Of a DNA stretch of 45,623 nt, positions 1 to 45,623 are shown piece by piece. Made by a program: the position numbers and the translations under genes. The notes below the pieces were generated by a model. It was not told the DNA's origin. It searched no databases and saw only the letters and a list, made by a program, of their open reading frames with translations. This stretch comes from Archaeoglobaceae archaeon. Its GTDB lineage: Archaea; Halobacteriota; Archaeoglobi; Archaeoglobales; Archaeoglobaceae. Location of the stretch: positions 1-45,623 of the forward strand of contig JASKJN010000005.1 in NCBI GenBank assembly GCA_030153385.1, in the 5' to 3' direction. Position 1 is the stretch's first letter, and each line of letters starts with the position of its first letter.

Positions 1-1
1 T

Positions 2-352
2 CTTCGAAAGGGAATTCAAGATCTAAGGGAGAGAAACGTGACAAGGTTTTATCTCATAAGGAAAAGAACAGGGAAGGGAGAAGGCAGGATCACATCTCTA
101 TTCTTTGCGGTTGAAGATAAGCCGGGTGCATTGAAGAACGTTCTTGAGGTCTTTTACAGAAAGGGATTCAATCTCAGAAAACTCGAATCAAGACCCGCAA
201 AGACAGGGCTGGGAGACTATGTATTCTTTGTAGAGGTCGAAGCACCACTCAGCGAGGAGGATTCAAGAGATTTGAAGGAATGCACAACCTTTTACAAGAT
301 CATCGGTGTCTTCGATGAGATAGATAAACTTGAAGTTTACCAGCGCTCGTAG
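2..352 (+). CDS. pheA: Prephenate dehydratase, C-terminal part with ACT domain (5' truncated by window edge)
   Basis: The reading frame is open from base 2, so this is the 3' end of a larger gene. The GTG at 38 lies inside the conserved NVTRF segment that links the catalytic and ACT domains of prephenate dehydratase and is not a start. About 116 residues are visible. They contain an ACT domain (about 25 residues in to the end) with the ESRP motif used for phenylalanine binding and feedback inhibition. The enzyme converts prephenate to phenylpyruvate in phenylalanine synthesis. In Archaeoglobus this domain can be part of a fused TyrA/PheA protein, and the missing upstream part decides that. 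The end overlaps the convergent nitroreductase gene by 16 bp. Confidence 0.9.
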
Positions 353-855
353 TGAGTTATTTCTTCGATCGGATATCTGCTTCTCCTCGCTGGCTGTTCC
401 GCTGGATAACCTATTGGAATTATCGCCATTGGCCTTACATTTGGGGGCAGAGCCAGGATTTCAGAAACTTTCTGCTCGTCAAAAGCTCCAACCCATACCG
501 CTCCAAGGTTTAACGCTGTTACTGCAAGCAAAATGTTCTCAACCGCTGCTGTTGCATCCTGCTCAGCATATAGCTTTCCCCTCTCCCCATAAACCCTCAT
601 GCTTCTCGGATAGTTCGCACAAACCACAATAACTACTGGGGCCTGAGCTATGAACATCTGCCTTAACGAAGCTTTTGCAAGCTCGTTCTTGATCTTCGGA
701 TCTCTCACAACAACGAAATCTCTTGCCTGTAAATTACCAGCAGAGGGTGCAGCGTTTCCCGCTTCCAATATCAGCCTTATGGTCTCCTCGTCAATCTCTT
801 TCTGGAGAAACTTTCTTATCGAGACTCTTTTGAATATCAATTCGAGCTCTTTCAT
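337..855 (-). CDS. Nitroreductase family protein
   Basis: About 172 residues. The N-terminus has the RVSIRKF and APSAGNLQ signatures of the FMN-dependent nitroreductase/NADH oxidase fold. The middle has a glutamate-rich helix ([16 protein letters not shown]) and a C-terminal GYP segment ([11 protein letters not shown]), both typical of the family. It should be a homodimeric cytosolic flavoprotein using NAD(P)H; the substrate cannot be told from sequence. I chose the ATG at 855 because family members begin a few residues before the RxSxRxF motif; an in-frame GTG at 870 is the alternative. It is transcribed towards pheA. Confidence 0.88.
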
Positions 856-906
856 ATTACCGAGTCCCACCGCGATTTAAAATACTTTTATCGTTCTCAG
901 CAGATT

Positions 907-3900
907 TCATCTTATCTGGCTTATTTCCTCATAGAGCTCTTTTAAGGCTGAGAGGTAATCGATCTTCCCATTTTCAATTGCATCCATCTTTTCCTCCAGG
1001 AGCTTCGTCCTCTCCTCCGAGATATATGGGTAGTAATTTGAGACCAGAAAGTCGTAGACGGAGATGCCATCCTTGGTTGGTATCAGTCTTCCGTTCTTTT
1101 CTACAACGTAATGTCTCTTGAATAGCTTTTCGATGATCACAGCGTAAGTCGAAGGTCTTCCGATACCTCTCTCCCGCATCAGGTTAATCAGATCAGCCTG
1201 AGTTAAAAGTGGAGCGGAAGGAACTTTTCTTATTTCAGCATTAAGCTTAAAATTCCCTTCTTTTAGCTCCTTCCTAATCCAGACTGACTTGTATAGCTCG
1301 TAAGCTTTACCTTTAGCGTCTACAATTCTCTCCTCTTCGAAACTCTTCCCGTCTGCTGTTATCCTGTATTTTTTCACTCTGACTTCCAGATCAGCGCACT
1401 GCGATGCCATGAATCTCCTGAAGATCAGATCGTAAAGAGCAAAATGAGGCCATTTAAATCCCTCGACTTCTATAATGCCTTCATCGATGAGCCTTTCAAG
1501 TGTCAATCTGTCAATAGCTCTTGTGGGCCTTATGCACTCGTGAGCACCTTCAGAAAACCACTCCCTACCTCTGAAATCTTCTCCGAGATATTCCTTGGCC
1601 AGACGCATTCCAAACTCGCTTACCCTAGTAGAATCGGTGCGGTGGTATGTTATTAGTCCATTCTCAAAGAGTTCCTGGGCTATTTCCATAGTCTGAACAG
1701 CTGAAAGCTTTAGGATCGTATTTGCATCAAAAAGAAGTGAGTTTGTTGTGTATGGGGGAAGAGGAGGTCTAAACTCTATTCTATCCTCTAATAGCTCGAT
1801 TTTTAGCTCAACTTCCTTTTTATCAGTCTCAATTGCAATTTCAAGCTCTGGAATATATGCAAAGGTCTTTTTGATTCTACTTCGATTGTATCGGTCAATA
1901 ACCCATCCAAGCGCGGGAGTTTGAGCTCTTCCAGCGGACAGATTCCTTTTACCAAAATGCTCCTGTAATTTCTGGCTTAAAACGAACCCGATCCATCGAT
2001 CTTCAATCCTGCGGACAACCTGAGCTTTTAAGAGACTTAGATTCAGATCTCTGAGCTCGTTGAGAGCAGAGATCAAAGCTCTTTTTGTGATCTCGTGAAA
2101 TTCAGCTCTTAATACCTTTCCGCACAGCAGATTTTTAAGATCCCAAGCTATTTTTTCTCCTTCCGAATCGGGATCTGTTCCGATGATCACGAACCCAGTC
2201 TCCTCCGCTAACTTTCTCAAAACAGAAATCCTCTTCAATGCGTCGTTAACTTCTCCACTGCCACATTTCGGACAGATCTTCTCGTCTGTAAACTGGTTAT
2301 TACAGTTTGCGCATCTTTTTATGGTTGCATAGACAGGTATAAACCCATCAAGAACACCGTAGAATCCCCTGTTTATTACGAGGTCCGTGATATGTCCCAG
2401 CGTTGCGGTTATCAGAAGCAGATATTTGTCTGTGGGGATCTCGTAAACAGGTATGGAGTCCAGAAATCTCACGCTCGGTTTCCCAAAAAATCTCGCTATC
2501 TGCTTAGCCTTTGTAGGACTTTCAACTATTAGGAGCGCGGGCTTTATGACCTCAAACTCCTTCTTTTCAATTCTGCTCTCATCGATCTCCTTTTTTAGCT
2601 TATCCAGATCGATCTCGTTTAATCGTTTAAAGCTGAGATCGTAGTATTTGCCCCTTTCAATAAAAGCCTTGAGAACTTCCGGGTCCTCTTCGTAAACAAA
2701 ACTTGCCCCCTTTGTTATGCCTTTCGCATGCAGTCTCGAAGTTCTACCAGAAGCCTGCAGATAAGTCCTCAGATCTGGGAAAATGATCTCTCCCTTTCTG
2801 ATCACAACATCTTTCAAGTTCAGATCCCCTTTAGAAAGCACATCCCTAATCACACTCCTGAGTTCACCTTCGATCTTCTCAAGCGATTTCAGTTTTGGTA
2901 TGAGCCCTTTGACCCTCTCGTCCTCTCTTAAGATTAATGCGAGAGTCTTTAGCATTTGAAGCGGAACTTTTTCTATTTCTTCGAGCTTAATCTTAAAAAC
3001 CGGACAACCCATGAAGAAAACGAATCTTATTCTCTCTGGCAGATCTATTCCTCTTACAAGCGTCCCGTAGTAATGTGCGGTTCCTACGAGATGGTCGATC
3101 TCGCCTTTTGAGAAAAGTTCAAAGTCTTTTGAGTCCTTTGAAGTAACAATTCCAACTCTAAAGTCTTTTTTAAGGGTCTCGTAGATCCTTTCGCATTCCT
3201 CTATGCTCCTTGCGTATATTATCCCCCCTGTTCCCAATCTCGAGAGCAGTTCTATGAGAGAATCTGGATTTTCAACAATCAAATCTTCTACGTTTCGCAT
3301 GTAGAAGTGTGAAGAGCCTATGGTGAAGTTGAGAAACTTTCTAAAAAGCTCCGCTTTCCTACCTACTTTAGCTGTGGCTGTCGATACCACAAGCGTGCCC
3401 AAAGGCTTTCCCGTATCAAGGCCGAGAAGGTTTAGAATCCTCTCAACGTTTTTTGATGCTTTCAGAACTGAATCAACATCGTCCACAAAGATGAAGTCGA
3501 AATGAATTCCCTTCATTCTTTCAAAGTTCATTGCAAGGAACTGCGAAGTGGTGATCAGTATCCTGAAATCTGGAAGTAGCTCAAAAAACCTATCGCGGTT
3601 GACCTCTGAATGGTAAAAACCAACTGAAATCTCACCGGGCTCGTTTAGGCTTATCTTCACACCAGCCTTCCCCGCGTAATTCCTTAGATTTTCAACTGCG
3701 AGCTTTACAAGTATAGAAGTTGGAAAAATTATGTAGCATCTCTTCCCCTGCAAAGCCAAAAATAAAGAGATCGCAAGCCCAAAAGACGTCTTTCCGATTC
3801 CTGTTGGAGCTGTAAGTGCGAAGCTTTCACCCCGCAAAACTCTCTTGGCCCACATACGCTGGATCTCTCTTGGTTCTCCGACGACTTTTTTGAAGAACTC

Positions 3901-4029
3901 AGCAAATTTCTCTATGTCCTCTTCTGAGCAAAGATTTCTTTTTTCAAACTCGCAAAAGCGTTGGTTTATCTCTCTCCAAGTGAGGTCCTTTCCACAGATC
4001 GGGCAGAGATTCTCGTATATGACTTCCAC
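907..4029 (-). CDS. rgy: Reverse gyrase
   Basis: ATP-dependent enzyme that introduces positive supercoils; a hallmark of hyperthermophiles. At 1040 residues it is close to the usual length. In order: an N-terminal zinc finger (C-x2-C near residue 10, further Cys near 26 and 34); a helicase-like module with Walker A APTGIGKT near residue 75 and DDVD; a SGRTSR helicase motif; then a topoisomerase IA module with TOPRIM (IVESPTKAKQ near 510), a second zinc finger (CANC...CPKC) and the catalytic tyrosine in GLITYHRTDSTR. The GTG at 4029 is preferred. It gives an N-terminus like that of known archaeal reverse gyrases (start just before YENLCPIC) and lies about 25 bp from a TATA box. The longer frame to 4068 would read through that promoter. 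Confidence 0.97.
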   Translation of the reverse strand: MEVIYENLCPICGKDLTWREINQRFCEFEKRNLCSEEDIEKFAEFFKKVVGEPREIQRMWAKRVLRGESFALTAPTGIGKTSFGLAISLFLALQGKRCYIIFPTSILVKLAVENLRNYAGKAGVKISLNEPGEISVGFYHSEVNRDRFFELLPDFRILITTSQFLAMNFERMKGIHFDFIFVDDVDSVLKASKNVERILNLLGLDTGKPLGTLVVSTATAKVGRKAELFRKFLNFTIGSSHFYMRNVEDLIVENPDSLIELLSRLGTGGIIYARSIEECERIYETLKKDFRVGIVTSKDSKDFELFSKGEIDHLVGTAHYYGTLVRGIDLPERIRFVFFMGCPVFKIKLEEIEKVPLQMLKTLALILREDERVKGLIPKLKSLEKIEGELRSVIRDVLSKGDLNLKDVVIRKGEIIFPDLRTYLQASGRTSRLHAKGITKGASFVYEEDPEVLKAFIERGKYYDLSFKRLNEIDLDKLKKEIDESRIEKKEFEVIKPALLIVESPTKAKQIARFFGKPSVRFLDSIPVYEIPTDKYLLLITATLGHITDLVINRGFYGVLDGFIPVYATIKRCANCNNQFTDEKICPKCGSGEVNDALKRISVLRKLAEETGFVIIGTDPDSEGEKIAWDLKNLLCGKVLRAEFHEITKRALISALNELRDLNLSLLKAQVVRRIEDRWIGFVLSQKLQEHFGKRNLSAGRAQTPALGWVIDRYNRSRIKKTFAYIPELEIAIETDKKEVELKIELLEDRIEFRPPLPPYTTNSLLFDANTILKLSAVQTMEIAQELFENGLITYHRTDSTRVSEFGMRLAKEYLGEDFRGREWFSEGAHECIRPTRAIDRLTLERLIDEGIIEVEGFKWPHFALYDLIFRRFMASQCADLEVRVKKYRITADGKSFEEERIVDAKGKAYELYKSVWIRKELKEGNFKLNAEIRKVPSAPLLTQADLINLMRERGIGRPSTYAVIIEKLFKRHYVVEKNGRLIPTKDGISVYDFLVSNYYPYISEERTKLLEEKMDAIENGKIDYLSALKELYEEISQIR

Positions 4030-4039
4030 AGATGTCCTT

Positions 4040-4060
4040 AGCAATATAATTAAATACCTT
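4040..4060. promoter_or_regulatory. Shared divergent promoter for rgy and geranylgeranyl reductase
   Basis: The 46 bp between the two GTG start codons (4029 and 4076) contain one AT block, AATATAATTAAATA. Read either way it provides a TATA-like box about 22-28 bp from a start codon, so both transcripts would be leaderless. Inferred from spacing only. Confidence 0.55.
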
Positions 4061-4075
4061 TTTCCCACTATCTGC

Positions 4076-5161
4076 GTGATCTTAATCGTTGGTGGCGGGC
4101 CAGCAGGTTGCCTTTCCGCTACGCTTTTGGGAAAGGAAAATGATGTCCTTTTAGTCGAAGAGCATCAGAGCCCTGGATTTCCCGTTCAGTGTGCCGGGCT
4201 CATAAGCGATTGTTGTTTTGAGAGTTACAGAAAATACTGCAAGATCCATAAAGCTCTCGAAAATAAAATAAAGGGTGCCTTCTTTTTCTCTCCTTCAGGG
4301 GATTATTTTTGTGCTCGAGGAGAGGCGTATGTCATTGAAAGAAAAATACTCGACAAACTGCTGATGGAGAGAGCTTCTGAGTTCGCAGATGTAGTTATAA
4401 AGTCAAAAGTCAAGTTTGAAGGAAGCTCTCCCGTTGTGGGAGATAAAAGAATATCTGCGGATTTCATAATCGGAGCGGATGGAGTGAATTCGGAGGTTGC
4501 AAAGGCTTTTGGTTTTAAAAGGCCGGAAATAATGACAGCGATTCAGATCGAGGCTAAATTCGAGGCAATTGATGAAAATTTTGTTGAAATATACCTTGGT
4601 AGAGCTTACAGCGATTTTTTCGCCTATGCAATTCCATTGGGTAACACTGCAAGGCTTGGAGTGATTGCGAAGGGAAATGCTTTAGCTTATCTCCAAAATC
4701 TATTGAAGAGGCATCCGTCAGTCTCGAAAAGATTCAGGGGAAGTATTGTTGAGCTAAACTCTGGAATTATACCTTCGGATCTCGTCGAATTTGTGAAACA
4801 AAGAGTAGCGCTGGTTGGAGATTCTGCGGGGATGGTAAAGCCACACACGGGAGGCGGGCTTTACTACCTTCTCTTCGCTGTCGAGAAAATGGCCGAGAAA
4901 TTTCCAAAACTTGACGCATTCAAGCGTGAGTTCATGAAGGGACTTGGTAGAGAGATAAGCCTTGGAAAGAGAATAAGGAGAGTCTACTCTCTCGAAGACA
5001 GAGAGCTTGATAAGCTTGTAAAGGCAATGAAAGAATTCGATTTTTCTGGTGTTCACATGGATCGGCCTTCAACGTTTCTTTCACCGGCAGTTCTTGTCAG
5101 AGCAATTAAAATGCTTTTAAAGGAGCCATCACTCTTTAGAATCGCATCAAAATTGTTTTAA
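4076..5161 (+). CDS. Geranylgeranyl reductase family FAD-dependent protein
   Basis: About 361 residues. The N-terminal Rossmann motif IVGGGPAGC is followed by the PVQCAGLIS segment and later the GDSAGMVKPHTGGG motif, which binds the flavin phosphates in the p-hydroxybenzoate-hydroxylase-like fold. Family members reduce the geranylgeranyl chains of archaeal membrane lipids; saturation of archaeol precursors is the likely job, but other isoprenoid substrates are possible. The frame is open far upstream into rgy. I place the start at GTG 4076, immediately before the FAD motif and about 25 bp after an AT box. Confidence 0.85.
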   Translation: MILIVGGGPAGCLSATLLGKENDVLLVEEHQSPGFPVQCAGLISDCCFESYRKYCKIHKALENKIKGAFFFSPSGDYFCARGEAYVIERKILDKLLMERASEFADVVIKSKVKFEGSSPVVGDKRISADFIIGADGVNSEVAKAFGFKRPEIMTAIQIEAKFEAIDENFVEIYLGRAYSDFFAYAIPLGNTARLGVIAKGNALAYLQNLLKRHPSVSKRFRGSIVELNSGIIPSDLVEFVKQRVALVGDSAGMVKPHTGGGLYYLLFAVEKMAEKFPKLDAFKREFMKGLGREISLGKRIRRVYSLEDRELDKLVKAMKEFDFSGVHMDRPSTFLSPAVLVRAIKMLLKEPSLFRIASKLF

Positions 5162-5706
5162 AACCGCATTCCACTCAGTTTTTCGATCTCCTCCTTCATT
5201 TTAATCGCTCTCTGTCTTGTCGAAGCGGTAAACCAGCTCAGCTCTGGAGAGCTTTGGTCGATCTGATCCAGACGTTTCATAAAGCTTTCAAAATCTCTAA
5301 CTGTGTCACCGAAGGTTATGTTGTCCGCAAAGCTCACGATCTTCTCTTCCAGACTTTCTGGGAGATAATCTTTCGCTCCCAATCCCAATTTTTCAGCCTC
5401 TTCAGCAGTTATTCCCGCACTGAAGTGTCTCTCAACAATTTTCACGATCTTCTCTTCGAAACTTTCCGCTTTCAAGAGCTCTGCGGACTTTATGAAGTGC
5501 AGAAAAGGATCGTGAGTTATCGCTCTGCCGAGATCGTGCAAAAGAGCTCCCAGAAGCACAGATTCTTTATCAACTCTGTATCCATTTCTCTCTATTGCTT
5601 CAGCGATCTTCAGTGCTAACTCTGCAACCGCAATGCAGTGTTTTCTTACATTTTCAGAGAGCCCATATTTTTCCCAGAGCTCCTTAACCGCTTCCGGAAT
5701 CTCCAT
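5158..5706 (-). CDS. HD-domain hydrolase
   Basis: 182 residues with an HD metal-dependent phosphohydrolase core: a first His in VRKHCIAVAE, the paired LLHDLGR motif, a further His in VERHFS and an Asp in SFADNI. Small archaeal HD proteins of this type (HDIG-like) probably act on nucleotides or other phosphoesters; the substrate is unknown. Its stop overlaps that of the convergent geranylgeranyl reductase by 4 bp. It lies 3 bp downstream of the DUF166 gene on the same strand, so the two are probably cotranscribed. Confidence 0.85.
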   Translation of the reverse strand: MEIPEAVKELWEKYGLSENVRKHCIAVAELALKIAEAIERNGYRVDKESVLLGALLHDLGRAITHDPFLHFIKSAELLKAESFEEKIVKIVERHFSAGITAEEAEKLGLGAKDYLPESLEEKIVSFADNITFGDTVRDFESFMKRLDQIDQSSPELSWFTASTRQRAIKMKEEIEKLSGMRF

Positions 5707-5709
5707 AGG

Positions 5710-6498
5710 CTAAATTATCACGATGTCCTTGAAATGATCAGGCACAAAATCTCTCGCATTTATTCCCAGAGCTTTGCTGAAATTGTAGACCATAATGTAG
5801 CCAGCAAGATGAAAAGGGGCCTCCACAAGCTCTATATCTCTTTCCATGCTTGCCATGCACGGATAAGCGCACTGATGCTGGTGGATTTCTTTGTAAAGAT
5901 CCTCGCTGCTCTCGATCACGAATCCCCTCATTCTCTTGGCAACAAAATAAGCGGAACCGCATGGATCGCTTTGCAACACTTCCACTCTTTCAATAGCATT
6001 ATCGTCAAGATCCACAGAGAACTCGGGACGTCCAATTTTTAAATCTCTGCAGAATTTCCTTATAACCCTTCCTTCGGGAATTAGACTGCAGAAAGGTTTT
6101 GGAGCCAGAAATTCAATGCCGATCTGCTCGCACTTCTCTTTCAACTGCCTTCTCAATCCTGGAGAACACCACTTCTGATCGCATGCAGGCACTATGAGGG
6201 CCTTGAATTCCCCAATTTTTGGCAGAGAAATGAGGATGTCCGGGTGAACGTTTATTGCAACGAGAACTTCGCATGAAAATCTCGGCAAATGATTTTCTGG
6301 TTCTTCAACGTAAAGTCCCAGAGCGGATGGCTCGGGAAGCTCCTGAACGAAGGAAATGTTTGGCGAAAAATCGTATTTTTTGCAGAAGTCACAGAAGTCT
6401 ATCCCACACGCCCCGAATTTGGGGCAAAGCCTGGGATCAGCGATATTGCAAACGAATCTTTCCCCGAATTTTCCGCTGTAGATAATCCCAAGATCCAC
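5710..6498 (-). CDS. DUF166 family protein
   Basis: About 262 residues, resembling the archaeal DUF166 family (begins DLGIIYSGKFGER). It is rich in cysteine: a cluster near residues 20-45 (LCPKFGACGIDFCDFC), then CDQKWCSP, KPFCSL and a C-terminal CAYPCMAS. These suggest metal or Fe-S binding. Older annotations linked the family to thymidylate synthesis, but I see nothing that proves it. The GTG at 6498 is preferred to the upstream TTG at 6507 because a TTTTTTAA box is centred 24 bp before it, giving a leaderless mRNA. It appears to be the first gene of a unit with the HD hydrolase. Confidence 0.72.
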   Translation of the reverse strand: MDLGIIYSGKFGERFVCNIADPRLCPKFGACGIDFCDFCKKYDFSPNISFVQELPEPSALGLYVEEPENHLPRFSCEVLVAINVHPDILISLPKIGEFKALIVPACDQKWCSPGLRRQLKEKCEQIGIEFLAPKPFCSLIPEGRVIRKFCRDLKIGRPEFSVDLDDNAIERVEVLQSDPCGSAYFVAKRMRGFVIESSEDLYKEIHQHQCAYPCMASMERDIELVEAPFHLAGYIMVYNFSKALGINARDFVPDHFKDIVII

Positions 6499-6582
6499 GA
6501 ATCTCAACGGAGAGCTACTTAAAAAATTTTGCAGGAGTTTTTTAGTTGGAGAAAAGTATTTTTAATCACATAAACATAGATT
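6499..6582. promoter_or_regulatory. Divergent intergenic region with two TATA-like boxes
   Basis: Between the DUF166 gene and the DUF362 gene. The box at 6519-6526 (minus strand TTTTTTAA) is 24 bp from GTG 6498. The box at 6557-6565 (TATTTTTAA) is about 22 bp from ATG 6583. Both spacings fit leaderless transcripts. Confidence 0.5.
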
Positions 6583-7401
6583 ATGCCCAAGGTTCTTGTT
6601 GAAAGTCTTGAAAGCTACAGAGAAGTCAGGAAGTTCGTAGACAGAGTATATGACGTTTTCGGCTTTGAAAAATGCTTATACTTGAAGCCGAACTTTTTGA
6701 AATTCGACGATCCCGGGAATGGCTGTATAACGCATCCAGAGGTTGTTAAGGCTATAGTCTGTTGTGCAAAGGAGCATGGATTGGATATGGTTGTTATTGA
6801 GGGAGGATTCTATAGAGACTCAGCTGAAAAGTGCTTTAAAGCCTTTGACTTGCGAAGCTATGCGGAATGCATAAATCTGAACGAAGACGAATTCTTAGAA
6901 GTTGAAATAAATGGAAAGGCTCTAAAGTCTGTTCAGATAGCAAGAACAGCAATTAAGGCTCGGAACAACTTTCTCAGCGTTCCAAAAATGAAGGTCCACC
7001 ACCTCACAAAGGTGACACTTGGAATAAAGAACAGCATGGGATTCCTCAAAAAGCCAGCACTGTATATGCATCCCAAGATCAGTCAGAAACTCGTTGATCT
7101 GCTCCATTACACAAAACCATCATTAACCATCGTTGATGGGATAATCGGGGGTAGCAACTCTGAGATGGACACAAAACCAGTTAAACACGGAGTTATGGTT
7201 GCAAGCAATAACGTCATTGCATGCGACTTTGTTTCTGCAGGTCTCATGGGCTTTGATCCCAATGAAATTGCACACATAAGATTGGCAATGGAAAGCTTTG
7301 GACTTTCTGCAGAGGACATCGAGATCGAGGGTAAGTTTGGAGAAAAGAAAAATTATTCGCTTTCCTTACTCAGCAAGATACTCGGAAGGCTCGGAATCTA
7401 A
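6583..7401 (+). CDS. DUF362 domain protein
   Basis: 272 residues matching the DUF362 family: LKPNFLKF near residue 35, the THPEVVKAI segment, and VPKMKVHHLTKVTLGIKNSMGF, the family's most conserved stretch. A GG/aspartate motif (VDGIIGG) and a C-terminal FDPNEIAHIRLA follow. Unlike many DUF362 proteins there is no added ferredoxin domain. Function is unknown; family members often neighbour redox and cofactor genes. The next gene, a flavoprotein, starts 39 bp downstream but has its own TATA box. Confidence 0.8.
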   Translation: MPKVLVESLESYREVRKFVDRVYDVFGFEKCLYLKPNFLKFDDPGNGCITHPEVVKAIVCCAKEHGLDMVVIEGGFYRDSAEKCFKAFDLRSYAECINLNEDEFLEVEINGKALKSVQIARTAIKARNNFLSVPKMKVHHLTKVTLGIKNSMGFLKKPALYMHPKISQKLVDLLHYTKPSLTIVDGIIGGSNSEMDTKPVKHGVMVASNNVIACDFVSAGLMGFDPNEIAHIRLAMESFGLSAEDIEIEGKFGEKKNYSLSLLSKILGRLGI

Positions 7402-7412
7402 TTTGGAAAAGA

Positions 7413-7420
7413 TTTTATAT
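7413..7420 (+). promoter_or_regulatory. TATA-like box of the flavin oxidoreductase gene
   Basis: TTTTATAT centred 24 bp upstream of ATG 7441, consistent with a leaderless transcript separate from the DUF362 gene. Confidence 0.5.
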
Positions 7421-7440
7421 GTTAGTATTGTGGACAGGGT

Positions 7441-9333
7441 ATGAAGCTTTTCGAGCCTATTGAAATCGAGGGAATGAAGATAAAGAACCGCATCGTCATG
7501 CCAGCAGCGGAACTGAATTACCACACGCCCGAAGGAGAAATCACAGAAAGAATGCTTGACTTCTATCGGGAACGCGCCAAGGGTGGAATAGGATTTGCAA
7601 TCGTTGGTGTAGCAAAGATAGAACCATACTTCCTAGGTGGTATCGGTATATATGACGACAAATTCATTCCCGGGCTGAGGAAGCTATCCGAAATATTCCA
7701 TGAATACGATGTGAAGTGTGCGGTTCAGCTTTGGCACCCGGGAAGGTATGAGATCTCTTTTGATCCCGATAGAACGCCAGTCGCGCCTTCTCCAATTCCT
7801 CCACCGATCTTCACCAAAAGAACTCCGAAAGAGCTGACAAAAGAAGAGATTCTGAAGATCGAGGATGAGTTTGCGGAAGCAGCCTTGAGGGCTAAGAAGG
7901 CAGGATTTGATGCTGTCGAGCTGATCGGTTCTGCAGGCTACCTGATATCTCAGTTCTTCAGCCCTGCAACGAATAAAAGGAAGGACGAATACGGCGGAAG
8001 TATTGAAAATAGAGCAAGATTCGCTGTTGAGATCGTCCAGAGAGTGAAGGAAAAGTGCGGAAAATTCCCCGTAATGATAAGGATCCCGGGAGACGAGTTT
8101 ATAGAGGGAGGAAACACGGTTAAGGAAATGAAGGTAATTGCCAAGATCCTTGAAGACGCGGGAGTCTGTGCTATAAATGTCATGGCCGGCTGGCATGAGT
8201 CTCGAAGACCGTTAATAACGATGCTCGTCCCGAGAGGTGGTTTCGCTTACCTTGGAGAGGAGATAAAGAAGGCTGTAAATGTTCCAGTTATCATCGGCCA
8301 CAGGATCAACGATCCATTCGTAGCGGAGAAGATCCTTCAAGAAGGCAAAGCGGACATGGTTGCGATGTTCAGAGCTTTACTTGCGGATCCAGAATTCCCG
8401 AATAAGGCTAAGGAAGGCAGATTCAATGAGATCAGATATTGCATAGCGTGCTTGCAAGGCTGTATGGATCGGATCAATCAGGCGATGCCTGTTACTTGCC
8501 TTGTAAACCCCGCCGCAGGCAGGGAAGCGGAATTGAGAAATCTTAAGGCTGAGAAAAAGAAGAAGGTTGTAATCGTTGGTGGAGGTCCAGGGGGTTGCAC
8601 CGCTGCTGAATATCTCGCAAGAAAGGGACATGAAGTTGTGCTTTTTGAAAAAAGCGAAAAACTTGGCGGACAGCTAAACATAGCTGCGAGCTCTCCGCTT
8701 GCCTATGAATTCGCTGAATTTGGAAAATACTTCATGAATGTCTTGCCAAAGCTTGGTGTGAGGATCTACTACAAAACAACCGCAGATGCAGAAATGGTGC
8801 TCAGAGAAAAGCCTGATGTCTGCATAATCGCTGTTGGAGCAAGTCCACTAATTCCAAGAATTCCCGGAGTGGAGAATGCAGTAACCGCATTCGATGTTCT
8901 GAGCGGAAAAGTAGAGGTTGGGAAGAGAGTGGTGATCATAGGTGGAGGCGGAGTTGGCTGTGATACCGCTGCTCATCTTGCGGATCGCTGCAAGGTGACG
9001 CTCGTCGAGATGCTTCCGAAGATCGGACAGGATATCGGTATTAGCACCCGCTGGACAGTTCTGCTATACCTCAACCAGAAGGGGGTTGAGATACTAACAG
9101 AAACGAAGGCGGTTGAGATCAAAAGGAACGCTGTAGTGGTTGAAACGCCCAAAGGAAGAAGGGAGATAGAATGCGATACCGCAGTTCTTGCTGTTGGAAC
9201 AGTGTCGAATAACGGGCTTTACGATGAGCTTAAAGATAAAGTTCCGGAGGTCTACAAGATAGGAGACTGTTTAAAGCCAAGAAAAGCGATCGATGCAACT
9301 CACGAGGCTTTCGAGCTCGCTTTAAAGATCTGA
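7441..9333 (+). CDS. NADH:flavin oxidoreductase of the Old Yellow Enzyme / 2,4-dienoyl-CoA reductase type
   Basis: 630 residues in the three-part layout of 2,4-dienoyl-CoA reductase and trimethylamine dehydrogenase. An N-terminal FMN TIM barrel (PIEIEGMKIKNRIVMP; ISQFFSPATNKRKDEYGGS) is followed by a 4Fe-4S site C-x2-C-x3-C-x11-C from residue 334, then FAD and NAD(P) Rossmann units (VGGGPGG near 380; IGGGGVGCD near 500). Electrons should pass from NAD(P)H through FAD and the cluster to FMN, which reduces an activated C=C bond. Archaeoglobales degrade fatty acids and aromatics and carry several paralogues, so the substrate is open. Confidence 0.9.
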   Translation: MKLFEPIEIEGMKIKNRIVMPAAELNYHTPEGEITERMLDFYRERAKGGIGFAIVGVAKIEPYFLGGIGIYDDKFIPGLRKLSEIFHEYDVKCAVQLWHPGRYEISFDPDRTPVAPSPIPPPIFTKRTPKELTKEEILKIEDEFAEAALRAKKAGFDAVELIGSAGYLISQFFSPATNKRKDEYGGSIENRARFAVEIVQRVKEKCGKFPVMIRIPGDEFIEGGNTVKEMKVIAKILEDAGVCAINVMAGWHESRRPLITMLVPRGGFAYLGEEIKKAVNVPVIIGHRINDPFVAEKILQEGKADMVAMFRALLADPEFPNKAKEGRFNEIRYCIACLQGCMDRINQAMPVTCLVNPAAGREAELRNLKAEKKKKVVIVGGGPGGCTAAEYLARKGHEVVLFEKSEKLGGQLNIAASSPLAYEFAEFGKYFMNVLPKLGVRIYYKTTADAEMVLREKPDVCIIAVGASPLIPRIPGVENAVTAFDVLSGKVEVGKRVVIIGGGGVGCDTAAHLADRCKVTLVEMLPKIGQDIGISTRWTVLLYLNQKGVEILTETKAVEIKRNAVVVETPKGRREIECDTAVLAVGTVSNNGLYDELKDKVPEVYKIGDCLKPRKAIDATHEAFELALKI

Positions 9334-9981
9334 CTACTTCAAAACCATTTTTGTTTTTTCAGACCAGATCAGCAGGTCGAGTTCAGCAACGCTCAGCTGA
9401 TGGGCGAGAGCTATTTCTTTCATTCTTTTTTCCGCCTCCAGGTATCTTCTTCTCGTCATGCACTTTTTCTCAATGCCAAGCCATCTCAGGATATGCCTGT
9501 CGAGAATTGCAACGTTTTCTATGCCGACATTTCTTAAAAAATGACTTGCCTCTTTAAATCCGAGTCCGTAGAATTCTGAAACGAGAAAATCCCTGTCAAA
9601 TTCGAATTTATGCTTTTGCAACTTTTCCACAGCATGATGAATGTAGTAAGCCTTCTTTCTATGAAAACGAACTCCTGAACTTCTTAAAAGCTTTTCAAGT
9701 TCTTCGACATCGAGTTTCGAAATCTCAAGCTCTTCAAGAGCTTTTTGAAATTTTAATCCAGCCTTTGCTGAGGAGTTTGCGGTTGCTATGCAGAATGCAA
9801 GCTCCGTTTCCAATTTTGCCTCAATTTCGAGGTCTAAAAAAGGTTTGAAGTCGAATCTTGTTGCTCCTTCTTTGCCAAGTTTATCGAACTCCTTCAGCCT
9901 TTTTCTTATCGCCTCTCTGATCTGGTCAGAAACCTCAGGGATCTTTGGCTCAGTCGATTCTGAGGTCTTTGACGAATACAC
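9334..9981 (-). CDS. ogg: N-glycosylase/DNA lyase, archaeal Ogg2-type 8-oxoguanine glycosylase
   Basis: 215 residues. The HhH-GPD core contains [15 protein letters not shown], with the catalytic lysine in GFKEAS, and the following [11 protein letters not shown] with the catalytic aspartate. This is the Ogg2 arrangement known from Methanocaldococcus and Sulfolobus. It removes 8-oxoguanine and nicks the abasic site. The only usable start, GTG 9981, lies 32 bp inside purM and follows a GAGGGAG-like ribosome site, indicating translation within the purM mRNA. The neighbouring Nth and Xth make this a base-excision-repair neighbourhood. Confidence 0.88.
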
Positions 9982-10933
9982 CTTCTCCCTCTTCTACATA
10001 ACCAACCTTTTTCGCCCCAAATTTTTCTACAACGCTCATCGAATCTTCTGGCACTATAATCAAAAACCCCATCCCCATATTGTAGGTGCGATACATCTCA
10101 ACTTCTTCAATGTCTCCAAGCTTCTGTATGAACCTAAAGATTTCCTGAGGCTTCAGCGGATTGTCTATAACGTATTTTACGTCCTTCTTCAGCCTTTTAA
10201 GCTTTCTGAAGGCTCCGCCAGTTATGTGAGCGAGTCCATGGACTTCGCAGTTCTTCACAATTTCGAGAACTTCCATGTATATCCTCGTAGGAGTCAAAAG
10301 TTCTTCACCAATAGTTTTTCCGCCGAATTTATCGAAGTATGAAAGCCCATTAGCCTCGATCACCTTCCTTGCAAGGGTAAGGCCATTGCAGTGAATACCT
10401 GAACTTGGAAGTGCCATAATAACGTCTCCAAGCTTTACCGCTTTTCCCGTGATGATCTTATCCTTCTTCACAACTCCTATCGCAGTCCCCGCTAAGTCAA
10501 AGCCCTTGATCATATCTGGTAGAGTTGCGGTTTCCCCACCTACCAAGGTTATGTTTGCGATCCTACAGCCCTCCTCAAGCCCCTTCGCTATTTCCGCAAC
10601 AACATTCTCGTCTATCTTCTGCATCGCAATGTAATCTACCATTGCCAGAGGTTCTGCGGAGATCGCAAGCAGGTCGTTCACATTCGCAGCGACGCAGTCG
10701 ATGCCAAGCGTATCGTACTTGTTCATAGCAATTCCAACAAGGATCTTTGTTCCAACACCATCTGTTGTGATCGCAATTCCGAATTCGCCGACATCTATAA
10801 CTCCCGCATAATGAGAAACAAGAATAGGTGCACCAAATCCCTTTCTCGTAAACTTCACTATACTTGTGAGCGAACCTATAGCCTTTTCAGCCTTTTTTAT
10901 ATCAACTCCCGCTTTCGCATAATCGAACTTCAT
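9950..10933 (-). CDS. purM: Phosphoribosylformylglycinamidine cyclo-ligase (AIR synthetase)
   Basis: 327 residues. It catalyses the ATP-dependent closure of the imidazole ring in purine synthesis (FGAM to AIR). Signatures are [13 protein letters not shown], the [12 protein letters not shown] segment near residue 65, [11 protein letters not shown] and the glycine-rich [14 protein letters not shown] chose ATG 10933, giving MKFDYAKAG, the standard PurM N-terminus; the TTG two codons upstream is not needed. It is divergent from nth, and its 3' end overlaps ogg by 32 bp. Confidence 0.95.
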
Positions 10934-10951
10934 ATGCAAACGTGGAAGAAC

Positions 10952-10961
10952 TTTTTAAAAA
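10952..10961. promoter_or_regulatory. Symmetric TATA element shared by purM and nth
   Basis: The 10-bp palindrome TTTTTAAAAA is centred at about 10956.5: 23.5 bp from the purM ATG (10933) and 22.5 bp from the nth ATG (10979). One box could serve both directions, with leaderless mRNAs. Confidence 0.55.
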
Positions 10962-10978
10962 CTTATTCTATTCGAGAC

Positions 10979-11632
10979 ATGGATCTTGCAAAGCTAATCG
11001 AGCTCATGGAATATGAGGCTAAGAGGAGAAATGCTCCAATATTTTTGCATAATACAAAGCTTGAGCCATGGCAAATTCTCATAGCTACGGTTTTAAGCGC
11101 AAGAACGAGGGATGAGCAGACAGCAAAAGCTGTTGAGCGCCTTTTTTCAAGAGCGAGATCCATTGAAGAGCTTGCTGAGATGAGTGTTGAGGAAATAGAG
11201 GAACTAATAAGGTCTGTCGGATTTTACAGAGTTAAAGCTAAGAGAATAAAGGAAATAGCAGAGATTCTGAGAAGAAAAAGGTTTCCTGAAACAATGGAAG
11301 AGCTCCTATCACTTCCTGGCGTTGGAAGAAAAACTGCGAACATAGTATTAGCCTACATGGATAAACCAGCTATTGCTGTTGACACACATGTGCACAGAAT
11401 TGCGAACAGGTTAGGACTTGTGAATACAAAAAGGCCCGAGCAAACTGAAGAGGAGCTGAAGAAGATCTTTCCAGAAGAACTGTGGAATAAGCTGAATTCA
11501 GCTTTTGTAGGATTTGGACAAACTGTTTGTCTTCCAAGGAAACCCAAGTGTGAGGAATGCTTGGTTAAGAGTTTTTGCAAGAACTTCGCAAGAGGCAAGA
11601 TTTTTAATTTTAATGCTGAAATAACACCATGA
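10979..11632 (+). CDS. nth: Endonuclease III
   Basis: 217 residues. It is a DNA glycosylase/AP lyase for oxidised pyrimidines. The HhH motif LPGVGRKTANIVL carries the catalytic lysine, AVDTHVHRIANRLGL carries the catalytic aspartate, and the C-terminal C-x6-C-x2-C-x5-C (CLPRKPKCEECLVKSFC) binds the 4Fe-4S cluster. ATG 10979 (MDLAKLIEL) fits the family start and the promoter spacing; an ATG at 10934 would lie inside the promoter. The stop overlaps the xth start by 4 bp (ATGA), so the pair is cotranslated. Confidence 0.94.
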   Translation: MDLAKLIELMEYEAKRRNAPIFLHNTKLEPWQILIATVLSARTRDEQTAKAVERLFSRARSIEELAEMSVEEIEELIRSVGFYRVKAKRIKEIAEILRRKRFPETMEELLSLPGVGRKTANIVLAYMDKPAIAVDTHVHRIANRLGLVNTKRPEQTEEELKKIFPEELWNKLNSAFVGFGQTVCLPRKPKCEECLVKSFCKNFARGKIFNFNAEITP

Positions 11633-12387
11633 AGGTTGCAACCTTTAACGTGAACTCAATAAACTCCAGGCTTCACATCGTGATCCCATGGCTTAAAGAA
11701 AAAAGACCCGATTTTTTCTGCATGCAGGAGACGAAGGTCGAGGACAGGAAGTTTCCGTCTGCGGACTTTCACAGACTCGGATATAATGTCTTTTTCAGGG
11801 GCAAGGGAGGGCAGAGTGGTGTAGCAATAGCATCTTTCAGAGAACCAATTAAGCTTCATTTCGGTTTAAACGGCGAGGATGAGGACAGGCTGATCTTTGC
11901 TGACTTCGGAGATCTTAAGCTCATAAATGTATACGTTCCTCAGGGTTTCAGAATAGACAGCGAGAAATACGCTTACAAACTGAGATGGTTAGAAAAGCTA
12001 TATCAATGGCTCAAAGGGTTTGATCTGAACGATAACATCGTGATCTGCGGGGACATGAACGTCGCTCCGGAACCAATTGACGTGCACAGCCCTGATAAGC
12101 TTAAAAATCATGTTTGCTTCCATGAAGACGCTAAAAGGGCATACAAGAAGATCTTAGACCTCGGATTCGTTGATCTTCTCAGAAAAATGCACCCAAATGA
12201 AAGAATCTATACATTCTATGATTATCGGGTTAAAGGAGCAATTGAGAAAGGTCTTGGCTGGAGAGTGGATGCAATTCTTGCAACAAAAAATCTTGCTGAG
12301 AGATGTGTTTACTGCGATGTAGATCTTAAACCGAGACTGGCTGAGAAGCCCTCAGACCATCTCCCCCTGATCGCAGAATTCTCCTGA
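11629..12387 (+). CDS. xth: Exodeoxyribonuclease III / AP endonuclease
   Basis: 252 residues of the Mg-dependent exonuclease-endonuclease-phosphatase fold. Motifs include ATFNVNSINSR, the metal-binding glutamate in CMQETKVED, GDMNVAPEPIDV, and the C-terminal SDHLPLIAEF with the catalytic histidine. It cleaves 5' of abasic sites and should follow Nth in base excision repair, matching the 4-bp translational overlap. The 3' end overlaps the convergent PUA-domain gene by 36 bp, all within its conserved C-terminal motif. Confidence 0.94.
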   Translation: MKVATFNVNSINSRLHIVIPWLKEKRPDFFCMQETKVEDRKFPSADFHRLGYNVFFRGKGGQSGVAIASFREPIKLHFGLNGEDEDRLIFADFGDLKLINVYVPQGFRIDSEKYAYKLRWLEKLYQWLKGFDLNDNIVICGDMNVAPEPIDVHSPDKLKNHVCFHEDAKRAYKKILDLGFVDLLRKMHPNERIYTFYDYRVKGAIEKGLGWRVDAILATKNLAERCVYCDVDLKPRLAEKPSDHLPLIAEFS

Positions 12388-12825
12388 CCTCAGTCTTCTA
12401 TCCTTTGGAACATAGTTTCTTATCCTTTTTCCATTCCCTTTTCCGCAACCCAGAAAATACTCCCCCCATTTCAAAATGCAATAACCCTCATAATTCCCTT
12501 CTATGTCTTCTCCGCAAAGCCATTTTATCGCCTTTTCTTCATCAATTTCTAAAACTCCTTTCTTGGCGATTTTGCCAACAATAAAGCTTCCCTCGATTGA
12601 AAGTCTGAGACCGTCTTTTTCAATCTTTCCAAAATACAAGCCTCTACTTCTGTTTTTTAGCGGAAAATCGCATTTCTTATACGCGTAAATTTTACCATTA
12701 CTCCCAATAGAGAATTCAAGCTGAACTTCCGCGTCGAATTGATTTTTTAGCATCTCCTTTATTTTCTCAATTTCGCCACAAAGAATCCTTCCGTGTCGTT
12801 CATCTGAGGATGAATTCGAAGGCAT
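12352..12825 (-). CDS. Stand-alone PUA-like RNA-binding domain protein (RsmF C-terminal type)
   Basis: 157 residues. The pattern GLYFGKIEKDGLRLS...KAIKWLCGEDIEGN...YFLGCGKGNGKRIRNYVPKDRR matches the PUA-like domain found at the C-terminus of RsmF-type RNA m5C methylases. Here it is a separate gene immediately downstream of a methylase that lacks it. ATG 12825 lies inside the methylase gene behind a strong GAGGTGA site four bases upstream. ATG 12753, just after the methylase stop, is an alternative that would lose about 24 poorly conserved residues. It presumably guides the methylase to RNA. Family call from pattern only. Confidence 0.7.
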   Translation of the reverse strand: MPSNSSSDERHGRILCGEIEKIKEMLKNQFDAEVQLEFSIGSNGKIYAYKKCDFPLKNRSRGLYFGKIEKDGLRLSIEGSFIVGKIAKKGVLEIDEEKAIKWLCGEDIEGNYEGYCILKWGEYFLGCGKGNGKRIRNYVPKDRRLRSGEFCDQGEMV

Positions 12826-13661
12826 CTCCTCACCTCACCCAGATAAGATTTTCCTTCAAATTCAGTAAAACCTTCAATTGCTTTTATTGGCAGGTCTATT
12901 TTTTCTATTTCTGCTTCAGAATTTCTCAATAGGAAATCAACAACCTCTTCATTCTCTAAAGGCTCAAAAGTGCACGTGGAATAGACAAGGACACCTCCTG
13001 GCTTCAGACATCTGTAGCCAGTCATGAGCAGTTCTTTTTGCAGTTTTGAAAGATCTAGGCTCATTTTAATATTCCAGCTTTTTGCGTGTGAAAAGCTTCT
13101 TCTGATCATGCCTAAATTACTGCATGGAGCGTCGACAAGAACAGCATCGAATCTATTCTCAAATCTTGCAAATCTTCTTCCATCCATCATCGTGATCTTT
13201 GCAATGAGAACTCCACATTTCTGAATATTCGAGACCAGCATGTTTATCCGCTCGATCTTGACATCATTGGCCACAACACAGCCCTCATTGTTCATATACT
13301 GTGCTATCTGCGTTGTCTTTGCTCCCGGAGATGCACAGAGGTCAAGGACAAGCATTCCCGGCTTCAGCTCCATGATCACGGGAGGGATCATCGAAACGGA
13401 TGATTGTGAAAATATTACGCCGAGCTGATGTTCCGGAATTGCTGAAAAGTTTTCAGTGTTGATATAGTACCCCTCTCCACACCAGGGAACTTTTTCCTCC
13501 AAAATTCCAGAAAGCCTATTTACAACGTAGTCCAAATCTGCCTTTAAAGTGTTTATCCTAACGCTTTTTCTCAAAGGCTTTTCTAAAAATTCAAAAAATT
13601 CTTTTGAGCGATCTATCTTCGAAAGACGCTCGAACAATGCGGGATTGAGATCCTCTAGCAT
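12759..13661 (-). CDS. tRNA/rRNA cytosine-C5 methyltransferase (NOL1/NOP2/Sun family)
   Basis: 300 residues. It is SAM-dependent. Visible are the LRKSVRINTLK N-terminal motif, motif I LDLCASPGAKTTQIA, motif IV VDAPCSNLGMIRR with its Pro-Cys, and motif VI YSTCTFEPLENEEVV with the Thr-Cys nucleophile. Both catalytic cysteines of m5C RNA methylases are therefore present. The target RNA is not evident. ATG 13661 overlaps the glyA stop by 7 bp; a GTG at 13679 is less likely. The RNA-binding PUA module is encoded by the next gene. Confidence 0.9.
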   Translation of the reverse strand: MLEDLNPALFERLSKIDRSKEFFEFLEKPLRKSVRINTLKADLDYVVNRLSGILEEKVPWCGEGYYINTENFSAIPEHQLGVIFSQSSVSMIPPVIMELKPGMLVLDLCASPGAKTTQIAQYMNNEGCVVANDVKIERINMLVSNIQKCGVLIAKITMMDGRRFARFENRFDAVLVDAPCSNLGMIRRSFSHAKSWNIKMSLDLSKLQKELLMTGYRCLKPGGVLVYSTCTFEPLENEEVVDFLLRNSEAEIEKIDLPIKAIEGFTEFEGKSYLGEVRRCLRIHPQMNDTEGFFVAKLRK

Positions 13662-14908
13662 AATGAATATGCTGGACACTCCTCAAACGTGAATTTTACA
13701 GTTTGAAAGTCTTTTCTAAACTCCGCAACCTCTTTTCTTATCTCCTGCAGGCTCTTTTTATCTTTCAAAGCCATATCGATGAACTCAGCGATAGCGATCA
13801 TTTCATTTTCTTTCATTCCAAGTCTTGTCACTTCCTGAACCCCTATGCGTATTCCAGAGGGATTTGCGGTGCTTTCGATTGGATCCCATGGAAGCAGGTT
13901 CTTGTTCAAAATTATCCCCACCGCTTCGAGTTTTCTTGCTACTGGTCCACCCCCTCCAAATTCTCTGACGTCGACAGCTATCTGATGCGTTTCGGTGAAA
14001 CCAAATTTCTCTCCGAGAACCTTGTAGCCCAAATCGTGAAGTTTTTCTGCAAGTGTTCTCGCATTTCTTACCGTCTGCCTAGCGTATGCTTCACCAAATT
14101 CGAGCATTTCCATCACCGCTATTGCATATCCTGCCAAGGAGTGCAGATGGTGGTTGCTAACGACTCCAGGAAAAACCGCTTTATCGATCTTCTTCGCAAC
14201 CTTCTCTTTGCTCAAGATCAAAGCTCTCTGCGGACCGAAAAAGGTTTTATGAGTGGATGCAGTCAAAACATCAGCCCCCTCCTTGATCGGGTTGGGATAA
14301 ACCTTTCCCGCTATTAGACCAAGCACATGACTCGCATCGAACATAACATGGGCATTTAAATTCTCCGCAATCTCAACGATTTCCCTTACTGGCTGTCTGA
14401 AGAGTATGAGACTTGAACCAAGGATGAATAGCTTAGGCTTTATTTCTCTAGCGAGCTTTTCTGTTTCGGAAACGTCGATGTTCATCGATTCCACGTCGAA
14501 TGGATAATAGACGACATTCAAACCTCTCAAGCCAGCAGCGGATATCTTGTCGTGGCTTATGTGTCCACCGCAGGGCACAGAGATACTAAAAACAGTATCC
14601 CCAGGATTTGTTAAAGCGAAAAAGGCAGCGAGATTTGCTACAACGCCTGAGATAGGCTGTAGGTTCACATGCTCAACATCAAAAAGTTTTTTTGTTAGCC
14701 TTATAGCGAGATCCTCTACCTCGTCTATGAACTTGCAACCGGCGTAGTATCTCTCCCCAACCTTACCCTCAGCGTATCTGTGTCCAAAGTCGGAAAGGTA
14801 GCATTTTCTAACGAGTTCTGAGGTCAGGTTTTCGCTTGCTATGAGCGGGATTGAACTTTTCATCATTTCATTGTGCTTCTTTATTGCATTGAAAATGTCC
14901 GAATACAT
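13655..14908 (-). CDS. glyA: Serine hydroxymethyltransferase
   Basis: 417 residues. This PLP enzyme interconverts serine and glycine and transfers C1 units, in methanogens and Archaeoglobus probably to tetrahydromethanopterin. Seen are SEVVRK-type N-terminal residues (LIASENLTSELVRKCYLSD), YAEGKVGERYYAGC, the aspartate-histidine pair FDASHVLG and the Schiff-base lysine in STHKTFFGPQ. It starts at ATG 14908 and leads into the RNA m5C methylase gene by overlap. Confidence 0.95.
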   Translation of the reverse strand: MYSDIFNAIKKHNEMMKSSIPLIASENLTSELVRKCYLSDFGHRYAEGKVGERYYAGCKFIDEVEDLAIRLTKKLFDVEHVNLQPISGVVANLAAFFALTNPGDTVFSISVPCGGHISHDKISAAGLRGLNVVYYPFDVESMNIDVSETEKLAREIKPKLFILGSSLILFRQPVREIVEIAENLNAHVMFDASHVLGLIAGKVYPNPIKEGADVLTASTHKTFFGPQRALILSKEKVAKKIDKAVFPGVVSNHHLHSLAGYAIAVMEMLEFGEAYARQTVRNARTLAEKLHDLGYKVLGEKFGFTETHQIAVDVREFGGGGPVARKLEAVGIILNKNLLPWDPIESTANPSGIRIGVQEVTRLGMKENEMIAIAEFIDMALKDKKSLQEIRKEVAEFRKDFQTVKFTFEECPAYSLC

Positions 14909-14927
14909 GCAAGAAGCAGTTTACGTG

Positions 14928-14938
14928 AATATTTAAGT
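14928..14938 (-). promoter_or_regulatory. TATA-like box of glyA
   Basis: CTTAAATATTC on the minus strand, centred about 25 bp before ATG 14908; fits a leaderless glyA transcript. Confidence 0.5.
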
Positions 14939-15000
14939 TTTCCCCGAGTTGCTCATGCTTCACACCGAAAGTGATTTAATTCATCAAGTTGATTTTTGGC

Positions 15001-15558
15001 GTGGAAAGAGTTGAGGAGTATCTTGAGGCAATCTACGATATCCAGAAAAGTGGAAAAGTAGCGAAAACTGGAGATCTGGCAAAGAGTTTGGGTGTGCGCC
15101 CCTCGAGTGTAACAGAAATGCTTTTAAAACTAAAGGAGATGGGATACGTCGATTACAACCCCTACAAAGGAGCGGTTTTAACAAAAAGTGGCGAAGAGAT
15201 CGCCGAAAGGATAAAGAAGCATTACATTATAGCATCCAATTTCTTCAAGCTCATAGGAGTTAAGGATGAGATTGCAGAAAAGCTCGGATGCGAGCTTGAG
15301 CACCATATGAATGAAGATGTGGCAAAAAAGCTCTCTTCCGTCTTTTCTATCCTCGAATCTAAGTGTGGCGGATGTAGTCGAGAGATAAAAAGACTTGCCT
15401 GCGTATCGGATGGAATCTACGAAATCGTATCGTCTCCCGATCCAGATTTAAAACCGGGAGAAATTTTAAAGGTCAAAAATGGAAAAGTTGAAACTGCCAG
15501 AGGCGTAGAGGTAAGAGAAGAGCTCATGGATCTCGTTCTTGTTCGAAAATCTTCATAG
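15001..15558 (+). CDS. DtxR/MntR-family metal-dependent transcriptional regulator
   Basis: 185 residues. An N-terminal winged helix ([38 protein letters not shown]) is followed by the metal-binding dimerisation domain ([34 protein letters not shown]), with Cys, Glu and His in the expected metal positions. A CGGC motif and a short C-terminal beta-rich part follow. It likely senses Fe(II) or Mn(II) and represses uptake genes, but no transporter is adjacent. GTG 15001 is chosen: GATTTAAT at 14973-14980 lies 24 bp upstream, and the protein then starts MERVEEYL as in relatives. The 3' end overlaps the convergent methylase by 35 bp. Confidence 0.88.
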
Positions 15559-16069
15559 CGAATATCCTTTCGAAGAAGAGCCTTCTTTCACCAACGATTT
15601 CATAGCGAAAACCTCTTTGCAATACTTCTTCAAAAATTCTTGGCGTGTTAATGGATGAAAAGATCAGAATAGCTCTGCCATTTTCTGCCATGATACTTCT
15701 TAGAGAGTCAAGGAATCTGCAGATCACCTCCAGGCCATCTTTTCCGCCATCCACAGCCAGATCTTCCCAATTGCCCCTCTTGAGCTCATCCTCGAGTTCC
15801 AAGTAAGGAGGATTGAAAAGAATGAGAGAAAACTTCTTTTTTATGCCTTTTGCGATGTCAGTTCTTATTACCTCGAGACCCTTTTTCCTAAGCTCTCTCA
15901 CAGCGAAAGGAGATATGTCTGTTACCAGGAGAAATCTGCACTTTCCCAATAGCTTCTCCGCAATAAAACCACTACCCGCTCCAATCTCTAAAACATCGTC
16001 CTCTTTTCTCACCTCCTTCAATGCGATCTCCAGCAGTAGCTCGCTGTCCTCAGCGGGTTCGTAGATCAT
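15524..16069 (-). CDS. HemK/PrmC-like methyltransferase (archaeal Mtq2 type)
   Basis: 181 residues. It has the SAM-binding motif [13 protein letters not shown] and the NPPY motif ([13 protein letters not shown]) that binds the glutamine amide. It is short and lacks the N-terminal helical domain of bacterial PrmC, as in archaeal/eukaryotic Mtq2, which methylates release factor aRF1 with a Trm112 partner. The start ([10 protein letters not shown]) is also Mtq2-like. It overlaps rsmA by 20 bp and is the last gene of the NfeD-DUF357-rsmA unit, suggesting a translation-linked operon. Confidence 0.87.
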
Positions 16070-16781
16070 TCACGATCCTTGCAAAATTTACCGCCCCGAT
16101 CTCTTCAGGACGCTTCTCAGCCATATTTTCATCGAGCTCGAATCTATAGCCATATCTCTCCTCGAACTCTCTTACAATCTTACCAAGCTTTTTTCTCCTC
16201 ATGGAGAACGCAAAGGTTACGAATTTTTCGAAGAGATCCAGATCTTTAACTTCAACCATCGGAACTGGTTCAAGCTTCACGATCGCGGAATCCACTCTCG
16301 GAATTGGCTTGAAATTCTCTCTGCCAACGTTCTCAAGCAGTTTTGCTCTGCAGTAGGCCTTGGTTATTACTCCGAGTCTGCTATCTTCTCCAACAAGCCT
16401 TTCCGCAAACTCTCGCTGGAGCATTAAAACAGCGAGTTTGAAATCATGCCTCAGCAGTTTGAAGATCAGAGGAGAGGAGATCTCATAGGGAATATTCGAC
16501 ACACACTTGGTGAATTTGGGAAATTTGATTTTTAGTGCATCTCCATGAATTAGAGTAAATTTTCCATTCGCGATCTCATCCCTGAATCTTTTTTCAAGTA
16601 GCTTCACAAGTTTCGGATCCTTTTCGATTCCGATCACCCTTGCTCTTGAAATCAAAGCATTTGTCAGATTTCCAGTTCCACAGCCAACTTCAAGCACAAC
16701 GTCATCGCTATCAAGCTCAGCATAGCTGATGATTCTTTCCAAGATCTTTCTGTTCACCAGCATGTGCTGGCCCAGCCTCAT
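16050..16781 (-). CDS. rsmA: 16S rRNA dimethyladenosine transferase
   Basis: 243 residues of the KsgA/Dim1 family: LGQHMLVN near the N-terminus, motif [12 protein letters not shown], motif [13 protein letters not shown], and the FAERLVG and RVDSAIVKL segments. It dimethylates two adjacent adenosines near the 3' end of 16S rRNA during small-subunit maturation. ATG 16781 gives the typical MRLGQHM start; TTG 16793 is a weaker alternative. It overlaps the DUF357 gene upstream by 65 bp in another frame and the HemK-like gene downstream by 20 bp. Confidence 0.95.
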
Positions 16782-16995
16782 AGAGCTTCCCAAGCTCCAA
16801 ACCGATCTCCAACCAAGCCCATGCCCATATCACGCATTCAAAAGCCCTAATAAAGTCCGATTTCATAATAAAGAACTCTGAATCACTCGCGTACGCTTTA
16901 ATGTTCTCTAAGAATCTCTTATCCCCTTCCACCTGATTCAGTCTCATTTTTAACTTCTCCAACCATTTTTCCGTCTCCTTCTTCAGCTCTATCAA
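16717..16995 (-). CDS. DUF357 protein
   Basis: 92 residues, all-helical. The segment [37 protein letters not shown] matches the DUF357 pattern of small archaeal proteins. TTG 16995 includes the first family helix ([15 protein letters not shown]) and is preceded by GGTGAG six bases away; ATG 16947 would lose it. The gene overlaps the NfeD gene by 77 bp and rsmA by 65 bp, so about half of its length is double-coding. Function is unknown; in archaea it is often near translation genes. Confidence 0.78.
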
Positions 16996-18235
16996 CTCTT
17001 CTCACCCTCAGCGTGAGACCATCCCTCTCAATAACTATTACTTCTTCCCCCTTTTTAAGCTCGTCATTTGATTCAATTCTCCAGATCTCTCCTCTGACTT
17101 TTGCGAATCCCTTTCCATTTTTGAATTCAACGACCTCGCCTCTTAGCCCAAGAACTTCTCCAACCGAAGACCTCTTCCTCCTGATTTTTATTATCTTCAT
17201 CAGAATAAAACTCATAAGTCCAGCTATTCCCAAACCAAGACCTATAGCAAGTTTGGGGAAAAATTCGTAGAATTCTTTTGGCATCATCGGCTCTTCAAAG
17301 ATCATAAGCAATCCCAGAGTTATTGCAATTACGGATGCCACAGCCAATGCACCGTAGGTGGGAGTTAAAAGTTCCGCTATCAGGAATAGAACTCCGAGGA
17401 TGATCAGGAAGATTGCAGCATAGTTTACCTGTATCACGCCCAGACCAGCAAAGGCTAAGATAAGCAAAATTGCTCCTACTACTTCCGCCATCATTCCCGG
17501 CGATGTCAGGCCGAAGAGCAGAAGATAGATTCCGAGCATCAGCAGAATCACTGCGATTTGCGGATTCGAGATCAGGTCGTAGATCACAGCTTGAAATGGT
17601 TTTTCGATCTCAACAAATGTGTAGCGGGTTGTGTTCAGCACGATTTCGCGATCCGCAACCATAACTTTTCTCCCATCGATCTTCTCCATTAGCTCTTCTC
17701 TGTTTTCCGCAAGAACGTCTACGACGTTCAATTCGTAAGCTTCATTTGCGGTAAGGCTGAGGGCTTCAGTGACAAAACGCTCAGCCACCTCGGGGTTTCT
17801 GCCCCGGGCATTTGCAATATCTTTCAGATAGCTTGCAATGTAGCTTATCGTCTTATTTTCAACTGCAGTGCCTGAGGTTGTTACGGGTGTTGCAGCGCCG
17901 ATAGCTGTGCCGTTTGCCATCCCAGCAATGTGAGCGGATAACAGGATCACGGTGCCTGCTGAAGCGCACATCGAACCCTTGTTAACATAAACGATTATCG
18001 GGATCTCGCTGTTCATGAAAAGTGACACGATCTTCTGGGTTGAGGAAAGAAGACCTCCTGGCGTGTCGATCTCGATCAAAAGTGCGTCAAGATCTCTTGT
18101 CTTAGCCTGTTTGTAGGCATATTCAAGAGTTATGAATGTGCCTTCAGTTATCTCGCCCGTGATCTTCACAGTTCCGATTTCAATAGCGCTGACATTCGCT
18201 ATGAGCAGTAATGAGAGGAGCAATACGAGTCGCAC
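16919..18235 (-). CDS. NfeD-family membrane-bound serine protease (ClpP class)
   Basis: 438 residues. An N-terminal signal peptide is followed by a ClpP-like domain: IEIDTPGGLLSS for the oxyanion region, the nucleophile serine in MCASAGT and a candidate catalytic lysine downstream. Four to five hydrophobic helices lie around residues 220-340, and a C-terminal soluble NfeD OB-fold (GLRGEVVEFKNGKGFAKVRGEIW) follows. This is the long form (1510-N type), which in Pyrococcus cleaves stomatin. No stomatin gene is adjacent here; the downstream genes serve rRNA methylation. GTG 18235 is 26 bp after a TATA-like box at 18256-18265. Confidence 0.9.
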   Translation of the reverse strand: MRLVLLLSLLLIANVSAIEIGTVKITGEITEGTFITLEYAYKQAKTRDLDALLIEIDTPGGLLSSTQKIVSLFMNSEIPIIVYVNKGSMCASAGTVILLSAHIAGMANGTAIGAATPVTTSGTAVENKTISYIASYLKDIANARGRNPEVAERFVTEALSLTANEAYELNVVDVLAENREELMEKIDGRKVMVADREIVLNTTRYTFVEIEKPFQAVIYDLISNPQIAVILLMLGIYLLLFGLTSPGMMAEVVGAILLILAFAGLGVIQVNYAAIFLIILGVLFLIAELLTPTYGALAVASVIAITLGLLMIFEEPMMPKEFYEFFPKLAIGLGLGIAGLMSFILMKIIKIRRKRSSVGEVLGLRGEVVEFKNGKGFAKVRGEIWRIESNDELKKGEEVIVIERDGLTLRVRRVDRAEEGDGKMVGEVKNETESGGRG

Positions 18236-18255
18236 AATTGAATTATGAAAAATAG

Positions 18256-18265
18256 GTTATATCCT
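18256..18265 (-). promoter_or_regulatory. TATA-like box of the NfeD operon
   Basis: GGATATAACC on the minus strand, centred about 26 bp before GTG 18235, giving a leaderless mRNA for the NfeD-DUF357-rsmA-HemK genes. Confidence 0.5.
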
Positions 18266-18276
18266 TTTCTGCTAAG

Positions 18277-18759
18277 CTAAAGTTTGTAACCGATCTTCCT
18301 GAGAAATTCCTTTCTGGCCTTGATGTCCTCTTCTTTCTCAATTCCCTTCGATTTGAACCCATCGACAACTCCTATTATTCCTCTTCCCTGCTCTGTTTCC
18401 ACAATAACTACTTCTAATGGGTTTGCAGTCGCTGCATGGATCGTGCATACCTCGGGAACCTCCCTGATCTTGCCGAGAACATTGATCGGGTAGGCATTCT
18501 TTAGAAATATGATGAAACTGTGTCCGCATCCAATTTCAAGAGCTTTTTTTGCTGCGAGCTCTCTCAGTTCTGGATCGTTGCCCTCATGTCTTACTAAGCA
18601 AGGCCCAGAAGCTTCGCAAAAGGCAATTCCAAATTTGATCCCGGGAACAGAGTTAACCAGAGCCTCGTATAAGTCTTCAACGGTCTTTATGAAGTGCGCG
18701 GTGCCAAGAATGACATTGCAATCTTTCGGAACCTCAACCTTCACAATTTCGAACTTCAT
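18277..18759 (-). CDS. Adenosine-specific kinase family protein (PF04008 type)
   Basis: 160 residues matching the compact archaeal family named after a Pyrobaculum adenosine-binding protein: [47 protein letters not shown] and [18 protein letters not shown]. The kinase name rests on structural inference for the family and should be held loosely. ATG 18759 is set by a full GAGGTGAT ribosome site five bases upstream. It follows the Usp-like gene by 10 bp and is the third gene of the DUF22 operon. Confidence 0.82.
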
Positions 18760-18769
18760 CCAAATCACC

Positions 18770-19483
18770 TCAAACGACGAGGACCGAAACTTCAGTATTC
18801 TCCAAGACCGCTTCGATCACACCTTTTCCAACACTTTTGCTCAGAATTATGATGTCCGCATCGAACTCTTTTGCAATTCTCTTCACCTCTTCAGAAATGC
18901 TTCCGATCAAAACCACTTTGTTTGCATTCAATTCTTTCGAGAGTTCCTCAACCTCCTTTCTGATTCTCTCTTCCGCTTCTCTCATTCTTTTTGCATACGT
19001 TTCGGGAGGCAGCATTGGCTTCACGATACCGACGATCAGGATCTCCTTTCCCTTTTTTAGCCATTCCTTTATGCTTTCAGTTTTTGCCCCGTCTGTGTGG
19101 ACGTAAAGCAGACGATCGAATAAAATTTTGCCCCTATAAAACAGAATTGCAGATTTTGATTCCAGTAGCCTATCAGTTATGGGCATGTATCTTCCTGCTA
19201 TAACTAGATCGGGTTTTTGGGCTTCAAGAACTCGGTCGATCTCCTTTTCATAGTCCTCAAAAACAACACTCATTCCCACAACGTCGTAATTTTTTTCCAG
19301 TTTCTCTATCAATTCCTCAGCCCTTTTTATTATCGGCATCTTGCTCAAGGCTAAATTCAGCATTTCTCCCTTTTCTGAAACGGTTATGCTACTCTTCGCA
19401 CCTTTTGCAAAGATAACATAAACTTCCTTGATATCAAGACCCTCAAGATCGAGTTCTTTATTCGTAAAGATGACCCCCCTCAT
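18770..19483 (-). CDS. Universal-stress-protein-like nucleotide-binding protein
   Basis: 237 residues that look like two Usp/HUP-type alpha-beta segments. The first half ends in [18 protein letters not shown]. The second starts at [14 protein letters not shown] and ends in [29 protein letters not shown], the usual Usp terminus. A strict ATP-binding GxxG motif is only partly kept, so nucleotide binding is uncertain. ATG 19483 overlaps the DUF22 stop by 4 bp (ATGA), so the genes are translationally coupled. Confidence 0.7.
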
Positions 19484-20772
19484 TCCGATCCCTCCCCAAG
19501 AGCTCTCTTCATCTCCTCTACCCACTCACTAAGCCACTTGCTCAGCACTTCATATGGCTCGATCTCCACATTGTACACGTTGATCACACCAAGAAGCTGT
19601 CCTTTCTTGACCTCCCCGTCGAATACAGGCATAAAGAGCACTTTTCTTATAGTCTTCGGGCTTTCAACCTTCGCAGGTTCTTTCTCCACGAGATCAATGA
19701 CCGTTCCATAGGCATGTCTCATTATGTAGAGCGGATAAACGATCGTGTTTTCCTCCAACCTTACAGGCTTTATTTCTATTTCAGCGACTTCGCCCCTCTT
19801 TAAAGAAAGATCCTCATTTGAAACAAGCGGTTCCCAGCGAGAAATCGGTTTTCGTCTGTATGCAAATGGTTTTAAGAGCATACCGTTTCTGAAAATCCTT
19901 CCGGACTTCTCATATACAAATCTCGCAAATTTCTCCTCCTTTGGCCCCATCTTTGGCTCAAATTTTCCGATTGATGTGTAGTAAACATTCAAGACACCCA
20001 GCAGATCTCCTTTCTCGATTTTTCCGGTTTTAGTTGCTAAGAAGATTGCCTCAGTGAGTAGCTTTTCCTCTTCAACCTTCGAAGGCTTACACTGCACAAC
20101 TTCTATTGTACTTCCAAATGCATTTCTCATTATATGCAGAGGTGTGACAACGGTGTTTGGTTGCAGATGAATCTCTCTGATCTTGATCCTCCTAACTTCG
20201 CCCCTCTTAACTTCTATATTTTCCGCAGAAACAATTGGCTCCCATTCTCCAATGTAACTCTTGAAATATCCAAAAAATCTTGTCTTTATCTTTTTTCTCT
20301 TTAACTCTCCGTTCTCTCTGTAGACAAGATTGGCGCTGACCATATCTTCCCTGAGCTTGATATCTGATGGAGAGAAGCCGAATATTCTGTCGATCATTCC
20401 CGTTTTTACGAAGAAGATCTTTAAAACCCCGATTATATCTCCCTTTTCGACGATACCATCTTCGACAGGCAGGAACACAGCGTGAGTTATCTTTTTCTCA
20501 TGCTCAACGCGTGAAATACCCTTCTCGATAACGTCTATTGTTGTTCCAAGTGCATGTCTCATGATCGACAGAGGTGCGAGAATCGTGTTTTCGGGAACCT
20601 CAACGTCTCTGATTTTTATTATTGCAGGCAAACCACTTTTAACTTGCACGTCATTTTCCGCAATTAACACTTTCCATTGAACAAATGGCGCAATTCTATA
20701 CCTTACACTCTCCTTTTTAACCTTTAATCTGCCGATCTCTTTTCCAATCTCTTTCCAGTAAACGACCTCCAT
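19480..20772 (-). CDS. Protein with three tandem DUF22 domains
   Basis: 430 residues made of three repeats of about 100-130 residues. Each runs W-x-P/V-L/V near its start, then an NT-I/V-x-x-PLxIMRxAxGxxI core (PLSIMRHALGTTI, PLHIMRNAFGSTI, PLYIMRHAYGTVI), then an EKGDxxGVLxVY-like end. DUF22 is restricted largely to Archaeoglobus and methanogens and has no known function. I chose ATG 20772 (MEVVYWKEI) over the in-frame upstream extension, which reads through the promoter. It is first gene of the operon with the Usp-like and adenosine-kinase-family genes. Confidence 0.82.
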   Translation of the reverse strand: MEVVYWKEIGKEIGRLKVKKESVRYRIAPFVQWKVLIAENDVQVKSGLPAIIKIRDVEVPENTILAPLSIMRHALGTTIDVIEKGISRVEHEKKITHAVFLPVEDGIVEKGDIIGVLKIFFVKTGMIDRIFGFSPSDIKLREDMVSANLVYRENGELKRKKIKTRFFGYFKSYIGEWEPIVSAENIEVKRGEVRRIKIREIHLQPNTVVTPLHIMRNAFGSTIEVVQCKPSKVEEEKLLTEAIFLATKTGKIEKGDLLGVLNVYYTSIGKFEPKMGPKEEKFARFVYEKSGRIFRNGMLLKPFAYRRKPISRWEPLVSNEDLSLKRGEVAEIEIKPVRLEENTIVYPLYIMRHAYGTVIDLVEKEPAKVESPKTIRKVLFMPVFDGEVKKGQLLGVINVYNVEIEPYEVLSKWLSEWVEEMKRALGEGSE

Positions 20773-20780
20773 GATGGCGT

Positions 20781-20804
20781 TTATATATGAATTATGTTTA
20801 AAAA
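20781..20804 (-). promoter_or_regulatory. AT-rich promoter of the DUF22 operon
   Basis: Two TATA-like boxes on the minus strand: TTTTTAAAC at 20796-20804, about 28 bp before ATG 20772, and ATATATAA at 20781-20788, only about 13 bp away. The distal one has the better spacing. Confidence 0.45.
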
Positions 20805-20851
20805 TTTTCTGATTTTCAAACACCCTTATGAAGTCCACTCTTTATTTGAAG

Positions 20852-21676
20852 TCATCTCATCTTTGAGATCTTTCCCGCAATGAATTCAAAAATCAGCTTT
20901 GCAGAGAGAGTTTGAGTCACCTTATTATCATCGGGGACAACCTCGACTACATCGAGAGCGATAATCCTATCTGAGATCTCTGAAAAAAGCTCTAAGAGGA
21001 TATAAGGGTGTATACCGAATGGTTCGGGGGTAGAAACCCCGGGGGCGAAGCTTGGATCGAAGACATCCATATCGATGGAGAGATAGATCCTTTCGTATTC
21101 CTCGATTAGTCTTTCGATGTCTTTACAGCTCTTCAGATCCCAAGAGAACACGTATTTTATTCCATTTTTCTCTGCAAAAACTCTCTCTTCCCTGCAACCA
21201 CTCCTAACGCCAGCTATGACGACATCAAAACCCTGCTCGAAGATTCTCCTTGTCGTGCATGCATGATTGAACTTATTTCCATCGAACTCATCTCGCAAAT
21301 CAAAGTGCGCATCGAAAACCAAAAAACAGCATTTCTTAAACTTTTTAGTCGCTAAACAGCTTATGCTATGCTCTCCACCCATCGCAATTGGAAGTCCCGA
21401 GATCCCGTTCAGGAATTCCTCGACCCTTTTCCCGATCTCTTCAAAACTTCCATCGCAATTCACGTTTCCAGCATCGCATACCTTTGCAAGAGAGAGGTCA
21501 AAAGAAAAAAACTGTGAATAAGACTCAAGGTTCCAGCTTGCCTCCCTTATTGCATTCGGAGCAAACCTCGAGCCAGGTTTAAAGGATTGAGTTGCATCGT
21601 ATGGAATTCCATATATCACGAATTCTGCATCCTTAACATCTGAGTTTGAGATTGAGAAATAGTTGTCTATGTGCAT
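20852..21676 (-). CDS. speB: Agmatinase/arginase family ureohydrolase
   Basis: 274 residues. All metal-site motifs of the binuclear manganese ureohydrolases are visible: GGEHS, VFDAHFDLRDE and SIDMDVFDPSFAPGVSTPEP. Archaeal members mostly act as agmatinase or on aminopropylagmatine in polyamine synthesis; the exact substrate cannot be read. The start coincides with the aIF5A stop (1-bp overlap), which makes sense because the hypusine of aIF5A is built from spermidine. Confidence 0.88.
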   Translation of the reverse strand: MHIDNYFSISNSDVKDAEFVIYGIPYDATQSFKPGSRFAPNAIREASWNLESYSQFFSFDLSLAKVCDAGNVNCDGSFEEIGKRVEEFLNGISGLPIAMGGEHSISCLATKKFKKCCFLVFDAHFDLRDEFDGNKFNHACTTRRIFEQGFDVVIAGVRSGCREERVFAEKNGIKYVFSWDLKSCKDIERLIEEYERIYLSIDMDVFDPSFAPGVSTPEPFGIHPYILLELFSEISDRIIALDVVEVVPDDNKVTQTLSAKLIFEFIAGKISKMR

Positions 21677-22062
21677 CAGGCCATCCTTTCGATTTTCCTC
21701 TTCCCAAGGGATTCTATATAAATAACTTCTTTTCCAGGTTCGACTTTGTCCTTGAGATCCTCTGGGATTGGAAGCTCAAAGGTTTCAAAAGTGCTTAGAT
21801 CCATGAGCTGGGCGTTATCCCTTGCAACGCTTAGCACCTGTGCTCTTTTTCTCTCGACCATCGGTATGTAGATCTTTGCGGTAACTGGCTCCACTATGCT
21901 TCTTTTTTGCGAGTCAAAGATGCCTATGGCATCTATTCTAGCCTTTGCCGCTCCATGTTTTCCCGGTTTGCTTACAGAAATGCTTATGATTTCGCATGGC
22001 TCATCATCGATTACAATGTACCCTCCTTCCCTAAGCTGTCTGACTTCTGCCTGTTCTTTCAT
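21676..22062 (-). CDS. eif5A: Translation initiation factor aIF5A
   Basis: 128 residues. The hypusine loop [19 protein letters not shown] carries the lysine expected to be modified (KPGKHG). An N-terminal SH3-like barrel and a C-terminal OB fold complete the family length. It promotes peptide-bond formation at difficult sequences. ATG 22062 ([13 protein letters not shown]) is preferred to a TTG at 22074. Transcribed with speB. Confidence 0.96.
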
Positions 22063-22104
22063 AATGAAAAGCAAATTTAAGTGACGATTTAAAGCTTTTG
22101 CTAA

Positions 22105-23037
22105 TCAAACCCTGATTACACTTCTTGCGGATCTGTATAGGCGATGCATTACCGCTTCACCGATCCCCTTTTCCTCTATTCCTTCGACGAGGATCACTCT
22201 TGCACCCATCTTCTCCGCTTTTCTCAGGGCATCGAAGATGTTCATAGCATAGCTCTCCACGCTCTCTCCAACTTCTATGACTCTTCCCCCATAAACGTCT
22301 TTTTTTGCTATTACGACGGCATTCTTTTCTTTCTCAAGAAATTTTCTTATCACCTCATCAACCTTCTCTCCAACAAAAACGTAAACGTCTGCGAAAATCT
22401 CATACTGGCCAAAGATATCTTCAGATGGGACCAAATCGACAAAGTTCCTCAAAATATCTGTGCTAACAGCTCCCGGTCTGATTAGTCTGGCTGGAGAGAC
22501 AGTAACGTCTAAAATCGTTGATTCGATTCCAATACCGCATTCCCCAACGATCACCGCATCCAAGCTGTCTCCGAAGTCTTCAAGCACGTGCTCATATTTC
22601 GTAGGGCTTGGTCTTCCAGAAATGTTCGCTGATGGAATCACTATTGGTCTTCCAAGCTCTGTGGATAGTTTCAGCGGTATTTCGTGAGCGGGCATCCTGA
22701 TTGCGACCTTTTCAGAGCCTGCGGTGACAATGGGTGGTATCTTTTTATTCTTCATGATAAGCGTTAGAGGCCCTGGGAAGAATTCCCTGATCAGCTTTTC
22801 AGCGATCTCGTTTACTTCTGCGATCTCGTATATCTCCTCGATCTTGCCTACGCCAACGATCAGGGGTTTATTTTTTGGTCTTCTCTTGAGCTCGTAAAGT
22901 CTTTCAACAGCCTCTTCATTAAATGCATCACAGCATAAGCCGTAAACGGTTTCGGTGGGTAATGCTACAAGACCGCCTCTTCTAAGAATCTCCACAGCTC
23001 TTCGAAGATCACTTTCCACGGGATAGAGAAGTTCCAT
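22105..23037 (-). CDS. Threonylcarbamoyl-AMP synthase (Sua5/YrdC)
   Basis: 310 residues: a YrdC domain (PTETVYGLCCDA, KRRPKNKPLIV, FFPGPLTLIMK, IPSANISGRPSPT) followed by a linker and the smaller Sua5 C-terminal domain (residues about 215-310), the usual archaeal Sua5 layout. It makes threonylcarbamoyl-AMP for t6A37 in ANN-decoding tRNAs, one of which, tRNA-Thr, lies later in this window. Divergent from the RPA operon. Confidence 0.94.
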   Translation of the reverse strand: MELLYPVESDLRRAVEILRRGGLVALPTETVYGLCCDAFNEEAVERLYELKRRPKNKPLIVGVGKIEEIYEIAEVNEIAEKLIREFFPGPLTLIMKNKKIPPIVTAGSEKVAIRMPAHEIPLKLSTELGRPIVIPSANISGRPSPTKYEHVLEDFGDSLDAVIVGECGIGIESTILDVTVSPARLIRPGAVSTDILRNFVDLVPSEDIFGQYEIFADVYVFVGEKVDEVIRKFLEKEKNAVVIAKKDVYGGRVIEVGESVESYAMNIFDALRKAEKMGARVILVEGIEEKGIGEAVMHRLYRSARSVIRV

Positions 23038-23111
23038 AAGAAAAATCGGTTCTTCTACTTTTAAATCTTCCCTAACAAAAGCTTTTTTACTCTGATCGAG
23101 TATTTAACCCC

Positions 23112-24035
23112 ATGGCTGAAAATAGATTCCAAGCGATTGTTGAAGAGATATACGAAAGGTTTAAAAGTTATGGTGTCTCGAGAAAAGAAATTGAGAACAG
23201 ATTGAAGCTCCTTCTGTATGAATTCAAGGTTCCGGAAGAGGAAGCGAGGAGAACAATAATTAATGGACTCAGAAAAAACTACAACATCGTTAAGGGCGAC
23301 TTAAAGCCATCAATTACCAAGATCTCCGAAATAGAGCCCAATACATGGGTCAGCCTGAAGGCCAAGGTTGTTCAGTTATGGGAGCCGAACAGTCCAGCAA
23401 TAGCTCAGACTGGCCTGATAGGCGACGAAACAGGGATTACGAGATTCGTTGTATGGGCTAAAGCAAACAAGAAGAGATTGGAAGAGGGAAAGTGCTATCT
23501 GTTCGAGAGGGTTGTTGTAGACGAATTCATGGGGCTTAAGAGCGTAAAGGTGACGAGTGCGAGCGAAGTGAAGGAAATCGATGAGCCTATTGAAGTAAAG
23601 GATGAGAATGCAGAGGTTGAAGTGGTTGGAGCATTGGTTTCGATCCAGCAGAACAGCGGTCTTATTCAAGTCTGCAAGCTATGTGGAAGAGTTGTTAAGG
23701 CGGGAGTTTGCGTAGAGCATGGAAAAGTCGAGGCAAACGAAGTTTTGCGCCTTAAGAGTGTCCTCGACGATGGCGAGAGGACATACGACCTCATTTTGGA
23801 TGAGAAAATAATTAATTCTCTTACTGGAATAGGACTTAGAGAGGCGAGAAAGCTGGCTGAAGAACACTTAGACAGGGGGGTCGTTCTTTTGGAGCTAAAA
23901 AAGAGACTCTTGGGTAAGTATCTTAGAGTAAAAGGTGAGCTCAGGTTTAGGACCTTAAATGCGAAATCTGCAGAGTTCTACAAGCCAAGAATAATTGAAG
24001 AGGTTGAAAAAGTTCTCGAGGAGGCGGGAGCATGA
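23112..24035 (+). CDS. rpa: Replication protein A, zinc-finger OB-fold subunit
   Basis: 307 residues: an N-terminal helical region (1-60), an OB fold (WVSLKAKVVQLWEP...GDETGITRFVVWA), and a zinc finger C-x2-C-x8-C-x2-H (CKLCGRVVKAGVCVEHG near residue 196) within or next to a second OB fold. It binds single-stranded DNA in replication and repair. It overlaps the next gene by 4 bp (ATGA), the archaeal RPA-associated protein. It is shorter than the multi-OB RPAs of some euryarchaea, so it probably acts as an oligomer. Confidence 0.9.
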   Translation: MAENRFQAIVEEIYERFKSYGVSRKEIENRLKLLLYEFKVPEEEARRTIINGLRKNYNIVKGDLKPSITKISEIEPNTWVSLKAKVVQLWEPNSPAIAQTGLIGDETGITRFVVWAKANKKRLEEGKCYLFERVVVDEFMGLKSVKVTSASEVKEIDEPIEVKDENAEVEVVGALVSIQQNSGLIQVCKLCGRVVKAGVCVEHGKVEANEVLRLKSVLDDGERTYDLILDEKIINSLTGIGLREARKLAEEHLDRGVVLLELKKRLLGKYLRVKGELRFRTLNAKSAEFYKPRIIEEVEKVLEEAGA

Positions 24036-24709
24036 TCAGAACTGCAAGAAGAGAAGTTGCAAAGAGAGTTTTTTCGAAAGAGTTCAACGCATCAAAATTC
24101 AAGATCGGGGGAGAGGGAGAGAAGGAAGCTGTTTACGTGCTAACTCCGCTTGGCCTCAGATGCAACAGACTCTTCATTGTCGGGGTCCTGCTTGAGAAAG
24201 AGGAGGTGAAACCAGACTCTGACATGTGGCGAATCCGAATTTCTGACCCAACGGGAGCCTTTCTCGGGTTTGTGAGCAAGTTTCAGCCAGAAGCCCTTGA
24301 ATCATTAGCGGATCTAAACCCCCCGGAGATCGTAGCGGTTACGGCAAAGGCAAAGCTTCTTGAAAGGGATGACAGAGTTATCCCTTTGATAAGGCCAGAA
24401 ACCATAAACGTTTCGGACTTCGAAACAAGGGATTACTGGGTACTGGAGACCGCAAAGGCAACGCTTAAGAGAATAAAGGCGATCGAGAGGGGAGAAGAGA
24501 AGCTGGCAATTGAGAAATACAATCCCAATCTCGAGGAATTCCGAATGACTGCCATTCAGGCTCTAATGAAGCTGAAGGAAGAGCAATCTATCTTGGAAAA
24601 GGAGGAAAAAACAAAAGAAGAGGAAAAAGATGAAGAAGAAGAGAAAGATTTGGGTTTTGAACTTGATGAAGAAATCGTCGATTTAAGCGACTTTGAAATC
24701 GGAGACTGA
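24032..24709 (+). CDS. RPA-associated OB-fold protein
   Basis: 225 residues. Starts REVAKRVFSKEF, then an OB-fold region (LTPLGLRCNRLFIVGVLLEKEEV...WRIRISDPTGAFLGFV), a helical part and a strongly acidic, Lys/Glu-rich tail (about residues 180-225), as in the RPA-associated family that is encoded directly after archaeal RPA. It presumably stabilises or modulates RPA on single-stranded DNA. Its last 27 bp overlap the convergent DUF1152 gene. Confidence 0.85.
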   Translation: MIRTARREVAKRVFSKEFNASKFKIGGEGEKEAVYVLTPLGLRCNRLFIVGVLLEKEEVKPDSDMWRIRISDPTGAFLGFVSKFQPEALESLADLNPPEIVAVTAKAKLLERDDRVIPLIRPETINVSDFETRDYWVLETAKATLKRIKAIERGEEKLAIEKYNPNLEEFRMTAIQALMKLKEEQSILEKEEKTKEEEKDEEEEKDLGFELDEEIVDLSDFEIGD

Positions 24710-25609
24710 TCTCTCATAGTCAAGCTCTGTTGTGATCCCGTTTTTATTTAAAATTCTATTCGCCTCCTCTATTCCTTCGCAGTCTTTTATCAGTTTTGCG
24801 GTTTCGTTAATCTCAAGCACATTCCTTGCTCTGAAGTAAAAGACCAAAGCGGAGATCGGAGTTATCAGCACAGTTCTTCCCTTCCTTATCTTTTTTAACC
24901 CAAATTCACCGCGGTATGCCATTACTGGTATTTTACTTGCCTCTGTAACCACCTGTTCGCATAACAATTGCATCTCCCTGCAGTCTTCCGAGGAAACAGA
25001 AGAACAACCAAGAAATCCACCCTTCTTGAAAAGTTCTGCGATGTTTAGCATAAGCTCTTCAAACTTAAGCTCCCCATCGCTACCCAATCCAGTAATAGAA
25101 ACTATCCCATCCAACTCGCTGAGAACAGCGACGCTGACAGCATCCGCGAGTGGACTTCGAACGCCAGACTCGTAGCCAATCGCGATAGCGTCTCCTCCCG
25201 CATCAACTCCGATCGTTAGCCCGATCTTATTCTCTTCTATGAACTCTTCAAGCCCTTCCGCGAGCCTTTTAGTCCCCTTGGTTATGTCAAGGGCAAAAAC
25301 TTCGCCGAAATACTTTGCAGATCTTGCGAGATTTGGCTTTACTCCATATTTCGTTCGAGTATTCTCATTCAGCAGGCCTATTACATCGTTGAACTTCCTG
25401 AAATTTTCAAGCTCCTCCAGCGCTCTTGGACCGGGCTTCGGATCCACGATCAGCCGATCCCAGAGAACTCCGCCAAAGAGAACGTCAAAATCAAAAAGCC
25501 TGAGGAAATTTGCTACTGGGATCGTGCTTATAATATCCCCTCCTCCCCCCATTCCGAAAACAAAAGCCCTCTTCTGCCTGCAACTTTTCAGAATTTTGAT
25601 TATCTCCAT
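24683..25609 (-). CDS. DUF1152 family protein
   Basis: 308 residues. The N-terminal GMGGGGDIISTIPVANFL looks like a phosphate- or nucleotide-binding loop and is the DUF1152 hallmark. Further family-like segments are DPKPGPRALEEL, IGVDAGGDAIAIG and SITGLGSDGELK. Function unknown. The tail overlaps the RPA-associated gene on the other strand. Confidence 0.78.
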   Translation of the reverse strand: MEIIKILKSCRQKRAFVFGMGGGGDIISTIPVANFLRLFDFDVLFGGVLWDRLIVDPKPGPRALEELENFRKFNDVIGLLNENTRTKYGVKPNLARSAKYFGEVFALDITKGTKRLAEGLEEFIEENKIGLTIGVDAGGDAIAIGYESGVRSPLADAVSVAVLSELDGIVSITGLGSDGELKFEELMLNIAELFKKGGFLGCSSVSSEDCREMQLLCEQVVTEASKIPVMAYRGEFGLKKIRKGRTVLITPISALVFYFRARNVLEINETAKLIKDCEGIEEANRILNKNGITTELDYERSVSDFKVA

Positions 25610-25716
25610 ATTATGTCAACTGATCCCTCGCATATTTCTTTTACGCTCTTTGGACAAAGGATGCTCGTGTGAAAACTGAGAAAAGTTTATAATCAAAGAT
25701 CCATAAAATCTTAAGC

Positions 25717-26811
25717 ATGAGGTTTATTGGCCTCTTAATAGTTGTAATGATGCTGATTGGCATTGCACTCCTTCTTGGTTGTTCCCAGCCCCAGGAAAGG
25801 GTTGAGATAAAAACCGACTGGGCCAAAAACTTTAACACAAGTCTTCACTACACAAGGCAGGGCAAAATAACCTTTTATTCCGCAGAGCATGGAGGAATAG
25901 AGCTGATAACGCAGAAGCCCATAGATGATTTCGGTTGCGTAAAATGCCATGCGAGCACAAAAGCCAACGGAGAACCAATTTCCACCGAAACATACACTCC
26001 AGACTGCTATGACTGCCATGTAACTCCCGGGGATAAAGTGGATGATTCGAGATGCTTGGAGTGCCATTCAAGGCAGAGAACAGAAATAGCTGTTTTGAAT
26101 TTAACTGACGTGCACAAAGGTATGGGCTGTATGGATTGTCATAGCAAAGAAGATGTTATGGGCGATGGAAAGCACTATCCAACATTGCTGAAGAGAGAAA
26201 CGATGGTTAAATGCACAGACTGTCATGAATACAATGGAAGTGCGGTTCACGATCTCCACGGGAAGGTTTACTGCACCTCCTGTCATCAGACAACTGTAAT
26301 TACATGTTACAACTGCCACCTTGAAAGTGCTGAAGAGCATCAAAAGAGGGCTTTTAGACCAATAGCGGGTTTTGAGATCCTCGTTAACTTCAACGGGAAG
26401 GTATATCCCGCCAACTTCATGACTGCAGTCTACCACAACAGAACTTTCGTAACAATTCAGCCCTTCTACTCTCACTCGATAAGCGAGAAGGCAAAGAGTT
26501 GCGACGATTGTCATGGAAACGAGAATGTGAAGAAATACCTTGAAACGGGCAAGATTGTGATGACGACCTGGAATGAAAGTTCAAAAAGTCTTCAGTCTAT
26601 AAAAGGAGTTGTTCCCCTTCCAGAAGACTGGAAGAAAGCTCTTAAATTTGACTATATAACATACATTGGAGATCCATCAAACCCCGTTAAGCCAGAACCA
26701 TATAACTGGACATATATAGGCAGTGAATCGGAAGTAATGCAGATCTGCTGTGCTGAACCGCTTAATGAAGAGCAAATTCAAAAGCTTGCAACGGAATACG
26801 GAAAAAGATAA
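25717..26811 (+). CDS. Octahaem c-type cytochrome, predicted lipoprotein
   Basis: 364 residues. A hydrophobic signal segment ends in the lipobox LLLGC (Cys near residue 21), so the protein is probably anchored outside the cell membrane. Eight CxxCH motifs follow: CVKCH, CYDCH, CLECH, CMDCH, CTDCH, CTSCH, CYNCH and CDDCH, seven of them between residues 70 and 205 and the last near 265. Additional His residues (HDLHG, EEHQ, HSHS) could be distal ligands. The last 90 residues have no haem site. It is likely an electron carrier in respiration or extracellular electron transfer. No maturation genes are adjacent. A TTTATAAT box lies about 27 bp before the ATG. Confidence 0.92.
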   Translation: MRFIGLLIVVMMLIGIALLLGCSQPQERVEIKTDWAKNFNTSLHYTRQGKITFYSAEHGGIELITQKPIDDFGCVKCHASTKANGEPISTETYTPDCYDCHVTPGDKVDDSRCLECHSRQRTEIAVLNLTDVHKGMGCMDCHSKEDVMGDGKHYPTLLKRETMVKCTDCHEYNGSAVHDLHGKVYCTSCHQTTVITCYNCHLESAEEHQKRAFRPIAGFEILVNFNGKVYPANFMTAVYHNRTFVTIQPFYSHSISEKAKSCDDCHGNENVKKYLETGKIVMTTWNESSKSLQSIKGVVPLPEDWKKALKFDYITYIGDPSNPVKPEPYNWTYIGSESEVMQICCAEPLNEEQIQKLATEYGKR

Positions 26812-26813
26812 TT

Positions 26814-27104
26814 TTAAAACTTTAAATAACCTTTTCTTTCAAGCCATTCGGCTTGTGGATTCGTGTAACGCCATACTATGTCCGCTCTGTCCTTCTGAAA
26901 TGGCCAGGGGACAACTATAACAACATCTCCTTCCTTAATCCAGATTTTCTTTCTCATCCTTCCCGGAATTCTTCCGAGTCTCTCCACTCCATCTTCACAT
27001 CTAACCTTGATATGTCCAGCACCAAGCATCGAAGAGACGATTCCAAACATCTCCCCTTTCCTCTTGTCTGGAAGTTTAACTCTTATTACTTCCTCATCAC
27101 TCAG
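26814..27104 (-). CDS. eif1A: Translation initiation factor aIF1A with apparent CTG start
   Basis: 96 residues if translation begins at CTG 27104: [22 protein letters not shown], which restores the conserved aIF1A N-terminus. The OB fold ([31 protein letters not shown]) and C-terminal [15 protein letters not shown] are complete. The first in-frame ATG (27050) would delete the basic N-terminal strand shared by homologues. Between CTG and the in-frame TGA at 27123-27125 there is no ATG, GTG or TTG. A GAGGGGGTG ribosome site sits five bases before the CTG. The factor binds the ribosomal A site and helps select start codons. A sequencing error is the main alternative. Confidence 0.85.
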
Positions 27105-27109
27105 AGCGA

Positions 27110-27118
27110 CACCCCCTC
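27110..27118 (-). promoter_or_regulatory. Shine-Dalgarno site placing the aIF1A start at CTG
   Basis: GAGGGGGTG on the minus strand, ending five bases before CTG 27104. A TATA-like CTATTTAAG at 27138-27146 lies further upstream, so the mRNA would have a short leader of about 12 bases containing this site. Confidence 0.6.
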
Positions 27119-27146
27119 GATCTCAACGGCGAAATGGCTTAAATAG

Positions 27147-27479
27147 TTATCTAAATAACTTCCTTTGTAGTGCATCTATTCTTTCGCCCAACTCTCTTAT
27201 ATCGGGTCTTATAGTCCTCGAGATTCTGCTTTCAAGCTCGTCTGAGCTTATGGCTATCGTCCTTTTTACGTTCTGGAATTCTTCTGTCATTTCTCTCATT
27301 CTCATTTCCACGCTGATCAACAGCATCGCCAAGCTTGTCATGAGCAGAGCGGCAAGAAAAACGAGTATTGGTTCAAATCTATTATACATCGAGAGCCATT
27401 CGTAGACGAGAGCAGCTGCGGAGAAAACCATTACAATCGAGAGAATGACCTCTCTGAGCATCTCCCTCCAGCCAAGCAT
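27147..27479 (-). CDS. Small membrane protein with C-terminal coiled coil
   Basis: 110 residues; no family recognised. Two hydrophobic helices (about residues 10-30 and 36-57; ILSIVMVFSAAALVYEWL and PILVFLAALLMTSLAMLLI) are followed by a charged heptad-like segment (MRMREMTEEFQNVKRTIA...RIDALQRKL), suggesting a membrane hairpin with a cytoplasmic coiled coil that may oligomerise. The ORF is intact with normal codon use and lies upstream of aIF1A in the same direction. Confidence 0.65.
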   Translation of the reverse strand: MLGWREMLREVILSIVMVFSAAALVYEWLSMYNRFEPILVFLAALLMTSLAMLLISVEMRMREMTEEFQNVKRTIAISSDELESRISRTIRPDIRELGERIDALQRKLFR

Positions 27480-27556
27480 GTATTTATTTAAACTCTATGA
27501 CTATTTATACTTTTTTATTAATCAGAACGTTCGACAAAATCTTTGATTTGAGGAAA

Positions 27557-27568
27557 AAGATTTATTAG
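27557..27568 (+). promoter_or_regulatory. TATA-like box of hef
   Basis: AAGATTTATTAG centred about 25 bp before GTG 27588 but only about 10 bp before ATG 27573. This decides the hef start in favour of the GTG. Confidence 0.5.
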
Positions 27569-27587
27569 GCAAATGCAACGAGGAGTT

Positions 27588-29816
27588 GTGGAGTTCGTAG
27601 TTCATCCATTGATTAAAGAGGGGGCTCTTGAGAGGAGATTGTACCAGATCGCGATTGCAACAAGCGCTCTAATAAAAAATACGCTCGTAATACTCCCTAC
27701 AGGGCTTGGAAAGACCTCTATTGCTGTCCTTGTCATTGCTTCAAGACTTTTGAACGAAAAAGGAAGAGCGCTTTTCCTAGCTCCAACAAGACCGCTCGTG
27801 GAACAGCACGCCAATTTCTTAAAGCAGACCCTTAAGATAGGAGAGGATGAAATAGTTGCAATGAGCGGTGAAGATGAACCAGAAAAAAGGTCAAAGCTTT
27901 GGGAGAAAGCCAAAGTTATCGTTGCAACTCCTCAAGTTGTTGAAAATGACATAATTGCGGGCAGAGTCGGTATTGATGATGTCGTGATCACGGTCTTTGA
28001 TGAAGCCCATAGAGCGGTCGGAAACTACAGCTACGTTTTCATCGCAGAGGAATACATGAAGAGGGCAGAAAAGCCTTTGATCTTGGCTCTAACCGCTTCC
28101 CCGGGTAGCGACCCTGAGAGAATCATGGAGGTAATCAAAAATTTGCACATAGAGTCAATAGAGCTCAGGACGGAATTTGACGATGATGTGCGCCCATATG
28201 TAAGCGAGAAAGAGATAGAATGGATCAAGGTCGAGGTTCCGAAGGAGATAATGTTGCTGAAGGAGAAAATAGAGGCAAGCCTAAAGATCAGAATTAAAAA
28301 GATGAAAGAGCTCGGCATAGAGATCGCTGAGAAGACTACAAAGAGAGAACTTTTGGAGCTTCAAGAAATCATACAGAGCGAACTTTCAAAAGAACAAAGG
28401 CCTGAGCTTTTCGAGGCGAGCTCAATTCTTGCTGAGATCCTCAAGCTCTCACATGCTGTGGAACTGATCGAGACGCAGAGTGTTGAGAGCTTTAAGAGTT
28501 ATCTGACCAAGATCTTGAAAGAGAGTTCTTCAAGAGGGGGTAGTAAGGCTTCAAAGAGCATTGCGAGCGATCCAGGCTTCAGAGACGCCCTGCTCCTTGC
28601 AATGAGACTTAACATAGAACATCCAAAAATCGAGAAACTGAAGGAGATCATCAAGGAGCAGTTAAGGGAAAAAGAGGACTCAAGGATAATCGTTTTTACA
28701 AATTATCGGGATTCTGCAGACTTTCTCGTGTCCGAGATCTCGAAGATCGCTCCAGCTGTAAAGTTCATAGGTCAGGCGGATAGAGAGAACGAGAAGGGGA
28801 TGAAGCAGAGAGAGCAAATCGAGGTTCTGCAGAAGTTTCGGGAGGGGGTATACAAGGTTCTAGTAGCAACCTCTGTAGGGGAGGAGGGGCTCGATATTCC
28901 AGCGACAGACCTCGTCGTATTCTACGAGGCTATACCTTCGGAAATAAGAGCTATACAGCGTAAAGGGAGAACTGGAAGAGGGAGAAAGGGAAGAATAGTC
29001 GTTCTAATGGCAAAAGGAACGAGAGATGAGGTCTACTACTACACCAGTTTAAGAAAAGAGAGAGCGATGTTCGAAAAACTGAGAGAGATCAAGTCCATGC
29101 TCGAAAAGAGAGAGCTAAAAGGGCAGATTACTCTGAGCGAATTCGAAAAAACGGGGATTAGGATCATAGTCGATTCGAGGGAGATGCGCTCGGAAGTTGT
29201 TAAACTTCTAAGAGAGCTTGGTGCAAATATTGAGGTTAAAAATTTAGAAATAGCAGATTATGTTCTAAGTGACAGGGTTGCGGTTGAGAGAAAAACCGTT
29301 GACGACTTTGTAGACAGCCTGATCTCGGACAGACTTTTTACACAGCTAATTAAACTTAAGAATTACTCAAGGCCGATAATAGTTCTTGAAGGGGAAAACA
29401 TATATCGCAGAGCAGTGCATCCAAACGCGATAAGAGGGGCGATCGCGACAATCGTTACAGACTTCGGAATACCCATGATCTTCACCAAAGATGAAAAAGA
29501 GACTGCAGAGTTTATCTTCGCAATTGCAAGGAGAGAGCAAGAAGAGAGAAGACGGGAAGTCGTTGAACACTATGGAAAGACAAAAAGAACTCTTAAAGAG
29601 GAGCAGGAATATGTTGTTTCAGCCCTTTCGGGTGTTGGAAGCGTTATTGCGAAGAACTTGCTCGAACACTTCCAGACAATAGAGAGAATAGCCACAGCCA
29701 GTGAAAAGGAACTCATGGAAGTCCCAAAAGTAGGGGAAAAGACTGCCAAGAGAATAAGGCTGTTGATGACTACCCCCTACAGTGAGGCAGACAAATTCGA
29801 GATAGAAAATTTTTAA
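27588..29816 (+). CDS. hef: Hef helicase/nuclease (FANCM/XPF family)
   Basis: 742 residues. The SF2 helicase has Walker A LPTGLGKTSIA, the DEAH box VFDEAHRAVG, TASPGSD, and motif VI QRKGRTGRGRKG. It is followed by an XPF-type nuclease (VDSREMRSEVVKLL, the VERKTVDDFVDSL catalytic motif) and two C-terminal HhH repeats (LSGVGSVIAKNLLEHF, VPKVGEKTAKRI). Archaeal Hef processes stalled forks and branched DNA, working with PCNA or RPA. The intact ERK-D motif indicates an active nuclease. The GTG start is favoured by promoter spacing and by the family-like VEFVVHPLI N-terminus. Confidence 0.95.
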   Translation: MEFVVHPLIKEGALERRLYQIAIATSALIKNTLVILPTGLGKTSIAVLVIASRLLNEKGRALFLAPTRPLVEQHANFLKQTLKIGEDEIVAMSGEDEPEKRSKLWEKAKVIVATPQVVENDIIAGRVGIDDVVITVFDEAHRAVGNYSYVFIAEEYMKRAEKPLILALTASPGSDPERIMEVIKNLHIESIELRTEFDDDVRPYVSEKEIEWIKVEVPKEIMLLKEKIEASLKIRIKKMKELGIEIAEKTTKRELLELQEIIQSELSKEQRPELFEASSILAEILKLSHAVELIETQSVESFKSYLTKILKESSSRGGSKASKSIASDPGFRDALLLAMRLNIEHPKIEKLKEIIKEQLREKEDSRIIVFTNYRDSADFLVSEISKIAPAVKFIGQADRENEKGMKQREQIEVLQKFREGVYKVLVATSVGEEGLDIPATDLVVFYEAIPSEIRAIQRKGRTGRGRKGRIVVLMAKGTRDEVYYYTSLRKERAMFEKLREIKSMLEKRELKGQITLSEFEKTGIRIIVDSREMRSEVVKLLRELGANIEVKNLEIADYVLSDRVAVERKTVDDFVDSLISDRLFTQLIKLKNYSRPIIVLEGENIYRRAVHPNAIRGAIATIVTDFGIPMIFTKDEKETAEFIFAIARREQEERRREVVEHYGKTKRTLKEEQEYVVSALSGVGSVIAKNLLEHFQTIERIATASEKELMEVPKVGEKTAKRIRLLMTTPYSEADKFEIENF

Positions 29817-29842
29817 ATCTGAAAGCGCTTATATTCCAAAAA

Positions 29843-29915
29843 GCCACGGTAGCTCAGCTGGAAGAGCGCTTGCTTGGTAAGCAAGCGGTCGCGGGTTCAA
29901 ATCCCGCCCGTGGCT
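29843..29915 (+). tRNA. tRNA-Thr (GGT anticodon)
   Basis: Full cloverleaf, 73 nt: acceptor GCCACGG/CCGTGGC, D-arm GCTC/GAGC, anticodon stem CTTGC/GCAAG with loop TTGGTAA, five-base variable loop, T-arm GCGGG/CCCGC with TTCAAAT, and discriminator T, as usual for archaeal tRNA-Thr. CCA is not encoded. A TTATATT box lies about 15-20 bp upstream. No second copy of its 3' half is present in the window, so it is not marked as an integration site here. Confidence 0.97.
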
Positions 29916-30240
29916 TTCTGTTTTTCCTATTAAAATATAAGCCTGCTGGATTTGGGATTTTTAGGCTTTTATGAGCTTTTCTATGAATTTTGAGATGTTA
30001 GAAACGTTGTTTTTGAGCCAGTCATGAGCCTCTTTAGAAATCCTTACGTGCAAGTCCTTTCTGGTGGCTTCTTTTGGATTTTGGGGCTTTTTAACGGATT
30101 CAGATTTTGTTCCAGTTTGTTACATATACAACCTCTATTTAAATTTTAAATTATTGCTTATATTTGTTAAATTTCTTGAAAGAGAGGAAAAAGTTTATTA
30201 GTCAGTTAATGATAATAATAGTAATTGAGGTGATGAGATA
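29916..30240. other. Intergenic region between tRNA-Thr and the membrane protein gene
   Basis: Apart from the broken ribbon-helix-helix-like gene, the stretch is AT-rich and non-coding. It holds a TATA-like AAGTTTATTA at 30191-30200 and the GAGGTGAT ribosome site at 30227-30234 for the gene starting at 30241. Confidence 0.6.
29961..30125 (-). pseudogene. Small ribbon-helix-helix-like gene with a stop at codon 2
   Basis: On the minus strand an ATG at 30125, preceded by a GAGGTTG ribosome site and an ATTTAAATA box, is followed at once by TAA. The same frame then stays open for 52 codons. It contains DLHVRISKEAHDWLKNN and VSNISKFIEKLIKA, the strand-helix-helix pattern of CopG/Arc-type DNA-binding or antitoxin proteins. 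There is no other ATG or GTG in frame; a TTG in the middle would leave about 30 residues. Either a recent null allele or a sequencing error. Confidence 0.5.
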
Positions 30241-30675
30241 ATGCTCGCATTGCTGGCGCTACTACCGTCCCTAATGGCGACTATGCTTGGAGTGGTGTCG
30301 CTGATACTTTCCACTGGATTAGTAGGGTTATCTGTAGCTTTGGGAGCTTTACAGGTGTTCGCAACGCTATTCGTAGCTGGAAGTGGCATGGTACTTTGTG
30401 CTATGCAAGTATTTACGACGCTGGTCTCTGTTGGTAGCTCTTTAATAACTGTGCTGTCGTTACTCGATGGAACCCACTTTGGTGAATCTATTTCCGAAAA
30501 GCTGTACAACAACTCCACAAACTTAATTGCAGAAGTAAACAGTGTAACAAAGAACTCCGAAGAAGTCGCATTTACTGCTAAAGAGAATGCTGCACGCTTA
30601 GGAAGACTTCTGCTGCAACTGACGCAAATTTCGGTAAGTCAGAGGATTGACCAAATATTTTCTGATTTTTGTTGA
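30241..30675 (+). CDS. Hydrophobic membrane protein of unknown family
   Basis: 144 residues. The first about 75 are almost entirely hydrophobic (three to four possible membrane helices) and contain an internal duplication: ALQVFATLFVAGSGMVLC followed by AMQVFTTLVSVGSSLITV. A soluble, Asn/Ser-rich helical tail follows (SISEKLYNNSTNLIAEVN). I recognise no family. A full GAGGTGAT ribosome site six bases before ATG 30241 and a TATA-like box make it a convincing gene. Its codon use is less purine-rich than the housekeeping genes, suggesting an accessory origin. Confidence 0.6.
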   Translation: MLALLALLPSLMATMLGVVSLILSTGLVGLSVALGALQVFATLFVAGSGMVLCAMQVFTTLVSVGSSLITVLSLLDGTHFGESISEKLYNNSTNLIAEVNSVTKNSEEVAFTAKENAARLGRLLLQLTQISVSQRIDQIFSDFC

Positions 30676-31090
30676 AAATTGTGATATACTAGAAGCATTA
30701 TTTCTACTGCTTGCCTTTGCCTCCTCAATTTTATATCTCAATCTCTTCCTCTTCCCATGTTTTGATGATGTTTTGTTCTTTCAGAATGTATTTTCTCAGC
30801 TCTTAATGTGAACTAAGATAACCGAATTCTTAATGACCTATCGCTGTTTTAATCCACGTTTATTGCAATTGGGACAGTTTACGGGAAGGAGCATAATTTT
30901 AGAGATTATCCCAGAAGTCTAGGATAAGGGTTTGAAAATATGCAAAGTCGGAAGAAAAAAGAACTAAGGAAAAGGGGAACTATATTAAACATCCAAAGCT
31001 CAAAATCAAAAAATTAAAAATACCTGGTTGGATCGATCTCCTCGATGACTCTCGCCAAACATTAAAGAAGCGTAAAATGGAGTTGAGAAA
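30676..31090. other. Non-coding stretch with gene debris
   Basis: No intact gene. On the minus strand, ATG 30894 opens a frame starting VNCPNCNKRGLKQR, a zinc-ribbon-like start that hits TAG at 30838-30840. Beyond it other frames give short protein-like pieces (ELRKYILKEQNIIKTW). Near 31020-31055 the minus strand ends another piece, ARVIEEIDPTRYF then stop. A 6-bp inverted repeat TTATCC/GGATAA lies at 30906-30927. These look like remnants of decayed small genes. Confidence 0.4.
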
Positions 31091-31747
31091 ATGATTGAGC
31101 TTTTGCTGGTAATACTGACAACAGCCTTGATCTACTTATTTTTGAAATACTCCAAGCTAAGTGGGGAAATTGAAACCCGTGCAATGGAAAAATTTGAAGA
31201 GTGGAAGAAAAGTGAGCTGGAAAGATATGTACAGGCGCTAAAAGGCCAGATTGAAGCTAGTGCAGTAGAAAAACTTGAAAAATGGAAGGAAACTGAATTA
31301 AAGAAGAACTTGCAGATTTTATTTGAACAATGGAGGGCAAAAGAAGAGAAAAGAATTAGAGAAGAAGCTATTAAGAAAAGCGAAGCGGTTATCAGAGGAA
31401 AGGTGACAGAACATTTAATTCCTTTTTTACCAGGGTTCAAGTATAACCCAAAGGATGCCAGATTTATAGGGACTCCGGTAGACTTTATAATCTTTGATGG
31501 ACTGGATGAAGGCAATATAAGGAAAATTGTGTTCGTTGAAATAAAAACGGGAAAGAACGCACGTTTGTCTGAAAGAGAGAGATTGATTAAAAAATGTGTT
31601 GAGGATAAAAATGTGGAATATGAAATAATCCACAAAAATGAGGTAGAGCATAAGCATTCTGTGATCGATGCTGCAGAAAAAGGTCTAACCTCTGAGGCTT
31701 TTGAAAAGACCGCAAAAGCTCCGCGCATCTCATCGATAAAAATATAA
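31091..31747 (+). CDS. Membrane-anchored Holliday-junction-resolvase-like endonuclease
   Basis: 218 residues. One N-terminal membrane helix ([17 protein letters not shown]), then a long charged coiled coil with two similar units ([39 protein letters not shown]), then a nuclease domain with [11 protein letters not shown] and [14 protein letters not shown]. The latter fit the PD...(E/D)xK catalytic pattern of the archaeal family distantly related to Holliday junction resolvases. The anchor suggests DNA cleavage near the membrane, for example of incoming DNA, but this is inference. Confidence 0.78.
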
Positions 31748-31769
31748 TCCTTTCCCGAAAAATCTCTCT

Positions 31770-32168
31770 GTGAAAGTGAAAGACGCTCCGAAAACCGCAA
31801 CCTCCCTCATAGTGAGATCTACTGCTACAGCCAGAGTTTCTCAATCGAAGAATCCAATGCTGGAGCTTATGAGAAGGATCTTCAGAAAAGAAGAGGTTGC
31901 GATGAAGGCTATAAAGTTCCTAAATCTTGTTGAAGAGAGGCAAAAGATGGGTAAACCCTTGAGAGTTGAGGAGTGGGAGAAGATCCTTGAAGAACTTAAA
32001 ATGGTCCGTTCCTCCTTTTACTCAATGAGAAACAAGCTGATTGGTGCGGGGATGATCTCAATCCGAGACGGAGAATACACTCTATCAGGGGCCTTCAGCA
32101 AAGATCTCGTAGACATGGCGAGGTGGTGGTGGGTAGCGGTGCTTGGCTACGATCCCGAGAGTCTTTAA
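31770..32168 (+). CDS. Hypothetical protein, predicted winged helix
   Basis: 132 residues, GTG start at 31770 about 25 bp after an AAATATAAT box. The N-terminal 30 residues are Ser/Thr/Ala-rich and probably disordered. The rest is helical and ends in a winged-helix-like stretch ([31 protein letters not shown]), suggesting DNA binding. No family recognised. It lies directly after the nuclease gene and its stop overlaps the convergent helical-repeat gene by 4 bp. Confidence 0.6.
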
Positions 32169-33034
32169 ACTTTTGATTCCTTCAATTTCCTTATCCTTCT
32201 CTCTATCTCCTCTAATAAAACACTATCGCCCGCAGCGAGGATCCTGGCTTCTTCAAGCTTCTCTAAATCTTTACTTTCTTCCCCCCACTCCAATAAAAGC
32301 CTCAGAAGTTTTCTCTCTATACCCGGTTGATTTTTGAGCGACGAATAGATCTCGTAAGCCTTTGGATAGTTTCCAATGCTCTCATAGATCTCTGCCATCG
32401 CAATTCTTGCAGGGACTAAGTCTTTCAACCTAAGCGCTTCTTCGATCTTTCTCAGACCAGCCTCAGGATCGCTCACAGAGATCGTTTTTCCCCATTCAAG
32501 CAGGATATGAGCCTTCACAGTTACAACTTCCTCATTTTTTGGAAGAAGATCCAAGATCTTTATCGCTCTCGCAAAATCCTTAGATTCCGAGACTTCAAGC
32601 GCATGGAATAGCAATCTTTTTATATAATTGTTGAATCCAAACTCCTTGAAGGATGTCACAAGCTTTGCAGTGGTTTCGAATTTTCCAAGAGCTAGTCTTT
32701 TTTCTATGGCCTCTTTAAGCAGTGAAAATACGTTCTGAATTGCTCTCCTCTCTTTAAACTCATTTAAGTAGTTTATTCCAACAAAGAAGACGTTCAAACA
32801 TTTCTCCTCATCCTCTCCATCCAAATAGCATGATATTCTTTCAGCAAGTTTTGTTGCGAATAGAACTGCTAGGTAGTTATCTCTGATTAGTATGAGATAT
32901 TTCTCAGCCTTTTCGGGTTCTTCAAATATTTTCTTCAGAATTTGAACCACTGTTTGGTCCTTTGAGAGCATTTTCAGAACTTTTTGATCCTCCTCATCCA
33001 AAAATTTGCTCAACGTCTCAACAATCTCTTCCAT
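32165..33034 (-). CDS. TPR-like helical-repeat protein
   Basis: 289 residues, all helical. The C-terminal half shows TPR-like helix pairs ([63 protein letters not shown]). The N-terminal half resembles HEAT-like repeats without a clear consensus. Probably a protein-protein interaction scaffold; no catalytic motif. It lies 133 bp downstream of the Orc1/Cdc6 stop on the same strand, with its own TTTTATC box about 25 bp before the ATG. Confidence 0.7.
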
Positions 33035-33167
33035 GCCGAACCATAAATCCCAAAGATAAAAGGTTTTTGTTAAAGCGGAATGAATTCTGGAGGTCGAACC
33101 ATCTAAGCCTTATCGCGTTGTAAGCTGAACGACGCGAAAATCTTTCTACCTCACAAACAAGAGTATT

Positions 33168-34235
33168 TTAAAACTCTAAAGCCTTTTCCATAGCTCTGAT
33201 ATCGAACTTTCTGTAGACATACCTCGTCCTTCCTCTGCCCTTCTCACCAAAAGTGACCTCAATTAACTTCAATCTCTCGAGTTTCTCCAGAATATCGTAG
33301 AACTTCCTGTAGCTCATCTTCACCTCTCCGCTCACGAGCTCATAAAGCTCTCCAGTAGATATCTCTTCCTGAGAGTAAGCAATCCTAAGCACAGCTCTCT
33401 CATCACTGTTCAGTGCTGAAACTATTTTGGCTATAAAAGGCACAGCTTCCCCCTCATGAGCCATCTCAATTTCTTCAATTGTTATTTTATCTTTTTTCTT
33501 GCTCTCAGCGATTATCCCTGCTGACTTAAGCAAAAATATGCCGTATCTAACGTCCCCGGCTTTTTTTGTTATCTCCACTGCTCTCTCAAATGCTTCTTTG
33601 TCAATTGAATCCTCCCAGAAGCCCTTTTCAACTCTTTTTTTCAGAATCTCCCTTATCTCGTACTCGCTGTAGCTCGGATAGTAAATCTCTGTATAGTGAA
33701 AAATGCTCCCAACGAAGGGATCCAGTGAAAGCGGAAACTTGAGATCTGTAACTGCAGAGATCACACCAACCTTAACTCCAAATTCTTCTGGAGCTTTCAG
33801 GATCTCGTATAGGACATCGTTAATACAGCCTTTGTTGAGAAAGTTGAGGTCATCAAGAACAACCAACAAGGGCTTTTCGAGCTTTTCCCAGACCTTTTCC
33901 ATCAAAACCGCCTTGCTTATCCCCATGGACGGTGGCTGATGGGCGAACACGTCGTAGAAGATCTTCGAAAAGATCTTGTAAGCATCTTTGAAGCGGGGAC
34001 AGCGGATGTAGGAGTAGAGGAAGTTGAGTTCCTCCTCTGCTTTTTCAAGAATAAATCTTATGCTCGAAGTCTTCCCTGTTGACGGCGGGCCGAGGCATAG
34101 TGCATTCAGCGGAGAGAAGCCATTTTTTGCGGGCTCTATACAGTAGGCAAGCTGTCTAAGCTGGGATTCTCTGAATAGAAGCTGATCTGGGACGTAGTCG
34201 GGGTCAAAGACGTCTCTGTTTCGGAATATGCTCAT
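33168..34235 (-). CDS. cdc6: Orc1/Cdc6-family replication initiator
   Basis: 355 residues: AAA+ domain with Walker A GPPSTGKTSS near residue 50, Walker B LLVVLDDLNFL (the usual DE is DD here), sensor 1 ISAVTDL, sensor 2 in GDVRYGIFLLKSAG, and a C-terminal winged helix (STGELYELVSGEVKMSYRKFYDILEKLERLKLI). Archaeal homologues bind origins. ATG 34235 (MSIFRNRDVFDPDYVP) fits the family, with a TTTATT box about 27 bp upstream. The PolB2 unit starts 94 bp away on the other strand. Confidence 0.93.
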   Translation of the reverse strand: MSIFRNRDVFDPDYVPDQLLFRESQLRQLAYCIEPAKNGFSPLNALCLGPPSTGKTSSIRFILEKAEEELNFLYSYIRCPRFKDAYKIFSKIFYDVFAHQPPSMGISKAVLMEKVWEKLEKPLLVVLDDLNFLNKGCINDVLYEILKAPEEFGVKVGVISAVTDLKFPLSLDPFVGSIFHYTEIYYPSYSEYEIREILKKRVEKGFWEDSIDKEAFERAVEITKKAGDVRYGIFLLKSAGIIAESKKKDKITIEEIEMAHEGEAVPFIAKIVSALNSDERAVLRIAYSQEEISTGELYELVSGEVKMSYRKFYDILEKLERLKLIEVTFGEKGRGRTRYVYRKFDIRAMEKALEF

Positions 34236-34328
34236 CAACGATAATTCGTCTGCGGTGAATAAATCTTAGCTGAAGGTCACTTGCAATCGGGGGTCCAAGT
34301 TCTTATTCGCTGAGGGGTATTAAGGGAT
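34236..34328. promoter_or_regulatory. Divergent region between cdc6 and the PolB2 unit
   Basis: Holds a minus-strand TTTATT box for cdc6, and TCTTATT at 34301-34307 centred 24 bp before ATG 34329. Two G-runs, CGGGGGTCC (34288-34296) and GAGGGGTAT (34312-34320), about 24 bp apart in the same orientation, recall the GGGGT end of archaeal origin-recognition boxes. The flanking consensus is not convincingly present. Confidence 0.35.
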
Positions 34329-34835
34329 ATGATCGAGGTGCTCTCAATTGAAATCGAGGGAGGTTTTAACGTAGTCTATGCCCCAGAAGAAGTTTGCAAA
34401 ATGGCTTTGGATAATCATAGGGCGATTTCAGCCTTATACATCATCGGAAACAGCTCAAAAGTTGCCGGAAGAGTGAGAAGAAACTTAAACGTTCGAAGGG
34501 CCTTCACAGTGCACCAGCTGATCGAAATTCTTCTCGAAGCGTATGAAGAAGTCGTTTTCATTGAGCATGATCCAGTGCTGTTCGAAGACTGCGACTTTCC
34601 GACACTTGAAGACTTAATAATGCTTTTACGCCAGATTGGAATTGACAGAACAGTTTTTTACTTCTCATGTCGCAGGGACAGGGTTTTCGATTTAATCACA
34701 AAGATGGCGGACAGATATGTTTACGTTGAAAGAGAAGAAAACGGCTATTACCTTGTTGATGCGAGCTGTAACGGGCTTAGACAACTTTTCTGTCCGAAGA
34801 ATGCTCAATTAACTCTCGAAGCCTTTTCAGGGTGA
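34329..34835 (+). CDS. Degenerate RecA/RadA-like protein of the PolB2 operon
   Basis: 168 residues. The segment GFNVVYAPEEVCKMAL occupies the place of a RecA-type Walker A loop (G-x4-GKT) but keeps only the lysine; both key glycines and the threonine are lost. A Walker-B-like strand follows (EEVVFIEHDPVLFE), then a RecA-like core (LLRQIGIDRTVFYFSCR, ADRYVYVEREENGYYLVD). It is therefore probably a nucleotide-blind RecA-fold protein. It is five bases from the next gene and upstream of a degenerate polymerase, like bacterial ImuA beside ImuB/DnaE2. The family call is from pattern only. Confidence 0.62.
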   Translation: MIEVLSIEIEGGFNVVYAPEEVCKMALDNHRAISALYIIGNSSKVAGRVRRNLNVRRAFTVHQLIEILLEAYEEVVFIEHDPVLFEDCDFPTLEDLIMLLRQIGIDRTVFYFSCRRDRVFDLITKMADRYVYVEREENGYYLVDASCNGLRQLFCPKNAQLTLEAFSG

Positions 34836-34839
34836 TTTT

Positions 34840-35088
34840 ATGGGCAGAAGCATTCCAAGCGTCCGTATGGAAGTGAAAAAGATTGCAGAAAGGTGGGAGA
34901 AAACTGCAAAGGTTTTGAAAAAGGAAGAAAGGCTATACGCCGAAAAACTTGCTGAAATGGCAATGAAGCACAGCAGTGAAGCTTTTTACGCCTTTGACGA
35001 TCCTTTGGAGGCTGTTGTCTTCTCAGTCTTTATCGAGATTCTGAAGGCGATCGATGTGGATTCTGGACTGTTACTCACGAGGGAATAG
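34840..35088 (+). CDS. Small helical protein between RecA-like and PolB2 genes
   Basis: 82 residues, three or four amphipathic helices with many Lys/Glu (EVKKIAERWEKTAKVLKKEERLYAEKLAEMAM). No family or catalytic motif recognised. GGTGAT three bases before ATG 34840 overlaps the stop of the RecA-like gene, and its end overlaps the polymerase start by 35 bp. It is thus embedded in the operon and probably bridges the two partners. Confidence 0.68.
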   Translation: MGRSIPSVRMEVKKIAERWEKTAKVLKKEERLYAEKLAEMAMKHSSEAFYAFDDPLEAVVFSVFIEILKAIDVDSGLLLTRE

Positions 35089-37051
35089 AGTAGAGCTGTG
35101 GCTGAAAAACGGCAAGAAGGTTAAAAGGAATACTGTGAGGTGGGAAAACAGTTTCTATCTTTATCTACCAGATCCTTCGCTTCACTCCGAGATGATTTCA
35201 GCTTTAGAAAGCTTTTACAGGATAGAGGAGTGCGAGATCAAAACGATATACGGGAAGCTAAAAGGCTACAAAATTTACGCTGGCAGAGACGTTGCAGAAA
35301 AAGTGGAGAGGCAGGCAAAGGACTGCAAACTCTTCAATGTCGATGTAAGGCTCGAACAGAAGTTCATGGCAGAAAAGGGAATCTTTCCATGTTCAAAGCC
35401 ATTCGATATTAGATTCAGCTCAGAATTCGAGGTTCCATTGACTTCATTGAGCATTGAGTTAAAGGGGAACATCTTCGAGCAGAGAATTGAGGAAGTTTAC
35501 ATTGATGGGGAGAAAATTGTAGGAAAAGAGAGTGAGATCGTGGAAGAAATGCTCTCCAAAGTTGAATCTGCGGATCCGGATCTCATCTTATTCAGAAATG
35601 TGGATTTCTGGATGCACAGAATCGAAGAAGTTGTCAAGAGAATTGGGGCGCCAAATTCTTTCAGCAGAACAAGTAAATTCATAAAAATGCCCCAGAAGTC
35701 ATACTGGAGTTATGGAAGAGCTAAATTTAGGAGGGAGGCTTTAATACCCGAGGGAAGAATTCTGATCGATACGGAGAACTTCAACTACCGCGAGGGCGGT
35801 TTGAAGGGGGTTCTCTTGGCTTCGAGAATTTCCGCAATTTCAGCAAATCTGGCTTCCCGTCTGAGCCCAGGGACGCTGATATCTCTCTATGAAGTCTATG
35901 AAGCCTTGAAAATTGGAATTGCAGTCCCTTTCAGGAAGAGCGATGCAGAAAAGAGAAAAACGCTGGAAGAGCTTAGACAAGTCGACAAAGGCGGAATGAT
36001 TCTCCAGCCTTCTCCAGGGATTTACGAGGATGTTTGGCAGTTGGATTTCACGTCAATGTATCCCTCAATAATCGTTGGATATAATCTCTCGCCTGAAACA
36101 GTTAGAAGTGGCTCAGAAACCACTGGATTCCTTCCAAAAGTCTTAAAACCTCTGTTTGAGCTCAGAATAAGGACCAAGAGGTTGAAAAAGGAAAACAAAG
36201 AGTATTCGGGAATCGATTCGATGCTGAAGTGGATGCTCGTAACTTGTTTTGGCTACACAGGCTACAGGAATGCGAAGTTTAGCAGAATCGAGGTGCATGA
36301 GGAGATAAACAGGATCGGACGCGAGATATTTTTGAAAACAAAGGAGATCGCTGAAAACATGGGCTTCGAAGTCATTCATGGCATGGTTGACTGTGTGTGG
36401 CTTAAGGGGTATGAAATCGAGGAGCTCAGGAATAGGGTTGAGATCGAGACAGGACTTTTGACTGAAGTCGATAAGTTCAGCTGGATCGTCTTTCTGCCGA
36501 TGAAGGATGGAAGTGGGGCTTACAATCGCTATTATGGCAGGCTTTTTGATGGAAAAATGAAGCTAAGAGGTGTTTTTGCGAGGAGAAGGGATTGCCCCGA
36601 ATATGTCAAAAGGATGCAGTTAAAATGTTTCGATTTGCTCTCAAAAGCTGAAAAAGTTGAAGATTTAATCAAACTCGCTCCAAAGTTACGCATGATCTAC
36701 GAGGAGTTCGCAAAAAACATGGTAAATGCGGATCCCGAGGAACTCATAATAAAAAGGATTGTCAGCAGGAGTGAGCATGCTAAGGAGACTCTGGAAGCTT
36801 CAGCGGTGAGAGAATACAGAAGACTCGGCTTCGAAGTCTTACCTGGGATGGCTTTGGAGTTTGTGGTCGTTGACAGAAGAAAGAAGGTGGTTAAGGTAAG
36901 GAATTTCGACAGTTTCGACGTGAAATACTATCTGAGATTGCTCAGAAAAGCATGGGAAGAGATAGAGTTCGCAATTAAATGGACAACCAATGCGGGGGGC
37001 GGGATTCGAACCCGCGGACCCCTTCGGGACAGGGTCTTAAGAATTTCATAA
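35054..37051 (+). CDS. polB2: Degenerate family-B DNA polymerase (PolB2 type), C-terminus rewritten by insertion
   Basis: 665 residues, about 100 shorter than replicative PolB. Motif A is intact (LDFTSMYPSII near residue 332). Motif B keeps the lysine but reads LKWMLVTCFGYTGY instead of K-x3-NSxYG. Motif C reads HGMVDCVWL near 441, so the first aspartate of DTD is Met. The 3'-5' exonuclease motifs are also damaged: Exo I DIE is SIE, and the FD of Exo II is FW. Polymerase activity should be weak or absent. From about residue 646 the protein is encoded by the attachment repeat of the downstream element (AGGGIRTRGPLRDRVLRIS). Start ATG 35054 lies inside the previous gene behind a GAAGGCGATC site. 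Confidence 0.85.
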   Translation: MWILDCYSRGNRVELWLKNGKKVKRNTVRWENSFYLYLPDPSLHSEMISALESFYRIEECEIKTIYGKLKGYKIYAGRDVAEKVERQAKDCKLFNVDVRLEQKFMAEKGIFPCSKPFDIRFSSEFEVPLTSLSIELKGNIFEQRIEEVYIDGEKIVGKESEIVEEMLSKVESADPDLILFRNVDFWMHRIEEVVKRIGAPNSFSRTSKFIKMPQKSYWSYGRAKFRREALIPEGRILIDTENFNYREGGLKGVLLASRISAISANLASRLSPGTLISLYEVYEALKIGIAVPFRKSDAEKRKTLEELRQVDKGGMILQPSPGIYEDVWQLDFTSMYPSIIVGYNLSPETVRSGSETTGFLPKVLKPLFELRIRTKRLKKENKEYSGIDSMLKWMLVTCFGYTGYRNAKFSRIEVHEEINRIGREIFLKTKEIAENMGFEVIHGMVDCVWLKGYEIEELRNRVEIETGLLTEVDKFSWIVFLPMKDGSGAYNRYYGRLFDGKMKLRGVFARRRDCPEYVKRMQLKCFDLLSKAEKVEDLIKLAPKLRMIYEEFAKNMVNADPEELIIKRIVSRSEHAKETLEASAVREYRRLGFEVLPGMALEFVVVDRRKKVVKVRNFDSFDVKYYLRLLRKAWEEIEFAIKWTTNAGGGIRTRGPLRDRVLRIS

Positions 37052-37827
37052 AATACAGCGATATAAAGGAAAAATTTGCAAAATGGATTGAAAATAAGGT
37101 TTCAAAAGCGTATAAAAAACAGCTTTTGAATTATCTTGACAAATTTGTAAATAATAAAATTATAAAAAGCCAAGAAGATTTGATTGAAATCATTGAAAAC
37201 TCAACAAGCAGAAAGAACATAATACTTGCTTTAAGGAATTTGATCAATTACTGCGAACAATTTGAAATCATAAGCCAAGAAAAAGCTTTGAGATTGAAAA
37301 AGATCCTTAAATGCGTAAGATCAAGTACTGATGCTTACGTTCCAAGCGATGAAGAAGTTAAAAGAGCTCTTGAGAAAATTGACAGAGATGGATATAGAAT
37401 TGTCTTCAAGCTAATAGCTTTCAGCGGGCTAAGAGTATTGGAAGCTATAAAGATGCTGAGTGAATTCAGAAAAGGAAGGCTAATGATAAATGGAAATATT
37501 GCAAAGTATCCATTGTTTGACGATAGATCAACTAAAAGAGCTTACTTCGCTTACATGCCAAAAAATTTTGCAATGGAGCTCAAAAGAATTAAATTGACAA
37601 AGAACGGAGTTTGCAACTATTTCTACAGAAAGAAGTTCAATCCCAAATATCTCAGAAAATGGAACTACAATTTCTTGATATTGAATGGAGTTCCATAATC
37701 GGTAGCAGATTTTATTCAGGGAAGAGCTTCTTATACAATAGGAGCAATGCATTACTTAGCTAAAGTTAAGCAAGCAGATGAATGGTATTCAAAAGTTGTT
37801 GATAAGCTTGAGAAGTTGCTTGAATGA
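36979..37827 (+). pseudogene. int: SSV-type tyrosine integrase, nonsense codon before the catalytic tyrosine
   Basis: The frame begins at an ATG in the host flank and reads through attL (CGGRDSNPRTPSGQGLK), the usual signature of integrases whose attP lies in their 5' coding part. The core-binding region and catalytic domain follow: first Arg in FSGLRVLEAIKML, Lys in DDRSTKRAYFAY, second Arg in YLRKWNYNF. TAA at 37696-37698 replaces an expected Glu (GAA) in NGVP-x-SVADFIQGR. The frame then continues to 37827 with GRASYTIGAMHYL, which carries the catalytic tyrosine. The truncated 239-residue product could bind but not cut DNA. Confidence 0.88.
36990..37041 (+). repeat. attL: 52-bp copy of the tRNA-Leu 3' half
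   Basis: Perfect direct repeat of 40679-40730. It runs from one base beyond the discriminator position to the anticodon loop (CTTAAG) of tRNA-Leu(UAA) read antisense. It joins the end of polB2 to the integrase gene and is the left boundary of the element. Confidence 0.93.
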
Positions 37828-37987
37828 AGTTAAAAATGAAAACATACACTATTCTTGTATTTCTCAAAAAAGCAAGTTTTGTATATTCACATAACCAGCA
37901 ATCCGATAATTCGGATCTTTTGCAAATAAAGTCTAAGAAAGACTAAGAAAGAAAATATTAAAAAGTAGGGAGAAGTAGGAATGTAAG
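37828..37987 (+). promoter_or_regulatory. Upstream region of the restriction-modification operon with two inverted repeats
   Basis: ATCCGATAATTCGGAT (37901-37916) is a perfect 6+4+6 palindrome followed by CTTTT, able to act as an integrase terminator or an operator. AGTCTAAGAAAGACT (37930-37944) is a perfect 5+5+5 inverted repeat whose GACT/AGTC-type arms recall controller boxes of restriction systems. A TATA-like AAATATTAAAAA lies at 37953-37964, and GGGAGAAG precedes ATG 37988. No controller gene is visible. Confidence 0.45.
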
Positions 37988-39280
37988 ATGAAAAATTCTG
38001 AGCAATTAAAATTGTGGATCGAGGAAGCTGAAGATAAAATGGATATACCTAACTCAAGCAATCCAGCTATTAAAATTCCCATACTTTTCAGAAATACTGT
38101 TCCCGAAATACCTTCAACCACATACGCAACTTTTGCCATCTACAAGTATCCCGCAAAATTTATTCCTCAAGTTATAGCATATGTGCTGAAGAAGTACGCC
38201 AAACCTGGCATGAAGATATTCGATCCATTTGCAGGCTATGGAACTGTTGGAGTAGTATCAAGAGTTTACGGGTTCGAGTATGAATTATGGGACTTGAACC
38301 CAATAATAGATGTTATCCACAAAACAGCCATCATGAAATCCTCAACAGTAAATCTCATGGATTTAATGAAGGAGATAAGGAATTCCAAAGAAGAATTTAT
38401 CCCAAAATGGTCTAATCTATACTATTGGTTTCCAGAAGAGTTTATAGATACCATTTCAAAAGCATGGGGATTCGCTCATTCATTAGATGAGGAAACTAAA
38501 CATATTCTCCTAATTCCTTTACTCAAAGTAACAAAATACTTCTCATATGCTGATGAAAAAGTTCACAAATTGTATAAGTCCAAGTATTCAAGAAGAAAAA
38601 TTGAAGGGTTGCTTAAAACAGACTGGAAACAGCGATTTTATGATATGCTCGAAAAAGAAATACGAATTTTACTCAAAAAGATTTCAGAATACAACCGTCT
38701 AAAACCGAAAGAGGTTAACTATCGTATAAAATCAGGAGTAGATACCTTGGAAATGAGTTTGGATCAAGATGTAAATATTCTCATCACTTCCCCGCCGTAT
38801 TTACAGGCGCAGGAATATATAAGATCAACCAAGTTGGAATTGTTTTGGTTAGGCTATGATGAAGAATATATAAAAAGCTTGAGCAAAAAGGAGATCCCTT
38901 ATAGACCAGTTGAAGAAATTGAGATTTATTCCGAGAAATTTTATGAATTTAGAGATATGATAAAAGAAGAGCATCTGAGAACGTTGTATGATAGATATTT
39001 TTATGCTATACTAAAAGCTTTTAATTCACTATGTGAGAATGTTAAAGATTATATGTGCATCTTTGTTGGGCCAGCAAAAATTAGGTCGATGCAAATACCA
39101 ATAGATGATATAATTGCTGAACATTTGCGTGAATTTGGTTGGAAACATGAGATCACTTTTATCGATACTATTGTTTCAAGAGTTATGTTTGAATCCGAAG
39201 TTAATCCTGCGTCAGGAGTAAAAGACAGCAGAATAAAGACCGAGCACTTAGTGATCTTGAAAAAGGGGGTGAATGAATGA
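37988..39280 (+). CDS. Site-specific DNA methyltransferase
   Basis: 430 residues. The SAM-binding motif FDPFAGYGTVG (near residue 76) precedes the catalytic motif TSPPYLQAQEY (near 262). SPPY is typical of N4-cytosine (sometimes N6-adenine) methylases, and I-before-IV order places it with alpha/gamma-like enzymes. The long spacer between the motifs (about 180 residues, FSYADEKVHKLYKSKYSRRK) probably holds the target-recognition region. ATGA overlap (4 bp) with the following endonuclease gene marks a restriction-modification operon. The recognition sequence cannot be read. Confidence 0.85.
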   Translation: MKNSEQLKLWIEEAEDKMDIPNSSNPAIKIPILFRNTVPEIPSTTYATFAIYKYPAKFIPQVIAYVLKKYAKPGMKIFDPFAGYGTVGVVSRVYGFEYELWDLNPIIDVIHKTAIMKSSTVNLMDLMKEIRNSKEEFIPKWSNLYYWFPEEFIDTISKAWGFAHSLDEETKHILLIPLLKVTKYFSYADEKVHKLYKSKYSRRKIEGLLKTDWKQRFYDMLEKEIRILLKKISEYNRLKPKEVNYRIKSGVDTLEMSLDQDVNILITSPPYLQAQEYIRSTKLELFWLGYDEEYIKSLSKKEIPYRPVEEIEIYSEKFYEFRDMIKEEHLRTLYDRYFYAILKAFNSLCENVKDYMCIFVGPAKIRSMQIPIDDIIAEHLREFGWKHEITFIDTIVSRVMFESEVNPASGVKDSRIKTEHLVILKKGVNE

Positions 39281-40260
39281 ATAGAATTAGACTTTCAAGA
39301 GGTAATTTGAATAGTCCAAGCAACTTTAAAAAAGAATTAAACGACTATATCCTAACTCTTAGGAATGGGGTTTTGGAACAATATAACATAGACTTTGATG
39401 TCGAAGAAATGGGTGACTTGCTACTTTCGATTTGTCGAAGTAATGACTTCAATGTAGTCTCTAAAATAGGAAATGAAATGTATTTGAATGAAGCACAAGT
39501 TAAAAAATGGATAGATGAGAAATTGATACCAAATACCCTGGTATTAAAATTAGATGATGAAGATGTAATAAGATTGCTGATATTCTGCATTGAAATAACT
39601 TATCAGATGTTCAGTGGAGGTACGAGAGCCACAGTTACCCAAAAGGGGTTCAGAGAACGGAGGAGAACCTTTGAATCGATACTTGTGGATCAATTTGTAG
39701 GAAAGCTGGGCGAAATTTTTGTTAAAAAATTCCTTGAGACCAACTACAGGGTGGATGTCGAATTGGACTGGGAAATCTCCACACAAATTGAGAAATATAG
39801 AAATGATATCTTGAATGCGAAGAAAAAGGTCAGTATAAAAACTTCACCTACTTTATCAGGTGCATGGGCAGAAGCAGATATAGGATATGACTATGGAATT
39901 ATGGTTAAATGTTCCGTTCCAAAGCAGCCGATTTTGCAATTTTTTATTGAGGCATGCGGTTTTTCGAGATTGTTGGATTTTGCAGAGAGGAAAATTCCAA
40001 CAAATGATGAACTTTTTAGAAATTATCTTGGTAATATCAGAGATAGGATTAAAGAATACAGGTGTGGAGAGGTCCAAACATCATTGAAAGGGTTTATTTG
40101 CGGATATTTTAAAACCTCTGACTTTTCTCCAATAAAAGAGGGTAAGGAATTGCCATATTTGGGAAAAGTTAGAGAAGAACGATATTTAGTCCCAGTAAGT
40201 CAGCTTAAATGGACAAAAAATGATTGGGAGGAATTTCTAAAGGATATAGGACTTTTATAA
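39277..40260 (+). CDS. Putative type II restriction endonuclease
   Basis: 327 residues. Identity rests mainly on position behind the methylase. A PD-(D/E)xK-like core is plausible: GKLGEIFVKKFLE (helix with Glu), an Asp in RNDIL and the VSIKTSP strand with SxK instead of ExK, near residues 140-190. The N-terminal 130 and C-terminal 110 residues match nothing I recognise. It translates from the ATGA overlap with the methylase. Codon use is AT-rich as in the methylase. Confidence 0.7.
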   Translation: MNRIRLSRGNLNSPSNFKKELNDYILTLRNGVLEQYNIDFDVEEMGDLLLSICRSNDFNVVSKIGNEMYLNEAQVKKWIDEKLIPNTLVLKLDDEDVIRLLIFCIEITYQMFSGGTRATVTQKGFRERRRTFESILVDQFVGKLGEIFVKKFLETNYRVDVELDWEISTQIEKYRNDILNAKKKVSIKTSPTLSGAWAEADIGYDYGIMVKCSVPKQPILQFFIEACGFSRLLDFAERKIPTNDELFRNYLGNIRDRIKEYRCGEVQTSLKGFICGYFKTSDFSPIKEGKELPYLGKVREERYLVPVSQLKWTKNDWEEFLKDIGLL

Positions 40261-40340
40261 TTTCTGCTAATCTTTGGTTCAAGAGGTTTACCAAAGCTGT
40301 CAACTAGGTTACCATTCATGTATTATATCATTCTTTGCTG

Positions 40341-40680
40341 CTATATAACACCGATTCTCTCGAGCAATTTTTTAACATCTCTGACTTTGATAACTCTCTC
40401 CCGCAGTTCTGGAACCTTGGGGGGCTGAATTTCAGCCGAAAGACTGGGATTAACGGTTTTGATAAATCTCCTGACGCGGATAAGCTTATTTCTCACTGTC
40501 TTCGGCTCGTAATTTCGTTTTAATTCGTTATATAAATTATTATGCTCTTAACATTAATCTGGTAGCAACATAGCTCTAAAAATTCAGAGATATCCCGCTC
40601 GTAAGCCTTGATTTCCCCAATTGAGATATTCTTTAAGTGCAGTTTTTCGAGAAAATCCTTAAAAGCGCTCAAAATCGCAT
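40341..40680 (-). pseudogene. Second tyrosine integrase, frameshifted N-terminal fragment
   Basis: Read from the tRNA 3' end into the element on the minus strand. The first frame gives AFKDFLEKLHLKNISIGEIK and AYERDISEFLEL, a core-binding domain start, and ends at TAA 40520. A second frame, overlapping near 40523-40550, continues with YNELKRNYEPKTVRNKLIRV, RRFIKTVNPSLSAEIQPPKV and PELRERVIKVRDVKKLLERI. It stops at TAG 40341-40343, just where the catalytic domain should begin. All catalytic residues are missing. It differs in sequence and strand from the integrase at the left end. Confidence 0.7.
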
Positions 40681-40730
40681 GCGGGGGGCGGGATTCGAAC
40701 CCGCGGACCCCTTCGGGACAGGGTCTTAAG
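40679..40730 (+). repeat. attR: 52-bp repeat within tRNA-Leu(UAA)
   Basis: Perfect copy of 36990-37041, forming the 3' half of the intact tRNA gene, so the element restored the tRNA on insertion. Confidence 0.93.
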
Positions 40731-40762
40731 CCCTGCGCCTTTTCCACTCGGCAACCCCCGCA
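40680..40762 (-). tRNA. tRNA-Leu (TAA anticodon)
   Basis: Class II tRNA of 83 nt on the minus strand: acceptor GCGGGGG/CCCCCGC, anticodon stem CAGGG/CCCTG with loop CTTAAGA (anticodon TAA), long variable arm (TCCCGAAGGGG), T-arm GCGGG/CCCGC with TTCGAAT, discriminator A. No intron; CCA not encoded. A CTTAAATATT box lies about 28 bp upstream. Its 3' half is the attachment site of the adjacent element. Confidence 0.97.
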
Positions 40763-40895
40763 TAGGCTATTGAAATGACCACCAGAATATTTAAGGGTTT
40801 TCGCTATGCCCACTATTTCAGGCATGGATTGGTTTCGAGGACGTTCTCAAAAAGATATTTATACAACCAAGCAAAAGTTTACAATGGTGATTTGG

Positions 40896-41210
40896 ATGGG
40901 TGTTCATAGAATAACAAGCGAATCTGCAAGATTCTACGCAATGCGGGAAAAGATAGTCGGTTCTGCGATATCGATCCTTGGAGAAGCCAGTCTTAGAGTG
41001 GAGAGTTTAAGCAGAGAGCAATGCGAAAAACTCGGCGATTTGGCTTCAAAGCTTCTCCCCTACGCCCCCGGTTATGCGGGTAAAACGATGCCCATAATCG
41101 CAAGATTGTTCTGGAAGCTTGCGAATGTAAAGGAGAAGGATTTTCCGCTTGTAGAGATGGAGAAACTTGAAAAAGAAATCGAAGAGCTTAAAAAAGAGCT
41201 GGGTCTTTAA
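40896..41210 (+). CDS. Small conserved helical protein
   Basis: 104 residues, no family recognised. All helical (ARFYAMREKIVGSAISILGE; CEKLGDLASKLLPYAPGYAG), ending in a coiled coil of Lys/Glu heptads. ATG 40896 is chosen because GGTGAT lies four bases upstream and a GATATTTATAC box at 40851-40861 gives a short leader. Longer in-frame starts would run into the promoter. It is convergent with lhr (4-bp overlap). Confidence 0.68.
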   Translation: MGVHRITSESARFYAMREKIVGSAISILGEASLRVESLSREQCEKLGDLASKLLPYAPGYAGKTMPIIARLFWKLANVKEKDFPLVEMEKLEKEIEELKKELGL

Positions 41211-43816
41211 TCCCAAAATTTTCTTGTCCTGACGTAGTTCCTTTCCGCCTCCAGTAAAGCCTTAAAAAAGTCCTCTTCTGTCGCGTAATAACCCGAAAGA
41301 ACTCTTTTAGCAGTTTCAAAGCCAACACCATACGTTAGCATTGCGTAAACACCCCTCATGCCGTAGCTCATCACAAGGTTGGCAATTTTGAAAAGCTCAT
41401 CCTTACTTGACTCGTAGTTCTTTCTGTCGCTAAAAACCGCCACCATACTGCTTCCGCACTTCAGACATTTGAGAGTCAGATTTCTTGCTATATCTCGATA
41501 GCTGGATCCACAATTAATGCAATAAACTCTGCAGACCTCTTCCTTAAGTCTCTCCATAAAAGCCTTCAAAATCGCCCCGCTCGGCTTTGTGACTAATATA
41601 TCTGGAATTTTGTCCCTGCCTTCAAGACTTAAAGGTGTGAGTTTATTATAAACGCTGAAGGTGATCTCTTTGCCGAATTTTCTGAAAAAAAGCCTCGCTT
41701 TTTCCAGATCCATCTTCTCCAGGAAAATCTCCCTCAAAGCTTCTCTATAAACTGGAGTACTTCTTAGTTTCACAACCAAAGTCCTCAGATTTATTCTCGC
41801 CAGCTCCTCGTCCTTCTCAAGAAGTCCAAATTTCCTCGCAGCTTTAACGACTTTCCATTGCATCAGTCTTGTGTCAATAATTGCCCTCTCCGCAAGGCTC
41901 TCAACTTTTTCTGGATCGACGCTCAAGATCACATCTCTTACCTCCTCTGGGTTTGCGGGGGACAGCTTTATGCGGTAAGGATCGACTTCAACAGACACGT
42001 TTGTCCCCTTTTTCAACGACAGAAGCAGAGCGAGTATTCTTCCAATAGCCTCGTTTGCCTTATGGCCGAAACAAACGTTGATGACTGTATCGCGAGCGGA
42101 TCCGTCTATAACAACGTGGTTATCAGTTGGAACCCTAAATTCCTTTTTATGCTCCTCTATTTTTTCTAAAACCTTATTTACTGCATCTTCGTTCGCATAT
42201 CGCTTTAATTCCTCTAAATCAATTTCTCCTTTCGATATCTCATCTCTAAGCTTTCCAACAAGCTGTGCAACTTCAAAAGGAACAGGTATCTCTTCTCCCA
42301 CCCACGAGGGCACTTCTCCTTCAGCAATAACCGGCTCCACCTTAACAACGTCCTCAACGCTCAGAACTCTCCACAGCTCCCCTTTCATTGCAAAGACTTC
42401 TCCACTGAAAGTAGAAAGGAAGCTCTCGTCAAGGCTTCCTATCGTCTTTCCTGAGGTTATATCAACAACTCTGTAGCTCTTTTCATCCATGATCATCGAA
42501 ATGTTATCGTAAAAATACCTCCTCGTTCTTCTTCTCGAGAAGATCTCGTTACCATCGAAGAAAATCCTCCAGATATCGCTTAGATACTGACATATCTCGC
42601 AAAACTCCTCAAAGCTAAGATTTCTATAGAAGTAGCATCGTTTAATGATCTCATAAGCCTTTCTAGCCTCAATACGACCGTATTCAATAGCCATAGCACA
42701 AATTTGATTCGCAAGAACATCCAAACTATTCTCGTGAAGCTCCAGATCCTCCAGCAGACCCGAATTCGCTCTCTTCAATATTGCGATGGATTCAAGAATG
42801 TCGTCGAACGTGCTTGCAACGATATAACCAAGGGATTTTCTCCTTAGCCCATGACCACTTCTTCCAACCCTCTGGATTAGCCTTACCGCTTGTCTTGGAC
42901 TGCTGTACTGAATCACCGCTTCTACGTGCCCAATATCTATTCCCAGCTCCATGGAAGACGTGCAAATCAGAGCCTTCAGCTTTCCCGACGAGAAATCCTC
43001 CTCTGCAGAAATCCTTGCCTCTCTTGATAGACTTCCATGGTGGACCTCTGCGCTTATAGTCTTCTTTAACTCTACACCCAATACCTCAGCAGTCTGTCTC
43101 GTGTTCACGAAGATCAGAGTGGACTTGTGTTTGTCGACGAGTTCTTTGATCAGCGATAGCTCGTCATCTGAACAGAGAATTTTGATCTCGTATTCTTTCT
43201 CAAGCTCCCCTGAAACTATTTCAGCACCGCCCATGATCTCCGTGATCTTCTTTGGGTCCCCAACCGTGGCAGAGAGAGCTATAAGCTGGAATTTGGCAAA
43301 TTCCCGCAACCTCTCTATTCCGACAAACAGCTGAACACCTCTCTCGCTGTCTACAAGCTCATGGATTTCATCTATAACAACGAATTCGACGTTTTTCAGA
43401 GCTTTTCTGAGTCTTTTTCCAAGAAACAGTAGCTGAAACGTCTCCGGAGTTGTGATAAGAATTTCAGGAGGTTTTATGCTCTGCCTCACTCTTTCGCTCT
43501 CCTTCGTGTCACCATGTCTGACGTCGATGCTTATGTTCAGAATTTCCGCAAATCTCCTCATCCTTCTGAGCATGTCTCTATTCAGAGCTCTCAAAGGAGT
43601 AATGTAGAGAACACGAATGCCAGGGCTTTTCTTTTCAAGCAGTCTTTGAAAAATTGGGATCATAGCAGCTTCAGTCTTACCGCTTCCCGTTGGAGCTATT
43701 ACCAGCGCATTCTTTCCAGAAATAACTACCTCAAAAGTCCTTTTCTGAATATCTGTGAGTTCATCTATTCCAACCGCCTTCAGCGCTTTTTCAATTTTTT
43801 CATCAATTTGAAACAT
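41207..43816 (-). CDS. lhr: Lhr-type ATP-dependent helicase
   Basis: 869 residues. The SF2 core has Walker A APTGSGKTEAA, DEIH box VVIDEIHELVDSERG, SATVGD, and motif VI QRVGRSGHGLRRK. The winged-helix and Lhr-specific domains follow (GELWRVLSVEDVVKVEP; HVVIDGSARDTVINVCFGHKANEAIGR). A C-terminal C-x2-C...C-x2-C zinc ribbon (CINC, CLKC) lies near residue 800, as in the Lhr2 subgroup. It probably acts in DNA repair or RNA/DNA unwinding. ATG 43816 is favoured over TTG 43843 by promoter distance. Confidence 0.92.
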   Translation of the reverse strand: MFQIDEKIEKALKAVGIDELTDIQKRTFEVVISGKNALVIAPTGSGKTEAAMIPIFQRLLEKKSPGIRVLYITPLRALNRDMLRRMRRFAEILNISIDVRHGDTKESERVRQSIKPPEILITTPETFQLLFLGKRLRKALKNVEFVVIDEIHELVDSERGVQLFVGIERLREFAKFQLIALSATVGDPKKITEIMGGAEIVSGELEKEYEIKILCSDDELSLIKELVDKHKSTLIFVNTRQTAEVLGVELKKTISAEVHHGSLSREARISAEEDFSSGKLKALICTSSMELGIDIGHVEAVIQYSSPRQAVRLIQRVGRSGHGLRRKSLGYIVASTFDDILESIAILKRANSGLLEDLELHENSLDVLANQICAMAIEYGRIEARKAYEIIKRCYFYRNLSFEEFCEICQYLSDIWRIFFDGNEIFSRRRTRRYFYDNISMIMDEKSYRVVDITSGKTIGSLDESFLSTFSGEVFAMKGELWRVLSVEDVVKVEPVIAEGEVPSWVGEEIPVPFEVAQLVGKLRDEISKGEIDLEELKRYANEDAVNKVLEKIEEHKKEFRVPTDNHVVIDGSARDTVINVCFGHKANEAIGRILALLLSLKKGTNVSVEVDPYRIKLSPANPEEVRDVILSVDPEKVESLAERAIIDTRLMQWKVVKAARKFGLLEKDEELARINLRTLVVKLRSTPVYREALREIFLEKMDLEKARLFFRKFGKEITFSVYNKLTPLSLEGRDKIPDILVTKPSGAILKAFMERLKEEVCRVYCINCGSSYRDIARNLTLKCLKCGSSMVAVFSDRKNYESSKDELFKIANLVMSYGMRGVYAMLTYGVGFETAKRVLSGYYATEEDFFKALLEAERNYVRTRKFWD

Positions 43817-43844
43817 CTCTACCAAAAAAGGAATTTTAGCCAAG

Positions 43845-43854
43845 ATTTAAAAAT
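43845..43854. promoter_or_regulatory. Shared TATA element of lhr and the Lrp/AsnC gene
   Basis: ATTTAAAAAT, centred 25 bp before ATG 43875 (leaderless) and 34 bp before the lhr ATG 43816 (about 9-base leader). Only one AT-rich box is present in the 58-bp gap. The regulator could bind here and control both genes. Confidence 0.5.
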
Positions 43855-43874
43855 TCTGCAATCGCATTATATGT

Positions 43875-44324
43875 ATGGTTAAAATTGATGAAATTGACCT
43901 CAACATTCTTAGAGAACTGCAGGTCGACGCCAGAAAAAGCCTTAAGGAAATTGCAGAAAAAGTGGGCGTTGCAGAAGGCACAGTATACAACAGGATAAAC
44001 AAAATGAAGAGCATGGGAATCATAAAGAAGTTCATTCCCGTGCTGGATTACTCATTGCTCGGATACGACATCACTGCGATCATAGGAGTTTCTGCAGAAG
44101 GTGGTCAGCTTGTTGAGATCGAAAAAGAAATTGCGAAGGAAAAGAATGTAACCGCTGTTTACGATGTAACTGGAGAATACGACATCCTGATCGTGGCGAA
44201 ATTTGAGAACAGAGATAAGTTGAACGAATTCGTAAAGAGATTGCTCGGAATGAAAAGTGTGAAAAAAACCTATACAATGCTGGTTTTAAACGTCGTTAAG
44301 GAAGCACATTTGATCGAGCTGTGA
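43875..44324 (+). CDS. Lrp/AsnC family transcriptional regulator
   Basis: 149 residues: N-terminal helix-turn-helix (SLKEIAEKVGVAEGTVYNRINKMKSMGIIKKF) and C-terminal RAM/ligand domain (GYDITAIIGVSAEGG; VTAVYDVTGEYDILIVAKF). Family proteins form octamers that sense amino acids. It abuts the convergent argJ with no gap and is divergent from lhr; autoregulation through the shared promoter is likely. Confidence 0.92.
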   Translation: MVKIDEIDLNILRELQVDARKSLKEIAEKVGVAEGTVYNRINKMKSMGIIKKFIPVLDYSLLGYDITAIIGVSAEGGQLVEIEKEIAKEKNVTAVYDVTGEYDILIVAKFENRDKLNEFVKRLLGMKSVKKTYTMLVLNVVKEAHLIEL

Positions 44325-45455
44325 TCACGTTGTGTATTCCGCATTTATTCTAACGTATTCATAGCTAAGATCGCAGCCTATTGCGTAGTCCTCATATTCT
44401 CCTCTGTGGAGGTCAACGATTATCCTGAAATCTCCCCTCATCACTTCTTTCGCCTCATTCTCTTTTCCCGTGATCTTTCCCCGATCCACGAGCAGAACAG
44501 TCTTCTCGTCATTCTCGAAAGCCACTGTAATTTTATCGTCGACTTCTGCACCGCTGTATCCGACTGCTGCGATGATCCTTCCCCAGTTGGGATCACAGCC
44601 AAAAACAGCGGTTTTTACGAGTAGTGAATTGGCAATTGTCTTTGCAACGAGTTCTGCAGATTTTACGCTTTCTGCACCTCTGACGATCACTTCGAAGACT
44701 TTCGTTGCCCCTTCACCATCTTTTGCGATCTGCTTAGCTATGCTGTAAAAGACTCTCTCGAGTTCTTCCTCAAAAATGCTTCTGTCAATTTTCTCCTTTC
44801 CTGTGGCGATCAGAAGCACTGTATCATTAGTCGAAGTGTCTCCATCAACCGTCAGCCTGTTCAATGGCTTTACAGCATTTTTGAGTATCTCGTAAAGCTC
44901 CCCACTGTCGAACTTTGCAGATGTGAAGGCGAAGCAGAGCATTGTTGCAAGTTTTGGCGAGATCATGCCCGCTCCTTTTGCAATCGCGGAGATCTTTGCA
45001 GAATTTGAGTAAGCTTTCTTTATGAACCTGTCAGTGGTCCTTATGGCATTTGCAAACCTTTCTGCATGTTTCCTGCTGTTTCCCAGACCATTGTACACTT
45101 CAAAAGCCTTCTTTCGAATCCATTCTATATCGAGCTTTCTTCCTATTACTCCAGTTGATGCAACAGCGATCTCATCATCTCTACAGCCAAGAAGTTCTCC
45201 AGCGATTTTGCACATCTCCTTGGCATCTTTTAATCCCTGCTCCCCAGTGAAAGCATTTGCGTTTCCACTGTTCACAATCAAACCCTTTGCGTATCCCTTG
45301 CGTATGTTGTCCATGCAAACGATTACCGGAGCGGCCTTTATTTTATTTTCAGTAAAAACGCCAGCGATGTTTCCGCTGAACTTTACCAGTCCCAAGCCGA
45401 GCTTTCCCTCTTTAATACCATTGCATAAGACACCATCGATCTCTGTAATTTCCAT
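44325..45455 (-). CDS. argJ: Glutamate N-acetyltransferase / amino-acid acetyltransferase (arginine synthesis)
   Basis: 376 residues. It transfers acetyl from N-acetylornithine to glutamate in the cyclic arginine pathway. Family segments are NSGNANAFTGEQGL, VASTGVIGRKL, the autocleavage site GAGMISPKLATMLCF, in which the Thr of ATML becomes the nucleophile of the beta chain, and TVDGDTSTNDTVLL. The C-terminal GCDLSYEYVRINAEYTT is also typical. ATG 45455 is 24 bp after a minus-strand TTTTTTAAT box. Confidence 0.94.
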   Translation of the reverse strand: MEITEIDGVLCNGIKEGKLGLGLVKFSGNIAGVFTENKIKAAPVIVCMDNIRKGYAKGLIVNSGNANAFTGEQGLKDAKEMCKIAGELLGCRDDEIAVASTGVIGRKLDIEWIRKKAFEVYNGLGNSRKHAERFANAIRTTDRFIKKAYSNSAKISAIAKGAGMISPKLATMLCFAFTSAKFDSGELYEILKNAVKPLNRLTVDGDTSTNDTVLLIATGKEKIDRSIFEEELERVFYSIAKQIAKDGEGATKVFEVIVRGAESVKSAELVAKTIANSLLVKTAVFGCDPNWGRIIAAVGYSGAEVDDKITVAFENDEKTVLLVDRGKITGKENEAKEVMRGDFRIIVDLHRGEYEDYAIGCDLSYEYVRINAEYTT

Positions 45456-45471
45456 GATTCAACTTTAGGTG

Positions 45472-45493
45472 GGATTAAAAAATCCTTTTAAAA
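45472..45493. promoter_or_regulatory. Divergent promoter region of argJ and pgk
   Basis: Two boxes: ATTAAAAAAT (45474-45483), 24 bp from the argJ ATG, and CCTTTTAAAA (45484-45493), 25 bp from the pgk ATG. The first lies in the inverted repeat GGATTAAAAAATCC. Both transcripts would be leaderless. Confidence 0.5.
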
Positions 45494-45513
45494 CGAAGCC
45501 TTAACACAGTCTC

Positions 45514-45623
45514 ATGGATGAACTTCCGACGCTTGACGATATGGAGAACAAGCAAAAATCGGTGCTCTTGAGATTAGATATAAACGCTCCAATAGTGAAT
45601 TCGACCATACTCGACACAACGAG
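45514..45623 (+). CDS. pgk: Phosphoglycerate kinase, N-terminal fragment (cut by window edge)
   Basis: 36 codons are visible. The VLLRLDINAPI stretch followed by ILDTTR is the conserved N-terminal substrate-binding start of phosphoglycerate kinase (usually RVDFNVP...DDTRI; archaeal forms have DIN). Glycolysis/gluconeogenesis enzyme. Continues beyond the window. Confidence 0.85.
   Translation, partial: MDELPTLDDMENKQKSVLLRLDINAPIVNSTILDTT

Follow-up and report, generated by a model that had tools for sequence, protein, structure and literature searches.

An iRadA-PPB2-PolB2 operon of an Archaeoglobaceae genome that probably encodes a translesion mutasome, and its candidate damage-response promoter box

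The gene set iRadA-PPB2-PolB2 has already been described as the operon of the PolB2 mutasome (Timinskas et al. 2025, PMC11791011), and the arCOG07300 operon is an earlier description of the same genes (Makarova et al. 2014, PMC4104785). Sulfolobus Dpo2, likewise of the PolB2 family and likewise without the first Asp of motif C, is a damage-inducible translesion extender (PMC7390963, PMC8764526). It has an HxxxD motif C, extends mismatches as well as lesion-containing ends without proofreading, and incorporates nucleotides with an activity equal to that of the replicase (PMC8764526). A preliminary description of the locus studied here proposed an archaeal accessory complex for lesion bypass, built from a degenerate PolB2, a RecA paralogue blind to nucleotides and a helical partner. 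This proposal fits the literature and all tests that we ran, but the idea is already known and is not new (PMC4104785, PMC11791011).

We analyzed a stretch of 45,623 nucleotides (the window) from an Archaeoglobaceae-type genome, which hosts the three-gene set. Three intact ORFs lie on the plus strand at 34329-37051 and encode iRadA (34329-34835, 168 aa), PPB2 (34840-35088, 82 aa) and PolB2 (35054-37051, 665 aa). The genes had been called overlapping, which is true of PPB2 and PolB2 (35 nt), the sole overlapping pair, but not of iRadA and PPB2, which are 4 nt apart. An Orc1/Cdc6 gene had also been placed next to them. We found it at 33168-34238 on the minus strand, divergent from the operon; it encodes an ORC1-type paralogue (NCBIfam subfamily NF001624, 411 bits, where the cut-off for the Orc1/Cdc6 assignment is 354 bits) and is a candidate regulator.

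With a probability of roughly 85%, the three genes specify a translesion mutasome composed of PolB2, iRadA and PPB2. PolB2 would be an atypical, probably active family-B polymerase that lacks proofreading. It would be held by iRadA, a RecA-fold protein that presumably no longer binds nucleotides, while PPB2, as a small helical oligomer, would insert its MGRS arm into the cleft between PolB2 and iRadA. A PCNA-box-like motif at the C terminus of iRadA would contact the clamp. Made after DNA damage, the complex would extend primer ends beyond lesions. The genes, their order, folds and conserved motifs and the purifying selection in relatives were obtained here; what is said of catalysis, extension past lesions and induction by damage comes from the Sulfolobus homologues (PMC7390963, PMC8764526), and the heteropentamer of PolB2, iRadA and a PPB2 trimer comes from literature models only (PMC11791011).

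The assignment of PolB2 to family B is clear (NCBIfam NF004416, E=4.5e-264, 878 bits against a cut-off of 516 bits; Pfam DNA_pol_B, E=5.8e-21), and its structure model (pLDDT 86) matches archaeal family-B polymerases (Foldseek, E=1e-36). Compared with the genome's own PolB3, motif C has changed from DTD to MVD, motif B from KILTNSLYG to KWMLVTCFG, and the Asp of ExoII is missing, all as the preliminary description had reported. The altered motif B (36227-36253), which departs from KxxxNSxYG, is also apparent in the homologue alignment. Other elements are retained: the D(K/R) motif D311-K312 (35984-35989), motif A DFTSMYPS with the catalytic D331 (36044-36067), and, in motif C HGMVD (36377-36391), H442 and the catalytic D446, the first Asp being gone. 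D311, D331, H442 and D446 are invariant across 23 PolB2 sequences, and the KWMLVTCFGYTGYRNAKF block is mostly so.

The polymerase had been called non-catalytic, which is probably wrong. Because D331 and D446 are invariant and Dpo2, whose motif C follows the same pattern, is active, the window PolB2 is probably catalytic. It is unlikely that PolB2 is instead a scaffold without any catalysis of its own, which together with iRadA would bring in or direct a different polymerase or a repair enzyme. The protein was first viewed in this way (PMC4104785), and such a role would fit the absence of the first Asp in motif C, the missing exonuclease Asp and the altered motif B. However, the four invariant residues and the largely invariant KWMLVTCFGYTGYRNAKF block represent more active-site constraint than a scaffold needs, and Dpo2 incorporates nucleotides as well as the replicase does with the same HxxxD (PMC8764526).

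The second component of the proposed mutasome, iRadA, has a RecA/RadA fold that lacks the N-terminal domain and the ATPase residues. Its AlphaFold2 model (pLDDT 89, pTM 0.85) matches RAD51 paralogues, RecA, Rad51 and RadA in a Foldseek search of the PDB (probability 1.00, E from 6e-7 to 1e-4), in agreement with the earlier view of the first gene as RecA-like. The profile search that had been proposed for 34329-34835 did not detect this relation: an hhalign comparison with RadA (21 sequences) gave E=0.085, which is inside the range of shuffled controls. Likewise, hmmsearch with the iRadA profile against the PDB yielded no relevant match and phmmer with iRadA did not recover RecA homology. The RecA relation of iRadA is thus visible in the predicted structure alone, where sequence profiles fail.

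The model places a tight turn (A17-P-E-E) at the P-loop position, after the strand at residues 12-17, with no GKT. The preliminary description had held that Walker A keeps only its lysine. The stretch IIGNSSK (residues 38-44) comes after the second core strand of the model, so its lysine lies outside the P-loop, and K44 varies among relatives in an alignment of 28 homologues. On the grounds of model topology and the non-conservation of K44, we rejected GNSSK as a Walker A motif. Most of the 28 homologues have a QxTLExF-type ending, in which L163 is invariant and Q160 is conserved in at least 90%. The putative PCNA-box-like motif of the window protein, QLTLEAF (34806-34826), fits QxxLxxF, with the second aromatic residue absent. 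The clamp motif of the published iRadA sits at the same C-terminal location (PMC11791011).

PPB2 is a small helical, arCOG07300-like protein with the N terminus MGRSIPSVR. Like the published family, it is within ~80-90 aa, begins with MGR(T/S) and has Arg3 and Arg9. M1, G2, R3, S7, R9, A58, F61 and E66 are invariant among 31 homologues, and S4 is conserved in at least 90%.

PPB2 occurs in 13 of 59 genomes of the class and in 79 of 394 genomes of the phylum; these counts come from a wider genome search, as a contig scan with a PolB2 query gave only two loci. The order iRadA-PPB2-PolB2, whose conservation the preliminary description had proposed to check, is the same in the examined loci of Archaeoglobi and methanogens. 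Between two close relatives, dN/dS is 0.10 for iRadA, 0.09 for PPB2 and 0.11 for PolB2, values that belong to these relatives. They indicate purifying selection there and are not neutral. Synonymous sites between the window and its relatives are mostly saturated, so we infer selection on the window's own copy from its conserved frames and residues. A RecA fold, a conserved gene order and a dN/dS of about 0.1 in relatives are what the proposed accessory complex called for.

In a sister species, iRadA has lost its start codon and gained an in-frame stop, and most of PolB2 is deleted. The PolB2 system is dispensable, since this species keeps only a broken remnant and another genome has an iRadA without an adjoining PolB2. 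The copy of the sister species is pseudogenised.

The end of the window PolB2 is also unusual. A 52-bp att copy of the 3′ part of tRNA-Leu(TAA) (36990-37041), 100% identical to 40679-40730 in the intact tRNA-Leu, encodes the last ~20 residues of the ORF and is the start of an adjoining integrated element. This tail is not homologous to other PolB2 proteins and is predicted to be disordered. The operon could be decaying toward loss and have been retained by chance in this genome, as the remnant in the sister species, the patchy distribution and the element that abuts and replaces the PolB2 tail might suggest. We consider this improbable, given three intact frames, the presence of all family-invariant residues in the window copy, a retained promoter box, the dN/dS of relatives and the fact that the changed tail lies outside the homologous region.

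The promoter box, CACTTGCAATCGGGGGT (34278-34294, plus strand), lies ahead of iRadA, with its first base 51 nt from the start codon. A weak, putative TATA-like element, TTCTTATTC (34300-34308, plus strand), follows ~20 nt downstream of the start of the box and is placed like TTTATA/CTTAT in the promoters of relatives. The box aligns with those of the sister species and of four Archaeoglobus-type genomes, and its Archaeoglobus form is CACTTGCATCCGGGGGT. Its core, CACTT[TG]C, occurs at -45 to -66 in 25 of the 32 euryarchaeal operons examined (0.1 expected in shuffles); among haloarchaeal PolB2 loci, the box was found at only 1 of 12. It is single-copy in the window genome and was not found upstream of that genome's own radA. 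In methanogens, the same box lies upstream of radA, orc1/cdc6 (at three loci) and RPA-like genes. A recurrent box-associated gene for a ~148-aa protein and two Archaeoglobus box genes (66 and 88 aa) have no significant Pfam or NCBIfam family.

Related elements are known. Halobacterium has a UV motif, TTTCACTTTCA, in its UV-B response (PMC2556686), and Orc1-2 of Sulfolobus binds the damage element ANTTTC (PMC5817253, PMC9738581). The box resembles them in its CACTT(T/G)C-type sequence and in its location, ~50 nt before start codons and ahead of a TATA-like element. It differs in fronting the PolB2 operons of Archaeoglobi and methanogens and in its Archaeoglobus form. The window box reads ACTTGC, with one mismatch to ANTTTC, whereas most other euryarchaeal operons have an exact ACTTTC. 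We did not find the box in the text of PMC11791011 or PMC4104785, and in the open literature that we covered, a box common to this operon and other DNA-repair genes seems to be new.

The adjacent Orc1/Cdc6 may control the operon. It shares 29% identity with a second Orc elsewhere in the genome, and orthologues at least 63% identical to it occur only in the six Archaeoglobaceae genomes that have a window-type operon or its remnant. We give about even odds to damage induction in the window genome through binding of this paralogue to the box at 34278-34294. It is very unlikely that the complex and the neighbouring Orc1/Cdc6 act in origin recognition or origin-independent initiation, an alternative proposed in PMC4104785 that would suit their conserved adjacency in the closest relatives: this Orc is a divergent second paralogue, a non-initiator Orc1 of Sulfolobus regulates damage genes (PMC9738581), radA, an RPA-like gene and orc itself carry the box upstream as well, and the operon is absent from most genomes of the class.

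Its presence ahead of radA, orc1/cdc6 and RPA-like genes of methanogens suggests a possible SOS-like regulon. More tentatively, a euryarchaeal regulon of this kind could comprise iRadA-PPB2-PolB2, radA, orc1/cdc6, RPA-like and RNase_H_2-family genes and the gene for the ~148-aa protein, be controlled by an Orc1/Cdc6 paralogue, and share ancestry with the crenarchaeal Orc1-2/ANTTTC response; archaea would then have a single ancient response to damage, based on a protein for replication initiation. If confirmed, the box would link the Halobacterium UV motif, Sulfolobus Orc1-2 and the unexplained Orc1/Cdc6 beside PolB2 into an archaeal counterpart of SOS. It yields a short list of candidate genes and sites.

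The bacterial ImuA-ImuB-DnaE2 mutasome combines a RecA-like protein and atypical polymerases in one operon, and the preliminary description drew a parallel to it. The likeness consists of the RecA fold and an atypical polymerase. We rejected this analogy: besides the RecA-fold protein, the window operon encodes one family-B polymerase and one small protein, and neither ImuB nor DnaE2. The nearer analogue according to the literature is E. coli Pol V (UmuC-UmuD'2-RecA), for which a parallel architecture was proposed, with a polymerase joined by a RecA-fold subunit and by a small oligomeric partner whose N-terminal arm is inserted (PMC11791011). Pol V differs in having a family-Y polymerase, an active RecA, and UmuD' rather than PPB2. 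The closest match is the published PolB2 mutasome, with the same gene order, the MGR(S/T) arm of PPB2, an inactivated RadA without N-terminal domain, the HxxxD motif C, the D(K/R) loop, a putative PIP-like tail of iRadA and an Orc1/Cdc6 neighbour. Unlike it, the window PolB2 ends in a tail encoded by the att/tRNA-Leu sequence. Dpo2 is crenarchaeal and its motif C reads IID, where the window PolB2 has MVD. The operon adds good evidence from outside Sulfolobales that a polymerase formerly regarded as dead is more likely to act in translesion synthesis.

The three genes iRadA, PPB2 and PolB2 form a PolB2 mutasome operon, and are thus of a known kind. All three reading frames lie on the forward strand where the preliminary description had placed them: iRadA at 34329-34835 (168 aa), PPB2 at 34840-35088 (82 aa) and PolB2 at 35054-37051 (665 aa). 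PPB2 and PolB2 overlap as described (by 35 nt), but iRadA and PPB2 are separated by 4 nt. Residues 1-644 of PolB2 match NCBIfam NF004416 (type B DNA-directed DNA polymerase) with 878 bits, against a cut-off of 516. The divergent neighbour on the reverse strand (33168-34238) encodes an ORC1-type protein (NF001624, 411 bits), and slightly past it is a gene for a Holliday-junction-resolvase-related endonuclease (PF10107; 31091-31747). The source genome is incomplete (1.4 Mb in 79 contigs) and of Archaeoglobaceae type, judging by an Archaeoglobus match whose sequence is found again in genomes of that family. The gene order iRadA-PPB2-PolB2 is conserved in the loci examined, and loci L001 and L024 contain the same operon. 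The proposal that the products form an accessory complex for lesion bypass or repair is already published and is right in outline, although the evidence does not support a non-catalytic polymerase or the Walker A details.

PolB2 is degenerate in several respects. Aligned with the genome's own PolB3, it has MVD in place of DTD in motif C and KWMLVTCFG in place of KILTNSLYG in motif B, and its ExoII motif lacks the Asp. However, the view that the protein is catalytically ruined is probably mistaken. Across 23 PolB2 sequences, the motif A residue D331, the motif C residues H442 and D446 and the D(K/R)-loop residue D311 are invariant or almost so, and the KWMLVTCFGYTGYRNAKF block is mostly so. By Foldseek, the predicted PolB2 structure resembles archaeal family-B polymerases (E=1e-36). 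Sulfolobus Dpo2, which has the same HxxxD motif C, incorporates nucleotides as actively as the replicase, lacks proofreading, extends mismatches and lesion ends, and uses the second motif C Asp as a metal ligand (PMC8764526). Dpo2 is damage-inducible, and targeted mutagenesis depends on it (PMC7390963). By sequence and analogy, loss of catalysis in the window's PolB2 thus appears unlikely.

The RecA relation of iRadA is structural, since it is apparent in the predicted model but not by sequence methods. We found no match for iRadA in Pfam, and nothing relevant in the PDB using phmmer or a 28-sequence profile. An hhalign comparison with 21 RadA sequences gave E=0.085, and column-shuffled controls were as good (best 0.036). 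By contrast, an AlphaFold2 prediction based on 28 homologues (pLDDT 89, pTM 0.85) matched RAD51 paralogue complexes, RecA, Rad51 and RadA in the PDB (Foldseek probability 1.00, E 6e-7 to 1e-4), with BcsE as the topmost matches (E 1.4e-7). An informal local likeness between VRRAFTxHQL of iRadA (VARAFTSHQL in L032-L034) and FVAQAYNSNHQ of the genome's own RadA would agree with this relation. The modelled first core strand (residues 12-17) and the next helix (20-28) place the P-loop position at the turn A17-P18-E19-E20, where GKT is absent. The IIGNSSK segment, previously read as a Walker A motif retaining only its lysine, comes after the second strand (35-39), and its K44 is not conserved; both points speak against that reading. 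The C-terminal end is QLTLEAF(SG), with L163 invariant and Q160 almost invariant, and PCNA motifs were reported at this place in the PolB2 mutasome (PMC11791011).

The 82-residue protein agrees with the published PPB2, in that M1, G2, R3 and R9 are invariant among 31 homologues. Modelling placed the N-terminal arm of PPB2 in the PolB2/iRadA cleft (PMC11791011).

The operon is under selection where it is retained, yet is dispensable. Selection rather than decay had been proposed from the open frames, and dN/dS indicates it between the close relatives L022 and L024 (iRadA 0.10, PPB2 0.09, PolB2 0.11); the values refer to this pair because synonymous sites are mostly saturated between the window and its relatives. 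At class level, 13 of 59 genomes encode PPB2, and at phylum level 79 of 394. In G046, a sister species of the same genus, the operon is a remnant (L031:5238-6190): iRadA has lost its start codon (CTG) and has an in-frame TAG, PPB2 stops after ~38 residues and joins the last part of PolB2, and most of PolB2 is deleted. The orc orthologue is intact on a separate contig (G046:C139). One further genome has iRadA without an adjacent PolB2, and another has two operon copies, the second (L034:5189-7127) with PolB2 split over two frames.

A small element is integrated in tRNA-Leu(TAA) at the PolB2 end (36990-40730). Its two att copies (36990-37041 and 40679-40730) are identical over 52 bp. The C-terminal ~20 residues of the PolB2 reading frame (36989-37051) come from the att/tRNA copy; the former end of the frame was replaced through integration. 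An intact tRNA-Leu sequence also adjoins the remnant in G046. The archaeal integrase ORF (PF16795; 36979-37698) begins at the att copy and may be broken, because its match covers 2-124 of 161 and ends before the profile does. After it come a gene resembling DNA methylases (37988-39280) and one of 327 aa (39277-40260), possibly a restriction-modification cargo.

The part of the analysis worth following is a promoter box (34278-34294) and its possible regulon. The sequence CACTTGCAnnCrGGGGTynAA is common to the window, G046 and four related genomes, at a constant distance from iRadA and within diverged flanks. We compared 32 upstream regions of Archaeoglobi and methanogen-type relatives, belonging to 31 operons plus the G046 remnant. 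In 25 of them CACTT[TG]C precedes the iRadA start by 45-66 nt, compared to a mean of 0.1 in shuffled sequences, although the 25 are related and so are not independent events. Among the openly licensed papers searched, we found none that describes the box at PolB2 operons. TCACTTKCANNNNGGGG has 11 copies in ten genomes of Archaeoglobus type (control, 0), 52 nt before the start codon of iRadA or a small uncharacterised gene; the small genes of 65-66 aa and 88 aa, at four loci, follow at exactly this distance. None was found in four operon-less genomes.

The methanogen form, CACTTTCRCHCYGC, has 50 sites in 20 genomes, versus 4 for the reversed pattern. PolB2-operon genes account for 14, a circular count because the pattern was derived from these operons. 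The others precede an uncharacterised ~148-aa family (11), orc1/cdc6 (3), radA (2), RNase_H_2-domain proteins (2), an RPA-like protein (1, based on a weak OB-fold match and general appearance) and unassigned genes (17). The family (~140-150 aa, eleven methanogen loci) matches none in Pfam or NCBIfam, and is a candidate damage-response gene. A CACTTTC core also lies 80-100 nt upstream of radA in six loci, which come from a set gathered for another purpose and include three that are closely related to one another.

Orthologues at least 63% identical to the window's Orc occur only in six genomes, which are those that carry an operon of the window's type or what is left of one. We infer that the window's Orc may act through the box; that an Orc1/Cdc6 neighbour fits damage induction was already suggested (PMC11791011). 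UV-B-induced genes of Halobacterium share TTTCACTTTCA ~50 nt before the start codon, and it also precedes radA in other halophiles and Methanospirillum (PMC2556686). In Sulfolobus, ANTTTC lies upstream of the core promoter of damage genes (PMC5817253) and is bound by the non-initiator Orc1-2 (PMC9738581). Most of the euryarchaeal boxes in our set contain an exact ACTTTC, whereas the window's box has ACTTGC.
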